Shown: piece by piece, positions 1 to 64,000 of the stretch | How positions within the stretch are numbered: position 1 is the stretch's first letter | Layout: each line of letters opens with the position of its first letter | DNA from: Streptomyces katrae | Lineage (GTDB): Bacteria; Actinomycetota; Actinomycetes; Streptomycetales; Streptomycetaceae | Assembly: GCF_000717655.1 (NCBI RefSeq) | Contig: NZ_JNZY01000031.1 | Span: forward strand, 18,416-82,415 | DNA: 64,000 nt | Direction of reading: 5' to 3' | Notes under the pieces: model-generated | What the model saw: only the letters and a program-made list of their open reading frames with translations | What the model was told of the DNA's origin: nothing | Database searches by the model: none | Made by a program: the position numbers and the translations under genes

Positions 1-266
1 ACGGGCGCGGCCGCTACCAGGGCATGTACACGATGTCCTGGGCAGTGGCCTCGCTGGTCGCTCCGCTGATGGCCGGGTCCATGATCGACCGGTGGGGCGC
101 GGGCTGGCTCTGGGCGTCCGTGGCGCTGCTGGGCACGGTGGCGGCGCTGGGCTACTGGCTGCTGATGCGGAACCTGGCCGGAGCCGAGCCCGGGTCCGTG
201 GTCTCGGCATCGGCTGCGGCGCCGGCGGCCCCCGCCCCCGCCCCGGCCACCGCCGTCGAGGCCTAG
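1..266 (+). CDS. MFS transporter, C-terminal end (partial)
   Basis: Only the last ~88 codons are in the window; the reading frame is open from base 3 and the gene starts upstream. The visible part has a short hydrophilic turn, a membrane segment (AVASLVAPLMAG), the loop motif DRWGAGWLW typical of major facilitator transporters, and a last membrane helix ending in LLMRN. It finishes in an Ala/Pro-rich cytoplasmic tail. The substrate cannot be judged from this fragment. It is convergent with the YbjN-like gene on the opposite strand, with 6 bases between the stops. The family call is an inference from the topology and the short DRxG-like loop. Confidence 0.65.
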   Translation, partial: GRGRYQGMYTMSWAVASLVAPLMAGSMIDRWGAGWLWASVALLGTVAALGYWLLMRNLAGAEPGSVVSASAAAPAAPAPAPATAVEA

Positions 267-272
267 GCCGGG

Positions 273-776
273 TCAGGACGACGGCTGCGTCAGGTGCTTG
301 AAGGCGTCCAGGTTGTACGTCGGCTCGCCGCGCGAGACGCGCCATTCGTACTCGCGGCGGATCGCGCTCGCGAAGCCCAGCTCCAGCAGGGTGTTGAACG
401 CGCCGTCCGCCGCCTCCAGGACCGTGCCGAGCAGCCGGTCCAGGTCCTCCGGGGTGACCACGGACAGCGGGAGCCGGGCCGTCAGGTAGACGTCGCCGAG
501 CCCGTCGACCGCGTAGGCCATCCCGTACAGCTTGAGGTTGCGCTCCAGCAGCCAGCGGTGGACGCCCGCCTCGTTCTCGTCGGGGTGCCGGATGACGAAG
601 GCGTTCACGGACAGGGAGTGCCGGCCGACCCGGACCGAGCAGGTGGTGCTCAGCTTGCGGGTGCCGGGGAGCTGGACCACGTACGAGCCCGGCTCCGGGT
701 TCTCCCACGCGAGTCCGGCCTCGGCGAAGGTGCTCTCGATGATCGCGGCGGTGTCGGCGGTGTCAGCGTCAGCCAT
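273..776 (-). CDS. YbjN domain-containing protein
   Basis: A 167-residue soluble protein with the YbjN/type III secretion-chaperone-like fold: an N-terminal helix (residues 8-20), a beta-rich centre ([31 protein letters not shown]) and a C-terminal helical half with [16 protein letters not shown]. YbjN proteins have no known enzyme activity. Its ATG overlaps the last 8 bases of mshA, so the two are co-transcribed and probably translationally coupled. The same order, mshA followed by a YbjN-like gene, is known from Mycobacterium (Rv0486-Rv0487), which suggests a conserved functional link to mycothiol synthesis or its regulation that has not been explained. Confidence 0.85.
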
Positions 777-2151
777 GGTGGGAGCGTACGCGACGGCGGT
801 GATCGTGCATGGCTGCGGTGTACACGTCCGCCGTGCCGCTCGCCGCCGTGTCCCAGCCGAAGAACTGCGCGTGCCGCGCGGCCTCGGCGCCCATCCGGCC
901 CGCGAGCCCCGGGTCGTCCACGAAGCGCCGGAGCTCCCGTGCGTAGTCCACCGGGTCGTGCCCGGGTACGAGGAGTCCCGTCACGCCGTCGTTGACGGCG
1001 ACCGGCAGCCCGCCGACCTCGGCGGCCAGCACCGGCGTGCCGGTGGCCTGGGCCTCGATCGCCACGAGTCCGAAGGACTCGCTGTACGAGGGCATGACCA
1101 GCACGGACGCCGCCCGGAACCAGTCGGCGAGGGCGTCCTGGCGGACCGGCGGGTGGAAGTGGACGAGGTCGGCGATGCCGAGCTTCGCCGCGAGCTTCTG
1201 CAGCCCCTCCGGCTTGGCGAGGCCGCTGCCGCTGGGGCCGCCGACGACGGGGACGAAGAGCCGGCGGCGGAGCGAGGGGTCCCGGTCGACGAGCTCGGCG
1301 ACCGCGCGCAGCAGGATGTCGGGGGCCTTGAGCGGCTGGATCCGGCCGGCGAAGAGCGGGATGACGGCGTCCTGCGGCAGGCCGAGGCGGGCGCGGGCGG
1401 CGGCGCGGCCGTCGCCGACGGTGAAGCGGTCGAGGTTCACGCCGGGGTGGACGACGGCGACCTTGCCCGGGTCGGCGTCGTAGTGCCGGACCAGCTCTTC
1501 GGCCTCTTCGGTGGTGTTCGCGATGAGCCGGTCGGCGGCGGCCACGATCTGGGTCTCGCCGATGACGCGGGCGGCGGGCTCGGGCGTGTCGCCCTCGGCC
1601 AGCGCGGCGTTCTTGACCTTGGCCATGGTGTGCATGGCGTGGACGAGGGGGACGCCCCAGCGCTCGGCGGCGAGCCAGCCCACATGGCCGGAGAGCCAGT
1701 AATGGGAGTGGACGAGGTCGTAGTAGCCGGGCCGGTGGCCGGCCCAGGCCTGCATGACGCCGTGGGTGAAGGCGCACAGCTGGGCCGGGAGCTCCTCCTT
1801 GGCGAGGCCTTCGTACGGGCCCGCGTCCACGTGCCGTACGAGGACGCCGGGGGCCAGCTCGACCACGGGCGGGAGGCCGCCCTCGGTGGCGCGGGTGAAG
1901 ATCTCGACCTCGATGTTGATCGCGGCGAGGCGCTTGGCCAGCTCCACGATGTACACGTTCATACCGCCGGCGTCGCCGGTGCCGGGCTGGTGCAGCGGTG
2001 AGGTGTGCACGCTGAGCATGGCGACGCGGCGCGGCTTGCGGTGGTGGCCGACGGCCGGGAGGCGCAGGCGCGGCGGGTCGTGGCGGGTACCGCGGGCGGC
2101 GGCGATCCGGCCGCCGAGGCTGCCGCCGAGGCGGGACACGTACTGGCTCAA
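769..2151 (-). CDS. mshA: D-inositol-3-phosphate glycosyltransferase MshA
   Basis: This enzyme joins UDP-GlcNAc to 1L-myo-inositol-1-phosphate, the first step of mycothiol biosynthesis in the cytosol. The 460-residue product is a GT4-family, GT-B fold enzyme. The N-terminal domain has the acceptor loop [19 protein letters not shown], and the C-terminal domain has the nucleotide-sugar site [17 protein letters not shown] (EX7E motif) and a GGLPVAV turn. The start chosen is TTG at 2151, which has GAGAGGA just upstream and gives the usual family length; the open frame continues far upstream but that part is low-complexity shadow. It is followed by the overlapping YbjN-like gene. The later pathway gene mshD lies 30 kb away in this window. 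Confidence 0.93.
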
Positions 2152-2326
2152 GAGAGCAGTTCCTCTCGCTCGGACGGCGGCGTGCTGGACGGGACGGGCA
2201 TGCAGGGCAGCGCTGCGGAGCGCGCGGGGGCGCCCTCCAAGGAGTGCAACCGGTACGGCCGTGTCCCGCATTCCGGGAGCCGGTGTTTTTTCCTCGCTGT
2301 TTGCGGCGCGGTCTGCCCTCTTTTCA

Positions 2327-2362
2327 TCCGGCGGGGGCCCTTTTTCCTCCGGCGGGGGCCCT
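2327..2362. repeat. Two direct repeats of a 15-bp GC-rich unit
   Basis: The unit TCCGGCGGGGGCCCT occurs at 2327-2341 and again at 2348-2362, separated by six bases (tttttcctcc spans the join). It lies just upstream of the -10 box of the methyltransferase gene and in the divergent mshA leader region. It could be a duplicated regulator site or simple slippage; nothing else in the window matches it. Confidence 0.6.
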
Positions 2363-2379
2363 CCGCTTACGCTCGGCGC

Positions 2380-3189
2380 ATGTCCTCCCGCTCCGCCCCG
2401 CCCCCGCGCCGCCCTGTGGGCACGGTGACCCGCGGGACGACGAACCCGAACCGGCTGCGCCGGATGGACCGCTGGATCGCGGCCACGCACGGGGCGGTGC
2501 TGCGGCGCGCGCAGGCGCCCGTCGCGGTGGACCTCGGCTACGGGGCCGCGCCGTGGACGGCGGTGGAGCTGCTGGCCCGGCTGCGGGAGGCGGCGCCGCG
2601 CGTACGGGTGGTCGGCATCGAGATCGAGCCGGCGCGGGTCGCGGCGGCGAAGCCGTACGAGCGCGAGGGGCTCAGCTTCCGGCACGGCGGGTTCGAGGTG
2701 CCGCTGGAGGGCGGGGCCCGGCCGGCGCTGATCCGCGCGGCGAACGTCCTGCGCCAGTACGACGAGGAGCAGGTGGCGGCGGTGTGGGAGCGGCTGTGCG
2801 CGCGCCTGGCCCCGGACGGGCTGCTCGTCGAGGGGACTTGTGACGAGATCGGGCGGCGCCATGTGTGGGTTGCGCTGGGGCCCGAGGGGGCGCGCACGGT
2901 GACGTTCGCGACCCGGCTGGGCTCCCTCGAGCGCCCTTCGGACCTGGCGGAGCGGCTGCCGAAGGCGCTCATCCACCGCAACGTGCCGGGCGAGCCGGTG
3001 CATGCGTTCCTGCGCGACTTCGACCGGGCGTGGGCGGCGGCCGCCCCGTACGCCTCGTACGGGGCACGGCAGCGCTGGATCCGGACGGCGCGGGCGCTGG
3101 CCGCCGACTGGCCGCTTGCGGACGGCCCGGGGCGGTGGCGGCAGGGGGAACTGACGGTGCACTGGGAGGCGTTGCGCCCGGCGGGGTGA
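2380..3189 (+). CDS. class I SAM-dependent methyltransferase
   Basis: The 269-residue product has a Rossmann-type methyltransferase core. The SAM-binding motif I is [13 protein letters not shown] (about residues 47-59), followed by the acidic end of beta-2 in [14 protein letters not shown] and a later motif with [17 protein letters not shown]. The substrate is unknown. The ATG at 2380 is preceded by TACGCT at 2368-2373 with exactly six bases between, a leaderless-promoter geometry; there is no Shine-Dalgarno sequence. It is divergent from mshA. A role in modifying a small molecule or a tRNA cannot be separated on sequence alone. Confidence 0.8.
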
Positions 3190-3414
3190 ATGTGACGCGC
3201 GCGGGGAACCGGTTACCGGGGTGGCCCGTTGAGCCGTCGGGATGTGTGTGGGGGACTGGGGAAGATCGGGATGGCGCCTGTGAGGGTGTTGGAATTCACC
3301 GACTCGTGGCACCATCCCGAAGGCAGCGCAAAGTTACTGATGAATAGTCAGATCTGATGTCGGATCCGGTGCGGATCTGACGTCGGGTCGGACTCGGGGC
3401 ACCTTGGGGGGACC

Positions 3415-4476
3415 ATGGGGACCGTGGAGCGTAGGCGGCGCAGCGGTATGTCCGCTCTCACGCTGCTGTGTACGACGGCGCTGCTGGCCGTGGTGGGCAT
3501 GAGCGGTGCGGCGCAGGCGGCGCCGCTTCCGGAGCCGGGCGCCAAGTCCCTCGAGCAGGTGCGCAAGGAGATCGACGAGCTGTACCGCCAGGCGGGCACG
3601 GCGACGGACGCGTACAACCTCGCCGACAGTGAGGCCAAGGCCCAGTCCGCCAAGATCGTCGAGATCGCGAAGCAGGTGGCGGCGGGTCAGGACCGGATCA
3701 CGACCCTGAAGAACCGTGCGGGAGCCGCCGCGCGCGCCCAGTACCGCTCGGGCGGGATGCCGGCCGGCGCGCAGCTGGCGCTGAGCGGCACCCCGAGCCA
3801 GTTCCTCGACGGGGCGGACCGGATCCGCCGGGGCGAGAAGGCCGCCACGGACCTGATGTCCGAAATGAACCGCACGCAGAGCGACTTGCAGCAGTACGCG
3901 AAGGACGCGAGCGCTCAGTGGGAGAAGCTCGAGGCCAACCGGATCAAGCAGGAGACCTCGAAGAAGCAGATCGAGGAGAAGATCAAGGCGGCGGAGGCGC
4001 TGGAGAGCAAGCTGCAGGCCGAGGAGAAGGCCCGGCTGATCCAGCTCGAGCAGGAGGCGCAGTACAAGGCGCAGACGGCATGGCTGTCGACGGGCGTGCT
4101 GAAGGAGATCAACAGCTCGGCGTCGGAGTCGGGGAAGAAGGCGATCCAGTACGCCACGGCGCAGATGGGCAAGCCGTACGTGTGGGGCGCCGAGGGCCCG
4201 GACTCGTTCGACTGCTCCGGCCTCACCTCACAGGCCTGGCGCGCGGCGGGCAAGGGCATCCCGCGCACCTCGCAGGAGCAGCTGCGGCTGCTGCCGAAGG
4301 TCGCGATCAAGGACATGCGGCCGGGTGACCTGATCATCTACTTCGACGACGCCAGCCACGTCGGCATGTACGTGGGCGACGGCGCGATCGTCCACGCCCC
4401 CCGCCCGGGCCGCAGCGTCACCCTGACGGGGGCGGGCTCGATGCCGATCAAGGCAGTGGTCCGCCCGGACGCGTAA
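3415..4476 (+). CDS. secreted NlpC/P60 family peptidoglycan endopeptidase
   Basis: A 353-residue exported cell-wall hydrolase that should cut peptide stems of peptidoglycan. Residues 1-36 are a signal peptide (basic start, hydrophobic core, AQAA cleavage region). Residues 40-225 are a long Lys/Glu/Gln-rich coiled coil, as in RipA/SwlA-like proteins where it holds the enzyme inactive. The C-terminal NlpC/P60 domain carries the catalytic triad Cys267 (DSFDCSGL), His315 (ASHVGMY) and His327 (IVHAP). The start has a strong GGGGGGACC site. Two direct copies of GATCTGAYGTCGG (3351-3363 and 3374-3386) lie in the leader. A weak GC hairpin at 4512-4530 may end the transcript. Confidence 0.92.
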   Translation: MGTVERRRRSGMSALTLLCTTALLAVVGMSGAAQAAPLPEPGAKSLEQVRKEIDELYRQAGTATDAYNLADSEAKAQSAKIVEIAKQVAAGQDRITTLKNRAGAAARAQYRSGGMPAGAQLALSGTPSQFLDGADRIRRGEKAATDLMSEMNRTQSDLQQYAKDASAQWEKLEANRIKQETSKKQIEEKIKAAEALESKLQAEEKARLIQLEQEAQYKAQTAWLSTGVLKEINSSASESGKKAIQYATAQMGKPYVWGAEGPDSFDCSGLTSQAWRAAGKGIPRTSQEQLRLLPKVAIKDMRPGDLIIYFDDASHVGMYVGDGAIVHAPRPGRSVTLTGAGSMPIKAVVRPDA

Positions 4477-4725
4477 CCGCAGCCCGCGGGGTGGGAAAGG
4501 CCGTGCCGGAGGGAACCCGCGGGGGGTTCCGCGCGTCTCGCCAGGCGGGACGACGACGGCCTCCGTCGTGACGTTGGTCATTCAGTGGTCAGTCAGTGAG
4601 GCGCATTCCCCCGCGATAACGGCATATGACGGCGGCCTTGGCCCGGAACGCCATTCCGTTCTGCGGCCACCGACCGCTAGGGTCTGCCGGACGCACCCTC
4701 GGGGGGAGGGAAGGAACCGGAGACG

Positions 4726-6030
4726 ATGGCCGTACCCGTACCGCGGCAGAGGGAGACCCCCGCCACGGAGAGCGCGCAGGCCGCCCAGGCGGTCCTGGCC
4801 GCTCAGCTGCCCGCGGCGCCGCACGCCACCACACCCCAGGCGTCCCTGACCCTGCTGGTGATCGAGGACGATCCCGCAGGCGGGCTCACGGTGCCCGAGA
4901 TCCTCGACGCCGACCGGCACCGCATCCGGCTCCGCACCGCCCGCAACCTCACCGAGGCCGCGCGCCTGCTCACCCACGACGTGCACTGCATCCTGCTGGA
5001 CCTCTCCCTCTCCGGGACGGGGTCCACCGCCGGCGGCTCCCGTACCGCGGTCGTCGACGAGCTGGCCACCCTCCGCGAGGTGCTCCGGATCGCGCCCGGC
5101 CACGCCGTCCTCGTCCTCACCGCCGAGGCCGACGCCGAGCGCGCCGCCGAGGCCGTCCGGGTCGGGGCGCAGGACTTCCTCTTCCGTGACGAGCTGGACG
5201 GCCGCCTCCTCAGCCGGGCGATCCGCTACGCCGTGGAGAGAAAGCGGGCGGACATCGCCCAGTACAAGCTTGCAGAATCGAAACTTCGGGCCCAGGAGAA
5301 CGCACGCCTCGAGCGCGGCCTGCTCCCCAACCCCCTCCTCGAGGGGTCGGACCTGCGCTTCGCCGCCCGCTACCGCCCCGGCCGCAGCCGCGCGCTCCTC
5401 GGCGGGGACTTCTACGACACCGTCCGCACCCCCGACGGCACCGTCCACGCGATGATCGGCGACGTCTGCGGCCACGGCCCCGACGAGGCCGCCCTCGGCG
5501 TCGAGCTCCGCATCGCCTGGCGCGCCCTGACCCTGGCCGGTCTGTGCGGAGACGACCTGCTGGCCACCCTCCAGGAGGTCCTGGAGGTGGAGCGCCCCTG
5601 CGAGGAGATCTTCGCGACCCTGTGCACGGTGGACATCTCCCCCGACGGCCGCCGAGCGGGCCTGTGCCTGGCCGGCCATCCGGCGCCGCTGATATCCCGG
5701 CCGGGCCGCCGGGCGCAGCTGCTGCCGTACGAGAACAGCGGTCCGGCGCTCGGCCTGCTGCCCAAGGCCCGCTGGCCCCGCCGGCAGGTCGAGCTGGGCG
5801 GCACCTGGAGCCTGATGCTCTACACCGACGGCCTGATCGAGGGCCGCATCGGAGACGGCAAGGAGCGGCTCGGGCAGGACGGCATGGTCGAGATGATCAA
5901 CCGGCACCTGGATGAGGGTCTGAGCGGCGAGGGCCTGCTGGAGGCCTCCGTCACCGAGGCCCGGCGCCTCAACGGCGGCGAGCTCACCGACGACGTGGCC
6001 GTGGTCCTGCTCTCCCGCGCGGAGGGCTGA
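4726..6030 (+). CDS. receiver-PP2C (SpoIIE-type) serine phosphatase
   Basis: The 434-residue product is a fusion of a response-regulator receiver and a SpoIIE/RsbU-type PPM phosphatase. The receiver (about residues 40-165) has the acidic pair in LLVIEDDPAG, the phospho-acceptor Asp92 in ILLDLSLSG and a Lys-less alpha5 region (the usual KP is replaced by FRDEL), so it may be atypical. A short coiled linker (AESKLRAQENARLERGLLP) connects to the phosphatase, whose metal ligands lie in GGDFYDTV, IGDVCGHGPDEA, YTDGLIEGR and ELTDDVAVVLL. Such proteins dephosphorylate anti-anti-sigma factors in partner-switching pathways. No STAS or anti-sigma gene is adjacent, so the partner must be encoded elsewhere. 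Confidence 0.88.
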   Translation: MAVPVPRQRETPATESAQAAQAVLAAQLPAAPHATTPQASLTLLVIEDDPAGGLTVPEILDADRHRIRLRTARNLTEAARLLTHDVHCILLDLSLSGTGSTAGGSRTAVVDELATLREVLRIAPGHAVLVLTAEADAERAAEAVRVGAQDFLFRDELDGRLLSRAIRYAVERKRADIAQYKLAESKLRAQENARLERGLLPNPLLEGSDLRFAARYRPGRSRALLGGDFYDTVRTPDGTVHAMIGDVCGHGPDEAALGVELRIAWRALTLAGLCGDDLLATLQEVLEVERPCEEIFATLCTVDISPDGRRAGLCLAGHPAPLISRPGRRAQLLPYENSGPALGLLPKARWPRRQVELGGTWSLMLYTDGLIEGRIGDGKERLGQDGMVEMINRHLDEGLSGEGLLEASVTEARRLNGGELTDDVAVVLLSRAEG

Positions 6031-6052
6031 CCGGCGGGCGAGCGGCGGCGGG

Positions 6053-6388
6053 TCAGCGCCCGCCGTTGTACGGGCCGTACGGGCCGTCGCTGCTGCTGCC
6101 GCCCTTGCGCCGGCCGCCACCGCCCGAGACCTGCTTGAGGGCCGGGCGTACGTCGACGAAGAAGACGATGGTGGCCACGAGGCCGGCGATCTGCAGGAAC
6201 AGCATCCCCAGGAAGAAGTCCACCAGCACGGTGACCCCGAGGATGACCAGCCAGAACGTCTTGGTCTGCTTGTCGGCGGCGCGGTACGCGTCCTCGCGCG
6301 CGAGGACCGCGAAGACGAGGGCCACGACGGCGAGCGCCAGCATGGCGAACCCGAGCAACGGGAGCACTCCGTTATCGAACCCGTTCAT
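6053..6388 (-). CDS. DUF2516 family membrane protein
   Basis: A 111-residue protein with about three hydrophobic stretches (LPLLGFAMLALAVVALVFAV, FWLVILGVTVLVDFF, IAGLVATIVFFVDV) and a Gly/Ser/Lys-rich cytoplasmic tail. The ATG at 6388 is preceded by AAGG at usable spacing; an upstream ATG at 6394 is also possible. It sits downstream of the HbhA-like and XRE-regulator genes on the same strand. The same three-gene order (regulator, HbhA, small membrane protein) is known in mycobacteria as Rv0474-Rv0476. Function unknown. Confidence 0.75.
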   Translation of the reverse strand: MNGFDNGVLPLLGFAMLALAVVALVFAVLAREDAYRAADKQTKTFWLVILGVTVLVDFFLGMLFLQIAGLVATIVFFVDVRPALKQVSGGGGRRKGGSSSDGPYGPYNGGR

Positions 6389-6539
6389 CAACATCGCCTT
6401 TGACCGCCCTCTCACGCTGCGCACGCCTGATGCCGCCTGCCTCCACGCTACCGGCAGAGCGGCCCCCGCAGACGACAACGGGCCGGACACCCCGCTGGTG
6501 CCCGGCCCGCCGTCACGGAATCCGCTTCCGGTCCGCGGT

Positions 6540-7115
6540 TCAGCTCTCGTCGCCCGCCATGACGGCGGCCTTCTTCGTGTTGTTCCTGCGGGCCGGGGAC
6601 TTCCGGGCCGAGGGCTTCTCCTCGTCGGAGCCCGCAGCCTCGGTGGAGGCGTCGGCGGGCTCTTGCGCCGGCTGCTCCGGCTTCGGCTCGACGGCGACCG
6701 CGATGTCGACGATCTCCTCGGAGACCTCGCCGCGCCAGGTGCGTACGGCCTGCTCGCCGTGCTCGGCGACCTTGTCGTACGTCTCCTTGGCGCGCACCGC
6801 GTACTCGGCGGCCACGCCGACGCCGCGCAGCGCCAGGTCCTGCGCGGTCTCCCCGAGCTTCTTCGGGTCGATCGCGGTGAGCACCTCGGCGAACTTGGCG
6901 GTGACCGCCTCCTGCGCCTCCCTGGCCTTCTCCTGCACGATCTTCGGGTCGGTGTTCTTCACGGCCTCGATGCGTGCGGGTGCCTCGGCGCGCAGCTGCT
7001 CGATGAGCCCGGGCACCTTCTTCGCCTGCTGCACCGCGAGGTCGGCGGTGCCGGCGGCGAAGTAGAGCGGAGTCGGGTCGGTGAGGGTCTTCTTCAGGTC
7101 ATCGGCGATGGCCAT
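6540..7115 (-). CDS. HbhA-like (heparin-binding hemagglutinin-like) coiled-coil protein
   Basis: A 191-residue alpha-helical protein. Residues 1-130 are a nearly continuous amphipathic helix typical of HbhA (LKKTLTDPTPLYFAAGTADL at the start, then repeated heptads with KEKAREAQEAV-like stretches). The C-terminal 50 residues are Pro/Glu-rich and end in a basic, Lys/Arg/Ala tail (SARKSPARRNNTKKAA). In Mycobacterium HbhA the methylated Lys-rich tail binds heparan sulfate; in a soil streptomycete a cell-pole, lipid-droplet or division role is more likely. It has an RBS (GGGAGGACC) and is transcribed with the XRE gene upstream (25-base gap). Confidence 0.8.
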   Translation of the reverse strand: MAIADDLKKTLTDPTPLYFAAGTADLAVQQAKKVPGLIEQLRAEAPARIEAVKNTDPKIVQEKAREAQEAVTAKFAEVLTAIDPKKLGETAQDLALRGVGVAAEYAVRAKETYDKVAEHGEQAVRTWRGEVSEEIVDIAVAVEPKPEQPAQEPADASTEAAGSDEEKPSARKSPARRNNTKKAAVMAGDES

Positions 7116-7140
7116 GTGGCTGGTCCTCCCGGATCACAGT

Positions 7141-7542
7141 TCAGTTCGTAGGGTGCATGTCGGTGTCGTCGTCGTCCGCGCCGGCCGGTTCGGCCTCGGC
7201 CGCGTTCTCCTTGCGGAACGAGTCGTAGATCTGGAGCAGCACCTGCTTCTGCCGCTCGTTGATGGACGGGTCGCCGAGTATCGCGGCCCGCGTCTCCACC
7301 TCGTCGCGATCCCGCTCGTCGAGGATCCCGGCCTGCACGTACAGCGTCTCCGCGGAGATCCGCAGCGCCTTGGCGAGCTGCTGCAGGATGTCCGCGCTCG
7401 GCTTGCGCAGCCCGCGCTCGATCTGGCTCAGGTACGGATTCGACACCCCCGCCGCGTCGGCCAGCTGCCGCAGCGAGAGCTGGGCCTGCCGCCGCTGTTC
7501 GCGGAGGTACTCGCCGAGATTTCCGACGTTGAGCGATGCCAT
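7141..7542 (-). CDS. XRE-family helix-turn-helix regulator
   Basis: A 133-residue DNA-binding protein. The Cro/CI-type helix-turn-helix is at about residues 10-66 (LREQRRQAQLSLRQLADAAG, then VSNPYLSQIERGLRKPS). A short alpha-helical region follows (SINERQKQVLLQIYDSFRKE) and the tail is acidic. Its start has AGGA eight bases upstream. A perfect inverted repeat at 7572-7591 lies 30 bases upstream of the start and is a likely autoregulatory operator. It heads the cluster with the HbhA-like and DUF2516 genes, as its mycobacterial relative Rv0474 does. Confidence 0.87.
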   Translation of the reverse strand: MASLNVGNLGEYLREQRRQAQLSLRQLADAAGVSNPYLSQIERGLRKPSADILQQLAKALRISAETLYVQAGILDERDRDEVETRAAILGDPSINERQKQVLLQIYDSFRKENAAEAEPAGADDDDTDMHPTN

Positions 7543-7571
7543 GCGTCGATCCTGCCGGACTTTGCTAACTA

Positions 7572-7591
7572 TTGCAAGCGTGTGCTTGCAA
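7572..7591. promoter_or_regulatory. Inverted repeat, candidate operator of the XRE regulator
   Basis: TTGCAAGC-GTGT-GCTTGCAA is a perfect 8-bp inverted repeat with a 4-base centre in an otherwise AT-richer patch. A partial copy (TTTGCTAACTATTGCAA) overlaps it on the gene side. It lies between the XRE gene start (7542) and the stop of the upstream VOC gene (7594), which is where an autoregulated promoter is expected. Binding is inferred. Confidence 0.6.
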
Positions 7592-7593
7592 AA

Positions 7594-8013
7594 TCACCCA
7601 GCGGTGCGCGGCTGGTTGAAGCGCAGCATGTTGCCGGCCGGGTCGCGGAACGCGCAGTCGCGGACCCCGTACGGCTGGTCGGCGGGCTCCTGGAGCACCT
7701 CGCCGCCGGCGGCGCGGATGCGCTCGAAGGCGGCGTCGACGTCGTCGGTGGAGAAGATCACGCCGCGCAGCATGCCCTTGGCGAGCAGCTCGGCCATCGC
7801 CTGCTTGTCGGCCGGCGAGGCGTTCGGGTTCGCGGCCGGCGGTTCGAGGACGATCTCCACGTCCGGCTGCGCGGGCGAGCCGATGGTCACCCAGCGCATC
7901 CCCTCGAAGGCCACGTCGTTGCGGACCTCCATGCCGAGGGCGTCGCGGTAGAAGGCGAGCGCCCTGTCGTGGTCGTCGACGGCGATGAAGCACTGGGACA
8001 GCTTGATCTCCAT
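7594..8013 (-). CDS. VOC (glyoxalase/dioxygenase-fold) family protein
   Basis: A 139-residue protein with two beta-alpha-beta-beta-beta units of the vicinal oxygen chelate fold: KLSQCFIAVDDHDRALAFYR at the start and GVIFSTDDVDAAFERIRAAG in the second half, ending DPAGNMLRFNQP. Typical members are glyoxalases, antibiotic-binding proteins or dioxygenases; the substrate is not evident. TAGCGT at 8021-8026 is seven bases before the ATG, suggesting a leaderless transcript. It lies 10 bases after the AraC-type regulator, which makes a regulator-target pair likely. Confidence 0.85.
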   Translation of the reverse strand: MEIKLSQCFIAVDDHDRALAFYRDALGMEVRNDVAFEGMRWVTIGSPAQPDVEIVLEPPAANPNASPADKQAMAELLAKGMLRGVIFSTDDVDAAFERIRAAGGEVLQEPADQPYGVRDCAFRDPAGNMLRFNQPRTAG

Positions 8014-8023
8014 GCCACCGACG

Positions 8024-8458
8024 CTAAGGGCGGGCGCCGGTTTCCGCTCCTCCGCCCGCGGCCGTTCCCCTTCTGACCGGCCGGGTGTGGATCTTGGCGA
8101 TGCACGCCGGGACGGCCGCGCCGGGGTCGTGGCGGCGGGCCCGGTACGCGCTCGGGCTCTCGCCGACCAGCTCCGTGAAGCGGGAGCTGAACGACCCGAG
8201 CGAGGTACAGCCGACCTCGAAGCAGACCTCCGTCACGCTGAGGTCGCCCCGCCGCAGCAGCGCCTTGGCCCGCTCGACGCGGCGGGTCATCAGGTAGCTG
8301 TACGGGGTCTCCCCGAAGGCGGCCCGGAAGCTGCGGGAGAAGTGCCCGGGCGACATGAGGGCGACCCGCGCCAGCGCCGGGACGTCCAAGGGCTGCGCGT
8401 AGTCCCGGTCCATCGCATCCCGGGCCCGCCGCAGCCGCACGAGATCGTCGAGGTTCAC
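8024..8458 (-). CDS. AraC-family HTH regulator
   Basis: A 144-residue protein that is essentially only the AraC DNA-binding domain: first HTH in LDVPALARVALMSPGHFSRS, second in LSVTEVCFEVGCTSLGSFSS and the family signature FSSRFTELVGESPSAYR. There is no ligand-binding domain, so it may work as a stand-alone activator or bind effector through its basic 35-residue C-terminal tail. It starts at GTG 8458 with TAGGCT (8465-8470) six bases upstream, a leaderless arrangement. The VOC gene follows directly and is the likely target. Confidence 0.85.
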   Translation of the reverse strand: MNLDDLVRLRRARDAMDRDYAQPLDVPALARVALMSPGHFSRSFRAAFGETPYSYLMTRRVERAKALLRRGDLSVTEVCFEVGCTSLGSFSSRFTELVGESPSAYRARRHDPGAAVPACIAKIHTRPVRRGTAAGGGAETGARP

Positions 8459-8535
8459 CCTGCCAGCCTAAGGCGGCGGTGGCGACGGTGGCGGGAGACC
8501 GCGACCACCGCCAAAGAGGGGGCGCGGCCGGGGGC

Positions 8536-9375
8536 TCAGGCCGTGCGGGTGCCGATCACCACCGTGGCGTGCAGTTCCTCCGACGTGGTCGCGCGGACGG
8601 CCAGGCCCGCCGCCGAGAGGGCCGAGGCCGTCCGCGGGGACTGGCGGGCGCTCGTCTCGATCAGCAGCCGGCCGCCCGGCGCCAGCCACGGCAGGGCTCC
8701 CGCCGCGACCCGGCGGTGGACGTCCAGGCCGTCCGCGCCGCCGTCCAGGGAGGTCAGGGGCTCGTGGTCGCGGGCCTCCGAGGGGAGCAGCCCGATCTCC
8801 TCCGTCGGCACGTACGGGGCGTTGACCACCAGCAGGTCCACCCGGCCGCGCAGCGAGTCCGGGAGCGCGGCGTACAGGTCGCCCTCGTGGACCCGCCCAC
8901 CGTACGGCGCCACGTTGAGCCGCGCGTACGCCAGCGCCGCCGGGTCGATGTCCGCCGCGTGCAGTTCCACCCGGGCGCCCAGCTGCGCCGCCACCGCCGC
9001 GCCCAGCGCGCCGACCCCGCAGCACAGGTCCAGGACGACCGCGTCCAACCGGCCCAGCGCCACGGCCTCCTGCACCAGGAACTCCGTGCGCCGGCGCGGT
9101 ACGAACGCCCCCTCGCCCACGCGCATGCGCAGCCCGCAGAACTCCGCCCAGCCGACGACGTGTTCCAGCGGTTCGCCGCCGGCCCGGCGGGCCACCAGGT
9201 CCGCCAGGTGGCCGTCGTCCCCGGCGGCAGCCGTCAGCAGCTCCGCCTCCTCCTCCGCGAAGACGCAGCCCGCCGCGCGCAGGGTTTCCACAATCGAAGC
9301 CACGTAGTCCAGCCCACTCCTCGGTCGTCCACCAACGATCCCATGCCCTCTCACGCCCCCTCGTGCCCGCGGCAT
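8536..9375 (-). CDS. PrmC-related protein-(glutamine-N5) methyltransferase homologue
   Basis: A SAM-dependent methyltransferase related to the release-factor methyltransferase PrmC. The N-terminal helical domain is short (SIVETLRAAGCVFAEEEAEL), motif I is AVVLDLCCGVGALGAAV, and the catalytic NPPY motif is changed to NAPY in VVNAPYVPTEEIGLLP. This change marks a known actinobacterial side family (PrmC-related, TIGR03704-like), so the target may not be a release factor. The start is uncertain: ATG at 9375 overlaps the upstream stop codon as TGATG, which would couple it to the Eis-like gene, while a GTG at 9396 is also open. No clear Shine-Dalgarno sequence is seen. Confidence 0.78.
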   Translation of the reverse strand: MPRARGGVRGHGIVGGRPRSGLDYVASIVETLRAAGCVFAEEEAELLTAAAGDDGHLADLVARRAGGEPLEHVVGWAEFCGLRMRVGEGAFVPRRRTEFLVQEAVALGRLDAVVLDLCCGVGALGAAVAAQLGARVELHAADIDPAALAYARLNVAPYGGRVHEGDLYAALPDSLRGRVDLLVVNAPYVPTEEIGLLPSEARDHEPLTSLDGGADGLDVHRRVAAGALPWLAPGGRLLIETSARQSPRTASALSAAGLAVRATTSEELHATVVIGTRTA

Positions 9376-10619
9376 CAGAACATCGTCGGGCACCACGGGC
9401 GGCGGGCCGTGCGGAACACCGCGTCAGCGAGCGCCAGCGCCCCCGGCCGCTCCTCCGCGATCCGCCCCAGCGCCCCGAGCCGCACCGCCGACTCGTCGCC
9501 GAGGTACAAGGAGCCCAGCTCCGACACGTCGAGCCGCAGATCCGCCGGCTCCTCGGTGACCGTGCACTCCCCCGTGCCCGCGTCGAGCCGGTAGCGGCCC
9601 GCGGCCGGCCCCGCCGCGTCCGTCACCTCGAGCACGAGGACCCCGGGCACGGCGTACGTCCGCGCGCCCAGGGCCCGTACGACGTCGATCACCCGCACCC
9701 ACAGGAAGTCCGAGGCGGTCACGATCGTGGCCGCGCGCGGGTCGGGCAGCAGGTGCGGGACGAGGTCGTCGGGGGCGCGGTAGCCGGTGCGGACCTTCAG
9801 CACCCAGTCGATGGAGCACAGGAAGTGCCACAGGGCGCGCTCCGCGTCCGGCGTGACGGCGATCAGCTCCTTGACCTGCACGGTGTTGAGCGGGACCTTC
9901 GCGTCCGTCCAGTGGTCATCGGACGTGTACACGGCGATGCCGGCCGGCTCGCCGTCCGCCGTCCGGTACACGGCGTGGAACTTGTCCTTGTACGGGCGCA
10001 GCGACGTCTCCTCCAGCCCGCAGGCCAGGCGCCACCAGCGCGCGTCCCGGCTGACCGCGCCCGGCGAGAGCGCCCGCAGCCGCTCGTGCAGCCCGGGGCC
10101 GAGCGCGTGCGCCTCGGCCACGTCCACCAGCTCGATGCTCCCGCCGTCCGCGGGCCCGGACCAGCGCGGATCGAGCCCGGTGCGGCTCACGTCGATCTCC
10201 CACTCGGCGATCGAGGCCGCGGACCCGAAGCCGTACCGCCCGTAGATCGGGTACTCGGCGGATATCAGCGTGGCCACCACGTCGCCGCGGGCCTGCGCCG
10301 CCGCCAGCCCGGCGGCCATCATCCGGGTCAGCAGGCCTTGGCGGCGGTGCGTGGGCAGTACGGCGACATTGGTGACGGCGCTCGCGGGCACGGCCGCGCC
10401 GCCCGGGACGGTCAGCTCCTGGGCGAAGGAGCGGAAGGTGGCCACGCAGCGGCCCGTGCCGGCGTCGAAGGCGCCCAGCGTGCGCTCCAGGTCGGTGTGC
10501 TCGGCCCGCTGGGCGATGTCGGACTCGGTGACGCGCTCGGGGCGCAGGAAGCCGGTGTTCACGGCTCTGAGCCACTCGGGGAGTTCGGATGCGGCGATCG
10601 GCCGGACGTCTGCACTCAT
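9375..10619 (-). CDS. Eis-like GNAT family N-acetyltransferase
   Basis: A 414-residue tripartite acetyltransferase of the Eis type: an N-terminal GNAT domain with acetyl-CoA loop [15 protein letters not shown], a second degenerate GNAT domain (about residues 160-300) and a C-terminal sterol-carrier-like domain. The protein ends in CPTMF; in Eis the C-terminal carboxylate acts in catalysis, and this tail is conserved here. Mycobacterial Eis acetylates aminoglycosides and proteins; in Streptomyces the substrate is unknown. TAGCGT (10628-10633) lies eight bases upstream of the ATG, with no ribosome-binding site, so the message is probably leaderless. Confidence 0.87.
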
Positions 10620-10681
10620 AACCGGCCACGCTAACCGCAGCCCCGGACGGAGTCGCCCGAATTTCCCTGCGCCTGGACCGC

Positions 10682-11290
10682 CTACACCAGCAGGTCGTCC
10701 ACCTGCGCCTCGCCCTCCCGGTAGCGCCGGGTGATCTCCGCACTGCAGTCGTCCGCCGTGCGCTGCAGCTGCTGCCGGCGCCGCGAGACCTGCTGCTCGT
10801 AGCCCACCAACCGGCCCATCGCGTCGTGCAGTTCGCCGTCGGTACGGGCGTCCAGGTCCGACAGCTCCACGTCGGACAGCATCTCCGCGGCCAGCAGCCG
10901 GAACTCCTCGCTGTGCGGGGTGCCGAGCGTGACGTGCCGGGCGGAGGCGCTGCGGCTGGAGGGCGCGTCGGCGAGGATCTCCGAGAGCCGGTCGACCACC
11001 GGCGGCTCCGGGGGCACCGGCGCCTCCGGGTCGCTGCGCCGGGCCAGTTCGGCGCGCAGGATGTCGATCCGGCCCTGGAGGAGTCTGCGTACGTAGCTCA
11101 GATCGGCCTCGTCGCGCTGCGCGTCGCGGCGCAGCGTGCGCAGTTCCGGCAGCCCGAGCGCGGTGGCGGGCGTGGTCGGCGCCCGATCCTCGCCCGTGCG
11201 CTGCGCGGGCGGTCGGACCGCGCCGGCCGGAGTGGCCGCAGTTGATGCAGGTACGGGTGATGCAGGTACGGAGGTACCCGAAGTATTCAT
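10682..11290 (-). CDS. rsiG: RsiG-type anti-sigma factor with twin c-di-GMP motifs
   Basis: A 202-residue, mostly helical protein. Two copies of the signature E-x3-S-x2-R-x3-Q-x3-D are visible: [16 protein letters not shown] in the first helix and [16 protein letters not shown] in the last. This is the motif by which RsiG binds a c-di-GMP dimer and holds the sporulation sigma factor WhiG inactive in Streptomyces. The N-terminal ~40 residues are Ala/Pro/Thr-rich and probably disordered. The ATG at 11290 is chosen because the family is about 200 residues; the frame is open further upstream. Assignment rests on the twin motif and the helical hairpin architecture. Confidence 0.88.
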
Positions 11291-11453
11291 GTGAACGTGT
11301 CCGTCCCCTCGACCGGTGCATGGGGTCTCGCCCGGCCCGTGGGACCGGAGGGAAGCACCGCCTGCGTGCATCGTGCCACTCTCCGTGGTGCAGGTGCAGT
11401 CCCACCCCACCCGATCGGCCCCTGATGGGTGCACGCCTGATACACAAGGTGGT

Positions 11454-11879
11454 ATGCGAGCAGTGGTGCAGAGGGTGAACGGCGCGAGCGTCGTCGTGGC
11501 CGGCGAGACCGTGGGCGAGATCGTCGGCGAGGGGTTGTGCGTGCTGGTGGGGGTGACCCACGACGACACCCCGGAGAAGGCGGCGCAGCTGGCCCGCAAG
11601 CTGTGGTCCGTACGGATCCTGGAGGCGGAGAAGTCCTGCAGCGACATCGGTGCACCGCTGCTGGTGATCTCGCAGTTCACGCTCTACGGGGACGCCCGCA
11701 AGGGCCGCCGCCCCACGTGGAACGCGGCGGCGCCCGGCGAGGTCGCGGAGCCGCTGGTCGACGAGGTCGTCGCGCAGCTGCGCGCACTGGGGGCGACGGT
11801 GGAGACGGGCCGGTTCGGCGCGGACATGCGCGTCTCGCTGACCAACCACGGCCCGTTCACCATCGTCATCGACGTATAG
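11454..11879 (+). CDS. dtd: D-aminoacyl-tRNA deacylase
   Basis: A 141-residue enzyme that removes D-amino acids mischarged on tRNA. It has the full DTD fold with the characteristic [12 protein letters not shown] motif in the middle and the NHGPFT motif near the C-terminus (NxGPxT class), plus the family start [13 protein letters not shown]. The ATG is preceded by AAGGTGG. It stands alone between the divergent rsiG and convergent ygfZ-like genes. Confidence 0.95.
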
Positions 11880-11914
11880 TGCCGTGGCCTTTCCGGTCAC
11901 AGCACTGGACGCCG

Positions 11915-12883
11915 TTACGGCGCCACGACGACCTCCTGCGCGGCGGCCGTCTTCCCGGCCAGCAGCGGGGCGTCGACCGGCACGTTCCGCTTGACCAGCG
12001 CCAGGGCGATCGGGCCCAGCTCGTGGTGGCGGACCGCGGTGGTCACGAAGCCCAGCTGGCGGCCCTCCTCCCCGTCGGCGGCGAGCCGGATCGGGGTGCC
12101 GTGTGCCGGGAGCAGCACCTCGGAGCCGTCCAGGTGCAGGAAGACCAGGCGGCGCGGGGGCTTGCCCAGGTTGTGGACGCGGGCCACCGTCTCCTGGCCG
12201 CGGTAGCAGCCCTTCTGGAGGTGCACGGCGGTGCCGATCCAGCCGAGCTCGTGCGGGATGGTGCGGTGGTCGGTCTCCAGGCCGAGCCGCGGCCGGTGCG
12301 CCTCCACGCGCAGGGCCTCGTACGCGAGCAGCCCGGCGGCCGGGCCGTGCGCGGCGGCGAAGGCCTCCAGCTCGGCGCGGGGCAGGAAGACGTCGCGGCC
12401 GTGCGCGGTCTCCCGTACGGCGTACTCCTTGGCGACCTCGGCGATGGAGCCGGCCGGCAGGTGCACGACGGCGAAGTCCTCGGTGCGGTCGGCCACTTCG
12501 ACGCGGTAGAAGAACTTCATCGACTCCAGGTAGGCGATGAGCGCCTCCTGGGTGCCGGGCTCCACGTGCGCCCACACGGTCTCGCCGTCGTCGACGAGGT
12601 AGAGCGCGTGCTCGATGTGGCCGTTGGCGGAGAGGATCAGCGCCTCGGTGGCCCGCCCGGGCGGGAGTTCGGTGAGGTGCTGGGTGAGCAGCAGGTGCAG
12701 CCAGCTCAGTCGCTCCGGTCCGGTGACGGTGACGACTCCGCGGTGCGAGAGGTCGACGAAACCGCGGCCGTCGGCGAGCGCGCGTTGTTCGCCGTAGAGC
12801 TCTCCGTAGTGGGCGGCGACGCCCTCGTCGCGGCCTTCGGCCGGTACGGCGCCGGGGAGATGGAGCAAGGGGCTGCTGGTCAT
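11915..12883 (-). CDS. ygfZ: YgfZ/GcvT-like folate-binding protein
   Basis: A 322-residue cytosolic protein of the YgfZ group, tetrahydrofolate-dependent factors that help maintain or repair some iron-sulfur enzymes. The diagnostic motif K-G-C-Y-x-G-Q-E is present ([14 protein letters not shown]), along with GcvT-fold features [14 protein letters not shown] and [18 protein letters not shown] (12891-12896) lies seven bases upstream of the ATG, giving a probable leaderless mRNA. It lies next to the Fur-family gene on the same strand. Confidence 0.92.
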
Positions 12884-12916
12884 GCCACCAAGCCTACGAC
12901 CCGGCCCGGCCCGCTC

Positions 12917-13372
12917 CTATGCCGGAGCGTCGTGCTGCTTTGCGGCGCACTTCTTGCAGAGCCCGAAGATCGCAAAGTGTTTCATGTCGGTCTCGAAGCC
13001 GAAGGTGGCGCGCAGCTTCGCGGTGAACTCGGCGGCGATGTCCACGTCCGCCTCGATCACCTCGGTGCACTCGCGGCAGACCAGGTGGATGTGGTGGTGC
13101 CGATCGGCGAGGTGGTACGTGGGGGCGCCGTGCCCGAGGTGGGCGTGCGAGACGAGCTTCAGCTCCTCGAGGAGCTCCAGCGTGCGGTAGACGGTGGAGA
13201 TGTTCACTCCGGAGGCGGTCTTGCGCACGTGCGCGAGGATCTCGTCCGGGGTTGCGTGCTCCAGCGTGTCGACCGCTTCCAGCACGAGCTGGCGCTGCGG
13301 GGTCAGCCGGTATCCGCGCTGCCGCAGGTCGGTCTTCCAGTCAGCACTGCCGGTGTCTCCGATGGTCCCCAC
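12917..13372 (-). CDS. nur: Fur-family metalloregulator, Nur-like
   Basis: A 151-residue winged-helix repressor. The DNA-binding half has LRQRGYRLTPQRQLVLEAVD and NISTVYRTLELLEE; the metal-binding half has HHHIHLVCREC and a C-terminal CKKC. The cluster of histidines with few extra cysteines, and very close similarity in my recollection to the nickel-responsive regulator Nur of S. coelicolor, suggest control of nickel uptake and of the Ni/Fe superoxide dismutase switch. A general Fur or Zur function cannot be fully excluded. It starts at GTG 13372 with TACACT six bases upstream (13379-13384), again leaderless. Confidence 0.82.
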   Translation of the reverse strand: MGTIGDTGSADWKTDLRQRGYRLTPQRQLVLEAVDTLEHATPDEILAHVRKTASGVNISTVYRTLELLEELKLVSHAHLGHGAPTYHLADRHHHIHLVCRECTEVIEADVDIAAEFTAKLRATFGFETDMKHFAIFGLCKKCAAKQHDAPA

Positions 13373-13391
13373 CCGGCCAGTGTAAGCGCGC

Positions 13392-13425
13392 GAAGGGGAC
13401 CACGGGCCGGCCCGTGGTCCCCTTC
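13392..13425 (-). terminator. Perfect GC hairpin terminator
   Basis: Arms GAAGGGGACCACGGG and CCCGTGGTCCCCTTC form a perfect 15-bp stem around CCGG. It lies after the nitrobindin-like gene stop (13473) and before the nur-like promoter, so it probably ends the upstream transcript on the minus strand and insulates nur. Confidence 0.8.
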
Positions 13426-13472
13426 TTGCACAGTCTGTGGAAAGCCGTTCGACGCGTCGGAGGCTCAGCGGC

Positions 13473-14045
13473 TCAGCGGAAGAAGGCGATGCCGTCGTCC
13501 GGCATGTCCGGCAGGTTGCGCGCCATCTCGGCGACCTCCTCGGGCGTGACGACCTTCTTGAGCTGGGCCGACATGTACGGACGCAGCTCGACGTCCGGCG
13601 TGGCCTTCTCGCCGACCCACATCAGGTCGCTCTTCACATAGCCGTAGAGCCGCTTGCCGCCGCTGTACGGGCCGGAGGCCGCGGTGCGCGCGACGGCGTC
13701 CGTCACCAGGTCGATCTGCGGCTTCTGGTCGGCGAGCTCGCCGTACCAGACCTCGACGACGCCCTGGTCGCGGACCATGACGATCTCGACCTTGCGGTCC
13801 TTGTCGATGCGCCAGTAGCCGGACTCGGACTCCAGCGGCCGCACCTTGTTGCCGTCGGCGTCGAGGACCCAGCTGTGGGAGGTGTACTCCAGGAAGTCCC
13901 GGCCGTCGTGGCTGAAGACGACTTCCTGGCCGAAGTTGCACTTCTCCTCACCGGGGAAGTCGAAGACGCCCGCGCCCTCCCAGGTGCCGAGGAGGAAGGC
14001 GAGGGGGACGAGGCCCGGGTTCAGGTCGGACGGGATCTGGATCAT
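13473..14045 (-). CDS. nitrobindin-like (FABP/UPF0678 family) beta-barrel protein
   Basis: A 190-residue lipocalin-like ten-stranded barrel. The family signature GTWEGAG is at about residues 20-26 (FLLGTWEGAGVFDFP), and FLEYTSHSWVLDADG follows. Nitrobindins bind heme through a C-terminal histidine. Here the C-terminal region (AEMARNLPDMPDDGIAFFR) has no histidine, so heme binding and peroxynitrite isomerase activity are doubtful. This matches the known ferric nitrobindin-like subgroup. It lies 63 bases downstream of a small membrane-protein gene on the same strand. Confidence 0.85.
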   Translation of the reverse strand: MIQIPSDLNPGLVPLAFLLGTWEGAGVFDFPGEEKCNFGQEVVFSHDGRDFLEYTSHSWVLDADGNKVRPLESESGYWRIDKDRKVEIVMVRDQGVVEVWYGELADQKPQIDLVTDAVARTAASGPYSGGKRLYGYVKSDLMWVGEKATPDVELRPYMSAQLKKVVTPEEVAEMARNLPDMPDDGIAFFR

Positions 14046-14108
14046 GTGTGGCTGCTCAGGCGATCTGTGGGGAGGGGTTCCGGGTCCGGGAGGGCGGCCG
14101 ATCGGAGA

Positions 14109-14210
14109 TCAGCGCTGGCCCTGGTACAGCTTCTTCACTGCGAGGCCGGTGAAGGCGAGCACGCCGACGCAGACCAGGATCAGCAGGGAGGTGAAGAATG
14201 CCTCAAGCAC
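14109..14210 (-). CDS. 33-residue single-pass membrane microprotein
   Basis: Starts at GTG 14210 with GGAG seven bases upstream. The product has a short polar start, one transmembrane helix (FFTSLLILVCVGVLAFTGLA) and a basic end VKKLYQGQR, so it is predicted to sit in the membrane with the C-terminus inside. The clean helix, positive-inside tail, good RBS and stop placed in a gene gap argue for a real gene. Function unknown. It may be co-transcribed with the nitrobindin-like gene. Confidence 0.7.
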   Translation of the reverse strand: MLEAFFTSLLILVCVGVLAFTGLAVKKLYQGQR

Positions 14211-14319
14211 GGGGTGCTCCTCGGAGTGATGGGGGCGTGTACGGGGCCGGTCCCCAAGCCTACTGGCCCGGGGGCCGGCGCACTCCGTGAGGTAGGCCGC
14301 AGCCGCCTCCTGCGAGCGG

Positions 14320-15201
14320 TCAGCCCAGCAGCTGGCTCTGCAGGACCACCGTCTGGTGGAAGGGAACGGCGGCCACCTCGCCCTTGCGGGTCTGGAGGAT
14401 CACGGCCTGGACGTCACCCGCCTGGAGGCATCCGAGCTTGGTCTGCTCGTCCCCGCCCGCGGACTTGGGCTCCTGGTACAGGCTGATGGCGCTGCTGCTG
14501 AGGGTGCCGGCGTAGCCCACCGTCTGCCCCTCCATGGTGGGCTGCGTGCTCTTGACCTTGCTCCAGGCCAGGTCCATCTCCAGGACCGGGGCGCCGGCGA
14601 GCTGCGTGTTGATGTTGCAGCCGCGGAAGGTGTTCACGAAGCCCGAGGAGTGGAAGCGCAGCAGGTAGATGTGCGTGCGCGTGCCGTCGGGGGTGATCCA
14701 GCCCCGGCCGGCGATCTGGCGCAGACCCTCGTACTCCAGGCCCTCCTTCAGCTTCGCCCGGCTGTCGGGGGCGTACTCCTCGAGGAAGGCGTCGGTGGAC
14801 ACCAGCCGGTCCTTGTCCGCCTTGAGCCCGGCATCCGGCCCGGCGCCCTCGGGGGCGGGCAGCAGCAGACCGGTGAGCGGCGCGTAGTGCCTGTCGTCCT
14901 TGTTGTCCTTGCCCGCGGGCAGCGGGGCGCCGGCGGGCAAGGCGGGCTTGGCCAGAGCGGGGTAGACCCAGCGGCCGTCGTCCTTGGTGGACAGGCCGGG
15001 GAGGTCGGTGCGCTCGGCCCGGCTGATCCCGTACGTGACCCCGGTGCCGACGGCGGCGAAGACCACGACGGCGGCCGTCCACCGCAGGGCGGCGAACAGC
15101 TTGCGACGGTCCTTGGGGGCGGTCGGCGCCGCTGCCTCTGCCGGCGCCGCTGCCGGCGGCTCCGCCACGGCAGCGGTGTCGGCGGTGTTCTGCTCGGTCA
15201 C
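14320..15201 (-). CDS. exported single-pass protein, third gene of an unknown operon
   Basis: A 293-residue protein with a 35-residue cytosolic Ala/Pro tail, one membrane helix (TAAVVVFAAVGTGVTYGIS) and a 230-residue extracytoplasmic domain. The domain has an APLTGLLLP motif that recurs as ALTGKLLP in the preceding gene, and two to three cysteines (FRGCNINT, KLGCLQAG) that could form a disulfide. The GTG start overlaps the upstream stop as GTGA, so translation is coupled. No known family is recognised. Confidence 0.8.
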   Translation of the reverse strand: MTEQNTADTAAVAEPPAAAPAEAAAPTAPKDRRKLFAALRWTAAVVVFAAVGTGVTYGISRAERTDLPGLSTKDDGRWVYPALAKPALPAGAPLPAGKDNKDDRHYAPLTGLLLPAPEGAGPDAGLKADKDRLVSTDAFLEEYAPDSRAKLKEGLEYEGLRQIAGRGWITPDGTRTHIYLLRFHSSGFVNTFRGCNINTQLAGAPVLEMDLAWSKVKSTQPTMEGQTVGYAGTLSSSAISLYQEPKSAGGDEQTKLGCLQAGDVQAVILQTRKGEVAAVPFHQTVVLQSQLLG

Positions 15202-16166
15202 ACGGACTCCCCGGGGGACTTCAGGTGGTTCAGCTGCTGCTTGAACAGGCCGGCGGCGTCGTTCGCGGAGAGGGGCTTCGGCCCGTACATCCGGAAGCTC
15301 ACCAGCACGTCGCCCTGGAGGGCCTCGCAGTCGATGGTGTCGATCTTGTTGTGCTCTTCCTTCTTCTCTTTGCCGAGGACCGAAAGCGAGCACTTGGCGT
15401 CGGGGAAGCCCTCGATCTTCGGCGCGTCGCGGTCGCCGCCGAGCAGCTCGAGGATCTTCTTGCTGAACTCGGAGAACTTCGCGAGGGCCTGCGGGTCGGC
15501 CTGGGTGAGCTGGATCTCCATCACCTGCTGGTCGCGGAGATGGTGGTAGCTGCGGGCGGCCACGCCTTTGAGCTTCAGTCCGTCCAGCGCCTTGTCCCGT
15601 TCCGCCCGCTCCTCGCCGGAGAGCCCGGTGTCCGCGTCCTTCACGGCCTGGAGCGCCCGCTCGCCCGACACGTAGAAGTCGTTGCCCTCGGGGTCGAGGT
15701 CGGGACCGAGCTCGAAATCTGCGGAGAGCGGCAGCAGCTTGCCCGTCAGGGCGTTCGGCGGCACGGTCGGGACCGGCTCCGGCGTACCGGCGGGCCTGGG
15801 ATCGGCGCTCGCCGCGACCCAGTACCGGGTCGGCGCGGTGCGGTCGGCGTCGGCCATCCGGCCGGCGGCCCAGAGGGCGCCGCCGGCGAGGACGGCGATG
15901 CCGAGCCCGCCCGCGATCAGCGCCACGGTCCGGCGGCTCCCCGCCCGCGGCGCGACGGCGGACGCCGCCTCAGGGGCGGTCGCTTCGGCCGGGGCGGTCA
16001 CCTCGGCCGGGGCGGTCGCCCCGGTCGGTGCGGTCGCCCCGGTCGGTGCAGTCACCTCGGCCAGTACGTCCGGCGCAGCCGTCTCGGTTGCCGCGATCGC
16101 CTCGGCGGCCTCAGCAGGCTCGGCCGCCTCCGCCGTCACGTCCTTGCTGTCCTGCAGGTCGCTCAC
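15198..16166 (-). CDS. exported single-pass protein, second gene of an unknown operon
   Basis: A 322-residue protein. Residues 1-75 are an Ala/Thr/Glu/Pro-rich cytosolic tail with the repeated unit TAPTGA/TAPAE. One membrane helix follows (TVALIAGGLGIAVLAGGALW), then an extracytoplasmic alpha/beta domain with KLLPLSADFELGPDLDPEGN and RSYHHLRDQQVMEIQLTQ. Two cysteines (DAKCSLSV, DTIDCEALQ) lie close together and could pair. GTG start and stop both overlap neighbours by GTGA. No recognised family. Confidence 0.8.
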   Translation of the reverse strand: MSDLQDSKDVTAEAAEPAEAAEAIAATETAAPDVLAEVTAPTGATAPTGATAPAEVTAPAEATAPEAASAVAPRAGSRRTVALIAGGLGIAVLAGGALWAAGRMADADRTAPTRYWVAASADPRPAGTPEPVPTVPPNALTGKLLPLSADFELGPDLDPEGNDFYVSGERALQAVKDADTGLSGEERAERDKALDGLKLKGVAARSYHHLRDQQVMEIQLTQADPQALAKFSEFSKKILELLGGDRDAPKIEGFPDAKCSLSVLGKEKKEEHNKIDTIDCEALQGDVLVSFRMYGPKPLSANDAAGLFKQQLNHLKSPGESV

Positions 16167-16936
16167 AGCCGCTCCCACTGTCGCTTCGCGATCTCGACGA
16201 TGTCCTTCTCGTCGAGGACACCGCGGTTGTTCATGTAGCTGACCTCCATGACGATGTCCCCGCGCCGGGCGAGGACCCGGGCCGCCTTCACCGGGAGGTA
16301 GCCCGGCTTCTCCCGCGGCGCGGAGTCCACCCACAGGTGGCCGAAGTCGGCGGGCACGCCGGGCAGGTCCTTGCCCGAGTTGCCCGCGTACCTCTCTTCC
16401 GCCAGGTAGTCGTGGGCGTGCTGGTACCAGTCGGCACCGGAGCGGTCCCGGTACTGCAAGAGCCGGACGGTGACGAAGTTCCGGTCGTCCTGCGCCCATT
16501 CAAGTTCGGCGATCCGCCGTACGTCGTGCCGGAGCTGGCCGCCGAGGCCGCCGCCCGGCTTCTCGTAGTAGTCCGCCGAGAACTCGTCCGGGGACACCGT
16601 CCCCGACGAGCGGACCTCCACCCCGGCCGGGGCTTCGATCAGAAGCTTCGCCAGGTCGTCGTCCGTCTTGTGCCAGCGGTTGGCGTTGAGGGAGCGGGCG
16701 CTCGTCGACTCGTTCGGAGCCTGCGGCTTCGGCTGGTCGATCTCCTGCTGCGCCAGCGGCGGCAGCGGGGTGGGCTCGCGGTCGTACTGGATCGCGTAGC
16801 CGGTGACCGTACCGGCGAGCACGCCGAGCACGGCGGCGCCGGCGATCAGGAGGACCGTACGGCTGCGGCCGCGGGGGCGGCGTGCTGCGGTCTCCTCCCC
16901 TTCCGGCTGCTCAGGAAGGGTCTGTTCGTGTTCCAA
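16163..16936 (-). CDS. exported single-pass protein, first gene of an unknown operon
   Basis: A 257-residue protein with a 30-residue Glu/Arg-rich cytosolic tail, a membrane helix (TVLLIAGAAVLGVLAGTVTG) and an extracytoplasmic domain (WHKTDDDLAKLLIEAPAGVE and FVTVRLLQYRDRSGADWYQH). The start chosen is TTG 16936, six bases after GGGGGGA; an ATG at 16990 is open but lacks such a site. It leads a three-gene operon joined by two GTGA overlaps. No enzyme motif is visible; a sensory, scaffold or wall-associated role is possible. Confidence 0.78.
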   Translation of the reverse strand: MEHEQTLPEQPEGEETAARRPRGRSRTVLLIAGAAVLGVLAGTVTGYAIQYDREPTPLPPLAQQEIDQPKPQAPNESTSARSLNANRWHKTDDDLAKLLIEAPAGVEVRSSGTVSPDEFSADYYEKPGGGLGGQLRHDVRRIAELEWAQDDRNFVTVRLLQYRDRSGADWYQHAHDYLAEERYAGNSGKDLPGVPADFGHLWVDSAPREKPGYLPVKAARVLARRGDIVMEVSYMNNRGVLDEKDIVEIAKRQWERL

Positions 16937-17050
16937 AGGAAGTCCCCCCACAGGACGTGAGGCACTGGGTGGGTACCCGTGCGTACCCATGACCCGTCCG
17001 CGAGGGGAGCAGTTGTACGAATGCTTGTCACGTTTTGATGTCTGGGGCCT

Positions 17051-17314
17051 TCAGTCCTCGTGACGCCGCTTTCCGTCCAGTTCGTCCCACCACTCGTCGG
17101 ACTTCGGGTCGCCCGAAGGGTCGTCCCACCAGCGGTCGTCCGGCCCGCGCCGGTTCGCGATCATCGCGGCGACCGGCGGGATGACCATGGCGACCACGCA
17201 CAGGGCCACGGCCGCCTCGACCGAGAACAGCCGCACGAAGGACCAGGCGGAGACGAACAGGAAGATGCATCCGCCCATGAGGAGGAAGTAGACGCGGCGC
17301 CGCCGGGCGTACAT
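17051..17314 (-). CDS. DUF3099 small membrane protein
   Basis: An 87-residue protein with two membrane helices (FLLMGGCIFLFVSAWSFVRL and AVALCVVAMVIPPVAAMIA) after a basic N-terminus (YARRRRVY), then a Trp/Asp-rich cytosolic tail (RWWDDP, EWWDELD). These features match the DUF3099 family, common in actinobacteria and without a known function. GGAGG precedes the ATG, and TACCCT lies six bases upstream too. Confidence 0.82.
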   Translation of the reverse strand: MYARRRRVYFLLMGGCIFLFVSAWSFVRLFSVEAAVALCVVAMVIPPVAAMIANRRGPDDRWWDDPSGDPKSDEWWDELDGKRRHED

Positions 17315-17345
17315 GCCTCCAGGGTAGGCCCGCAGCCGGACGGCG

Positions 17346-17400
17346 CGAAGGGCCGCACCCCGTTCCAGTGGCGTCCAACCCCCTGGGGTGCGGCCCTTCG
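17346..17400. terminator. Long GC hairpin downstream of sseC-like gene
   Basis: Arms CGAAGGGCCGCACCCC (17346-17361) and GGGGTGCGGCCCTTCG (17385-17400) are perfect 16-bp complements around a 23-base loop. It follows the DUF1416 stop on the minus strand and precedes the DUF3099 promoter, so it should end the rhodanese/DUF1416 transcript. Confidence 0.75.
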
Positions 17401-17437
17401 GCCGGTTCAGCTGCCGCTGCGTGCGCAGCGCGGGTCG

Positions 17438-17728
17438 TCAGACCGCGATCGCCACGTCCGTCACTCCGCCGGCCTCGGCCACGACCACGGCGCGGTCCGC
17501 CTGGGCGCCGGGGACCAGCGCGCGCAGGGTCCACGTGCCGGTCGCCGCGTAGAAGCGGAACTGGCCGGTCGCCGAGGTCGGGACCTCGGCCGTGAACTCG
17601 CCGGTCGAGTCGAGCAGGCGCACGTACCCGCTGATGGGCTCGCCGTCCTTGGTCACCTGACCCTGGATGGCGGTCTCACCGGGCTTGAGCGTTGCGAGGT
17701 CGGGCCCGCCGATCTGTGCTCCACACAT
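17438..17728 (-). CDS. sseC: DUF1416 (SseC-like) protein
   Basis: A 96-residue beta-sandwich protein starting MCGAQIGG, with GQVTKDGEPISGYVRLLDST and FYAATGTWTLRAL. Its family is paired with thiosulfate sulfurtransferase in actinobacteria (SseC next to CysA in Mycobacterium), and it is paired with one here. It may help thiosulfate sulfurtransfer or handle its product; its reaction is unproven. A GGACAG site precedes the ATG. It is 58 bases downstream of the rhodanese gene. Confidence 0.88.
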   Translation of the reverse strand: MCGAQIGGPDLATLKPGETAIQGQVTKDGEPISGYVRLLDSTGEFTAEVPTSATGQFRFYAATGTWTLRALVPGAQADRAVVVAEAGGVTDVAIAV

Positions 17729-17786
17729 GTTCTCTGTCCTGTCCTAGAGAGGTCGTACGGTCTACGGGGCGTCGCGTGCCCGGGAA

Positions 17787-18632
17787 CTACTTGTTGGCGC
17801 CGAGCTCGATCGGCACGCCGACCAGCGAGCCGTACTCGGTCCAGGAGCCGTCGTAGTTCTTGACGTTCTCCTGGCCCAGGAGCTCGTGCAGCACGAACCA
17901 GGTCAGCGCGGAGCGCTCACCGATGCGGCAGTACGCGATGGTGTCCTTCGACAGGTCGACCTGCTCGGCCTCGTAGAGGGCGGTCAGCTCCTCGTCGGAC
18001 TTGAAGGTGCCGTCGTCGTTGGCGTTCTTCGACCACGGGATGTTGCGGGCGCTCGGCACGTGGCCGGGGCGCTGCGACTGCTCCTGCGGGAGGTGCGCCG
18101 GGGCGAGCAGCTTGCCGGAGAACTCGTCGGGCGAGCGGACGTCGACCAGGTTCTGGGCGCCGATCGCGGCCACGACGTCGTCGCGGAAGGCACGGATCGA
18201 GGCGTCCTGCGGCTGGGCCTTGTACTGGGTGGCCGGGCGGTTCGGGACCTCGGTGCCGTCGACCAGGTCGCGGGAGTCGAGCTCCCACTTCTTGCGGCCG
18301 CCGTCGAGGAGGCGGACGTCCTGGTGGCCGTACAGCTTGAAGTACCAGTAGGCGTAGGACGCGAACCAGTTGTTGTTGCCGCCGTAGAGGACGACGGTGT
18401 CGTCGTTGGAGATGCCCTTGGCGGAGAGGAGCTTCTCGAAGCCCTCCTGGTCCACGAAGTCGCGGCGGACCGGGTCCTGGAGGTCCTGCTTCCAGTCGAT
18501 CCGGACGGCGTTGGTGATGTGGTTCTTGTCGTACGCGGACGTGTCCTCGTCCACCTCGACGATCACGACGTTGGCGTCGTTCAGGTGGGCCTCGACCCAG
18601 TCGGCGTCTACGAGGACGTCGCTGCGGCTCAT
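17787..18632 (-). CDS. cysA: thiosulfate sulfurtransferase (rhodanese)
   Basis: A 281-residue, two-domain rhodanese that moves sulfane sulfur from thiosulfate to a thiophilic acceptor. The N-terminal domain is inactive, and the C-terminal domain holds the active-site loop with Cys235 in AYCRIGERS, as in the CRxGxR thiosulfate class. Other signatures are LLDGGRKKWE and NLVDVRSPDEF. The ATG is preceded by GGAGGAG. The transcript carries a 300-base leader with a cysteine-containing leader peptide, so the gene is probably sulfur- or cysteine-regulated. DUF1416/sseC follows. Confidence 0.93.
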   Translation of the reverse strand: MSRSDVLVDADWVEAHLNDANVVIVEVDEDTSAYDKNHITNAVRIDWKQDLQDPVRRDFVDQEGFEKLLSAKGISNDDTVVLYGGNNNWFASYAYWYFKLYGHQDVRLLDGGRKKWELDSRDLVDGTEVPNRPATQYKAQPQDASIRAFRDDVVAAIGAQNLVDVRSPDEFSGKLLAPAHLPQEQSQRPGHVPSARNIPWSKNANDDGTFKSDEELTALYEAEQVDLSKDTIAYCRIGERSALTWFVLHELLGQENVKNYDGSWTEYGSLVGVPIELGANK

Positions 18633-18854
18633 GGTGTTCTCCTCCGGGGCAGTGTGCGGCGGGGCGTGCTGTGCAGGTGCAGTGCAGGTGCTGCGGAGCG
18701 GTCTGCAGGTCCTGGGTGCTGCTGGTGCGTGCCGCGGCGGGCGGCGCCCCTCGGACACTGCGCGGGGAGGCGTCAGCGGGGAGGAGGGGGCGGCTGCGGT
18801 GCGGTCACGCGGGAAGGACGGTCGTCCGGCTGATGGAGCGGAAGCGCTCACAGG

Positions 18855-18938
18855 TCACATGGATCGACAGAGCATGGCGGCGACGCGACACAGGTCTACT
18901 GCCCGTCGCTTCGTGAGGTCCGCCTGCTGATGCTTCAT
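18855..18938 (-). CDS. cysteine-containing leader peptide
   Basis: A 27-residue ORF, beginning MKHQQADLTKRRAVDLCRVA and ending MLCRSM, too short to be a typical enzyme. An ATG two codons earlier (18944) is also in frame. The -10 box TACGAT (18947-18952) lies eight bases upstream, so the message would be nearly leaderless. The DLCRV-x-LCR pattern with two spaced cysteines is typical of actinobacterial leader peptides ahead of sulfur-assimilation genes, where ribosome stalling on Cys codons may sense cysteinyl-tRNA. It lies ~220 bases upstream of the rhodanese start. The regulatory role is inferred. Confidence 0.72.
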   Translation of the reverse strand: MKHQQADLTKRRAVDLCRVAAMLCRSM

Positions 18939-18946
18939 AGCCATGG

Positions 18947-18976
18947 ATCGTAGGGACGAATCGGCCGCCCTGTCAC
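18947..18976 (-). promoter_or_regulatory. HrdB-like promoter of the sulfurtransferase leader
   Basis: On the minus strand, -35 GTGACA (18971-18976), an 18-base spacer and -10 TACGAT (18947-18952) make a good HrdB-type promoter. It drives the leader peptide and then the rhodanese and DUF1416 genes. The implied start of transcription falls on or within a few bases of the leader ATG at 18938. Confidence 0.65.
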
Positions 18977-19100
18977 CGGCGTGTCATATTCCGAGACGGG
19001 ATCGTCCGAATATTGGGATGCATATGCCCCCGGGCGGCTGCCGCACCGCCTCCGGGGGCCTTCGCAGGGCCCGTCCTTCTACGGATCGGACCATGCCGTC

Positions 19101-19811
19101 TCACGATCCGGCCAGCACCACGTCCGATCCGCTCAGCGTGAGGTGGACACCGGCCTCGTCCGAGGTCAGCGTGGTCAGCTTGAGCCCGGACGGCAGTCCG
19201 CCGTCGAGCCGGCGGTCGAAGTCGGTCTTCTTGCGGACCGCGCTCTCGATCCCGGGCAGGCCCTCGCCGGGCACCTCGTCGGCCCGGACCCGGACCATCT
19301 TGCCGCCGCCCGGCGCGTCCACGAGCGTGACGGTCGACACCACGCCGGGGGAGAGCTTGCGGCCGAGGACCTCCACCGTCGCCGTGACCTTCACCTTGCC
19401 CGGCGCACCGCCGTAGGTGACCGTCACACCGGTCTGCGAGGCCTCGGTCAGGTCCCGGTACGTGACGAGGGCCGTGCCCTCGGCCCGCTCGGCGGTGCCC
19501 CCGCTGTAGTCCCCGTTCAGCTTCACGCTGCGGAAGCTGGCGTCGAGCTGCGAGAGCCGCGTCTTGCGGCCGTCCGAGACGGCCTCGACGCCCTTCAGCT
19601 TCACGTCGACGCGGTCGAGGTCGTGGCTGAGCGCCTGGGTCAGGAAGGGGAACCCGTGGATGTCCACCTCCGTGCTCCCCGCCAGCCCCTGGCGGGCCTG
19701 GATGCGCTCGGCCAGCCGGTTCTCGGCATAGTTGACCGCCCAGCGGTCGGCGCCCGCGAACAGGGCGCCCAGCACCACTCCGATGATCACAACAACACGC
19801 AGGAACCGCAC
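19101..19811 (-). CDS. DUF2993 (LmeA-like) exported lipid-binding protein
   Basis: A 236-residue protein with an N-terminal signal anchor (LRVVVIIGVVLGALFAGA) and an extracytoplasmic DUF2993 domain with EVDIHGFPFLTQALSHDLDR, the family hallmark. The mycobacterial relative LmeA binds phospholipids and supports mannan synthesis. In Streptomyces the role is unknown but a periplasmic lipid-transport function is plausible. It starts at GTG 19811 after a GGGGGAGGGG site. Confidence 0.85.
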   Translation of the reverse strand: MRFLRVVVIIGVVLGALFAGADRWAVNYAENRLAERIQARQGLAGSTEVDIHGFPFLTQALSHDLDRVDVKLKGVEAVSDGRKTRLSQLDASFRSVKLNGDYSGGTAERAEGTALVTYRDLTEASQTGVTVTYGGAPGKVKVTATVEVLGRKLSPGVVSTVTLVDAPGGGKMVRVRADEVPGEGLPGIESAVRKKTDFDRRLDGGLPSGLKLTTLTSDEAGVHLTLSGSDVVLAGS

Positions 19812-19930
19812 GTGCCCCTCCCCCTGTAGATCGGTACGTGCGTTCTAGTGGACCATGATCGGCCGTACGGAGGCCGTCAGCGGCGGTGTGATGCCTGCCG
19901 CGGCCGGCCGGCCGTACGGGAGGTCCGGCC

Positions 19931-21856
19931 TCAGCCCACGACCCGTCCGATCAGGTAGACGGCGGGAGCGGCGGCCGCCAGCGGCAGCGCGACACCGGCC
20001 GTCATGTGGACGAACTTGGACGGGTAGTCGTACGCGGCCACCCGCAGCCCGATCAGCGCGCACACCCCGGCGGCCAGCCCGACCAGCGCCCCGCCCACCC
20101 CGACGGAGGTCAGTCCGCCCACCGCGATGCCGGCGCCGGTGGCCGCGGCCAGCGAGACGCCGACGGAGGCCGGCGTCGGCAGCGGCAGCGCGCGGGTGAA
20201 CACGGCGACCGCGACGGCCGCCGCGCCGACGCTGACGGCGGCGGAGCCGGCGGCCAGGTAGCCGGCGCAGACGATGGCGAGCGCGGCGGAGGCCACGGAG
20301 GCCATCAGCCCGTACATCCGCTCGTCGGGGTCGGCGTGGCTGCGCAGCTGGAGGACCAGCGTGAGCAGCACCCAGGCCCCGAGGGTGCCGATGATCGCGC
20401 CGGGGCCGTACGGGTCGCCCAGGGCGAGCACGGCGGCGTCGGCGACGAGCGCCCCGAGGAAGGCGAGGGCGATGCCCTGCCGGGCGGGCCACATGCCGTT
20501 GAGCCGGAACCAGCCGGCCGCGGTGAGCGCCTGGAGGGCGACCAGCGGGGCGAGCAGCGCGAGGTCGCCGAAGGCGGCGGCACCGGCCAGCAGCAGCCCG
20601 AGGGCGGCGGTCAGTATCGCCGGCTGCGGGCCGGGGTCGATGATCGGCGAGCGGCCCTCGGCCCGCGCCTGGGCGGGATCGACGGCGCGCAGGGTGTTGC
20701 CGGCGAGGGTGGGCGGGGAGTACCCGGGCTCCTCGCCCGGGATCTCGGAGCCGACGGGGCCCGCGGGCTGCTCCGCCGGAGCGGGGGCGGCCGTGGCGGC
20801 CGGCTCCTCGGCGCCCGGGCCGGGGCCCGGGTACGGCGGCAGGAAGGCGGTCTGCTCGGCGGCGTCGCCCGCGGGCGCGGCAGCCTGCGGCGGGAGATAG
20901 GCCGTCTGCTCGGCGGCGGAACCCTCGCCCCAGGCGGCACCCCCGCTCGGCGCCCAGTCGGCGGCGGGAGCCTGGGCCGGGGCGTGGGCTTCGGCTGCGG
21001 GCACCTCGTCGCGGAGGCTGCTCGGCGCCCAGTCGGCGGCAGGGGCCTGCGCCCGGGCGGCGGGAGCCTCGTCGCGGAACCAGCCCTCGGGCGCCACGGG
21101 CGGCGCCTGCGGCTGCGGGCCGGCCGTGTCGTGGCCGGGGTACGGCGGCAGGTACGCGGTCTCGGCGGCCGCGGCGGCATCCCGGCGCCCGGCCGCGGCC
21201 GGGCCGGGGTAGGGCGACGCGTACGGAGTCTCGGCGGCCGCCGGCGCCCCGGGGCCGGGGTACGGCGGGAGGTAGGCCGTCTGCTCGGGGGCACCGGCCG
21301 CCTGGGGCGGGAGGTAGGCCGTCTGTTCGGCGGCGGAACCCTCGGACCAGGCCGCGCCCGGGCCGCCGCTCGGCGGCCACTCGGCCGCGGGCGCCTGGGC
21401 CTGGGCCTGGATCTGGGCCTGGGCCTGGGCCTGGATCTGGGCCTGGGCCTGGGCCTGGACGGCGGGGGCCTCGTCCCGGAACCAGCCCTCGGGAGCGACC
21501 GGCTGCGGATCGGCCGCGGCCGGGCCCGGGTAGGGCGGCAGGTACGCGGTCTGCTCGGCCGCCGCGGCGGACCCGGCCGGCCACGAGGTGCCGGCGCCGC
21601 CCTGGGGCCAGCCCTCGGGGGTCTGGGCCTGGGGATGTGCCTGCGCGGCCGGGGCCTCGTCCCGGAACCAGCCCTCGGGAGCCGCGGGCTGGCCGGGCAG
21701 CGCCCCCAGCGGCGGCTGGACCGGCTGCACCTCGTGGACCGGCTGGTAGCCGGTGTCCCAGGTGTCCGACTGCCAGGTCTGGGTCCCGTACGGGTCCTGC
21801 CGGTCGTTCCGGGGCTGCTGCCGGTGCTGCTGTCGTTGTTCCTCGGGAGTGCTCAT
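19931..21856 (-). CDS. repeat-rich multi-pass membrane protein
   Basis: A 641-residue protein. The N-terminal ~350 residues are Pro/Ala/Gln-rich and disordered, with imperfect repeats: APEGWFRDEAPA three times (plus a weaker one) and the EQTAYLPPYPGP unit about six times. A QAQAQIQ run at 21395-21465 comes from tandem copies of a short Gln/Ala unit. The C-terminal ~250 residues have about eight membrane helices (for example ILTAALGLLLAGAAAFGDLA). No catalytic motif is seen. The repeats may bind a partner by short motifs. It lies upstream of the DUF2993 gene on the same strand. Confidence 0.75.
   Translation of the reverse strand: MSTPEEQRQQHRQQPRNDRQDPYGTQTWQSDTWDTGYQPVHEVQPVQPPLGALPGQPAAPEGWFRDEAPAAQAHPQAQTPEGWPQGGAGTSWPAGSAAAAEQTAYLPPYPGPAAADPQPVAPEGWFRDEAPAVQAQAQAQIQAQAQAQIQAQAQAPAAEWPPSGGPGAAWSEGSAAEQTAYLPPQAAGAPEQTAYLPPYPGPGAPAAAETPYASPYPGPAAAGRRDAAAAAETAYLPPYPGHDTAGPQPQAPPVAPEGWFRDEAPAARAQAPAADWAPSSLRDEVPAAEAHAPAQAPAADWAPSGGAAWGEGSAAEQTAYLPPQAAAPAGDAAEQTAFLPPYPGPGPGAEEPAATAAPAPAEQPAGPVGSEIPGEEPGYSPPTLAGNTLRAVDPAQARAEGRSPIIDPGPQPAILTAALGLLLAGAAAFGDLALLAPLVALQALTAAGWFRLNGMWPARQGIALAFLGALVADAAVLALGDPYGPGAIIGTLGAWVLLTLVLQLRSHADPDERMYGLMASVASAALAIVCAGYLAAGSAAVSVGAAAVAVAVFTRALPLPTPASVGVSLAAATGAGIAVGGLTSVGVGGALVGLAAGVCALIGLRVAAYDYPSKFVHMTAGVALPLAAAAPAVYLIGRVVG
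21395..21465 (-). repeat. Short tandem Gln-Ala coding repeats
   Basis: On the + strand the hexamer-based unit GCCTGG GCCTGG ATCTGG is repeated about four times. It encodes QAQAQIQ repeats inside the disordered part of the 641-residue protein. Such codon-periodic repeats are prone to slippage and may vary in number between strains. Confidence 0.7.
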
Positions 21857-21866
21857 CGGTTTCCGC

Positions 21867-22121
21867 TCACCCGCCCGCGAACGGCGGGAGCACCTCGACG
21901 GTGCCCCCCTCGGTCAGCGGAACGGCATCGTGCGGGCGCTTGCCCACGGGCTCTTCGTTCACGAGGAAGGAGCAGCGCTGCAGGACCCGGGTCAGCTCCC
22001 CGGGGTGGCGCTCCCGCACGGCGTCGAGCGCCTCGGCCAGTGTCTGCGCCGAGTACGGCTCCTCCGCCGTCTTGGCCGCGGCCTTGGCCGCCGCCCAGTA
22101 GCGGATGGTTCCGGTTGCCAC
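21867..22121 (-). CDS. MoaD/ThiS-like ubiquitin-fold sulfur carrier
   Basis: An 84-residue protein of the beta-grasp family. It starts GTG (22121) after AGGAG and ends in VEVLPPFAGG, with the C-terminal Gly-Gly that is thiocarboxylated in MoaD and ThiS. The middle (TIRYWAAAKAAAKTAEEPYS, EALDAVRERHPGELTRVLQR) fits MoaD. It could serve molybdopterin or another sulfur-transfer pathway; no partner E1 gene is nearby. Confidence 0.87.
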   Translation of the reverse strand: MATGTIRYWAAAKAAAKTAEEPYSAQTLAEALDAVRERHPGELTRVLQRCSFLVNEEPVGKRPHDAVPLTEGGTVEVLPPFAGG

Positions 22122-22520
22122 TGCAGCTCCTATCGTCGGCTCTCTACCGTCGGCCTCCATCATGAACCCTCCGGCGCGCTGATCCGGTGCGCCTCCGCGC
22201 GCCCCGTATGCGCCCGGGCGGCCCGCCGTACGTCCATCGATCCGGTGAAACCGGGGCATAAGCTGGGCGTAAGGGTGGCAGGAACCACAGCAGAGGCCAG
22301 GCCGAAGCCTCGGCCCCGCACCAGCGGGTGGGCTATTCTGCTGGCGAGAGGATCCGGGCAACGTTGCCCCCGGGTCCTTTTGTGCTTTCAGCACGTTGAA
22401 CGGACCGAGAACAGTGGCGTCCGTCCGGGACCCCAGGGCGCGGGGACCGGCAAGGCGCCGCACGCACCACGTACGAAGCAGTGCCGCGAAAGTCCTCGAC
22501 GGGACCGAGGAGGAACCGAC
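22122..22520. other. Long intergenic leader region upstream of glnR
   Basis: About 400 bases between the MoaD-like gene and the glnR-coupled ORF. It carries a possible -10 TATTCT at 22334-22339, a strong hairpin with a T-tract at 22350-22381 and a strong RBS at 22508-22513. No ORF with a good start was found in the first 200 bases, and no operator motif was recognised there. Confidence 0.5.
22350..22381 (+). terminator. Hairpin plus T-run ~190 bases before glnR
   Basis: GGATCCGGGCAAC and GTTGCCCCCGGGTCC pair strongly (one G-U pair, a small CC bulge) and are followed by TTTT (22378-22381). A TATTCT box sits just before it. The layout suggests a transcript that starts near 22346 and mostly stops within 40 bases. 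It could be an attenuator or a short regulatory RNA. Confidence 0.6.
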
Positions 22521-22577
22521 GTGATGGACCAGCGAACCGTGCAGAACCGCCCCACCTGGGCAGGTGGTCGGGCATGA
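22521..22577 (+). CDS. short upstream ORF coupled to glnR
   Basis: An 18-residue ORF: GTG (22521) directly followed by ATG (22524), then [16 protein letters not shown] and a stop. A perfect AGGAGG (22508-22513) lies seven bases upstream. Its TGA overlaps the glnR ATG as ATGA, so ribosomes finishing the peptide would re-start on glnR. It could set GlnR level or sense a metabolite. The peptide itself resembles nothing I recognise. Confidence 0.55.
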
Positions 22578-23377
22578 GCTCTCTCCTGCTGCTGACCAAT
22601 GCCCTGCAGCCGTCCACCGAGGTGCTGCCCGCCCTCGGCCTGCTGCTGCACAACGTCCGGGTGGCCCCCGCCGAAGGCCCCGCGCTCGTGGACACCCCCG
22701 GCGCGGACGTCATCCTCGTCGACGGCCGCCGCGATCTGCCGCAGGTGCGCTCGCTGTGCCAGCTGCTCCGCTCCACCGGCCCCGGCTGTCCGCTGATCCT
22801 CGTCGTCACCGAGGGCGGCCTCGCCGCCGTCACCGCCGACTGGGGCATCGACGACGTCCTCCTCGACACCGCGGGCCCGGCCGAGGTCGAGGCGCGGCTG
22901 CGCCTCGCCACCGGCCGCCAGCAGCTGGGCTCCGACGACTCCCCGATGGAGATCCGCAACGGCGACCTGTCGGTCGACGAGGCGACGTACTCGGCGAAGC
23001 TGAAGGGCCGGGTCCTCGACCTCACCTTCAAGGAGTTCGAGCTCCTCAAGTACCTCGCGCAGCACCCGGGCCGGGTCTTCACCCGGGCCCAGCTGCTCCA
23101 GGAGGTCTGGGGATACGACTACTTCGGCGGCACCCGGACGGTGGACGTCCACGTAAGGCGGCTGCGCGCGAAGCTCGGCCCCGAGCACGAGTCGCTGATC
23201 GGTACGGTCCGCAACGTCGGCTACCGCTTCGTCACGCCGGAGAAGGTCGAGCGGGCGGCAGCGGAGGCGGCGGCCAAGGCCGCGGCGCAGGCTTCGGCCC
23301 AGGCGGCGGCCGGCGTCCCCCGTATGGAGGAACCTCCTGTGATCGTCCAGTCGGCAGGACGGCCTGCCCAGAGGTAG
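22574..23377 (+). CDS. glnR: GlnR, nitrogen-assimilation regulator
   Basis: A 267-residue OmpR-type orphan response regulator that controls glutamine synthetase, ammonium transport and nitrite reductase genes in Streptomyces. The receiver is atypical: Asp50 (ILVDGRRD) and Asp44 are present but the other phosphorylation-pocket residues are not, as known for GlnR, which dimerises without phosphorylation. The winged-helix DNA-binding domain (residues ~135-225) has [20 protein letters not shown] and [14 protein letters not shown]. The tail is Ala-rich. AGGTGG precedes the ATG, which also overlaps the stop of an 18-codon ORF. A LacI-type gene follows after 24 bases. Confidence 0.95.
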
Positions 23378-23401
23378 GTCACCCCGCGTAGACTCCCGAG
23401 C

Positions 23402-24424
23402 GTGGCCAAGGTGACGCGGGATGACGTTGCACGACTTGCGGGTACGTCTACCGCCGTCGTGAGCTACGTCATCAACAACGGACCCCGGCCGGTCGCCCCG
23501 GCCACGCGCGAGCGTGTACTCGCCGCGATCAAGGAGCTGGGCTACCGCCCGGACCGCGTCGCCCAGGCGATGGCGTCACGGCGCACCGACCTCATAGGCA
23601 TGATCGTCCCCGATGCGCGGCAGCCGTTCTTCGCGGAGATGGCGCACGCGGTCGAGCAGGCCGCCGCCGAGCGCGGAAAGATGGTCCTGGTCGGGAACTC
23701 CGACTACCGGGACGAGCGCGAGGTGCACTACCTGCGGGCCTTCCTCGGGATGCGGGTGTCCGGGCTGATCCTGGTCAGCCAGGGCATGAGTGAGCGGGCG
23801 GCCTCGGAGATCGAGGCGTGGGACGCGCGGGTCGTGCTGCTGCACGAGCGGCCGGAGGCGATCGACGACGTCGCCGTCGTCACGGACGACATCGGCGGCG
23901 CGCAGCTCGCCACCCGGCACCTGCTCGAGCACGGGCACGAGTACGTCGCCTGCATCGGCGGGGTGGAGAACACCCCGTCGGTCGGCGACCCGGTCGCCGA
24001 CCACGTGGAGGGCTGGCGCCGGGCGATGCAGGAGTCGGGCCGCTCGACGGAAGGCCGCCTCTTCGAGGCCCCGTACAACCGGTACGACGCGTACCGGGTC
24101 GCGCTGGAGGTCCTGTCGGGCCCGGACCGCCCGCCGGCGATCTTCTGCGCCACGGACGACCAGGCGATCGGCGTCCTGCGCGCGGCGCGCGAACTCCGCA
24201 TCGACGTGCCGGGGGAGCTGGCGGTGGCCGGCTTCGACGACGTCAAGGAGGCGGCCCTGACGGACCCGCCGCTGACGACGATCGCCTCGGACCGCCCGGC
24301 GATGGCGCGGGCCGCGGTGGATCTGGTCCTGGACGACGCCCTCCGGGTGGCCGGATCCCGCCGGGAACGCCTGAAGCAGTTCCCGTCGGCCCTGGTGATC
24401 CGCCGCTCCTGCGGCTGCCACTAA
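23402..24424 (+). CDS. LacI-family regulator
   Basis: A 340-residue LacI-type repressor starting at GTG. The N-terminal HTH is [20 protein letters not shown], followed by hinge and periplasmic-binding-protein-like effector domain ([39 protein letters not shown]). The protein ends with two cysteines and a His (RRSCGCH), a pattern suggesting a redox- or metal-sensitive end. TAGACT (23389-23394) lies seven bases before the GTG, so it is probably leaderless with its own promoter despite following glnR closely. The effector is unknown. Confidence 0.88.
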
Positions 24425-24601
24425 CCCTTTTCACATGCCCCGCAGGGCTCGGCCCTGGCGGCCCCCACCCTCTTCGCGTACCCCTCGCACCACCCGGCCC
24501 TGGCGGTGGGCCGGCCGGCTTATGTCGGGCATACGCGGTTCTGTCGGGGTTCTCAGGGGGGACTCAGGAAGCTCTCATGATCCGCGGACAGAGTCGTGGT
24601 C

Positions 24602-25741
24602 ATGACCGAGAGCCTCCGCCGCGACGGCGAGTACCCGCAGGAGAACGGCCCGACCCAGAGCGCGCCCCTCGGCGGGGCCTACCCGCCGCCGCCCGCCTAC
24701 CCGCCCCCGGCGGCACCCGGCCGGCACGAGGCGCACCAGCCCCCGGCAGCCCAGCCCCCGGCAACTCCGCCGCCCCTTGCGGGCCCCGCGCACGCGGCCC
24801 GGGCCCGGCGGCCCGTGGCGCTGCTCGCCGCCGTGGCGCTGGCCGCCGCCGTCGTCGGGGGTGGCACCGCCGCCGCCGTGCAGCAGCTGCTCGGCAGCCA
24901 GGCCCGCAGCGGCGGCGGCGTCAACGGCACCAACGTCTCGCGGTCCAGCAGCGGCACGGTCTCCGGAGTGGCCGAGCAGGTCAGCCCCTCCGTCGTGCGG
25001 ATCGACACCCGCACCGGCTCCGGCCAGGGCACCGGCTCCGGCATCGTGGTCACCGCCGACGGCGAGATCGTCACCAACAACCACGTGATCGACGGTGCCA
25101 CCGAGATCCAGGTGACGATGAGCGACGGCAAGAAGTACACCGCCAAGACCGTCGGCAGCGACCCCGACAAGGACCTCGCCCTCATCAAGCTCCAGGGTGC
25201 TGGGGGCACCTCCCAGGCCGAAGGCCTGGGGGGCGGCCTCAAGCCGGCCAAGCTCGGCGACTCCGACGGCCTCAAGGTCGGCGACCAGGTCGTCGCCATC
25301 GGCTCCCCCGACCGCCTCACCGGCACGGTCACGAGCGGCATCGTCTCGGCCCTGAACCGCGAGGTCAACGTGCCCAAGTCCGAGCAGCAGGCACCCCAGC
25401 GGCAGCGCAGCAACGGCGGCGGCTGGCCGTTCTCGTACGACGGTCAGCAGTTCAACGGGAACACCGGATCGAACACCACCTCGTACAAGGCCGTCCAGAC
25501 GGACGCCTCCCTCAACCCGGGCAACTCCGGCGGCGCCCTCGTCAACATGAACGGCGAGATCGTGGGCATGCCCTCCGCGATCTACTCCCCCTCGAGCGAC
25601 AGCTCCACCGCCGGCAGCGTCGGCCTCGGCTTCGCCATCCCGGTGAACACGATCAAGGCCGACCTGGCCTCCCTCCGCAAGGGCGGCACCGGTAGCAGTG
25701 ACAGCAACAGCGTCGGCGACGGCTTCGGGACCTCCTCCTAG
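24602..25741 (+). CDS. HtrA/DegP-like secreted serine protease without PDZ domain
   Basis: A 379-residue protease: a Pro/Ala-rich cytosolic tail (residues 1-70), a membrane anchor (ALLAAVALAAAVVGGGTA) and an extracytoplasmic trypsin-like domain. The catalytic triad is His161 (NNHVIDG), Asp191 (DPDKDLALIK) and Ser309 (PGNSGGALVN). It ends shortly after the protease domain, so the usual PDZ domain is missing. A short Gly-rich segment near codons 200-212 is encoded by a palindromic repeat (25199-25233). It is followed closely by a two-component system, probably controlling or responding to envelope stress. The ATG at 24602 is chosen; a GTG at 24596 is also open. Confidence 0.9.
   Translation: MTESLRRDGEYPQENGPTQSAPLGGAYPPPPAYPPPAAPGRHEAHQPPAAQPPATPPPLAGPAHAARARRPVALLAAVALAAAVVGGGTAAAVQQLLGSQARSGGGVNGTNVSRSSSGTVSGVAEQVSPSVVRIDTRTGSGQGTGSGIVVTADGEIVTNNHVIDGATEIQVTMSDGKKYTAKTVGSDPDKDLALIKLQGAGGTSQAEGLGGGLKPAKLGDSDGLKVGDQVVAIGSPDRLTGTVTSGIVSALNREVNVPKSEQQAPQRQRSNGGGWPFSYDGQQFNGNTGSNTTSYKAVQTDASLNPGNSGGALVNMNGEIVGMPSAIYSPSSDSSTAGSVGLGFAIPVNTIKADLASLRKGGTGSSDSNSVGDGFGTSS
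25199..25233. repeat. REP-like palindrome inside the protease gene
   Basis: GGGGGCACCTCCCAGGCC-GAA-GGCCTGGGGGG is a palindrome (CCCAGGCC 25212-25219, GGCCTGGG 25223-25230). A second copy of the same shape is at 28961-28987 in intergenic DNA. Here it lies in frame inside the coding region and adds about a dozen residues (GAGGTSQAEGLGGG) in a surface loop. Confidence 0.7.
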
Positions 25742-25792
25742 GGCTGCCGTGCGAGCCTGGTACGACCGACCACGACCCCTGGGGGACCGCAG

Positions 25793-26545
25793 ATGATTCC
25801 GGCCGAAGGCGACCCGCACCGCATCCTCGTCGTCGACGACGAGCCCGCCGTGCGGGAGGCGCTGCGCCGCAGCCTCGCCTTCGAGGGGTACGCCGTGCAG
25901 ACCGCCGTCGACGGGCTCGACGCCCTCGACAAGGCGGCCTCGTACGAGCCCGGCCTGATCGTCCTCGACATCCAGATGCCCCGTATGGACGGACTGACGG
26001 CGGCCCGCCGGCTGCGTGCCGCCGGCAGCACCACCCCGATCCTGATGCTCACCGCCCGCGACACCGTCGGCGACCGCGTCACGGGCCTCGACGCGGGCGC
26101 CGACGACTACCTCGTCAAGCCCTTCGAGCTCGACGAGCTCTTCGCCCGCGTCCGCGCCCTGCTGCGCCGCAGCGCGTACGCCGTCCCGCGGCCCGGCGGC
26201 GTCGAGGCCGAGGAGACGGACACGCTGGCGTTCGGCGACCTGCGCATGGACCTCGCCACCCGCGAGGTCACCCGGTCCGGACGCCCGGTGGAGCTCACCC
26301 GCACCGAGTTCACGCTGCTCGAGATGTTCCTGGCGCACCCGCGCCAGGTGCTGACCCGCGAGCAGATCCTCAAGACCGTCTGGGGCTTCGACTTCGAGCC
26401 GAGTTCCAACTCCCTGGACGTGTACGTGATGTACCTGCGGCGCAAGACCGAGGCCGGCGGCGAGCCCCGCCTGGTGCACACCGTGCGCGGGGTGGGCTAC
26501 GTCCTGCGCGCCGCGGGGGCCGGCGACTCCGGAGGGCACGAGTGA
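25793..26545 (+). CDS. OmpR-family response regulator
   Basis: A 250-residue response regulator. The receiver has [10 protein letters not shown] at the start and phospho-acceptor Asp59 in [12 protein letters not shown]; the end [12 protein letters not shown] has the conserved Lys. The DNA-binding winged helix covers residues ~150-245 ([37 protein letters not shown]). It is co-transcribed with the histidine kinase, whose GTG overlaps its stop (GTGA), and lies 51 bases after the HtrA-like protease. The arrangement resembles MprAB/CseBC-type envelope-stress systems. Confidence 0.93.
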
Positions 26546-27975
26546 GCCCGGTCGCCCGGTTCCGTGCGCTGCCGCTGCGCTCGCGGCTCGCGCTGCTGGT
26601 CACGGTCGCGGTGGCGGTCGCCGTCGCGGCCGTCGCCGTCGTCAGCTGGTTCATGGTGCGTACGCAGCTGAAGGGCCAGCTGGACAGCTCGCTGCGCTCC
26701 ACCAACGCCAGCGCGCAGGCCAATCAGACGCTGCCCCAGCTCGGCTGCCGGGAGCAGGTGCCCGGCGCGATCGTGAACAACCTGAGCGCGCAGGTGCAGA
26801 TCGTGCTGCCCACGGGCGGGCGCTGCTGGGTTGACGGCAAGAACACCCTCCCGGTGACGGGGTACGACCTCGAGGTCGCCCGGGGCGAGCGCGGCCCGGT
26901 GCTGTACGACGGCCACACCACGGACGGCACGCCCGTACGGGTCTACACCCAGCCGGTGAACGTCACCGGCCCGGTGGGCGGCAGCGTCGCCATCTCGGTC
27001 GCCAAGCCGCTCGCCGACATCGAGAAGCCGCTGTCCACGCTGGCCTGGGTGCTGCTCTTCGTCTGCGGGGTCGGTGTCGTCGGCGCGGGCGCGGCCGGCC
27101 TGTGGGTGGCCCGTACGGGGCTGCGGCCGGTCGACGAGCTCACGGGCGCCGTCGAGCACATCGCCCGGACCGAGGACCTCACCGTGCAGATCCCGCACGA
27201 CGGCGACGACGAGATCGCCCGCCTGTCGCGGTCCTTCAATTCCATGACCGCGGCGCTCGCCTCCTCCCAGGAGCGGCAGGCCCAGCTGATCGCGGACGCC
27301 GGCCACGAGCTGCGCACGCCGCTGACCTCGCTGCGGACCAACATCGAGCTGCTCGCGCGCAGCGAGGAGACCGGCCGGGCCATCCCGCCCGAGGACCGCA
27401 AGGAGCTGCTGGCCTCGGTCAAGGCGCAGATGACGGAGCTGGCCGCGCTGATCGGCGACCTCCAGGAACTGTCCCGTCCGGACGCGGCCCCGCCCGCCAG
27501 GCTGGAGGTGGTGGCGCTGCAGGAGATCGTGCGGACCGCGCTGTCCCGGGCCCGGCTGCGCGGCCCCGAGCTGGACTTCACGTCCGACCTGGAGCCCTGG
27601 TACGTGCGGGGGGAGGCGGCGGCGCTGGAGCGGGCGGTCGTCAACGTCCTCGACAACGCGGTGAAGTTCAGCCCGCCCGGCGGCTCGGTGGAGGTCTCGC
27701 TGCGGGCGGGCGAGCTGACCGTACGCGACCACGGTCCCGGTGTCCCGGCCGAGGACCTCCCGCACGTGTTCGAGCGGTTCTGGCGGTCCCCGTCGGCCCG
27801 GGCCCTGCCGGGCAGCGGACTCGGGCTGTCGATCGTGGCCCGTACGGCGCAGCGCGCCGGCGGCAGCGCCGAGCTGCGCGCCCCCGTGGACGGCGGCCCG
27901 GGCACGGAGGCCCTGCTGCGCATTCCGGGGGCCCCGGCCCCGCCGCCGGCCGACCGGCCGGACCCGGCCGGCTGA
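26542..27975 (+). CDS. HAMP-domain sensor histidine kinase
   Basis: A 477-residue kinase: membrane helix 1 ([20 protein letters not shown]), a ~110-residue extracytoplasmic sensor with CREQ and two cysteines ([16 protein letters not shown]), membrane helix 2 ([20 protein letters not shown]), HAMP, dimerisation domain with His255 ([11 protein letters not shown]) and ATPase domain with [16 protein letters not shown] and GSGLGLSIV. The two sensor cysteines could sense redox. It pairs with the response regulator upstream and the PDZ-less HtrA-like protease. Confidence 0.93.
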
Positions 27976-28036
27976 CAGGGGCCGGACCCGGCCCGGAGCC
28001 GGACCCGGCCCGGGGCGTCCCGGCCGAGTACCGGGC
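27976..28036. terminator. GC-rich inter-gene repeat, possible terminator
   Basis: Two near-identical GCCGGACCCGGCCCGG copies (starting ~27982 and ~27999) sit between the kinase stop and the convergent PI-PLC stop. Each is self-complementary and could end both transcripts. No T-run follows, so this is tentative. Confidence 0.4.
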
Positions 28037-28930
28037 TCAGTTGTGCCGGATCAGGGAGGCGACCAGGCCCGAGCGGGTGTTCGGAAAGTCCATCGGGACG
28101 ATCCCCAGCCCGGTCCGGCCGGCCAGCTCACCGCCGTCGACGAAGGCGTGCACCTGCGGGTTGAGCCGGTCGGAGTTCCAGCGCGGCGGCATGTAGGCGG
28201 CGGTGCTGACGTAGTTCACGAACAGCTTGCCGGGCTGCTGGACGGCCTTGCGGAAGTGGTTCTCGATCCGGCCGCGCTTGGCGAAGGGCTCGGTGTTGTA
28301 GTCGTCCTGGATGTCGAAGACGTTGCCGTCGCCGTAGCGCAGTCCGGGCAGGCCGCCGTTGTCGGCGAGGAGCACGACCTTGCCGCGGGCCTCGCCGAGG
28401 GTGGGCAGGCTGTCGGCGATGCGGAAGAGCGGGCGCCAGCCGCGGTGGTCGAGGTAGTCGTCGAAGACGGCGCGGAAGGTGGCGTCGCTGTCCGCCGAGT
28501 ACTCCTGCTTGAGCCGCATCAGCAGGGTCTCGGAGGGGTGCGCGGCAAGGAAGTTCGCGCAGGCGGCGAGGACGTCGCCGAACATCAGGTCCTGGAAGAA
28601 GGCCGCGTGGTGGATGGCGAACGAGCCGCCCGTGACGCGGCAGCGGACGTCGAGGAAGCGGATCCCGGAGTCGAGCTGCTGGGCGATCGAGATGTTCTGG
28701 CAGGCGACGTAGAGGCCGCCCTTGGTGGCGCCGGAGTCGTGCGTGCCGGGGATGGTCATCCGCTGCAGGGCCGTTGAGTCGCCGAGTCCGGCCATCCAGT
28801 CCTGCGTCCCGAGGGCAGCGCGGGTGCCGAGCGTGCGCGCGGAGGCGGGGGCCGCCGCTCCGAGGCCCACGGCCGTGCCCGCGCCCGCCGCCATCGCCCC
28901 GACCAGAAATGCCCGACGATCCAGTGCCAT
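28037..28930 (-). CDS. Tat-exported phosphatidylinositol-specific phospholipase C
   Basis: A 297-residue secreted enzyme that cleaves phosphatidylinositol. The signal has the Tat motif DRRAFLVG followed by an Ala/Gly-rich core and ASA cleavage site, so it is folded before export. The TIM-barrel X-domain has both catalytic histidines, in IPGTHDSGATKGG and AIHHAAFFQDL, and conserved RFLDVRCR. The ATG is preceded by AAAGGGGCGG. A palindromic repeat lies upstream (28961-28987). It could act on host or competitor membranes or recover inositol phosphate. Confidence 0.92.
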   Translation of the reverse strand: MALDRRAFLVGAMAAGAGTAVGLGAAAPASARTLGTRAALGTQDWMAGLGDSTALQRMTIPGTHDSGATKGGLYVACQNISIAQQLDSGIRFLDVRCRVTGGSFAIHHAAFFQDLMFGDVLAACANFLAAHPSETLLMRLKQEYSADSDATFRAVFDDYLDHRGWRPLFRIADSLPTLGEARGKVVLLADNGGLPGLRYGDGNVFDIQDDYNTEPFAKRGRIENHFRKAVQQPGKLFVNYVSTAAYMPPRWNSDRLNPQVHAFVDGGELAGRTGLGIVPMDFPNTRSGLVASLIRHN

Positions 28931-28960
28931 GTCCGCCCCTTTGCCGACCCGGTGATGGAT

Positions 28961-28987
28961 TCCCAGCCACGGCTGGGAGGTGCCCCC
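28961..28987. repeat. REP-like palindrome, second copy
   Basis: TCCCAGCCACGGCTGGGAGGTGCCCCC (inverted relative to the copy at 25199-25233) holds the same core: arms CCCAGCC and GGCTGGG followed by AGGTGCCCCC. It lies between the PI-PLC and TetR gene starts/stops. The resemblance of the two copies implies a mobile or copied repeat. Confidence 0.65.
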
Positions 28988-29032
28988 GGATTCTGGCGTG
29001 CGGGACCCGGCTTTACTACCCTCCGGTAGCAC

Positions 29033-29602
29033 TCACCTTTCGAGCAACTCGGCCATGGTGCGCAGCCCTTGGGCGAGCTCCCGCCCGTTCGGCGCCTGCT
29101 CCGGGTCGGTCAGGGTCTGCACCATCACCCCGGTCAGCAGGGCGATGTGCACCGACCCGAGGGCCCGTACGTCCTCCTCGGCGACCGCGTCCTCCGGCAC
29201 CCCGCGCAGCTGCGCGGCCACCATGCGGCGGGAGCGGCGCTGACCCTCGGCGAGGGCCGCGAGCAGCTCGGGCGAGGACTGCGCGTGGACGAAGGCCTCG
29301 ACGTTGGCGATCCAGAGCCAGCGCATGTCGCCGAAGTCCTGGATCTTGCGGTCCCAGGTGTCGGCGTACCGCTCCTCGGTGGTGTCGCCCTGGCCCGCGA
29401 GCCGACCGGACCCGGCGGCCCATTCGTCCATGGCGGCGAACAGCGCGAGGTTGAGCAGGGCCTCGCGGGAGCCGAAGTGGTAGCCGATGGCGGCCATGCT
29501 CACCTTCGACGCCGCGGCGATGTCGCGCACGGTCGTGCGCGAGTACCCCTTCTCCTCCAGGCAACGGCGCGCTCCGGCCAGCAGGTCCTCGCGATTTCCC
29601 AT
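29033..29602 (-). CDS. TetR-family regulator
   Basis: A 189-residue repressor. The N-terminal HTH is REDLLAGARRCLEEKGYSRT followed by TVRDIAAASKVSMAAIGYHF, the classic TetR pattern. The C-terminal ligand domain is helical. TACGAT (29609-29614) lies six bases before the ATG, suggesting a leaderless mRNA. It is divergent from an alpha/beta hydrolase gene with an inverted repeat between them (29627-29644), which makes that hydrolase its likely target. Confidence 0.9.
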   Translation of the reverse strand: MGNREDLLAGARRCLEEKGYSRTTVRDIAAASKVSMAAIGYHFGSREALLNLALFAAMDEWAAGSGRLAGQGDTTEERYADTWDRKIQDFGDMRWLWIANVEAFVHAQSSPELLAALAEGQRRSRRMVAAQLRGVPEDAVAEEDVRALGSVHIALLTGVMVQTLTDPEQAPNGRELAQGLRTMAELLER

Positions 29603-29626
29603 GCCGGGATCGTAGCCGTGCAGCGA

Positions 29627-29644
29627 CTTGGGCAAGCGCCCAAG
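29627..29644. promoter_or_regulatory. Inverted repeat between TetR and hydrolase genes
   Basis: CTTGGGC-AAGC-GCCCAAG is a 7-bp inverted repeat with a 4-base spacer. It overlaps the presumed -35 region of the TetR gene promoter. The position fits a TetR-family operator for autoregulation and control of the divergent hydrolase gene. Binding is inferred from position and symmetry. Confidence 0.55.
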
Positions 29645-29728
29645 ACAAACGTATTGCGCACCTGCCTAAACACTGGCAGTCTTCCTTGCGTCACCGCCAC
29701 AGCAGGACACACAGGGGAGAGCGGAACC

Positions 29729-30514
29729 ATGCGCCACACGCTGACGATCGACGGCCGCACGCTGTCGTACCGGGACTTCGGCGGCCCGGGCCGCCCGCTG
29801 CTCGCCCTGCACGGGGGCATGTCCGAAGGCCTCGCCTTCGCCGGCCTGACCGACGTCCTGGGCAACGACTGGCGGGTCATCGCCCCCGACCAGCGCGGCC
29901 ACGGCGACTCCGGCCGGGCCGCCGACTACGGCCGCGCCGGATACGTCTCCGACGCCGTCGCCCTGCTCGACCACCTCGGCCTCGATGCCCCCGTCGCCCT
30001 CCTCGGCTACTCCCTCGGCGGGCTCAACGCCGTCCACCTGGCAGCCGCCCACCCCGAGCGGATCTCGGCGCTCATCGCCGTGGATTCCACCGTGGAGGTC
30101 CACCCCGTCCCGCAGGGGGCGGTCTTCGACTTCCTCCACGGCATGCGGTACACCGCCCCCACCCGCGAGGAGCTCCTCGCCGCGGCCGGGCCGGTGGGCT
30201 CCCGGTTCGTCGAGCAGGTGCTGCGCCCGCTCCCGTCCGGCGAGGGCTGGCGGCTGCCGTTCCACCCGCAGGACATGCTCGACTCCATCGAAGGCTGCCG
30301 CGGCGACCACTGGGACGCCTGGCTCGCGAGCAGCTGCCCGGCCGTGCTGATCCACGGCACCGGCAGCCAGGCGCTCACCCAGGACACGGCCGACGCGATG
30401 GTCGCCCGGCGGCCCGGGACCTCGTACGCGCCCCTGGACGGGGACCACTTCGTGCCGTTCACGGACCCGGCGGGCTTCCACGAGGCCGTGGGGAAGTTCC
30501 TCGCGACGCTCTGA
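29729..30514 (+). CDS. alpha/beta hydrolase
   Basis: A 261-residue hydrolase with the standard fold: oxyanion motif LLALHGGMSEG, nucleophile elbow GYSLGG (Ser in the middle), a cap region and a late HFVPF that supplies the catalytic histidine. The substrate could be an ester, epoxide or lactone. It is divergently arranged with the TetR gene; a GGGGAGAGCGG site precedes the ATG. The gene ends before a strong bidirectional terminator. Confidence 0.9.
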   Translation: MRHTLTIDGRTLSYRDFGGPGRPLLALHGGMSEGLAFAGLTDVLGNDWRVIAPDQRGHGDSGRAADYGRAGYVSDAVALLDHLGLDAPVALLGYSLGGLNAVHLAAAHPERISALIAVDSTVEVHPVPQGAVFDFLHGMRYTAPTREELLAAAGPVGSRFVEQVLRPLPSGEGWRLPFHPQDMLDSIEGCRGDHWDAWLASSCPAVLIHGTGSQALTQDTADAMVARRPGTSYAPLDGDHFVPFTDPAGFHEAVGKFLATL

Positions 30515-30554
30515 CGGCCATGACCGTCCCGTCACGGGGGTACGGGGCAGATGC

Positions 30555-30592
30555 CGAAGGGGCGGCGGGCCGCAGGGCCCGCCGCCCCTTCG
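30555..30592. terminator. Bidirectional terminator between hydrolase and 5'-nucleotidase
   Basis: Arms CGAAGGGGCGGCGGGC (30555-30570) and GCCCGCCGCCCCTTCG (30577-30592) are perfect 16-bp complements with a six-base loop. It lies between convergent genes and can stop transcription from both sides. Confidence 0.85.
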
Positions 30593-30638
30593 GGGGTGGT
30601 TGTTGCGTACAGACCGTCGCCGGTGCCGTACGCAGGTG

Positions 30639-32453
30639 TTACTTGACGACCGTGATGCGGTCCGCCGCCGGCGGGGCGATCGGAGCGGCCTCGGTCGACT
30701 TCGCCAGGTAGGCGTTGAACGCCTCCAGGTCGGGCACGCCGACCAGCTTGTTCTTGTGCTCCTTCAGGACGGTGAAGCCGTCACCGCCGCCCGCGAGGAA
30801 CTCGTTCATCGCGACCCGGTAGGTCTTGGCGGGGTCGATCGCCGCGCCGTTCAGCTTCACCGAGTCCACGACGATGCGGTCCGCGCCCGTCTTCGTCATG
30901 TCCAGGGTGTAGGTGAAGCCCTTCGAGACCTGCAGGATCTTCGGGTTCGCGCCGTTGACCGGGCCGCTGACCTGCTGCTGGAGCGCGGTGATCAGCTGCG
31001 CCCCCGTCAGGTCGACGATGTTCATCAGGTTGTTGAACGGCTGGACCGTGTAGGACTCGCCGTACGTCACGACGCCGTCGCCCTCGGCGCCCGCGGCCTT
31101 GTAGGCCAGGTCGGCGCGGATGCCGCCGGGGTTCATGATGGCCAGCTGCGCGCCGCCCTTGGCCGCCGGGGCGGTGGCCTCCAGCTGCGCGTCGGCGATC
31201 AGGTCGCCGAGCGGCTTCTCGGGCGCCTCGGAGCCGCGGCCCGCGATGTCCGCCGAGATGTAGCCCATCGGACGGCCGGCGACCGGGGCCGCGAGCGCGT
31301 TCCAGCGGGTGATCAGCTCGGTCATGTCCGGTGCCTTGGGCTGGTCCCGGGTGACGACCTTGTTGACCGGCTTCGGCGCGAGGGCCGCCGTACGGACGAT
31401 GTCCTTGGTCTGGCGGTCGTACGTCAGCGTGGTGTCCGTGAACAGGCGGCCGTAGGAGGCGGCCGAGGTCACCATGCGCGGGTTGCCGGCCGGATCCGGG
31501 ATGTTGCAGGCGTACGCCTGGTGCGTGTGGCCGGTCACCAGCGCGTCGACCTTCGGGTCCACGTTCTTGGCGATGTCCACGATCGCGCCCGAGATGCCGG
31601 CGCCGGCGCCCGGGGTGTTGCAGTCGTAGTTGTAGGCGCCGTTCGCGGGCAGGCCGCCCTCGTGGATGAGCGCGACGATCGACTTGACGCCCTGCTTGTT
31701 CAGCTCGGCGGCGTACTTGTTGATCGTCTCGACCTCGTCGCCGAACTTCAGGCCCTTGACGCCCTCGGCGGTGACGACGTCCGGAGTGCCCTCCAGGGTG
31801 ACGCCGATGAAGCCGATCTTCACGTCCCCCTTCTTCCAGATGAAGGTGGGGTTCATCATCGGACGCTTGGTCTTCTCGTCCGTGACGTTCGCCGCGAGGT
31901 ACTTGAACTCGGAGCCCGTGAACTCCTTGCCCATCTCGAAGCAGCCCTCGACCGGGTGGCAGCCGCCGTACGCCATGCGGCGCAGCTCGGTCTTCCCCTC
32001 GTCGAACTCGTGGTTGCCGACGCTGGTGACGTCCAGCTTGAGCTTGTTGAGCGCCTCGACGGTGGGCTCGTCGTGGAAGAGACCGGACAGCATCGGGCTG
32101 CCGCCGATCATGTCGCCGGCCGCGGCCGTGACGGAGTACTCGTGGCCCTTGCGGGCCTCGCGCAGGCTGGTCGCCAGGTACTCGACACCACCGGCGGGTA
32201 TCGCCTTGGCGGTGCCGTCCGGCTGACGCTCGCTCACGGTGCCAGAGGAGCCCTGCGGCGGCTCCAGCGTGCCGTGGAAGTCGTTGAACGACAGCATCTG
32301 CACATCGACGGTGCGGCTCTTGCCGGCACCGCCACCACTCGCGGCACCGGCCGGCAGTGCGGCCGCGACCATCGCTCCGGCCCCGGCCGTGACGGCGATG
32401 GCGGCGAAGGTCAACCGGCGGGTTCGGCGGTGCCGTTGTGGCGTCGCTGACAT
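30639..32453 (-). CDS. secreted bifunctional metallophosphatase/5'-nucleotidase
   Basis: A 604-residue exported UshA-type enzyme that releases phosphate from nucleotides outside the cell. Signal peptide at residues 1-38 (hydrophobic core after RRTRRL, ending AGAAS). The dimetal site motifs are FNDFHGTLEP, GDMIGGSP, GNHEFDEG and TGHTHQAYAC; the C-terminal 5-nucleotidase domain has GGIRADLAY and YRVAMNEFLAGGGDGF. It stands near the phosphate genes ppk and pst, suggesting phosphate scavenging. It is divergent from mshD. Confidence 0.93.
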   Translation of the reverse strand: MSATPQRHRRTRRLTFAAIAVTAGAGAMVAAALPAGAASGGGAGKSRTVDVQMLSFNDFHGTLEPPQGSSGTVSERQPDGTAKAIPAGGVEYLATSLREARKGHEYSVTAAAGDMIGGSPMLSGLFHDEPTVEALNKLKLDVTSVGNHEFDEGKTELRRMAYGGCHPVEGCFEMGKEFTGSEFKYLAANVTDEKTKRPMMNPTFIWKKGDVKIGFIGVTLEGTPDVVTAEGVKGLKFGDEVETINKYAAELNKQGVKSIVALIHEGGLPANGAYNYDCNTPGAGAGISGAIVDIAKNVDPKVDALVTGHTHQAYACNIPDPAGNPRMVTSAASYGRLFTDTTLTYDRQTKDIVRTAALAPKPVNKVVTRDQPKAPDMTELITRWNALAAPVAGRPMGYISADIAGRGSEAPEKPLGDLIADAQLEATAPAAKGGAQLAIMNPGGIRADLAYKAAGAEGDGVVTYGESYTVQPFNNLMNIVDLTGAQLITALQQQVSGPVNGANPKILQVSKGFTYTLDMTKTGADRIVVDSVKLNGAAIDPAKTYRVAMNEFLAGGGDGFTVLKEHKNKLVGVPDLEAFNAYLAKSTEAAPIAPPAADRITVVK

Positions 32454-32628
32454 TTAGTCCCCTTTTGGACAGCGGTGAAACTCGGGAGGTCGGCGGCAGC
32501 CTATGGTCAACGCGCGTAGCACGACAGGGGGTAAGGGTGTCAGCCTGGTTACATGCAGAACACGGCTCACCGTCGGCCCGCTGCACGCACACCACCGCGG
32601 GCGCCTCCCGCGGTCGTACGCTCGATGC

Positions 32629-33561
32629 ATGACTGACGACGCAGCAGCGGCCCTGGAGCCGGGACGCCAGATTGAGACCCTCGACGAGCTGACGGGGGAA
32701 CAGGCCACGGCCGTGCTCACCCTCATCGAGGACGCGGCGCGCACGGACGGCACGACCGCCGTGTCCGAGCAGGGCCGTCTCCAGCTGCGCGGCGGGCGCC
32801 GCGAGGGGATCCGGCACTTCCTGCTCACCGAGAAGGGCCGGCTCGCCGGATACGGGCAACTGGAGGACACCGACCCGGTGGAGGCCCCCGCCGCCGAGCT
32901 CGTCGTCCACCCCGCGCTGCGCGGGCGCGGACACGGGCGGGCGCTGGGCTCGGCCCTGCTGGCCGCCTCCGGCAAGCGGATCCGGGTATGGGCGCACGGC
33001 GGCAAGTCCGCCGCCCGCCACCTCGCACAGGTCCTCGGCCTGACCCTGTTCCGGGAGCTGCGCCAGCTGCGCCGCCCGCTCGGCCCGGAGGGGCCCCCGC
33101 TGCCCGAGGTGGTGCTGCCGGCAGGAGTGACCGTACGCACCTTCGTGCCCGGCCAGGACGACGCGGCCTGGCTCGCGGTCAACGCGGCCGCCTTCGCCCA
33201 CCACCCCGAACAGGGCGCGCTGACCCAGCGGGACCTGAACGACCGCATCGCGCAGCCGTGGTTCGACCCCAAGGGCTTCTTCCTCGCCGAGCGGGACGGG
33301 GAGCTCGTCGGCTTCCACTGGACGAAGGTCCACGCCGAGGAGCGGCTCGGGGAGGTCTACGTGCTCGGCGTCCGCCCCGGCGCCCAGGGCGGCGGCCTCG
33401 GCAAGGCCCTCACCGCGATCGGCCTGCACCACCTCGCCGGGGCGGGACTGCCCACCGCGATGCTGTACGTGGACGCCGACAATCCGGCGGCCCTCGCCGT
33501 CTACGAGGGCCTCGGCTTCAGCACCCACGAGGTCGACCTGATGTACCGCACCGAGAGCTGA
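32629..33561 (+). CDS. mshD: mycothiol synthase MshD
   Basis: Catalyses the last step of mycothiol synthesis, acetylation of Cys-GlcN-Ins by acetyl-CoA. The 310-residue protein has two GNAT domains. The C-terminal one is active (VRPGAQGGGLGKALTAIGLH is the acetyl-CoA loop) and the N-terminal one has a similar loop (VHPALRGRGHGRALGSALL). TACGCT (32617-32622) lies six bases before the ATG, so the mRNA is probably leaderless. It is divergent from the 5'-nucleotidase gene. Confidence 0.94.
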   Translation: MTDDAAAALEPGRQIETLDELTGEQATAVLTLIEDAARTDGTTAVSEQGRLQLRGGRREGIRHFLLTEKGRLAGYGQLEDTDPVEAPAAELVVHPALRGRGHGRALGSALLAASGKRIRVWAHGGKSAARHLAQVLGLTLFRELRQLRRPLGPEGPPLPEVVLPAGVTVRTFVPGQDDAAWLAVNAAAFAHHPEQGALTQRDLNDRIAQPWFDPKGFFLAERDGELVGFHWTKVHAEERLGEVYVLGVRPGAQGGGLGKALTAIGLHHLAGAGLPTAMLYVDADNPAALAVYEGLGFSTHEVDLMYRTES

Positions 33562-33580
33562 GCCGCAGCCACGGGGGATG

Positions 33581-33620
33581 CCCGTACGGGTGCGCCGGAG
33601 GCGCGCGGGGCCCGTACGGG
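33581..33620 (+). terminator. Nested palindromes downstream of mshD
   Basis: CCCGTACGGG is present at 33581-33590 and 33611-33620. The two copies can pair with each other around an inner TGCGCC/GGCGCG stem, giving a 40-base hairpin 20 bases after the mshD stop. Each copy is also a small palindrome. Likely a terminator; a regulator site cannot be excluded. Confidence 0.55.
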
Positions 33621-33795
33621 TGTATTCCGGGCGCGGAAAAGACGTACTCGTGCACCACCCGGAGCCTGGAAGCAATGCGCCATTCACCGGACCTTAAGAC
33701 GCGCTTGCGACTCTCCCCGCATGCAGCCCCGACTCCCACTGACGGCGACCACTTCCGACGCGCCCGTCCTGCCGCTTGCGCGGAACAATGGAGTC

Positions 33796-36069
33796 ATGAG
33801 CCACCAGCCCAGCGCAGGCCCCACCGAGGTCCCCGCCCAGCACCCGTCTCACACGTCCACCGCCGCCTCCGCCGGTCCGGCGCCCAAGCCTGCGCGGATC
33901 GGCTCCATAGCCGCGCACCGCCCGCATTCCGGCCAGGGGCCCGGGCTGGCACCCGATCTCGACGCCGACCTGGACGCCTACGACGACAAAGAGGGCGGCG
34001 AGCTCCCGCCGGGGCGGTTCCTCGACCGCGAACGCAGCTGGCTGGCCTTCAACGAGCGGGTCCTGGAGCTGGCCGAGGACCCGGCGACCCCGCTGCTGGA
34101 ACGCGCCAACTTCCTGGCGATCTTCGCGAGCAACCTCGACGAGTTCTTCATGGTCCGCGTCGCCGGCCTCAAGCGCCGCATCGCGACCGGCGTCGCCACC
34201 CGTTCGGCCTCCGGGCTGCAGCCCCGCGAGGTGCTCGACCTGATCTGGACGCGCTCGCGCGAGCTCATGGCGCGGCACGCCGCCTGCTTCCAGCAGGACA
34301 TCTCGCCGCAGCTCGCCGAAGAGGGCATCCACCTCATCCGCTGGCCGGACCTCACCGAGAAGGAGCAGGCCCGCCTCTTCACGCTGTTCCGGAACCAGAT
34401 CTTCCCGGTGCTCACCCCGCTGGCCGTGGACCCCGCGCACCCGTTCCCGTACATCTCCGGGCTCTCCCTGAACCTGGCCGTCGTCGTCCGCAACCCGGTC
34501 AGCGGCCACCGCCACTTCGCCCGCGTCAAGGTCCCGCCGCTGCTCTCCCGCTTCCTGGAGGCCTCCCCGCAGCGCTACGTCCCCCTCGAGGACGTCATCG
34601 CCGCGCACCTGGAGGAGCTCTTCCCCGGCATGGAGGTGCTCGCGCACCACATGTTCCGGGTGACCCGCAACGAGGACCTCGAGGTCGAGGAGGACGACGC
34701 CGAGAACCTGCTCCAGGCCCTGGAGAAGGAGCTCATGCGGCGCCGCTTCGGCCCGCCGGTGCGCCTGGAGGTCGAGGAGTCCATCGACCCCGGCATCCTG
34801 GACCTCCTCGTGCAGGAGCTGAACGTCTCCGCCGCCGAGGTCTACCCGCTGCCCGGCCCGCTGGACCTGACCGGCCTCTTCGGCATCGCCTCCCTGGACC
34901 GGCCCGAGCTGAAGTACCCCAAGTTCGTCGCCGGCACCCACCGCGACCTCGCCGAGGTCGAGTCCGCGTCCGCGCCCGACATCTTCGCCGCGCTGCGCGA
35001 GCGGGACGTGCTGCTGCACCACCCGTACGACTCCTTCTCCACCTCGGTGCAGGCCTTCCTGGAGCAGGCCGCCGCCGACCCGGACGTCCTCGCGATCAAG
35101 CAGACGCTGTACCGGACCTCCGGCGACTCCCCGATCGTGGACGCCCTGATCGACGCCGCCGAATCCGGCAAGCAGGTCCTCGTGCTCGTCGAGATCAAAG
35201 CCCGCTTCGACGAGCAGGCCAACATCAAGTGGGCCCGCAAGCTGGAGGAGTCCGGCTGCCACGTCGTGTACGGCCTGGTGGGCCTGAAGACCCACTGCAA
35301 GCTGTCGCTCGTCGTCCGCCAGGAGGGCGACACCCTGCGCCGCTACTCCCACGTCGGCACCGGCAACTACCACCCCAAGACCGCCCGCCTGTACGAGGAC
35401 CTCGGCCTGCTCACCGCCGACCCGCAGGTCGGCGCGGACCTCTCCGACCTCTTCAACCGGCTGTCCGGGTACTCGCGCCGCGAGACCTACCGCCGGCTGA
35501 TCGTCGCGCCGCGCTCGCTGCGCGACGGGCTGATCTCGCGCATCGACAAGGAGGCCGCCCACCACCGGGCGGGCCGCCCCGCGTACGTGCGGCTCAAGAT
35601 GAACTCGATCGTCGACGAGGCCCTGATCGACTCGCTCTACCGGGCCTCCCAGGCAGGAGTGCCCGTCGACATCTGGGTCCGCGGCATCTGCGCCGTGCGC
35701 CCCGGGGTCCCCGGGCTCTCGGAGAACATCCGGGTCCGCTCGATCCTCGGCCGCTTCCTGGAACACTCCCGGGTCTTCGCCTTCGGCAACGGCGGCGAGC
35801 CCGAGGTGTGGATCGGCAGCGCCGACATGATGCACCGCAATCTCGACCGCCGCATCGAGGCACTGGTCAGGGTCGCCGACCCGGCCCACCGCGCGGCACT
35901 GGACCGGATGCTGGAGACCGGGATGTCCGACTCCACCTCCTCCTGGCACCTGGGCCCGGACGGCGAATGGACCCGGCACAGCACGGACCACGAAGGCCAG
36001 CCGCTGCGGCACGTTCAGGAGATGCTCATAGACGCCCGGAGGCGCCGGCGTGGCTCTGCCAAACCATGA
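33796..36069 (+). CDS. ppk: polyphosphate kinase PPK1
   Basis: Transfers the gamma-phosphate of ATP to growing inorganic polyphosphate. The 757-residue protein has a ~70-residue Pro/Ala-rich lead, the N domain ([20 protein letters not shown]), head domain and two phospholipase-D-like C domains. The autophosphorylated histidine is His519 in [19 protein letters not shown]. The start at ATG 33796 has GGAG just upstream; an ATG 25 codons earlier is also open. It overlaps the CHAD-domain gene by 20 bases. Streptomyces ppk is known to be controlled by PhoP under phosphate limitation. Confidence 0.95.
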
Positions 36070-37006
36070 CCTGACAGCGCGCGGAGAGGGCTCCGCGGGT
36101 GACGTGCTCGGCACGTACCTGCGGGCCCAGGCCACCGCCTTCCTGCGCGGGCTCCGCCTCCACGAGGAGAGCGGGGCCGACGCCGCGGAGAGCGGCGATG
36201 CGGCGCGCAGCCTGCGGGGGGCTGCGCGCCGGATCAGCGGGTCCCTGACCACCTTCCGGGTGGTGACCGAGTCCTCCTGGGCCGACGGGCTGCGCACCGA
36301 ACTGGTGTGGCTGTCCTCGACCCTGGCGGACGAGCACGCGTACGCCGCCCGGCTGACCCGGCTGCTGGACGCCCTGCACCGGCTGTCGGGCTCGCCGGAC
36401 GTGCCCGCGCCCCGCGGCGCCTCGGGTGCGCTGACGGTGGGCTCGGCGCGGGCGGCCGCCCTGCTCGAGCGGCAGCTGACGCTGGCCCGGACCCGCGCCC
36501 ACTCGGCGACCCTGCAGGCGCTCGGCTCGTCCCGGTTCCACGCGGTCGCGGACGCGGTGGCGGTCCTGGCCTCCGAGGTGCCGCTGGACCCGGCCGCGGC
36601 CCGGGGGCGGGTCGACGAGGTCCTGGTCCCGCTGGCGGAGGTGGCCCGGACCCGGCTGGCGACGGCCGTCTCGGCGCTGCCGCATGCCGCCGAGGCCCAC
36701 CCGTACGACCCGGACCAGGACGGCTGCTGGCACGAGGTGCGCCGACTGCTGCGGGTCCACCGCTACGCCCGGGAGGCCCTGGGCGAGGACGTGGCCCGGC
36801 TGGCGGTGGCCGGCGACGCCCTGGACCGCCACCGCGACGCCGCCGAGGCCGCGGCCGCCTCGGCGACGGCGGCCCGCACCCCGCGGATCGCCCCGGCGAC
36901 GGCGTACGCGCTGGGGGTGCTGCACGCGGACCAACGCCACGAGGTGGAAGCGGCCCGGTTCAGGTTCCAGGACCTGTGGCAGCCTGCGGCGGCCCCCGCC
37001 GTCTGA
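36050..37006 (+). CDS. CHAD-domain protein
   Basis: A 318-residue helical protein with the conserved histidine and basic helices typical of CHAD ([53 protein letters not shown]). CHAD domains bind inorganic polyphosphate. Its first 20 bases lie inside the end of ppk in another frame, so the two are made from one transcript. The function may be to bind or scaffold polyphosphate made by the kinase. Confidence 0.9.
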
Positions 37007-37113
37007 CCGAACGGAATCAGCCACCCTCGGGCGGTCACATAACGGTAACGGCGGGACAACGGCGGATGACACTGCAGCGCAAACCCGCCCCTCCACACCA
37101 GGCCGTCCGCCAT

Positions 37114-37157
37114 GGTTCACCGTCCGTTCATTTGCCCCGGTCGGCCACTTCACCTGA
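37114..37157 (+). promoter_or_regulatory. PHO boxes upstream of pstS
   Basis: 11-base direct repeats with G(G/T)TCA cores: GGTTCACCGTC (37114-37124), CGTTCATTTGC (37125-37135), a weak unit (37136-37146) and ACTTCACCTGA (37147-37157). This is the known form of the PhoP binding site in Streptomyces. A possible -10 TAATTT follows at 37164-37169. It implies induction of pst under phosphate limitation. Confidence 0.85.
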
Positions 37158-37292
37158 TCTGCCTAATTTCAGTGGTGCACGGAGCGCGTCGCGGACCGGA
37201 ACGAGCGGCACGTCGTGCAACCGACGTAGTCCTCTTCGCACGCCGCCCCGATACAGAAAGCGGCCGGCGGCTTCTGGAAGGAACACCCGAAA

Positions 37293-38429
37293 GTGAAGCT
37301 TCAGCGCAAGAACATGCTTCGTGCCTCCGCCCTCGGGGCGCTCGTCGTGTCCGGCGCCCTGGTCCTCACGGCGTGCGGCTCGGACGACAACACGAAGGAT
37401 GGCGGCGCCAGCGGCAAGCCGTCGGCCGCCGCCGCGGGCGACATCAAGTGCGACGACGCCAAGGGCAAGCTCCTGGCCTCCGGCTCCTCCGCCCAGAAGA
37501 ACGCCGTGGACCTGTGGGTCAAGGCCTACATGGCCGCCTGCCCCGGCGTCGAGGTCAACTACAAGTCCTCCTCCTCCGGTGAGGGCATCGTCGCCTTCAA
37601 CCAGGGCACCGTCGGTTTCGCCGGCTCGGACTCGGCGCTGAAGCCCGAGGCGGTGGAAGAGTCGAAGAAGGTCTGCACCGGCGGTCAGGGCATCGACCTG
37701 CCGATGGTCGGCGGCCCGATCGCGCTCGGCTTCAACGTCGCCGGCGTGGACAAGCTGAACCTGGACGCCGCCACGATCGCCAACATCTTCAACGACAAGA
37801 TCAAGAAGTGGGACGACGAGGCGATCAAGAAGCTGAACCCCGGCGTCACGCTTCCCTCCACCGCGATCCAGCACTTCCACCGCTCCGAGGACTCGGGCAC
37901 CACCGAGAACCTCGGCAAGTACCTCAAGGCCGCCGCTCCCGAGGCCTGGACGTACGAAGCCGCGAAGAAGTGGCCGGCCCCGGGCGGCCTCGGCGCCAGC
38001 GGCTCCGCGGGTGTCGCCACCCAGGTCAAGCAGGTGGACGGCTCCATCGGTTACTTCGAGCTCTCCTACGCCAGCGCCCAGGGCATCAAGACGGTCGACC
38101 TGAACACGGGCGCCGCCGCTCCGGTCAAGGCCTCCGCCGACAACGCCTCCAAGGCCATCGCCGCCGCCAAGATCGCCGGGACCGGCTCGGACCTGGCTCT
38201 TAAGCTTGACTACACCACCAAGGCCGAGGGTGCCTACCCGATCGTCCTGGTGACGTACGAGGTCGTCTGCGACAAGGGCAACAAGCCCGAGACGCTCGCC
38301 ACCGTCAAGTCCTTCCTGAACTACACCGCCTCGGACGCGGGTCAGAAGGTTCTCTCCGAGAACGGCTACGCGCCCATCCCGGCCGAGATCAACACCAAGG
38401 TCCGCGAAGTCATCAAGTCGCTGTCCTGA
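37293..38429 (+). CDS. pstS: phosphate-binding lipoprotein PstS
   Basis: A 378-residue extracytoplasmic lipoprotein that captures phosphate for the Pst transporter. The signal ends with lipobox LTAC, with the lipidated Cys at about residue 28, then a Ser/Gly-rich linker. Motifs of the family are visible: LLASGSSAQKNAV, VGFAGSDSAL, HRSEDSGTTENL and GVATQVKQVDGSIGYFE. It starts at GTG after GGAAGGAA. A strong hairpin (38446-38475) follows it, before pstC, in keeping with a higher level of pstS transcript. Confidence 0.96.
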   Translation: MKLQRKNMLRASALGALVVSGALVLTACGSDDNTKDGGASGKPSAAAAGDIKCDDAKGKLLASGSSAQKNAVDLWVKAYMAACPGVEVNYKSSSSGEGIVAFNQGTVGFAGSDSALKPEAVEESKKVCTGGQGIDLPMVGGPIALGFNVAGVDKLNLDAATIANIFNDKIKKWDDEAIKKLNPGVTLPSTAIQHFHRSEDSGTTENLGKYLKAAAPEAWTYEAAKKWPAPGGLGASGSAGVATQVKQVDGSIGYFELSYASAQGIKTVDLNTGAAAPVKASADNASKAIAAAKIAGTGSDLALKLDYTTKAEGAYPIVLVTYEVVCDKGNKPETLATVKSFLNYTASDAGQKVLSENGYAPIPAEINTKVREVIKSLS

Positions 38430-38445
38430 TCACTGAACCCCAGGT

Positions 38446-38475
38446 GCCGGGCAGCTCCCGTCCGAGCTGCCCGGC
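38446..38475 (+). terminator. Hairpin between pstS and pstC
   Basis: GCCGGGCAGCT (38446-38456) and AGCTGCCCGGC (38465-38475) form a perfect 11-bp stem with an eight-base loop, 17 bases after the pstS stop. It lacks a T-run. It probably acts as a partial terminator or a 3'-end stabiliser that lets pstS be more abundant than pstCAB. Confidence 0.7.
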
Positions 38476-38555
38476 CTCCGGGGCCCTCCCCTCCACCCAG
38501 GGGATCCGGTGCACCGCCGCCAGGGGGTCTTCCCCCCACCCAGACCGGAAAGACC

Positions 38556-39545
38556 ATGGCTTCCACCACACCCACCCAGATAGACCAGGCTCCGCCTGTC
38601 TCCAAGAGCGCGAGGTCCACCGGTCGTGCCGGTGACAAGATCTTCGCCGGGCTGTCCAAGGGCTCCGGCATCCTGCTCCTGGTGATCATGGCGTCGATCG
38701 CCCTCTTCCTCACCTACCGTGCCTCGATCGCCCTGTCGAAGAACGAGGGCAACTTCCTCACCACCTTCGACTGGAACGCGTCGGCCAACCCGCCCGTCTT
38801 CGGCATCGCCGTCCTGCTTTTCGGCACCGTCGTCAGCTCGATCATCGCGATGGCCATCGCGGTTCCGATCGCTGTCGGCATCGCCCTCTTCATCTCGCAC
38901 TACGCGCCGCGCAGGCTGGCCGCCCCCCTCGCGTACGTGGTCGACCTGCTCGCCGCCGTGCCGTCGATCATCTACGGCATCTGGGGCGCGCTCTTCCTCG
39001 TCCCGCAGCTCGGGGGCCTGAACCTCTGGCTCGACGAGTACATGGGCTGGACCTACGTCTTCGACAAGACCCAGGTCGGCGTCGCGCGCTCCCTCTTCAC
39101 CGTCGGCATCCTGCTCGCGATCATGATCCTCCCGATCGTGACCAGCGTCAGCCGCGAGGTCTTCCTGCAGGTCCCGCGCATGAACGAGGAGGCCGCCCTG
39201 GCCCTCGGCGCGACCCGCTGGGAGGTCATCCGCATGTCGGTGCTGCCCTTCGGCCGCTCCGGCGTCATCTCCGCCTCGATGCTCGGCCTCGGCCGCGCCC
39301 TCGGCGAGACCATGGCCGTCGCCACGGTCCTCTCCCCGAGCTTCCTGATCAACGGCCACATCCTGGACCCCGGCGGCGGCACGTTCGCCCAGAACATCGC
39401 CGCGAAGTTCGACGAGGCCAACGAGTTCGGCCGCGACGCGCTGATCGCCTCCGGTCTCGTGCTCTTCCTGCTCACCCTGCTGGTCAACGGCGCGGCCCGG
39501 CTGATCATCGCCCGACGCAAGGACTTCTCGGGGGCGAACGCCTGA
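38556..39545 (+). CDS. pstC: phosphate ABC transporter permease PstC
   Basis: A 329-residue inner-membrane permease with six membrane helices (ILLLVIMASIALFLTYRA and others) and the EAA loop around EEAALALGATRWEVIRMSVLPFGR, which contacts PstB. Its stop overlaps the pstA start as TGATGA. The ATG has GGAAAG upstream. It forms the transmembrane channel with PstA. Confidence 0.95.
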   Translation: MASTTPTQIDQAPPVSKSARSTGRAGDKIFAGLSKGSGILLLVIMASIALFLTYRASIALSKNEGNFLTTFDWNASANPPVFGIAVLLFGTVVSSIIAMAIAVPIAVGIALFISHYAPRRLAAPLAYVVDLLAAVPSIIYGIWGALFLVPQLGGLNLWLDEYMGWTYVFDKTQVGVARSLFTVGILLAIMILPIVTSVSREVFLQVPRMNEEAALALGATRWEVIRMSVLPFGRSGVISASMLGLGRALGETMAVATVLSPSFLINGHILDPGGGTFAQNIAAKFDEANEFGRDALIASGLVLFLLTLLVNGAARLIIARRKDFSGANA

Positions 39546-40627
39546 TGAGCCACGCACTCCAGGACCAGCGCCCCACCGGGGCCCGCACGTCCGTAGCCCC
39601 CGCCGGCCTCACCCGCGGCGGCCTGCCCCGCTGGGCGCCGGCCGCCATCGCCGCCCTCTCGATCGCCCTCGGCTGCGGCATCGGCGTCGTCGCCGACCTC
39701 CACAGCAAGATCCAGTGGGGCCTGATCGCCTCGATCCTGTTCGTCGCGATCACGTACACCGCCAGCGCGATCGTCGAGAACCGCCGCCAGGCCAAGGACC
39801 GCGTCGCGACCTCCCTCGTGTGGGTCTGCTTCGTCCTCGCCGTCATCCCGCTGCTCTCGCTGATCTGGACCACCATCAGCCGCGGTATGGAAGCCCTCTC
39901 CGGGGACTTCCTCAGCCACTCGATGAACGGCGTCACCAGCTTCGAGGAGGGCGGCGGCGTCTACCACGCGCTGCTCGGCACCATCGAGCAGGTCGCCCTC
40001 GCCACCGCGATCGCCGCGCCGATCGGCCTGCTGACCGCCGTCTACCTCGTCGAGTACGGCAAGGGCCGGCTCGCCAAGGCCGTGACGTTCTTCGTCGACG
40101 TCATGACCGGCATCCCGTCCATCGTCGCGGGTCTGTTCATCCTGACGACCTGGAACCTGGCGCTCGGCTTCGGCCCGTCCGGCTTCGCCGGCGCCATGGC
40201 CCTGTCGATCCTGATGATGCCCGTCGTGGTCCGCTCCACCGAGGAGATGCTCAAGCTCGTCCCGAACGAGCTGCGCGAGGCCGCCCTCGCCCTCGGGGTG
40301 CCGAAGTGGCGCATGATCCTCAAGGTCGTGCTCCCCACCGCCATCGGCGGCATCGCGACCGGCGTCATGCTGGCCGTCGCCCGCATCGCCGGTGAGACCG
40401 CGCCGATCATGCTGCTGGTCTTCGGTACGCAGCTGATCAACGGCAACCCCTTCGAAGGTGCTCAGTCCTCGCTCCCGCTGTACATCTGGGAGCAGTACAA
40501 GGTCGGCAGTGACGCCTCCTACGACCGGGCCTGGGCCGCAGCGCTCGTCCTGATCGCCTTCGTCATGATCCTCAATCTGGTGGCCCGCGGCATCGCCCGC
40601 TGGAAGGCCCCGAAGACCGGTCGCTGA
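39545..40627 (+). CDS. pstA: phosphate ABC transporter permease PstA
   Basis: A 360-residue permease with an extra N-terminal pair of membrane helices before the usual six. The EAA loop is [20 protein letters not shown]. It partners PstC to form the channel. The ATG overlaps the pstC stop. It is followed by pstB after a short 28-base gap. Confidence 0.95.
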
Positions 40628-40655
40628 CGCGACCAATGAAAGCGAAGTGACCCTC

Positions 40656-41432
40656 ATGGCGAAGCGAATCGACGTCAGCGGACTGTCCGCCTTCTACGGC
40701 GCCCACAAGGCCATCGATGACATCTCGATGACCGTGGAGCCCCGCTCCGTGACCGCCTTCATCGGCCCGTCCGGCTGCGGCAAGTCCACCTTCCTGCGCA
40801 CCTTGAACCGCATGCACGAGGTCACCCCCGGCGGCCGCGTCGAGGGCAAGGTGCTGCTGGACGACGAGAACCTGTACGGCGCCGGTGTCGACCCGGTCGC
40901 GGTCCGCCGCACCGTGGGCATGGTCTTCCAGCGCCCGAACCCCTTCCCCACCATGTCGATATTCGACAACGTGGCGGCGGGCCTGCGCCTCAACGGCAGC
41001 TTCAAGAAGTCCGAGCTCGCGGACATCGTGGAGCGGTCCCTGAAGGGCGCCAACCTCTGGAACGAGGTCAAGGACCGCCTGAACAAGCCGGGCTCCGGCC
41101 TCTCCGGCGGCCAGCAGCAGCGTCTGTGCATCGCCCGCGCCATCGCGGTCGAGCCGCAGGTCCTGCTGATGGACGAGCCCTGCTCGGCCCTGGACCCGAT
41201 CTCCACCCTCGCGATCGAGGACCTGATCGGCGAGCTCAAGGAGCGCTTCACGATCGTCATCGTGACGCACAACATGCAGCAGGCCGCCCGCGTCTCCGAC
41301 CGGACCGCCTTCTTCAACCTCTCGGCGGTCGGCCAGCCCGGCAAGCTCGTCGAGATCGACGACACGGACCGGATCTTCTCGAACCCGTCCGTGCAGGCGA
41401 CCGAGGACTACATCTCGGGCCGCTTCGGCTGA
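40656..41432 (+). CDS. pstB: phosphate ABC transporter ATPase PstB
   Basis: A 258-residue ABC ATPase that powers phosphate import. Walker [13 protein letters not shown]-loop VFQRPNPFP, signature LSGGQQQRL, Walker [13 protein letters not shown] and switch histidine in [10 protein letters not shown] are all present. The ATG at 40656 matches the family's usual start (AKRIDVSGL); a GTG three codons before is also open. No phoU follows directly; a strong terminator does. Confidence 0.96.
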
Positions 41433-41502
41433 ACCGGAGCCCCTCGGATGTGAACACGTCCTGCGGTGCTGCATGGCGGTGCCACCGCAAGGCGAAAGAA
41501 AA

Positions 41503-41536
41503 GGGCCGGCTCCCCCTGGGTGGGGGGAGCCGGCCC
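41503..41536 (+). terminator. Terminator after pstB
   Basis: GGGCCGGCTCCCCC (41503-41516) and GGGGGAGCCGGCCC (41523-41536) form a perfect 14-bp stem with a six-base loop. It ends the pst operon and lies near the stop of the beta-helix gene on the other strand. Confidence 0.85.
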
Positions 41537-41567
41537 GACTTCGTTCCCGGGCGCCGGGGCCCGTGGA

Positions 41568-42593
41568 TCAGTCCTCGTCGCCGCGGTCGCCGTCAGGGCG
41601 GGCCGGCGGGGCCGACACGGTCCCCGGCCGGGCGACGAGCGAGTCGGTGCAGTTGGGGATGGCTCCGGCCGGAGCGCAGTTGTCCGGGTGGTTGTTCTCC
41701 ACGGTGGTGCGGGTCAGGGTCACCGCGCCGCCTTCGGTGCGGATGCCGCCGCCGCTTCCGGGACCACCGCTGGCGGTGTTGTCATGCACCTTGGAGTCGC
41801 GCAGTGTGGCCGTGGCGTCCTCATCGAGGCTGATGCCGCCGCCCTGCAGGGTCGCCAGGTTGTAGCGCACCTTGGTGTTGACGAGTGTCAGCGTGGTGCC
41901 GGATCCGACGTTGCGGATGCCTCCCCCTCGGACGGCGCTGTTGTGCTCCACCACGGACCGGGTCAGAGTCGCCGTGGCGCTGTTGAACAGGGCGCCTCCG
42001 TTGCCGGTGGTGGCGGTGTTGTCCTGCAGCCTGGAGTCGGTCACGGTCAGCGTGCCGACGAGGTTGTCGATGCCGCCGCCGAAGCCGCTGGCGGTGTTGT
42101 GGCGCACCGTGGAGTGATCGAGATTCACCGTGCCGTTGCCCTGGTTGCTGATGCCGCCTCCATTGGCGGAGGTGTTCTCGCTGATCTCGGAGCGGGCCAC
42201 CGTCACCGTGGCGCCGAGATTGTTGATGCCGCCGCCCTCGGTGCTCGAACGGCCGCCGATGATCCTCAGCTTCTCCAGCTTCACCCGCACCCCCGCCCCG
42301 CTGACGGTCAGCGTGCTGCCGGCCTGGTTGCCGTCGAGGACCGCGTCCGCGTCCTGCCCACTGGTCAGGGTCAGGTTCTTGGTGATGGTGAAGGGGCCCA
42401 CGCAGTGCCCGGACAGCCGCAGGGTGGCACCCGCCGCCGCGTTGTTGATCGCGGTCTGCAGGCTCTGGCTGGAACAGCGGACCGTGATGCCCTCCGTGGC
42501 GTGCGACGGGGCCGCACCGACCAGTCCGGCCAGGCCCACCCCCATCGCCGTGGCCGCGACCGTGATGAGCTGCCCCGAGCGGACTGTGCGCAT
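41568..42593 (-). CDS. secreted right-handed beta-helix protein
   Basis: A 341-residue exported protein. Signal peptide (residues 1-34, ending SHA), then about ten beta-helix turns with repeats such as GGGINNLGATVTVARSEISE, NTASGFGGGIDNL and NTATTGNGGALFNS. The repeats have regular Gly-Gly-Gly and Asn ladder positions. The tail is Pro/Asp-rich. Such folds bind or cut polysaccharides or act as adhesins; no catalytic triad is obvious. GACAGGAGA precedes the ATG. It sits between the two phosphate transport systems. Confidence 0.88.
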   Translation of the reverse strand: MRTVRSGQLITVAATAMGVGLAGLVGAAPSHATEGITVRCSSQSLQTAINNAAAGATLRLSGHCVGPFTITKNLTLTSGQDADAVLDGNQAGSTLTVSGAGVRVKLEKLRIIGGRSSTEGGGINNLGATVTVARSEISENTSANGGGISNQGNGTVNLDHSTVRHNTASGFGGGIDNLVGTLTVTDSRLQDNTATTGNGGALFNSATATLTRSVVEHNSAVRGGGIRNVGSGTTLTLVNTKVRYNLATLQGGGISLDEDATATLRDSKVHDNTASGGPGSGGGIRTEGGAVTLTRTTVENNHPDNCAPAGAIPNCTDSLVARPGTVSAPPARPDGDRGDED

Positions 42594-42747
42594 GCCTGTT
42601 CTCCTGTCCTCGTGTGCCTGACGGAGGCTCACGCTAGGCAGCAGGGACCACGATGGCCGGTGACAGTCCGCAGGGGTCCCCCGGATGACCGAGCGGTGTG
42701 CGCCGAAAGGCGGGCGGCATCAGGGGGACGCCCTGGCAGGGGGCCGG

Positions 42748-43746
42748 CTAGACGAAGGCCAGGTCGACGATCCAGAAGCTGAGCGCGGCGACCAGCGCCG
42801 CGGCCGGCATGGTGATGAACCAGCCCATGACGATGTTCTTGGCGACGCCCCAGCGGACCGCGTTGACCCGCTTGGTCGCGCCCACGCCCATGATCGCCGA
42901 GGTGATCACGTGGGTCGTGGAGATCGGCGCGTGGAACAGGAACGCCGAGCCGAACATGATCGAGGCGCCGGTGGTCTCGGCGGCGAAGCCCTGCGGCGGG
43001 TCCAGCTCGATGATCTTGCGGCCCAGGGTGCGCATGATGCGCCAGCCGCCCGCGTAGGTACCGAGCGACAGCATCACGGCGCACGCGAGCTTGACCCAGA
43101 CCGGGATCGCGTCGCCGTTCTCCTGCACATCGGCGATGACCAGGGCCATCATCACGATGCCCATCGTCTTCTGCGCGTCCTGCAGGCCGTGGCCGAGGGC
43201 CATGCCGGCCGCCGAGACCGTCTGCGCGATACGGAAACCGCGCTTGGCCTTGTGCGGGTTGGCCCGGCGGAACATCCACAGGATGGCGACCATCACCAGA
43301 TAGCCGACGACCAGGCCGACGACCGGTGAGACGAACATCGGGATGACGACCTTGTCGACCACTCCCGACCAGATGACCTCGGTGCCGCCGGCCAGCGCCG
43401 CGCCCACCATGCCGCCGAACAGCGCGTGCGAGGAGGACGAGGGCAGCCCGAAGTACCAGGTGATCAGGTTCCACACGATCGCGCCGACCAGCGCCGCGAA
43501 GAGGATCCACATGCCCCGGTTGCCCTGGGGCGTCTCGATCAGGCCCTCGCTGACCGTCTTGGCGACGCCGCTGCCCAGGAAGGCACCGGCGAGGTTCATC
43601 ACCGCGGCCATCGCGAGGGCGGCGCGCGGGGTCAGCGCGCGGGTCGAGACCGAGGTCGCGATCGCGTTCGCCGAGTCGTGGAAACCGTTGGTGTACGTGA
43701 AACCGAGCGCGACACCGATGGTCACGATCAGAGCGAAGGTGTCCAC
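42748..43746 (-). CDS. pitH: low-affinity phosphate transporter Pit
   Basis: A 332-residue membrane transporter with about ten helices and the paired signature of PiT: GFHDSANAIATSVSTRAL at the N-terminus and FGSAFLFHAPISTTHVITSA at the C-terminus. It takes up phosphate with a cation. GTG start at 43746. It is five bases after a DUF47 (PhoU-like) gene, which is its usual partner and regulator. Confidence 0.94.
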   Translation of the reverse strand: MDTFALIVTIGVALGFTYTNGFHDSANAIATSVSTRALTPRAALAMAAVMNLAGAFLGSGVAKTVSEGLIETPQGNRGMWILFAALVGAIVWNLITWYFGLPSSSSHALFGGMVGAALAGGTEVIWSGVVDKVVIPMFVSPVVGLVVGYLVMVAILWMFRRANPHKAKRGFRIAQTVSAAGMALGHGLQDAQKTMGIVMMALVIADVQENGDAIPVWVKLACAVMLSLGTYAGGWRIMRTLGRKIIELDPPQGFAAETTGASIMFGSAFLFHAPISTTHVITSAIMGVGATKRVNAVRWGVAKNIVMGWFITMPAAALVAALSFWIVDLAFV

Positions 43747-43751
43747 GAGGT

Positions 43752-44372
43752 TCAGGACTCCTTGACCGCGATGGTCTCCACCGTGTTCGCGACGTGCTCG
43801 AACGCGTCGGCCGCCTCTTCGAGCACGTCGACGATCTGCTTGAGCTTCAGCACCTCGATGGCGTCGTACTTGCCGTTGAAGAGCTGTGCGAGCAGCTTGC
43901 GGTGGATCTGGTCGGCCTGGTTCTCGAGGCGGTTGACCTCGATCCAGTACTCGGTCAGGTTGTCCATCGTCCGCAGGTGCGGCATCGCCTCGGCGGTCAG
44001 CTCGGCCGCCCGCGCCAGCACCTCGATCTGCTGCTCGACACCCTTGGGGAGCTCCTCGACCTGGTAGAGGACGACCAGGTCGACGGCCTCCTCCATGAAG
44101 TCCATGATGTCGTCGAGCGACGACGCCAGGTTGTAGATGTCCTCGCGGTCGAACGGCGTGATGAAGGAGGAGTTCAGCTGGTGGAAGATCGCGTGAGTGG
44201 CGTCGTCCCCCGCGTGCTCGGCTGCCCGCATCCGCTCCGCGATCTCGGCCCGGGCGGAGGAGTCCGCTCCGAGCAGTTCCATGAGGAGCTTGGAGCCCGT
44301 GACGATGTTGTCCGCGGATGCGGCGAACATGTCGTAGAAGCTCGTCTCCCTGGGGGTCAGACGAAATCGCAC
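43752..44372 (-). CDS. DUF47 PhoU-like regulator of Pit
   Basis: A 206-residue helical protein with two PhoU-like bundles and conserved metal-binding D/E motifs (DIMDFMEEAVDLVVLY, LENQADQIHRKLLAQ). DUF47 proteins are genetically linked to pit in many bacteria and modulate its activity. GTG start after GAGGA. The pit gene starts five bases after its stop. Confidence 0.92.
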   Translation of the reverse strand: MRFRLTPRETSFYDMFAASADNIVTGSKLLMELLGADSSARAEIAERMRAAEHAGDDATHAIFHQLNSSFITPFDREDIYNLASSLDDIMDFMEEAVDLVVLYQVEELPKGVEQQIEVLARAAELTAEAMPHLRTMDNLTEYWIEVNRLENQADQIHRKLLAQLFNGKYDAIEVLKLKQIVDVLEEAADAFEHVANTVETIAVKES

Positions 44373-44528
44373 GTGAGGTCCTCGGGCTGCATTGGATTCG
44401 GTCAGGCTGATGCTAGGCGCATCCCCCGGCCACGGCTAACCGGCGGTTCCGGGCGGTTCCCCAGTGTCCTCCATCAGGCAGAGTGAGGACCACGGGCCCC
44501 TGCCCCTTCGCCCGGGGCCCGGTACCCT

Positions 44529-44545
44529 ATACCCATGAGGGGTAT
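44529..44545 (+). promoter_or_regulatory. CsoR-type operator
   Basis: ATACCC (44529-44534), five bases, GGGTAT (44540-44545) is a palindrome of the form bound by CsoR copper sensors. It lies 35-50 bases upstream of the csoR start, fitting autorepression relieved by Cu(I). Further CCCCT and ACCCT half-sites flank it. Confidence 0.75.
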
Positions 44546-44579
44546 GTACACCCCTCAGGTCCGGACCACGGGAGGACGC

Positions 44580-44918
44580 ATGACTGCCATCGAGGCGGAA
44601 GGCTCCGGAGCCGACGTCGCCGCCACCGCCGGCGCGGTGCACGGCTACCACCACCAGAAGGACGAGCACCTCAAGCGGCTGCGCCGGATCGAGGGCCAGA
44701 TCCGGGGTCTGCAGCGGCTCGTCGACGAGGACGTCTACTGCATCGACATACTCACCCAGGTCTCGGCGAGCACGAAGGCCCTCCAGTCCTTCGCGCTCCA
44801 GCTGCTCGAGGAGCACCTGCGGCACTGCGTCGCCGACGCGGCCGTCAAGGGCGGGGACGAGATCGACGCCAAGGTCGAGGAAGCGACGAAGGCCATCGCG
44901 CGCCTGCTGCGCACCTGA
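44580..44918 (+). CDS. csoR: CsoR-family copper-sensing repressor
   Basis: A 112-residue helical repressor. The Cu(I)-binding Cys-His-Cys set is present: Cys in EDVYCIDILTQ, His and Cys in LLEEHLRHCV. The basic helix HHQKDEHLKRLRRIEGQIRG binds DNA. It starts at ATG 44580 with GGGAGGACGC upstream. No copper exporter or chaperone is adjacent, so it acts on remote targets as well as itself. Confidence 0.92.
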   Translation: MTAIEAEGSGADVAATAGAVHGYHHQKDEHLKRLRRIEGQIRGLQRLVDEDVYCIDILTQVSASTKALQSFALQLLEEHLRHCVADAAVKGGDEIDAKVEEATKAIARLLRT

Positions 44919-44945
44919 GCCCTCCGGCCCGCGCTGCGGATGCGG

Positions 44946-45098
44946 CTACAGCCCGAGACCCATCAGGACCTCGTCGATCCGGTCCTGGCTGAGCCGCTCC
45001 TCGTCCGCCGCGGAGGCCGCGATGATCAGTTCGCCGCACAGCTCGATCTCGGCGAGCGCCACGTGGTCCTGCACCGTCGTACCGCCAGCGGGAGTCAC
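44946..45098 (-). CDS. 50-residue acidic small protein
   Basis: Convergent to csoR. Starts at GTG 45098 eight bases after GAGG; a GTG at 45107 is in frame but too close to the site. The sequence TTVQDHVALAEIELCGELII then AASAADEERLSQDRIDEVL is helical and acidic, with one cysteine. I recall similar ALAEIEL...DRIDEVL small proteins being widespread in Streptomyces. Function unknown. Confidence 0.7.
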   Translation of the reverse strand: MTPAGGTTVQDHVALAEIELCGELIIAASAADEERLSQDRIDEVLMGLGL

Positions 45099-45260
45099 GC
45101 GTGTCACCTCAATCTGCCGTCATCGGTCATCGGGCCATCGGTCGTCGACGCTCGATTTCTCAGCGTAGGGAGGACGGGGCGCTGTGCGCATGACACGGAT
45201 GGACCATTTCCGGATACCGGGCCATGGCCCGATCGCGCCGCCCCGGGACCGTCCGGCCGG

Positions 45261-46094
45261 CTATTCGGCGATCTTCCCGGCGTAAATGTCCTCGCTCGCG
45301 GGCAATACGACGGTCACCGGCGTCCCGAACCCGTAGAGCAGCGTGGTGGAGGAGACATCGATCACGCCATTGTTGACGTAGGTGAAACGGTGCCGGACCT
45401 TCCGCAGCCGGCCCTCCTCGTCGAGATAGACGTCGAAGGGGACCACGTCCTTGCTGAACCCTTTCGCCGCCGCCTCCAGCGCCCCGCGGACCGCCGGTGA
45501 GGCGCTCTTCGCGGCCTGCCCGATGTCGGTGGTCCCTCGGTAGTGCCGCACCTTCGTGCCCGCCACCTCGGTCTCGCCCACGTACGTCGCCTCCTGTACG
45601 CCGCGCAGCAGCTCGGCGGCGGCCAGCGGATCGGTGGCCCCTCCCGTGACGAGGTTGCCGTCCGCCAGGGCCGTCGTGTCGACGCGGACCCACTTGTCGG
45701 CGGGCACGCCCGCGCCCCGGTTCTTCATGTAGAGGGCGCCGGGTACGAGCAGCTCGGTGATGGGCCGGTGCTCGTCCTTGCCGGCCGCGTCGGCCGGGAG
45801 CATCACCAGGAGCTGGCCCATCCGGTTCTTGAAGTCGACGCCGCCCTCGCCGCGGATCGTGACCCGGGTCCCGCCGGTGGCCATCTCCATCGCCGTACGG
45901 GCCTGCGCGCTGCCGGTCTTCGCCAGCAGGTCGGCGGCTCCCCGGACGATCGCGGCCGGGTCCGCGGCGGGCCGGTCGTCGGCCTGGCCCGGGCCTCCGC
46001 ACCCGCTCATCGCGGCCACGGTCACGGCCATGCCGAAGGCGAGCACCGCCTCACCCGCCCGCCCGCGCCGCCGCCTGTGCTGGTGCACCACCAT
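45261..46094 (-). CDS. lipoprotein (LprG/LppX-like)
   Basis: A 277-residue lipoprotein: basic N-terminus (HRRRRGRAG), hydrophobic core and lipobox AAMSGC, then an extracytoplasmic domain with FKNRMGQLLVMLPADAAGKD and ADKWVRVDTTALADGN. It resembles the LppX/LprG lipid-carrying fold family found in actinobacteria. The ATG at 46094 is preceded by GGCAGG; the start could be one of the following GTG codons. Confidence 0.8.
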   Translation of the reverse strand: MVVHQHRRRRGRAGEAVLAFGMAVTVAAMSGCGGPGQADDRPAADPAAIVRGAADLLAKTGSAQARTAMEMATGGTRVTIRGEGGVDFKNRMGQLLVMLPADAAGKDEHRPITELLVPGALYMKNRGAGVPADKWVRVDTTALADGNLVTGGATDPLAAAELLRGVQEATYVGETEVAGTKVRHYRGTTDIGQAAKSASPAVRGALEAAAKGFSKDVVPFDVYLDEEGRLRKVRHRFTYVNNGVIDVSSTTLLYGFGTPVTVVLPASEDIYAGKIAE

Positions 46095-46224
46095 CGCCTG
46101 CCAACCCCCAACGCGTGACCGCTGTTTGCCCGAGGCCCCACCCGCTCCGGTTAACGAGGTCCGGGGTTTCCCGTCACGGGCCGCCGCGGTCCCGGGCGCG
46201 TCCCGGACCCAGTACCGTGGGGGT

Positions 46225-46434
46225 GTGGATCCGCACACCAAGGCGTCGCTCGTCCCTCCGCTTGAAGCCGTGCCGCTCCCCCGCACCACCGGGCGGCCAC
46301 CCGCCGGGCACACCACGAGCACCGCCGAGCGCGGTTCGTTCTGCCTGGCCCTCTGCACCTGCGGCTGGAGAGGCCCGGCCCGCCGCTCCCGCGACCTGGC
46401 CCGCAAGGACGCGGACCGGCACACCTCGGGCTAG
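46225..46434 (+). CDS. small CxC protein
   Basis: A 69-residue protein with SFCLALCTCGWRGPARRSRD near the end, a cluster of three cysteines in a basic Trp-containing motif that could bind zinc. GTG 46225 is preceded by TACCGT (46213-46218) exactly six bases away, a leaderless layout. Function unknown; the Cys motif and start geometry argue for a real gene. Confidence 0.6.
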   Translation: MDPHTKASLVPPLEAVPLPRTTGRPPAGHTTSTAERGSFCLALCTCGWRGPARRSRDLARKDADRHTSG

Positions 46435-46532
46435 CTAGGGGCAGGGGCTCGGGCAAGGTCCGGGGAGCTTCTTGATCGCCCGTTCGGACGGCCCGGCTGG
46501 CCGAGGCCCGCGGGAGCGGATGCCCTGGAACC

Positions 46533-46766
46533 ATGCCAGGACCCGCACCCCGCGTCGCCGCCCTCCTCTGGGCCCTGCTCATCGCCCTCACGCCCGCCGC
46601 CGTCGCCTCGGCGAGCCCGACGGGCTCGGCCGACGGCCCGGCCGACGTGGCCCTGGCCGTCGGAGCGACCACCACCGCGTCCGTGGCCACCGGTCTGTGG
46701 CTGCGCTCCCGCTACCGCCGCGAGGGCGGCCCGGAGGGCCACGGCGCGGAGGGCGGCGACCCGTGA
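46533..46766 (+). CDS. small exported or membrane protein
   Basis: A 77-residue protein with a signal-like start (RVAALLWALLIALTPAAVAS) and a second hydrophobic stretch (DVALAVGATTTASVATGLWL) followed by a basic then acidic tail. Its stop overlaps the next ORF's start as GTGA. No strong RBS is seen before the ATG. Function unknown. Confidence 0.5.
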   Translation: MPGPAPRVAALLWALLIALTPAAVASASPTGSADGPADVALAVGATTTASVATGLWLRSRYRREGGPEGHGAEGGDP

Positions 46767-46873
46767 CGCCCCGCCTCCGGCCCAGAGCGGTCCGGCTGTG
46801 CTTCGGCGGAGCGGGGCTGTGCCTGCTGGCGGCCGTCCTGATCTCCGTATGGGACGCGTACGGCCGATCCTGA
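46763..46873 (+). CDS. 36-residue membrane microprotein
   Basis: Starts at GTG 46763 inside the stop of the previous ORF (GTGA). The product has a basic start (RLRPRAVRL) and one membrane helix (CFGGAGLCLLAAVLISVW). The coupling suggests the two small proteins are made together. Function unknown; it ends just before the convergent PAP2 gene. Confidence 0.5.
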   Translation: MTPRLRPRAVRLCFGGAGLCLLAAVLISVWDAYGRS

Positions 46874-46877
46874 AAAG

Positions 46878-47594
46878 CTACGCCGCGAGGTCCTTCTCGT
46901 GCGTCAGGCAGCCCGGCGGCGGGGTCTGGGGCTGGGCGAGGTCCACCGGGCGGGGCAGGGCGCGGCGCTTGGCGCGGACCAGCCGGCCGGCGCGCGGGGC
47001 GCGGGCCACCGCCCGCACGAGCGGGTTCAGCAGTGCCATCGCGAGCGGCGCGAGCACCAGCACGACGGCCGTGCCGAGCGCGAAGCCGCCGATGACGTCG
47101 GTCGGGTAGTGGACCCCGAGGTACACGCGGCAGACGCCCTCGGCGAGGGCCAGGCCGATCCCGATGAGCCCGATCTTGCGGTTCGCGATGAACAGGCCAA
47201 CGCCCAGGGCCATCGCGAGGGCGGCGTGGCCGCTGACGAAGGAGAAATCGCCCGGGCCGGCGTACGGTGCGAGCACGTCCAGGCCGCTGTGCTCGGCGAA
47301 CGGCCGCGGACGCCCGACGAAGGCGCGCAGCGGGACGTTCACGAGAAGCGCGAGCGCGGCGGCGATCGGGGCCCACACCAGCGCGGCGAACGACTCGACG
47401 GCCGTGGACTCGTCCTGCCGGCGCGCACCGTGCCAGCACCACAGGACGAGGAGCACCAGGGCCAGCGGGATCCCGTACGCGCTGACGAGACCGACGGCCC
47501 GGTCGACCCCGTCCGGGGCGTGCCGGGCCAGTCCGTTGATGTCGTACAGCAGGCTGACGTCCACGTTCGGCCCACTACTGGTGAGTCCAGCCAT
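46878..47594 (-). CDS. PAP2-family membrane phosphatase
   Basis: A 238-residue membrane phosphatase with the three-part PAP2 signature: RAFVGRPRPF, SFVSGHAALA (the usual PSGH is VSGH) and VYLGVHYPTDVIGG. It likely dephosphorylates a lipid phosphate or undecaprenyl pyrophosphate. Five to six membrane helices are visible. The ATG at 47594 follows a GGGG-rich leader. The intergenic region upstream has an inverted repeat TGGAACG/CGTTCCA (47684-47713) of unknown role. Confidence 0.88.
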   Translation of the reverse strand: MAGLTSSGPNVDVSLLYDINGLARHAPDGVDRAVGLVSAYGIPLALVLLVLWCWHGARRQDESTAVESFAALVWAPIAAALALLVNVPLRAFVGRPRPFAEHSGLDVLAPYAGPGDFSFVSGHAALAMALGVGLFIANRKIGLIGIGLALAEGVCRVYLGVHYPTDVIGGFALGTAVVLVLAPLAMALLNPLVRAVARAPRAGRLVRAKRRALPRPVDLAQPQTPPPGCLTHEKDLAA

Positions 47595-47806
47595 GGCGAT
47601 GCGGCCCCTTGCCCTTGCTCGGTCCCCTCGGGCGCACCCCTGTGTGCGCCCCTGAACCCCCCCGTTGATCAAGCCTGCGTCCATGGAACGCCCGTTCTGA
47701 ACGCCACGTTCCACTCTCCACCGAATGATCACGGCAACGTTATCGAAGAGTGACTCATCGTCGCAGCTCAGGGCCTCGGGTTGACGCAGCGTGGCGAAGG
47801 GCGCGG

Positions 47807-48832
47807 CTAGGGGGACTTGGCGTCGGCGGTGCGGTCGGGAAGGGCCTCGGCCCCGTCCTTCGTCACGCGGGTCGCGCCGAAGTAATCGGGGGTGTCGATC
47901 TTGTCGAAGCGGATCACAGCGCCGGTGTACGGGGCGTTGATCATGTATCCACCGCCCACGTAGAGGCCGACGTGCCGGATCTCCCGAGAGTTCGTCAGAT
48001 CATCGGAGAAGAACACCAGGTCACCGGGCAGCAGTTCGCCGCGCGCGGGATGCGGCCCGGCGTTGTACTGGTCGTTGGCGACGCGCGGCAGCTCGATCCC
48101 CACCGATTCGTACGCCGCCTTGGTCAGCCCCGAGCAGTCGAACCGCCCGTCCTGGTCCGGCGTACCGTTGCCGCCCCACAGGTACGGGGTCCCCAACTGC
48201 TTCTGCGCGAAGTAGATGGCCCCGGCGGCCTGCTGCGAGGGCGCGACCCGCCCGACCGGCCGCTCGAAGCTCTTCGCGAGGGTCGTGATGGTCTTCACGT
48301 ACCCCTGGGTCTCCTTGTACGGGGGCACACCGCCGTACTTGATGACCGCGTACGCCCCCGCGTTGTAGGCCGCGAGCATGTTGCCCGTCGGGTCCCCGGG
48401 CACCCCCGCCACGTCCTTGGCCAGCTCGCAGTCGTACGAAGCGGCCGAGGGGATCGCATCGTTGGGGTCCCAGATGTCACGGTCGCCGTCACCGTCCCCG
48501 TCGATGCCGTGACCGGCCCACGTGCCCGGGATGAACTGCGCGATGCCGCGGGCGTCGGCCGGGCTGACGGCGCTCGGATTCCAGCCGCTCTCCGAGTACA
48601 GCTGGGCGGCCAGCAGCGCAGGGGTCACGGCCGGGCACAGCGTCCCCCACTTCTGCACCAGGTTCTGGTACTTCGCGGGTACGGCCCCCTTGGCCAGTCC
48701 GACCGCCCGGCCCCCGGCCGCCCCGGCACCCACGAGGCCGGCCGCGGCGGAGTACGTACCCACCACGATCAGCACGAGGAAGCTCAGACAGAGTCCGATC
48801 CCGATCCCGCTCGCCATCCAGAATCTGCGCAC
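47807..48832 (-). CDS. bifunctional lytic transglycosylase and NlpC/P60 peptidase
   Basis: A 341-residue membrane-anchored cell-wall enzyme. Residues 6-30 form a membrane helix. The SLT domain has the catalytic Glu in AAQLYSESGWNPSAV, followed by ARGIAQFIPGTWAG. The C-terminal NlpC/P60 domain has Cys in FDCSGLTKAAY, His in IRHVGLYVG and Asn in MINAP as third catalytic residue. Such enzymes (VirB1-like) open peptidoglycan for type IV secretion, which is notable given the T4SS-like cluster 6 kb away. GTG start; an ATG five codons later is also possible. Confidence 0.9.
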   Translation of the reverse strand: MRRFWMASGIGIGLCLSFLVLIVVGTYSAAAGLVGAGAAGGRAVGLAKGAVPAKYQNLVQKWGTLCPAVTPALLAAQLYSESGWNPSAVSPADARGIAQFIPGTWAGHGIDGDGDGDRDIWDPNDAIPSAASYDCELAKDVAGVPGDPTGNMLAAYNAGAYAVIKYGGVPPYKETQGYVKTITTLAKSFERPVGRVAPSQQAAGAIYFAQKQLGTPYLWGGNGTPDQDGRFDCSGLTKAAYESVGIELPRVANDQYNAGPHPARGELLPGDLVFFSDDLTNSREIRHVGLYVGGGYMINAPYTGAVIRFDKIDTPDYFGATRVTKDGAEALPDRTADAKSP

Positions 48833-48893
48833 CCGTCAACACTCCCCCATCCCCGTCACCTTCACGTGCGAATCGCTCGTGTCGCCGGAAGCG

Positions 48894-50558
48894 CTAGCCC
48901 ACTCGGAAGCCCGTGCAGCGGATGCTCGCGTACTTCGTAGGATCATCTTCAACGTGGTAGAAGACCACCGTCCAGTCCCCCGGGTCGTTGGCGAGGGGCA
49001 CGCCGGGGTACGTCTTGCCGTTCACGTGCTCCGCGAAGTCGTCCGGGTACTTGAGCGTCAGGAACTCGCCCGTCTTCCACTTGCCGTAGATGTCGACGGG
49101 CTTGCTGGTGAAGCCCACGGCCCGGTTGTCCATGGGGAAGGGCTTGCCGGTGAACGGGTCGAGGTCGTGCGGGGACCTGACCGCCACCGACACGTAGTAC
49201 GGATCGGGTCTGGTCGCGCTGTTCTCCGCGTACTTGATGCGCATGCTGATGTTCACGGACTTCCCCGAGACCTCGGCGCCGGCCTGCATGTCCGCACCGG
49301 GCGGCTTCTGCTCCGGCCCCAGGTTGCACGCGCCGGTGCCGTGCGCGGCGCGCTCCGGGTCGGTGGAGGGCAACCAGAAGTAGTGCGAGATCTGGTTGCC
49401 CTCGATGTACTCGGCAGGCGGCTTGCCGGCGCTCTTGGACACCGAGGGCGCGGCGCCCCCCGCGGCCGGCGTCTGCCCGGGCGTACCCGTGGCACCCGCC
49501 GCACCGTCCTTGCCCCGGCTCCCCTCACCGTTCCCGTCGAACGGGGCCAGCTTCCAGGCCGCCAGCGACAGGGCCGCGACCACCGCCACGGCCGCCACCC
49601 ACACACCCGTCCGCCCACGCCGCGGCGGGATCCCGGCCGTGTACTGCGTCGGCGTGTAGCCGTACGGCAGGCCCGGCCCCTGCGTCCGCATCTCGTGCAC
49701 CGGCACGGCCTCGCCCAGCGCGCCCAGCCCCACGTACACGGGATCGTCGATCAGCGCGTCCCGTACGCCGCACCGGCCGATCACCTCGGCCAGGGCCGGC
49801 CGGGCCGCCGGGTCCTTCGCCACGCACGCCTCGATCAGGGCCGCCAGCCCCGGCTCCACCCCGGCCACGTCGACCGGCTCGTGCACCGCCCGGTAGCTCA
49901 CGCTCGGCGCGGCGCCCGTACCGAACGGCGGCCGCCCGGTCGCCGCGTACGCGAGGGTCGCGCCCAGCGCGAAGACGTCCGCGGCGGCCCCCGCCTCGGC
50001 CCCGAGCAGCACCTCGGGCGCGGTGTACCCCGGGGTCCCCGGGGCCTGGCCGTCCTGGGTTAGGGCCGTCTCGCCCACGCCGCGCGCGATGCCGAAGTCG
50101 ATGAGCTGCGGGCCCTGCGCGCCCAGGATGACGTTCTGCGGTTTGAGGTCCCGGTGCGTCACCCCGTACGCATGGACGCTCGCCAGCCCCTCCGCGAGAG
50201 CCGCGAACAGCCGGCGGCAGGTGTCCGCGGGCAAACCGCCGCGCTCCGCCACGGCATGACCGAGCGTCGGACCCGCCACGTACTCCGTGGCCAGCCAGAA
50301 CGGCGGCGCCTGCAGCGAGGCGTCGATCAGGTTCGCCGTGTACGCCGACCGCACCGCGCGCACGGTCTCGGCCTCACGCCGGAACCGGGCCAGGGCCTCG
50401 GGGCGGCCGGTGATCTCGTCCCGGATCACCTTCACGGCGACCAGACGCCCGCCGGGCGAGCGCCCGAGGTACACCTGCCCCATCCCTCCGGCACCGAGCC
50501 GGGCCAGCAGCGCGTGCGCCCCGATCCGGGCGGGGTCGAGGTCTCTCAGGGGCTCCAT
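48894..50558 (-). CDS. receptor-type Ser/Thr protein kinase
   Basis: A 554-residue transmembrane kinase. The kinase domain (residues ~10-265) has GAGGMGQVYLG, VAVKVI, catalytic HRDLKPQN, DFGIAR and APEVL. A juxtamembrane tail follows, then a membrane helix (WVAAVAVVAALSLAAWKL), a Gly/Ala linker and a ~180-residue extracytoplasmic sensor with two cysteines (GTGACNLG, SIRCTGF). No PASTA repeats are present, so it differs from PknB. Its ligand is unknown. Confidence 0.9.
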   Translation of the reverse strand: MEPLRDLDPARIGAHALLARLGAGGMGQVYLGRSPGGRLVAVKVIRDEITGRPEALARFRREAETVRAVRSAYTANLIDASLQAPPFWLATEYVAGPTLGHAVAERGGLPADTCRRLFAALAEGLASVHAYGVTHRDLKPQNVILGAQGPQLIDFGIARGVGETALTQDGQAPGTPGYTAPEVLLGAEAGAAADVFALGATLAYAATGRPPFGTGAAPSVSYRAVHEPVDVAGVEPGLAALIEACVAKDPAARPALAEVIGRCGVRDALIDDPVYVGLGALGEAVPVHEMRTQGPGLPYGYTPTQYTAGIPPRRGRTGVWVAAVAVVAALSLAAWKLAPFDGNGEGSRGKDGAAGATGTPGQTPAAGGAAPSVSKSAGKPPAEYIEGNQISHYFWLPSTDPERAAHGTGACNLGPEQKPPGADMQAGAEVSGKSVNISMRIKYAENSATRPDPYYVSVAVRSPHDLDPFTGKPFPMDNRAVGFTSKPVDIYGKWKTGEFLTLKYPDDFAEHVNGKTYPGVPLANDPGDWTVVFYHVEDDPTKYASIRCTGFRVG

Positions 50559-50628
50559 TGACCCGAGCCTGCCACACCGACTGCCGTGCCACGGAACCGG
50601 GTTGACCACGAAGGCCGCCGCGAACGCG

Positions 50629-51468
50629 TCACGCTGAGCGCGCTGCCGGGAGCGCGGTGCCAGGAACGCGGCGCCAGGAGCGCGGTGCGACGAACAGGCT
50701 CTGCGCGCTCCGCCCGATCGGCCCCTTCTCGTCGTGCAGCCGGGCGTCGGCGAGCCCGATCCCGCCCGCGTCCACACTCGTACGGGCCTCCACGCAGGCC
50801 CACTCGCCCACCGGGTGGCGGTGCAGGTGGACGGTCAGGTCGCCGTTGATGAACACGTACCGCCCGAAGTCCATGACCGAGCTGATCCCGTTGCCCGAGT
50901 CGGCGGCGATCAGGACCCGGTCCAGCGGCCTGGTCTCCTCCCCGGCGACGAGCGGCACCTTCATCCGCATCCAGCACGTGCCGGGGCCCAGCTCCACGAA
51001 CGCGCCCTCCGTGAACCGGGTCTCCATCGCCGAGTGGTAGCCGGTCTCCCACGGCACCGGGAAGAACGGCGTCACCTCCACCTCCCCGGGCGGCGGCAGC
51101 TGCGGGCCCGGGGCCACCCCCGGCACGGCCTCCTCGGCCACCCGGATCCGCAGCGCCCGCGCGAGCATCACCGGCGCCGCCCCGGCCGGGGCGAGGGCGG
51201 CCTCGACCACCTCCGTGCCGCGGCCGGCCCGGAGCACCGACGTGGTGATCTCCAGCGGGCCGATCGGCACCGGCCGCAGGATCTCGTACGTGATCCTCGC
51301 GATCCGCATGTCCGCGCGGGCGCCCTCCCGCTCCTCCACGGCCCGGCCGAGCAGCGCGGCCGGCGGCCCGGCATGCTGCGAGCCGGGGTCCCACGGCCCG
51401 CGCGTGTACTCGGTGGCCAGGAACCGCCCGGCATCGACCCGTTCGAAGAACGCCTCGGAGATCGCCAT
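50629..51468 (-). CDS. acyl-CoA thioesterase family protein
   Basis: A 279-residue double-hotdog protein (FFERVDAGRFLATEYTRGPW, QHAGPPAALLGRAVE, and IAADSGNGISSVMDFGRYVF in the second half). It likely hydrolyses an acyl-CoA. TAGCGT (51476-51481) is seven bases before the ATG. The last ~15 residues are encoded by a triplicated 14-base unit (50649-50690), whose length is not a multiple of three, so the tail of this protein is a recent change. Confidence 0.85.
   Translation of the reverse strand: MAISEAFFERVDAGRFLATEYTRGPWDPGSQHAGPPAALLGRAVEEREGARADMRIARITYEILRPVPIGPLEITTSVLRAGRGTEVVEAALAPAGAAPVMLARALRIRVAEEAVPGVAPGPQLPPPGEVEVTPFFPVPWETGYHSAMETRFTEGAFVELGPGTCWMRMKVPLVAGEETRPLDRVLIAADSGNGISSVMDFGRYVFINGDLTVHLHRHPVGEWACVEARTSVDAGGIGLADARLHDEKGPIGRSAQSLFVAPRSWRRVPGTALPAARSA
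50649..50690. repeat. Three tandem copies of a 14-base unit
   Basis: GGAGCGCGGTGCCA, GGAACGCGGCGCCA and GGAGCGCGGTGCGA lie head to tail at 50649-50690. They cover the 3' end of the thioesterase gene. A unit length that is not a multiple of three means each copy shifts the frame. Confidence 0.7.
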
Positions 51469-51552
51469 GCCCGGCACGCTACCGACAGGTAACCCGCCCC
51501 GCCAGGCCTTCACGGAACAACGGGGCCTCGGCCGGAACACCGGCGCAGCACC

Positions 51553-52161
51553 TCAGCGGGCGAAGCCCAGCCCGACCCCGAGACCCACCAGCACCGAGCC
51601 GATCGCCCGGTTCAGCGCCTTCTGCGCCTTCAGCATCCGGTCGCGCAGACGGGAGTTCGAGAAGAACAGCGCGACCGCACCGAACCACCCCAGGTGCGCC
51701 GCCGACATGAACAGCCCGTACCCGGCCTGCTGCCAGACCGGCGTGTCCGGGTTGACGACCTGCGTGAACGTCGACACCACGAACAGCGTGGTCTTCGGGT
51801 TGAGCACATTGGTCAGGAACCCGGACCGCAGCGCACCCACCCGGGTCAGCTCCGGCTTGGACTCCAGGTCCACGCTCAGCTCGGCCCGCGCCCGGAAGGT
51901 CCGGATCCCGATCCACACCAGGTACGCGGCACCCGCCAGCTTGATCGCCGTGAACAGGGCCGTGGAGGAGGCGATCAGGAGACCGACCCCGAGCATCGTG
52001 TACGAGACGTGCACCAGCACGCCGGCCGCGACACCGGCCGCCGCGAAGAGCCCGGTGGGCCGCCCGTACAGATAGCTGTTCCGGACGACCATCGCGAAAT
52101 CGGCGCCGGGACTGATCACGGCGAGGAGGGTGATGACGGCAACTGCGATCACTTCTGTCAT
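51553..52161 (-). CDS. LysE-family amino-acid exporter
   Basis: A 202-residue membrane protein with six helices and the family signature AVISPGADFAMVVRNSYLYG. LysE/RhtB proteins export amino acids or small amines. It is divergent from a GNAT acetyltransferase gene. No good RBS precedes the ATG, suggesting leaderless translation. Confidence 0.92.
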   Translation of the reverse strand: MTEVIAVAVITLLAVISPGADFAMVVRNSYLYGRPTGLFAAAGVAAGVLVHVSYTMLGVGLLIASSTALFTAIKLAGAAYLVWIGIRTFRARAELSVDLESKPELTRVGALRSGFLTNVLNPKTTLFVVSTFTQVVNPDTPVWQQAGYGLFMSAAHLGWFGAVALFFSNSRLRDRMLKAQKALNRAIGSVLVGLGVGLGFAR

Positions 52162-52224
52162 GTACGGATGCTCACCGCACCGGCCCCCGCGATCAACCGG
52201 GTTCCGTACACGAATACTCGAGAC

Positions 52225-52743
52225 ATGAACACGACGCCTTCCTCCCCCTCCACGGCACCCGCGCCCCTCTCGCTGCGCCCGTTCCGCCCCGCGGACGACG
52301 CCCCGGCCCTTCACCGCTGGATCACCACCCGGGCCGAGCTCGTCACCTGGGCGGGGCCCTCCTTCACCTGGCCGCTGGACGACGCCCAGCTCACCGCCTA
52401 CGCCGCCGAGCCGGACCGCCACACCTGGACCGCGGTCTCCCCCGACGGACGCCCCCTCGGCCACATCTCCGTACGCGGCTCCCGCCTGGGCCGCGTCCTG
52501 ATCGCCCCCGAGGCGCGGGGCCGGGGCCTCGGCGAGACCCTCCTCACACTCGCCGTCGCCCGCGCCTTCGACGAGCTGGGCCTGACCTCGCTCGACCTCG
52601 GCGTCTACGCCCACAACACCGCGGCCGTACGCCTCTACGAGAAGCTCGGCTTCCGCACCGAGCAGGTACTGGAGGACGTGGAGGAGGTCGACGGCGTCCG
52701 CTGGTCGGCCCTCCAGATGCGGCTCACCGCCCCCGACCGGTGA
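52225..52743 (+). CDS. GNAT N-acetyltransferase
   Basis: A 172-residue acetyltransferase with the acetyl-CoA loop [20 protein letters not shown] and the late motif [18 protein letters not shown]. The substrate is unknown; it may be an amine or a ribosomal/small-molecule target. AATACT lies six bases before the ATG. It is divergent from the LysE gene, a possible functional pair (acetylation versus export of an amine). Confidence 0.88.
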
Positions 52744-52753
52744 CAATGAAGGG

Positions 52754-53608
52754 GTGTCCGCCACTCCCGCCACGCCCGCCGTCCCCTCCGGGGCCGCCCT
52801 CCCGGCGCTCCCCGTCCTGCAAGCAGACTGCTCGAACTGCTTCGCGCTCTGCTGCGTCGCCCTGCCCTTCGCCAAGTCCAACGACTTCGCGGTGAACAAG
52901 GCCGCCGGAACGCCCTGCAAGAACCTCCGGCAGGACTTCCGCTGCGGCATCCACACCCGGCTGCGCGACAAGGGATTCCAGGGCTGCACCGTCTTCGACT
53001 GCTTCGGCGCGGGCCAGCAGGTCTCCCAGGTGACCTTCGGCGGCCGGGACTGGCGTACGCACCCCGGCACGGCCGCCCGGATGTACGAGGTCTTCCCGGT
53101 CCTGCGGCAGCTGCACGAGCTGCTCTTCTACGTCACCGGCGCGCTCGCCCTCCCGGCGGCCGCCCCGGTCCACGCGGACCTGAACCGCGCGCTCGCCGAG
53201 ACCACGCAGTGGACCGCCGCCGACGCGGACGCCCTCACCGCCCTGGACGTGAGCGACCTGCGCGGGCGCATCAACACGCTCCTCCTGCGCGCCAGCGAGC
53301 TCGCCCGCGCCAAGGCCCCGGCCCGCAAGAAGAACCACCGCGGCGCCGACCTGATGGGCGCCCGCCTCGCAGGCGCGGACCTCCGCGGCGCCAACCTCCG
53401 CGGCGCCTACCTCATCGCCGCGAACCTCAACGGCGCAGACCTCCGCCTGGCGGACCTGATCGGCGCGGACTTCCGCGACGCCGACCTGCGCGGGGCGGAC
53501 CTCCGCGACGCCCTCTTCCTGACCCAGCCCCAGCTCAGCGCAGCCCGGGGCGACGCCAGGACCAAGATCCCCCCGACGCTGGCCCGCCCCGCGCACTGGC
53601 CCGCGTAA
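52754..53608 (+). CDS. pentapeptide-repeat protein with Cys-rich N-terminus
   Basis: A 284-residue protein starting at GTG. The N-terminal 90 residues have eight to nine cysteines ([35 protein letters not shown]), a possible metal or Fe-S cluster site. The C-terminal ~90 residues are pentapeptide repeats A(D/N)LxG ([20 protein letters not shown] and so on), a right-handed quadrilateral beta-helix. Some such proteins mimic DNA and protect gyrase; the Cys-rich part is unusual. Confidence 0.87.
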
Positions 53609-53645
53609 CCCGCCCCGGGAACCCGGACTCCCGCCGCTTCCGGGC

Positions 53646-54056
53646 TCAGCCGCCGATCGCGCCCAGCCTGGCCTCGACCCGCCCGCGCAGCAGCTGGTAC
53701 TCCTCCCAGCGCCGCGGCAGCCGCCCCTGCGGCCGCGGCCCCATCAGCCGCCCCTCCGTCACCACCTGTCCCCGGCGGAACTGCTCCCGCGTCAGGTCCA
53801 CCTGTATCCCCCCGGGGAGCACGTTCCACGTATGGAACCCCTGCTGCTCCCCCTCGAGCCAGACCTCCCCGACCATCAGCCCGCCCCCCATCAGGTCCTG
53901 CACCACCAGCGAGGTGATGTCGCAGTGCCCCCAGGCAGGGTTGTCGGCCGTCCAGGGCGCCCGCTCGACGTCATCGGGCGAGCAGGTCTCGGCCGACCAC
54001 CCCGCTCGGATGGCCGCTTCGATGTCCTTCAGGGTCCACGGAGTTGCGGTCGTCAT
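53646..54056 (-). CDS. YunG-like protein
   Basis: A 136-residue protein of the YunG family with a papain-like pattern: Cys in WGHCDITSLVVQD, His in GFHTWNVLPGG and Asp in IQVDLTREQF. This Cys-His-Asp order fits a thiol peptidase or transferase, but activity is not established. It is convergent with the pentapeptide gene. Confidence 0.8.
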   Translation of the reverse strand: MTTATPWTLKDIEAAIRAGWSAETCSPDDVERAPWTADNPAWGHCDITSLVVQDLMGGGLMVGEVWLEGEQQGFHTWNVLPGGIQVDLTREQFRRGQVVTEGRLMGPRPQGRLPRRWEEYQLLRGRVEARLGAIGG

Positions 54057-54091
54057 CCGTCCACTGTGCCGCGCCCCACTGACAACGGCCC

Positions 54092-54787
54092 TCAGGGCCT
54101 GATGATGGCCGTCCACCCCGACGGACAGGTGAGCGCGCCCGTCCCCGTGTACGTGCAGTGGTTCTCGAACACGTCGCCCTGGGTCGTCAGCACCTTCACG
54201 AACACCGTGGCTCCCACGGTGTTGACCGACACCCCGCACGCGTTCCGCGGATGCCCCGGGTTCAGCGCCGTGGTGAGGTCCCGCCAGGTGTAGGCGCCGA
54301 CCGGCGCCGTGTCGCGCACACCGAGGAACGTCCTGCCCCGGTGCAGGACGGCACTGAACTCCAGGTTGCTCGCCCCGGGGGCCGTGTCGATGTCCTGGCA
54401 CGGCCCGTGCGGCCCCCGCGGCCCGGGTGGACCAGCCGGCCCCCGGTCACCCTTCGGCCCGCGGTCGCCCTTCGGCCCGCGGTCGCCCTTCGGCCCCCGG
54501 GCACCCTTGGGACCGGCGCACGAACTGGCAGGCGCCGCCTTGCCGGCCTTCCTCGTCTTGACGACCTTGACGGCCTTGGTGGCCTTGGCGGCCTTGGCGG
54601 CCTCCGGGGCCGGCAGCGTTCTCGCATCCGGCTCAAGACACCTGCTGCCCCAGCCGGGCGCCACCGCCACGACAGCCCCCTCGGCAGCCGCCGCCGGGAC
54701 CGAGGCGCCCATGAGCGCGACCGCCAGCGGAACTGCGAATCCGCCGGCCAGCCACGCACGCCGACCGGCCTTCACTGCGGAACCCAT
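54092..54787 (-). CDS. secreted collagen-like protein
   Basis: A 231-residue exported protein. Residues 1-35 are a signal peptide. A Lys/Ala-rich stalk (AKAAKATKAVKVVKTRKAGK) precedes 13 Gly-X-Y triplets (GPKGARGPKGDRGPKGDRGP and on to GPPGPRGPHGPC), then a ~100-residue globular C-terminal domain with four cysteines (NACGVS, ENHCTY, LTCPSGW). It should form a trimer. Bacterial collagen-like proteins are often adhesins or surface structures. Confidence 0.92.
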   Translation of the reverse strand: MGSAVKAGRRAWLAGGFAVPLAVALMGASVPAAAAEGAVVAVAPGWGSRCLEPDARTLPAPEAAKAAKATKAVKVVKTRKAGKAAPASSCAGPKGARGPKGDRGPKGDRGPKGDRGPAGPPGPRGPHGPCQDIDTAPGASNLEFSAVLHRGRTFLGVRDTAPVGAYTWRDLTTALNPGHPRNACGVSVNTVGATVFVKVLTTQGDVFENHCTYTGTGALTCPSGWTAIIRP

Positions 54788-55191
54788 CCGTCACTCCTTG
54801 CGTCGTCCCATCGAACGGCCTGGAGCATCTCCCGCAACACGCCGAAGAGATGGAACGACTGACGGAATGTCGGACGAACGTCAGCGGCTCGGCCCAACGA
54901 CACGCCCGCACACTGCGCCGAACGGCGGCCCCCCGAGCGGCCCCCCGCAAGCCGAGAGGGCAATCATTGCCCGGGGTCACCCCCCGTGATACACAGAGTG
55001 ACCATACGTTCTACAGAATGCCCACCGCCCGTGCCCAGGTCAGAGCGCGCGAGCGGGCCAAGGGCCGGGAGATCGGGTAAAGAGAGCCGTCAAGTCGACG
55101 TACGACGACGGTTTCATCAGCGAAGATAGTACGTGACCCCTGCCGTCGGGCACGGGCGACCGGAACTACCCATACAGGGGCGGTGAGTTAC
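54788..55191. other. Long intergenic region before the type IV-like cluster
   Basis: About 400 bases. It carries an unconvincing 20-codon frame at 55018-55080 and, near 55120-55135, an AT-rich patch with GATAGT that may be the -10 of the cluster promoter. No repeats, tRNA or other gene could be supported. Confidence 0.5.
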
Positions 55192-55500
55192 ATGATCCTG
55201 GCAGCCGAAAAGGGCGACATCACCACCATCATCGGCGGAATCGCCCCGAACTGGGGGCCGTTCGGCAGTCTCGGCAACGAAGCGAAGGTCATGATCGAGG
55301 TGGTCATGGCCGTTGCGATCCTCCTCTGCCTCGGCATCGCCATCTGGGGCGCAGCCAAGCAGCGCATCGGCGCGACCGCCCTGCGCGACACGTTCAGCGC
55401 GGAACAAGGCAAGGGCCTGATCGTCGCCGGCCTCACCGGCGTCTTCATCATCGGCTCCCTCGGCACCCTCTTCACCATCGTCTACGGAATGGCCGTCTAG
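55192..55500 (+). CDS. VirB2/pilin-like small membrane protein
   Basis: A 102-residue protein with two membrane helices (VMIEVVMAVAILLCLGIAIW and GLIVAGLTGVFIIGSLGTLF), Gly-rich like VirB2/TrbC pilins. It starts the cluster; the ATG follows a GGTGAG site, and a GTG at 55183 is in frame. The pilin call is an inference from size, topology and neighbours. Confidence 0.6.
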   Translation: MILAAEKGDITTIIGGIAPNWGPFGSLGNEAKVMIEVVMAVAILLCLGIAIWGAAKQRIGATALRDTFSAEQGKGLIVAGLTGVFIIGSLGTLFTIVYGMAV

Positions 55501-55579
55501 CCGGGCCGCCCACCGGCTGCCGGACCTGATGAGGAATCACCACACCACCGTCGTACGACGCAGAGGGGGCGGACACGGA

Positions 55580-56416
55580 ATGAGCAACGAAGACCAGTAC
55601 GGCGGTGGCGACGGCTACGGCGACGTCGGCGGCACGGGCCAGACCCGCACCCGCCTCCCCGACGCCCCCTCGGACCCGTACGGCACCCCGCGCCGCACCC
55701 CGCGCGCCTCCCGGGGCCTGGTCACGGTGGTCGGCGTGGTGGTCCTCCTGATCGCCGCGATCGCGTTCGCGAACCAGTCCGGCGACACCCCCACCACCCC
55801 CTCGGCAGAAACCACCCCCCCTGCCCCCGCCTCCACCCAGGCCACGGGCACCCGCCCGGTGGACGGCAAGAACGGCGGCATCCCGAAGGGCTTCGCGCAC
55901 GACGAACAGGGAGCCCAATCGGCCGCCGCCAACTACGCGGTCGCGCTTGTTTCCGCGGACATCCTGAAGCCACAGGTGCGGCGCCAGATCGTCCGCCAGG
56001 TCTTCGTCGCGGACAAGGTGTCCGAGCTCGAGAGCAGACTTGATCAGGCCTACGGCAAGACGTTCCTGGACCAGGCCGGACTGGACGCCAACGGAAATGC
56101 GGCGCAGGGCCTGACGTACATCTCTCGGACCGTACCGGTCGGCACCAAGACGACCAAGTACTCCGACACCACTACGTCCATCGACGTCTGGTGCACAGGC
56201 GTTTTCGGCACTGCAGGCGTCGGCTCCACCAACCCGGTCAGCAACGACTGGTTCACCATGACGCTGACTCTCCGCTGGGCGGAGAACGACTGGAAGGTCG
56301 AAAGCTTCGCCCAGAAGGACGGGCCGGCCCCCGTCCACACGGACCGCACGGCCTCCACGGCCGAGGAGATCGCAAAGGCTGCAACGGAGTTCGGAGGGTT
56401 CACCTATGCCCGGTAG
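55580..56416 (+). CDS. TcpC/VirB8-like single-pass protein
   Basis: A 278-residue protein with a cytosolic tail, one membrane helix (LVTVVGVVVLLIAAIAFANQ), and an extracytoplasmic domain ending in WFTMTLTLRWAENDWKVESF, a pattern of NTF2-like conjugation proteins such as TcpC and VirB8. One cysteine is present (DVWCTGVF). It overlaps the next gene by 11 bases. The assignment is by topology and context. Confidence 0.65.
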   Translation: MSNEDQYGGGDGYGDVGGTGQTRTRLPDAPSDPYGTPRRTPRASRGLVTVVGVVVLLIAAIAFANQSGDTPTTPSAETTPPAPASTQATGTRPVDGKNGGIPKGFAHDEQGAQSAAANYAVALVSADILKPQVRRQIVRQVFVADKVSELESRLDQAYGKTFLDQAGLDANGNAAQGLTYISRTVPVGTKTTKYSDTTTSIDVWCTGVFGTAGVGSTNPVSNDWFTMTLTLRWAENDWKVESFAQKDGPAPVHTDRTASTAEEIAKAATEFGGFTYAR

Positions 56417-57740
56417 CCGCACCCTCCGCCTCACCGGGGCCCTGGCCGCTGTACAGGCGACAGTTGTGCTCCTGTCGGCCCGCGCCTCCGCGGCCCCCAC
56501 CCCACCGACGTCCCCGTCCCCGTCCCCTTCGGCCTCGCAGCCCAATGACAACCGGTGCGACCTGATCGTGGGCCCGGCCAAGGACTACTGCGAGCGCGGC
56601 AGCGGAGCCACCGGCGGAGCCCCCCGCACAGGCCTAGCGCCCAGCGACCCGGCCGACGCCCTCAACCCCCTCGCCTCCCTGGCCAAGGGCTGCGCCGACG
56701 CCGCCGCCTGGATCGTCACCGAGCTCAGCAAAGCGATCAACGGCTCCGCCAACGTCGACTTCACCAACGGCGCCTTCCTCAAGCAGTACGCCATCGTCTT
56801 CGCCGCCTCCACCATCCTCACGCTGGTGCTCTGGCTCTTCGCCGTCGCCAAGCGCGCCATCCGCGGCGTCCCCCTCACCACCGCCATCTCCGAAGCCGTC
56901 GGCTTCCTCTGGCTCACCGTCCTCGCCTCCGCCTTCACCCCCCTGATCCTCTACACCGTCGTCTCCGCCACCGACGGCGTCACAGAAGTCATCGCCTCGG
57001 CGGGCGGCGGCCAGACCGACGTCTTCTTCGGCTCCTTCATCGAGGCCCTCAAGAAGGGCGACTCCATCGGCGGCGGCCCGATCATGCTGATCGTCGTCTC
57101 CCTCGTCACCGTCCTCGCCGCCGGCGTCCTCTTCCTCGAGCTCTTCATCCGGGCCGCCCTCCTCTACGTCGGCGCCCTCCTCGGCGTCGTCGTCTACGCC
57201 GGGCTCGTCGACCGGAACCTCTGGGGCCACGTCCGCCGCTGGGCCGGCATCATGATCGCCGTCATCCTCGTGAAGCCGGTCATCGTCATCGTCCTCGGCC
57301 TCGCCGGAGCCCTCGCCGGCGAGAAGGGCCCCAATGCCTTCTCCGCCGTCGTCTCCGGCCTCGCCATCATCCTCCTGGCGATCTTCGCGTCCGCGATGAT
57401 CTACCGCTTCGTCCCCGGCTTCGGCGACGAGATCGCCTCCGCCCGCGCGGGCCGCAGCAAGGCCACCGACGGCGCCCAGGCCGCCGCCGTGATCAGCTCT
57501 CCGGCCTCCCTCGTTTCCCAGGGCATCAAGACGCACAGCAGCCGCGGCGCCCACCGCGGAGGCGGTGACGGCGGCGGCTCCGGCGCCCCCCGCCCCGCCA
57601 ACCCCCTCTCCGGAGGCGTGGCCGCCCACAGCAGCCGCCCCACCTCCGGCGGCGGGGCCGGCGGCGGATCTGTCCCCTCCGCCGCACCCCCGCCCCGCAC
57701 GAGCTCGAGTACGAGGAACCCAGGAGGTGACGGGCGTTGA
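56406..57740 (+). CDS. VirB6/TrbL-like multi-pass membrane protein
   Basis: A 444-residue protein with a signal-like start, a Pro/Ser linker, and five to six membrane helices in the middle (AIVFAASTILTLVLWLFAVA, LIVVSLVTVLAAGVLFLELF). The C-terminal ~100 residues are Gly/Pro/Ser-rich and cytosolic. It resembles VirB6/TrbL channel proteins. The stop overlaps the next gene's TTG start (TTGA). Confidence 0.7.
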   Translation: MPGSRTLRLTGALAAVQATVVLLSARASAAPTPPTSPSPSPSASQPNDNRCDLIVGPAKDYCERGSGATGGAPRTGLAPSDPADALNPLASLAKGCADAAAWIVTELSKAINGSANVDFTNGAFLKQYAIVFAASTILTLVLWLFAVAKRAIRGVPLTTAISEAVGFLWLTVLASAFTPLILYTVVSATDGVTEVIASAGGGQTDVFFGSFIEALKKGDSIGGGPIMLIVVSLVTVLAAGVLFLELFIRAALLYVGALLGVVVYAGLVDRNLWGHVRRWAGIMIAVILVKPVIVIVLGLAGALAGEKGPNAFSAVVSGLAIILLAIFASAMIYRFVPGFGDEIASARAGRSKATDGAQAAAVISSPASLVSQGIKTHSSRGAHRGGGDGGGSGAPRPANPLSGGVAAHSSRPTSGGGAGGGSVPSAAPPPRTSSSTRNPGGDGR

Positions 57741-59299
57741 CGACCCAGTCACACCAGCTGCACCCGGTCGCGCCCCGCCGCACGTATCTCATCGGCCGGG
57801 CCCGGCCGAACGCGATCGTCGGCAAGAACCGCGAGAGCGGCGAGATCGCCCTGATCATCGCCGGCGCGTTCCTCGGCATGATGAGCGGCCTGCTGGTCCC
57901 CGAACTCACCCTGCGCATCGTCAGCCTGGCCGGCTTCCCCATGGTCGCGCTCGCCGCCGTGTACGTCCCGTACAAGGGCCGCACCTTCTACAAGTGGTTC
58001 GAGATCAACCGCAGCTACAAGCGCACCCTGCGCCGCGGCACGACCTACCGCTCCGGCGCCATGGAAGCCGGCGTCCGCGCCGCCGACGGCCGCGAGGTCG
58101 AGGTCGGCCCGCCCCCCGGCATCGGCCGGATCAACTGGCTCGCCGCCCCCTTCGGCCCCGACGAGATCGCCGTCCTCCTCCACGCCGACCGCAGAACCGT
58201 CACCGCCGCCATCGAGATCGAAGGCCCCGGCGTCGGCCTGCGCGACAGCGAGGACCAGGAAGCCCTCGTCGACCGCTTCGGCACCCTCCTCAAGCACGTG
58301 GCCAACGGTGACGGCTTCGTCACCCGCCTCCAGATGCTCGCCCGTACGCTCCCCGCCGACCCGGACGCCCACGCCAAGGACGTCGCCCAGCGCGGCGACA
58401 CCCACGCCCCCGTCTGGCTGCGCGACTCGTACGACCAGCTCCAGTCGATGGTTTCCACCTCCTCCGAGCAGCACCGCGCCTACCTCGTCGCCTGCATGCA
58501 CTACACGCGCGAGCTCGCCGCCGAGGCCCACACCATCGCCCGCGCCGGCACCCCCCACAAGGGCCGCAAGCTCGACCGCGACGCCGGCCTCGCCATCGTC
58601 ATGGCCCGCGAGCTCACCGACATCTGCGCCCGCCTCGCCGAGGCCGACATCCGCGTCCGCCAGCCCCTGGGCCAGGGCCGACTCGCCTCCCTCGTGCACT
58701 CCATGTACGACCCGGACCACCCCATCGACCACATCCAGGCCATGACCAAGCGCAACGCCTGGCCGGCCGAGCTCGACGCGGTGGAACCCACGTACCTGCA
58801 GGCCAAGACCCGCGAGTCCTCCACCCGCGCCCCCTGGTGCCACGCCACGGCCTGGGTGAAGGAATGGCCGATGACCCCGGTCGGCGTCAACTTCCTCGCG
58901 CCCCTCCTCGTCCACACTCCGGACGTGATCCGCACCGTCGCCGTCACCATGGATCTGGAGCCCACCGAGGTGGCCATCGAGCGCATGCTCACCGAGAAGA
59001 CCAACGACGAGGCCGACGCCAGCCGCGCCGCCAAGATGAACCGGACCGTCGACCCCCGCGACATCGCCGCCCACGGCCGGCTCGACCAAAGAGGTGAAGA
59101 TCTCGCCAGCGGTGCGGCGGGAGTGAACCTGGTCGGGTACATCACGGTGTCGTCGCGATCGCCGGAGGCCCTCGCCCGTGACAAGCGCACCATCCGCGCC
59201 TCGGCGGGCAAGTCGTACCTGAAACTCGAATGGTGCGACCGCGAGCACCACCGCGCCTTCGTCAACACCCTGCCGTTCGCCACCGGCATCCGACGCTAG
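57737..59299 (+). CDS. SCO6880-type membrane protein, VirB3/VirB4 N-terminal-like
   Basis: A 520-residue protein with two membrane helices (ALIIAGAFLGMMSGLLVPEL, FPMVALAAVYVPYK) and a ~400-residue cytosolic domain rich in helices, resembling the fused VirB3-VirB4 N-terminal part without an ATPase. The TTG start is nine bases after a perfect AGGAGGTGA, so a rare start is rescued by a perfect ribosome site. The matching ATPase half is the next gene. Confidence 0.75.
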   Translation: MTTQSHQLHPVAPRRTYLIGRARPNAIVGKNRESGEIALIIAGAFLGMMSGLLVPELTLRIVSLAGFPMVALAAVYVPYKGRTFYKWFEINRSYKRTLRRGTTYRSGAMEAGVRAADGREVEVGPPPGIGRINWLAAPFGPDEIAVLLHADRRTVTAAIEIEGPGVGLRDSEDQEALVDRFGTLLKHVANGDGFVTRLQMLARTLPADPDAHAKDVAQRGDTHAPVWLRDSYDQLQSMVSTSSEQHRAYLVACMHYTRELAAEAHTIARAGTPHKGRKLDRDAGLAIVMARELTDICARLAEADIRVRQPLGQGRLASLVHSMYDPDHPIDHIQAMTKRNAWPAELDAVEPTYLQAKTRESSTRAPWCHATAWVKEWPMTPVGVNFLAPLLVHTPDVIRTVAVTMDLEPTEVAIERMLTEKTNDEADASRAAKMNRTVDPRDIAAHGRLDQRGEDLASGAAGVNLVGYITVSSRSPEALARDKRTIRASAGKSYLKLEWCDREHHRAFVNTLPFATGIRR

Positions 59300-59318
59300 C
59301 TGGAGGGAAGTGCCGCCC

Positions 59319-60737
59319 ATGCGAGATCCCATGTCCGCTCTGACGGACGCCTTCACCAGCTTCCTGTTCGGCAAGGTCGAGACCACGCGCCTGCCCGTAC
59401 GCACCTCCACCGGGCAGGCGCAGGCCGTCTACCTGCCCACCGCCGCACCCGGCCTCGGCGACTCCGGCGTCATCATCGGCCGCGAGGTCTACAGCGGCAA
59501 GGGCTACATCTACGACCCCTTCCAGCTGTACGGGCAGCAGCTCCCGGCCCCGCACTGGCTGGTCCTCGGCGAGTCCGGCAACGGCAAGTCCGCCCTGGAG
59601 AAGACGTACGTACTGCGCCAGCTCCGCTTCCGGGACCGCCAGGTCGTCGTCCTCGACGCCCAGGGCGAGGACGGCGTCGGCGAGTGGAACCTCATCGCCC
59701 AGCAGCTGGGGATAACCCCCATCCGCCTGGACCCCATCGCCGCCAACGACGACGGGATCCGCCTCAACCCCCTCGACCCGGCGATCACGACGACCGGCCA
59801 GCTCGCGCTGCTCCGGACCATCATCGAAGTCGCCATGGGCCACGGCCTCGACGAACGCTCCGGCTTCGCCCTCAAGGTCGCGCACGCGTACGTCGTCGAC
59901 GCCATCCGCGACCGCCAGCCGGTCCTCACGGACATCGTGGAACAACTCCGCCATCCAAAGGCCGAGTCCGCGGAGGCCATGAACGTCGACATAGACGATG
60001 TCCGCGCCTGGGGCCTCGACGTCGCCCTCGTCCTCGACCGCCTGGTCGACGGCGACCTCCGCGGCATGTTCGACGGCCCCACCACCGTGGGCATCGACCT
60101 CGACGCCCCCCTCATCGTCTTCGACCTGTCCCACATCGACCGCAACTCGATCGCCATGCCGATCCTGATGGCGATCGTGGGCGTCTGGCTGGAACACACC
60201 TGGATCCGCCCGGACCGCAAGAAGCGCATCTTCCTGGTCGAGGAAGCCTGGCACATCATCAACAGCCCGTTCGTGGCCCAGCTGTTCCAGCGCCTCCTCA
60301 AGTTCGGCCGCCGCCTCGGCCTGTCCTTCGTAGCCGTCGTCCACCACCTCTCGGACGTCGTCGACGGCGCGGCCGCCCGCGAGGCCGCGGCCATCCTCAA
60401 GATGGCCTCGACCCGCACGATCTACGCCCAGAAGGCGGACGAGGCCCGAGCGACGGGCCGGGTCCTGGGCCTGCCCCGCTGGGCGGTGGAGATCATCCCG
60501 ACCCTCACTCCCGGCATCGCGGTCTGGGACGTCAACGGCAACGTCCAGGTGGTCAAACACCTGATCACCGAGGCGGAACGCCCCCTGGTGTACACGGACC
60601 GCGCCATGACGGAATCCTCAGCCCAGCCCCAGCTCCCCGACGACCTCCTGGCAGCCGAACTGGAGGCGGAGGAAAGAGCCCTCCTGATGGAACGCCACCG
60701 CAACGGCGGCCCGGGCCCGGCAACAACGGTGGCGTAA
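59319..60737 (+). CDS. VirB4-like ATPase
   Basis: A 472-residue ATPase: Walker A GESGNGKSAL, Walker B in RKKRIFLVEEAWHI and the later motif LKFGRRLGLSFVAVVHH typical of VirB4/TraC. It lacks the N-terminal half usual in VirB4, which appears to be provided by the preceding gene. The ATG at 59319 is preceded by GGAGGG; GTG 59310 is possible. Its stop overlaps the next ATG (TAATG). Confidence 0.88.
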   Translation: MRDPMSALTDAFTSFLFGKVETTRLPVRTSTGQAQAVYLPTAAPGLGDSGVIIGREVYSGKGYIYDPFQLYGQQLPAPHWLVLGESGNGKSALEKTYVLRQLRFRDRQVVVLDAQGEDGVGEWNLIAQQLGITPIRLDPIAANDDGIRLNPLDPAITTTGQLALLRTIIEVAMGHGLDERSGFALKVAHAYVVDAIRDRQPVLTDIVEQLRHPKAESAEAMNVDIDDVRAWGLDVALVLDRLVDGDLRGMFDGPTTVGIDLDAPLIVFDLSHIDRNSIAMPILMAIVGVWLEHTWIRPDRKKRIFLVEEAWHIINSPFVAQLFQRLLKFGRRLGLSFVAVVHHLSDVVDGAAAREAAAILKMASTRTIYAQKADEARATGRVLGLPRWAVEIIPTLTPGIAVWDVNGNVQVVKHLITEAERPLVYTDRAMTESSAQPQLPDDLLAAELEAEERALLMERHRNGGPGPATTVA

Positions 60738-62332
60738 TGCACGACGAACGGAACGGAAAACCAGGCGGCATCCCGGACGCCCTCCTCCTCGCCCTCCTCG
60801 CCTTCCTCCTGGGCCTGGCGGCCCTCGTCTGGACCTCCACCGGCCTGGCCGCGCTCTTCTCGAAGGGCGCCTGGCCGTCCACGGTGACGTTCACCCGCAC
60901 CCCCGGCGCAGTCCGCGCCCTGATAACCCAACCGCACGACGTCCCAGGAGCCTGGCCCGACACGGCGCCCTCGGCCCTCTCGGGCTGGGGCCTCTTCTGG
61001 GGCCTCTTCATCAGCCAACTCCTGGTTCTCTTCGTCCTGACGATCTTCGCCATGGGCATCGTCGCCCGCACGAAATCCCGCCGAGCCAACCCCACCGGAG
61101 CGCCCGTCCCAGCCGGGGCGCACCACCCGGCCCAGCCGCCCGTCCCAGCCGGGGCGCACCACCCGGCCCACTCGCCCATTCCAGCCGGGGCGCACCACCC
61201 GGCCCACCCGCCCATTCCAGCCGGGGCGGCCGATCCAGCCCCGGCGGCGTTCGAGGGGCAGGGGCCCGGGGGCAGCGCCCCCGGCAACTCCCGCCCGGCG
61301 ACCCCGACCCCGCTCCCCGGCCCGGCCCCGCTGCCCATCCCGGCCGGGCCGGCCGATCCAGCCCCGCCGGCGTTCGAGGGGCAGGGGCCCGGGGGCAGCA
61401 CCCCCGGCAACTCCCGGGCCAGCCTGGCCTACGCCGCTCCCCCGGAGCGCCACCGCCTGGCCGCCCAAGCCCTGGCGGCAGCCCCCGGCGCGGCCCTGGT
61501 CCTGACCTCCTCCCCCGCCCTCTGGGCAGAGACGAAGGACGCCCGCGCCAAACTCGGCCCGGTCCTCCTCTACGACCCCTCGCACCTCTGCGACACCCCG
61601 GCCCGCATGCACTGGAACCCCGCCGACGCCTGCGCCGACCGCGACACCGCCGCCGCCCGCGCCACCGCACTCCTGGCCCCCGTACGCCCCCAGGCCCGCA
61701 TGGACGCAGCCGTCGCCGACACCGCGGAAACGCTCCTGCGCAGCTGGCTCCAGGCCGCCGCCCTCGACGACCGCCCGTTCAAGCAGCTGCACCGCTGGGC
61801 CCAGGGCAACAGCGCCCAGGACCCGGTCCGCATCCTCCGTACGCACCCCCAGGCCGCCCCCGGCTCCGCCGGCGAACTCGAGAGCGCCCTCACCGCGCAC
61901 CCCGAACGCCGCGAGCAGGCCCAGAGCCTGACGGCCCGTGCCCTCTCCTGCCTCACGTCCATCCACATCCGCGAGGCCTGCAACCCGAACCGAACAGACG
62001 CACTCACCCTCGCATCGTTCGTGAGCGAAGGGGGCACCCTCTACATGGTGGGAGAACCGCTGGAAGACCCCCGCACCCACCCGGGTGCGATGCCCCTGCT
62101 CACCGCACTCGCCGCGAGCGTGGTCGAGCACGGCCGCCGCATGGCCGCACGGTCATCCCACGGCCGGCTCGACCCACCACTGACGCTGGTCCTCGAGGAC
62201 GTCGCGGCCGTGGCCCCGATTCCCCAGCTCCCCGAGCTGCTCCAGGACGGGACCCTCCCCCTGCTCGCCCTGTGCCGCAGCCGCGAACAGGCCCGCGCCC
62301 GCTGGCCGGAGGCAGCTGCGCTCCAGTACTAA
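60737..62332 (+). CDS. VirD4/TraG-like protein with no visible Walker A
   Basis: A 531-residue protein: one to two N-terminal membrane helices (ALLLALLAFLLGLAALVW, FWGLFISQLLVLFVLTIFAM), a ~150-residue Pro/Ala/His-rich linker with repeats (PAGAHHPAH), and a C-terminal domain with ALVLTSSPALWAETKDAR, PVLLYDPSHLCDTP and PLTLVLEDVAAVAPIPQLPE that fits VirD4/TraG. The Walker A P-loop is not seen where expected, so it may not hydrolyse ATP. A 123-base duplication lies in the linker. The stop codon TAA is the first three bases of a MITE-like element. Confidence 0.75.
   Translation: MHDERNGKPGGIPDALLLALLAFLLGLAALVWTSTGLAALFSKGAWPSTVTFTRTPGAVRALITQPHDVPGAWPDTAPSALSGWGLFWGLFISQLLVLFVLTIFAMGIVARTKSRRANPTGAPVPAGAHHPAQPPVPAGAHHPAHSPIPAGAHHPAHPPIPAGAADPAPAAFEGQGPGGSAPGNSRPATPTPLPGPAPLPIPAGPADPAPPAFEGQGPGGSTPGNSRASLAYAAPPERHRLAAQALAAAPGAALVLTSSPALWAETKDARAKLGPVLLYDPSHLCDTPARMHWNPADACADRDTAAARATALLAPVRPQARMDAAVADTAETLLRSWLQAAALDDRPFKQLHRWAQGNSAQDPVRILRTHPQAAPGSAGELESALTAHPERREQAQSLTARALSCLTSIHIREACNPNRTDALTLASFVSEGGTLYMVGEPLEDPRTHPGAMPLLTALAASVVEHGRRMAARSSHGRLDPPLTLVLEDVAAVAPIPQLPELLQDGTLPLLALCRSREQARARWPEAAALQY
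61105..61420. repeat. Tandem repeats in the VirD4-like linker
   Basis: About four 33-base units (VPAGAHHPAH, starting near 61105) are followed by two imperfect copies of a longer unit starting 61229 and 61352 (123 bases apart, 41 codons) with the palindrome CCCGGGGGCAGCGCCCCCGG. Both repeat types keep the frame. Confidence 0.75.
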
Positions 62333-62495
62333 GGGCTGTCCCGTAATCCCCGGCGGATCAGCGCACGGCGTCAGATGCGGGGCATCGCAAGGCGGAGGGG
62401 CGTCCGCATACTGGGCGTATGCGGACGTTCCGACAACGCAGCGAGGCGCCGTAGCTGTCGTCGTGCGCCCGCCGGGGACTACGGGACAGCCCTTA
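62330..62495. mobile_element. 166-bp MITE-like palindrome forming both flanking stops
   Basis: Near-perfect ends TAAGGGCTGTCCCGTAATCC / matching inverted GGACTACGGGACAGCCCTTA enclose imperfectly complementary arms and a central hairpin GTCCGCATAC-TGGGC-GTATGCGGAC (62402-62426). TA occurs on both sides of the AGGGCTGTCCCGT ends, as in IS630/mariner-type target duplication. The left TAA is the stop of the VirD4-like gene and the right TTA is the stop of the GNAT gene. Confidence 0.8.
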
Positions 62496-63047
62496 GGGAC
62501 GCGGCAGCACGTACTCGAACTCCTTGGCCCCCGGATCCGCCGGCACCGGTACGACCTCCCCGCTCGCCCGGAACCCGATCCGCCGGTAGAACGCCCCGGC
62601 CCGCTCGTTGTCCTCGTGCACGAAGAGCCGTACGCGCTCCAGCGCCGGCCCCTCCAGCGACCAGGCCCAGTCCAGCGCAGCCGCGAACAGGCCGTCGGTC
62701 ACCCCGGTACCCCGCTGCTCCGCCCGTACGAACACACCCACGACATGCCCCTGGGTCTGCTCGACGACCCGCTCGAAGAAGTCGCTGGTCCCGCCCTCCT
62801 CGACCAGGACGGTCACGGACCCGACCCACCGGCCGTCCGGAGCCTCGGCCACGAACTGCCGCGCGCGCCGCCCGTGCGAAGCCCCCTGCGCCCGGTCCTG
62901 CCAGAACTCATCGGCCCTGGCCTCCGCTTCGGCCAGGGTCTCCAGGAAGGCCACCGGCGCCGCCGGATCCCGCAAAGCGGCGATCCGCAACTCCTTGACC
63001 TTCTCCCATTCGTCGCCCCGCACCGCACGCATCACATACTGATCCAT
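62493..63047 (-). CDS. GNAT N-acetyltransferase
   Basis: A 184-residue acetyltransferase with HVVGVFVRAEQRGTGVTDGL as the acetyl-CoA loop and ERAGAFYRRIGFRASGEVVP late in the sequence. The substrate is unknown. Its stop codon lies in the end of the palindromic element. It is divergent from the DUF3626 gene; a short shared promoter region of ~40 bases separates them. Confidence 0.9.
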   Translation of the reverse strand: MDQYVMRAVRGDEWEKVKELRIAALRDPAAPVAFLETLAEAEARADEFWQDRAQGASHGRRARQFVAEAPDGRWVGSVTVLVEEGGTSDFFERVVEQTQGHVVGVFVRAEQRGTGVTDGLFAAALDWAWSLEGPALERVRLFVHEDNERAGAFYRRIGFRASGEVVPVPADPGAKEFEYVLPRP

Positions 63048-63087
63048 AATCGCGGATCCAATCACAGGACTGATGCACACTGCATCC

Positions 63088-63909
63088 ATGAATCCACACG
63101 TCCGGGCCCTCCGCCACGTCACCGATCGCGCGTCGGGGCCCCCACTGGACCCGACCCTCACGGTGACGCTCAACTTCCACCCGGACCGCGTCTTCGGCGA
63201 CCGCCCGATCCTCACCGCGCTCGCCGAGGACGGCGTGTACCGTTCGCAATTCGTCACGGGCACCAGCAACGGCGGCCTCACCGCCCATGCAGGCGGAGCG
63301 CGTTGGCACTGGGAGAGCCGCATCTTCGGAGGCGCCTACGACGACGCGCCGGCCGAAGCCCGCCCCGTCTACGGCGCCTTGAACTTCCGCCGCCGCCCGG
63401 TCGGCGCCGCTCCCCGCTTCGGCTCCGCTCACTTCCGCCTCACGGCGGAGGCCCTGCACCGGACCACGTTCTGCTATCCGGACAGCTACCTCGAGCCCGA
63501 ATCCTTCGGCGTCGCGGACCGCATGTCCCTGATCGCCCTCGCGGAGGCCGACGACCAGGACGCCCTGGACGACTACGTCGAGGCCCAGATCCACGCCCCC
63601 GTCCGGCTCGACCGTGACGTCGCCGCGCTCGTACTGGACCCCAGCTATCGGGACACCGAGGTCGAAGCGGCAGCCGAGAAGCTCCCCTGCGCGCTCGAAT
63701 GGCACGCCGGCTTCCACCTCACCGTCGAAGAACTCCGCCGCCACCCCGACTACCGCGGCCAGGCGTACGTCGACCTCGGCGAGGCCATCGCCGTGGCCGG
63801 GAACCTGACGCCCCGCATCCTCGGCGAGGCGGCCCGCACCGGCCGGTACGACGAGCAGGCCCTGAAGCGGGTCTGGCACTGCCTGGCCCGTTTCGGCCAA
63901 CGCCCGTAA
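63088..63909 (+). CDS. DUF3626 protein
   Basis: A 273-residue protein with TLTVTLNFHPDRVFGDRPIL and RSQFVTGTSNGGLTAHAGG, then YGALNFRRRPVGAAPRFGSA, matching the DUF3626 family of unknown function. An ATG at 63073 is also in frame; 63088 gives a start six bases after CACACT, in keeping with other leaderless genes here. It ends just before the terminator of the rRNA operon. Confidence 0.85.
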   Translation: MNPHVRALRHVTDRASGPPLDPTLTVTLNFHPDRVFGDRPILTALAEDGVYRSQFVTGTSNGGLTAHAGGARWHWESRIFGGAYDDAPAEARPVYGALNFRRRPVGAAPRFGSAHFRLTAEALHRTTFCYPDSYLEPESFGVADRMSLIALAEADDQDALDDYVEAQIHAPVRLDRDVAALVLDPSYRDTEVEAAAEKLPCALEWHAGFHLTVEELRRHPDYRGQAYVDLGEAIAVAGNLTPRILGEAARTGRYDEQALKRVWHCLARFGQRP

Positions 63910-63916
63910 ACGCAGA

Positions 63917-63946
63917 AAAGCCCCGCACCATAAGGTGCGGGGCTTT
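63917..63946 (-). terminator. Terminator of the rRNA operon
   Basis: AAAGCCCCGCACC (63917-63929) and GGTGCGGGGCTTT (63934-63946) form a perfect 13-bp stem with a four-base loop and, on the minus strand, a T-run in the end of the arm. It lies just after the 5S gene. Confidence 0.9.
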
Positions 63947-63959
63947 CCCACAATGATTG

Positions 63960-64000
63960 TTCGGCGGCGTCCTACTCTCCCACAGGGTCCCCCCTGCAGT
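63960..64000 (-). rRNA. rrf: 5S ribosomal RNA, 3' end (partial)
   Basis: The reverse complement reads ACTGCAGGGGGGACCCTGTG then GGAGAGTAGGACGCCGCCGA and AC, which is the 3' third of a Streptomyces 5S rRNA, including the conserved GGGAGAGTAGG. The rest of the gene lies beyond the window. It marks the end of an rRNA operon on the minus strand. Confidence 0.93.

Follow-up and report, generated by a model that had tools for sequence, protein, structure and literature searches.

The Streptomyces cmd operon, a probable type IV secretion-derived core with an exchangeable CmdE/CmdD cassette

The cmd locus and its six products

Within the 64,000-nucleotide stretch of Streptomyces katrae DNA analyzed here (the window), the ORF coordinates confirmed six co-directional plus-strand genes at 55183–62332, overlapping or nearly so. 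Third-position GC was strongly biased in all six (0.88–0.95). These genes, which include the CmdB ATPase and a CmdC of the SCO6880 family, are the chromosomal cmdFEDCBA operon, SCO4131–4126 of S. coelicolor. The link to S. coelicolor was made by sequence for cmdB, and the other five genes were assigned by order and type. The published cmdB mutagenic primers translate to ESGN-GK-SALE and VQVV-K-HLIT of window CmdB (K93 and K416), with 9/10 and 8/9 residues equal and the mutated residue as the sole difference. The labels K90 and K404 given to these primers in PMC2782261 look exchanged relative to the primer sequences. The features of the locus are as follows:

47807..48832 (−): SLT plus NlpC/P60 cell-wall enzyme (Pfam), VirB1-like role
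55183..55500 (+): cmdF, small membrane protein of 105 aa; alternative ATG at 55192
55529..56416 (+): cmdE, with a cytoplasmic tail and a single membrane helix, then a Ser/Thr/Pro-rich linker and a VirB8-type domain
55946..56645 (+): cassette subject to exchange, covering the CmdE C-terminal part (residue ∼140 onward) and CmdD up to residue ∼80; boundaries approximate
56406..57740 (+): cmdD, with its N-terminal part secreted and several membrane helices after it; VirB6-like position
56556..56591 (+): CmdD C-X10-C loop (C51–C62), whose sequence tracks CmdE class
57737..59299 (+): cmdC, SCO6880 family; would be the N-terminal half of VirB4, here split in two
59310..60737 (+): cmdB, VirB4-type ATPase, C-terminal half
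59568..59591 (+): CmdB Walker A, GESGNGKS
60737..62332 (+): cmdA, related to VirD4/TraG; it has two membrane helices, a Pro-rich linker replacing the P-loop and a shortened C terminus
61094..61429 (+): variable Pro-rich linker of CmdA, at the place of the beta-strand and P-loop in live VirD4s

The operon had already been described as the developmental operon cmdABCDEF, for which a type IV-like channel was suggested (Xie et al. 2009, PMC2782261). Its genes are co-transcribed, CmdB is located in the membrane fraction, and deletions impair sporulation, aerial growth and septation, make branching aberrant, disturb chromosome segregation, and lead to overproduction of actinorhodin; cmd mutants of S. 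lividans and S. avermitilis show similar sporulation defects (PMC2782261).

We examined the products by family search and, for CmdE and CmdA, by structure modeling. The CmdB product matched Pfam AAA_10 (1.2e-12), in line with its earlier assignment as a VirB4 ATPase, and its Walker A motif was kept in 160/160 sequences, a set in which at least two genomes occur twice. The operon thus has the Walker A-bearing VirB4 ATPase expected of an active conjugative type IV secretion system (T4SS). CmdC matched NCBIfam SCO6880 family NF042935 (1.3e-54), and the split and the gene order suggest that it is the N-terminal half of VirB4. The 55529–56416 product, proposed from the letters to be VirB8-like, indeed modeled as a VirB8/NTF2 domain; its database form starts at ∼55580 and has 278 aa. 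Neither CmdF nor CmdD matched any Pfam or NCBIfam family. CmdF may be called VirB2/pilin-like only by size, position, and membrane segments, and topology together with gene order would make CmdD VirB6-like.

CmdA is related to VirD4/TraG coupling proteins by sequence and fold. The sequence-only reading had described it as VirD4-like without a P-loop, and we found no Walker A/P-loop in window CmdA or in any of the 62 complete orthologues; it therefore lacks the P-loop of the coupling protein in active conjugative systems. The AlphaFold model of CmdA is weak (mean pLDDT 61, with residues 439–531 below 50), and with it Foldseek returned nothing from the PDB at E 0.001, and searching PDB sequences by profile yielded low-complexity matches only. 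A second look with VIA-align, in which only the families listed were interpreted, pointed to TrwB and Cagβ. No CmdA paralogue was found in the window's genome at E 1.

The cluster is conserved, as the sequence-only reading had supposed. CmdB was matched in 199/200 family genomes (194/194 among the complete, clean ones), with only weaker best matches in three (G104, G022, and G074). In a class-wide sample of 246 genomes, CmdB matches outside the family were 29–38% identical, except in one genome of another family (78%). All six genes were present in 76 of the 80 named loci and co-linear in 75; of the four incomplete loci, three are truncated by a contig end, and in L077 CmdF had no match. Mean pairwise identity was 0.95 for CmdF, the most conserved of the six products, 0.92 for CmdB and for CmdC, 0.75 for CmdD, 0.62 for CmdA, and 0.58 for CmdE. 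We saw neither scattered occurrence with integrase and relaxase genes nor a P-loop in the 60737–62332 product.

The VirB1-like transglycosylase/peptidase placed at 47807–48832 proved real, with SLT and NlpC/P60 domains. It is probably the counterpart of tgdA (SCO4132), mutants of which resemble cmdBCDEF mutants in pigment output (PMC6585502), and an SLT plus NlpC/P60 gene lay divergently upstream of cmdB in 20/20 genomes, 5.0–23.5 kb away. The claim that the window holds no mobility genes stood for the part scanned, the eight flanking ORFs at 43.7–63.9 kb, where Pfam detected no relaxase or integrase and one ORF matched nothing. Elsewhere, the window's genome carries a second T4SS, which is ICE-like.

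Allelic classes of CmdE and the CmdD loop

Among 72 of 79 CmdE sequences (seven were too short and were left out), VirB8-domain distances had a two-peaked distribution and resolved into five classes at cut-offs of 0.45–0.5 and six at 0.4. The rank correlation of CmdE-domain distance with CmdB distance was 0.20, as against 0.41–0.49 for the other four proteins. On the CmdC+CmdB tree, CmdE class changed 35 times (shuffled 43.0, SD 2.3), fewer than in the shuffles, so some ancestry signal remains; the CmdE N terminus, grouped in the same way, required 4 changes (shuffled 36.1). Among the tree controls, CmdD and CmdC each drew on data also used in one tree of the two, and those with CmdA were uninformative.

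We then enlarged the set with 80 fetched genomes, obtaining 135 usable domains of 152 offered. At 0.45, these formed ten clusters, five of which had 12–36 members, and the five common classes recurred outside their home genus. Classes in this set are less sharp: two merge at 0.5, and the within-class and between-class ranges overlap. The nearest relative by CmdB+C was of the same CmdE class at 53/133 loci (two duplicates removed). The same-class share was 0.43 of 7 pairs at 0–1% divergence and 0.32 of 44 pairs at 1–2%, with 0.18 overall. Two CmdE classes were found within each of five named species, counting database proteins or type-strain loci with names as in the sources.

The exchange was visible at the nucleotide level. 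In six close pairs of different class, identity fell to ∼51–74% over ∼700 bp between flanks that were mostly 92–100% identical, and the drop ran from the CmdE domain about a quarter-kilobase into cmdD. Over the cassette region, identity was 62–90% in a single pair of like class. Of the seven pairs plotted, three were also divergent (47–67%) upstream of cmdF.

The cmdD portion of this segment encodes a cysteine-flanked loop that was present in 135/135 CmdD sequences, as C-X10-C in 128. For 126 loci, with those of <6% CmdB+C divergence barred as nearest, the share of loci whose nearest CmdD loop came from their own CmdE class was 0.74, compared with a base of 0.18 and a best of 0.26 among 200 shuffles. 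Thirteen other 10-residue CmdD segments gave same-class shares of 0.17–0.27, and the fourth loop position carried most of the signal. CmdE as a whole correlated with the remainder of CmdD no better than with CmdB; the Cys loop alone stands out. Because the loop is encoded within the exchanged DNA, part of this coupling may reflect linkage. However, signal-peptide segments nearer to cmdE were not coupled to class (0.25 and 0.27), which favors a functional match between loop and CmdE, although these segments may evolve too fast to retain a trace of coupling. The CmdE VirB8 domain and the CmdD loop thus form an allelic cassette swapped between species, a conclusion that is well supported. This cassette looks new: a search of open papers in PubMed Central for work on the operon and its polymorphism found none on CmdE/CmdD polymorphism, and "cmd" is absent from the accessible text of the FEMS T4SS review.

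CmdD and CmdE on plasmids

Searches of 72,556 plasmid records returned 18 records for CmdE and 27 for CmdD. We examined 14 of the 16 best CmdD records (two near-twins were left out) and, of the other 11, NZ_CP108308 only. NZ_CP108308 is a large linear plasmid with a complete co-linear cmd-like set and a live coupling protein. The 14 were Streptomyces plasmids with a stand-alone CmdD: CmdB and CmdC were absent from the whole record in 14/14, and both were detected in NZ_CP108308, which served as control. CmdE was detected beside CmdD in eight. The apparent absence of VirB4 was judged from these CmdB and CmdC protein searches; AAA_10 scored above cut-off in one plasmid of the 14 (NZ_CP109398), and the same model missed the CmdB of the control. 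A search of four plasmid records, including three with orphan CmdD, found no FtsK/TraB.

A MobF relaxase was present in 9/14 CmdD plasmids, the other five giving no MobF match. A coupling protein was found in at least eight of these nine (the ninth, NZ_CP107781, lies outside the 40 of 72 matches listed), and its P-loop was intact in all five MobF plasmids fetched wholly or nearly so. Lone plasmid CmdD cores were 48–62% identical to chromosomal CmdD (medians), compared with 35% for CmdD of the complete-system plasmid, as expected if the lone copies must fit chromosomal partners. Six plasmids among the matches listed had a coupling protein at least 70% like that of NZ_CP108823, and three of them carried CmdD. 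The three that did not, which have MobF and a P-loop coupling protein, gave no CmdB, CmdC, CmdD, CmdE, or CmdF by profile. The plasmid module therefore appears optional.

Plasmid-borne stand-alone CmdD may be new, and MOBF plasmids may plug into the allelic recognition module of the Cmd machine (CMD). Taken further, we tentatively propose, as a possibility short of an even chance, that CMD is a genus-wide resident conjugation core. VirB4-less MOBF plasmids would export themselves through host CmdB, CmdC, and CmdF with their own relaxase, a live VirD4 replacing the dead CmdA, and sometimes their own CmdD/CmdE; host CmdE/CmdD alleles would be traded as compatibility types in this contest, while sporulation needs the machine. 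Transfer of an SLP2-derived plasmid was unaffected by cmd deletion (PMC2782261), but this result does not settle the matter, as SLP2 itself carries cmd homologues.

Interpretation and relation to known systems

Taken together, the cmdFEDCBA operon is very likely a T4SS inner-membrane core that Streptomyces has kept as a fixed developmental machine, with a swapped CmdE/CmdD module. CmdB, CmdC, and CmdF, together with the cell-wall enzyme TgdA, would form an envelope-spanning assembly, in which CmdB/CmdC would power assembly or movement of the complex and TgdA would open the wall for it. CmdE and CmdD would be the outward, partner-recognizing module. CmdA would occupy the coupling-protein seat and hold it closed, without pumping DNA. 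We are less sure of what drives CmdE/CmdD diversity; the pressure presumably comes from outside the cell, most likely from plasmids with their own relaxase, a live VirD4, and sometimes CmdD/CmdE.

For the driver of the polymorphism, we prefer plasmids using CMD, with phage escape next best. An arms race over a phage or bacteriocin receptor, in which mannosylated surface CmdE serves in adsorption and swaps of its domain permit escape, would fit sharp allelic cassettes in a surface domain. SCO4130, the CmdE locus, is listed among the membrane glycoproteins of S. coelicolor, and pmt mutants without protein mannosylation resist phiC31 (PMC6593405), the receptor of which is inferred to be a glycoprotein (PMC5882110). 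However, mannosylation is common to many other S. coelicolor proteins, and a receptor predicts neither plasmids with CmdD plus CmdE nor a CmdD loop that tracks class; we therefore think this rather unlikely as the driver. A CmdE relative was absent from all phage genomes of the collection, which is weak evidence in either direction. Kin or partner recognition between hyphae, with matching CmdE/CmdD classes coupling neighboring compartments or colonies, agrees with the presence of several classes inside named species, with an outward module, and with the roles of cmd in septation and branching (PMC2782261), but no cell-contact phenotype is known from the accessible papers, and we regard this explanation as unlikely.

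The chromosomal VirB8/VirB6 pair might instead diversify against subunit mixing with incoming T4SSs. Complete plasmid-borne systems sharing this gene order do exist (NZ_CP108308), as does the ICE-like system in the window's genome. Complete plasmid systems are already distant, though (CmdD core 35% identical), making confusion unlikely, and plasmids with CmdD and CmdE alone are left unexplained; such orthogonality seems quite improbable. Finally, the dead coupling protein and the lack of a relaxase in the eight flanking ORFs could mark a conjugative element that is merely defective and being lost, and a survey scored a chromosome-center "defective ICE" in all its strains (PMC9513070), which may be the cmd operon. 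The near-universality of CmdB in the family, its Walker A motif in every sequence, the 95% average identity of CmdF, and clear mutant phenotypes in three species (PMC2782261) tell against decay. Given this conservation and these phenotypes, decay is largely refuted and almost certainly wrong.

Should the cassette be upheld, it would give a core developmental machine a trans-species polymorphism like that of self-recognition or receptor loci, in a form that is genetically tractable in model Streptomyces. If plasmids use CMD, this would explain how MOBF plasmids with a coupling protein and no VirB4 could move and why a T4SS core whose coupling protein is dead persists in so many Streptomyces; it would also link sporulation to plasmid transfer. 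CmdE is also a candidate glycoprotein phage receptor.

The operon shares with cmdABCDEF (SCO4126–4131) of Xie et al. 2009 its order, protein types, mutagenized CmdB residues, and Streptomyces-wide conservation; the accessible part of that paper mentions neither the allelic cassette nor plasmid copies and identifies neither CmdE with VirB8 nor CmdA with a VirD4 that lacks the P-loop. CmdE resembles VirB8/DotI in its one membrane helix and NTF2-like extracytoplasmic domain but differs in having that domain swapped in allelic classes. CmdA has the two membrane helices, all-alpha domain fold, and TraG-D_C region of VirD4/TrwB coupling proteins, whereas a Pro-rich linker stands in for the P-loop and the C-terminal part is missing. 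The VirB/VirD4-type T4SS of the linear plasmid NZ_CP108308 is co-linear (F-E-D-C-B-coupling protein), with CmdB 50% and CmdC 43% identical; it differs from cmd in that its coupling protein is live (APPREGKT), one more small gene separates E from D, and the plasmid carries TrwC-type relaxases. SLP2.19–23 is a further such system of Streptomyces linear plasmids (PMC2782261). CmdD plasmids with a relaxase and a coupling protein but apparently no VirB4 resemble mobilizable elements that borrow a T4SS. In contrast to those elements, the machine that they are proposed to use would be fixed in the host chromosome as an operon, for which the plasmid may supply replacement VirB8/VirB6 subunits.

Surroundings of the cmd operon

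Two genes on the opposite strand lie upstream of the chromosomal operon cmdFEDCBA, one immediately adjoining the TgdA-like gene and the other shortly before cmdF:

48894-50777, minus strand, Ser/Thr protein kinase
54092-54787, minus strand, secreted collagen-repeat protein

Past cmdA, only window positions 62333-64000 remain before the contig ends, and contigs likewise end within ~3 kb of cmdA in many draft loci. This clustering of contig ends hints at a repeat downstream of cmdA.

Genomes with weak CmdB matches

The best matches to the VirB4-type ATPase CmdB were far weaker in three of the 200 family genomes searched, G104, G022, and G074 (E about 1e-152 to 1e-135). Because G104 is rated complete, cmdB may have been lost or replaced in that genome.

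Other secretion loci and published accounts

The genome of the window carries a second, ICE-like T4SS on another contig (C38, locus L134:5417-17960), which includes:

TcpC-like protein
single-chain VirB4, 862 aa (AAA_10)
SLT + NlpC/P60 protein

On the large linear plasmid NZ_CP108308, CATRA conflict-system genes (L220:11827-14251) lie a short way downstream of the complete plasmid T4SS. Of the primers in the methods of the cmd operon paper (PMC2782261), those named for K90 and K404 each encode the other site when compared with CmdB. The survey PMC9513070 describes a “defective ICE” near the chromosome center, present in all strains surveyed, which may be the cmd operon.
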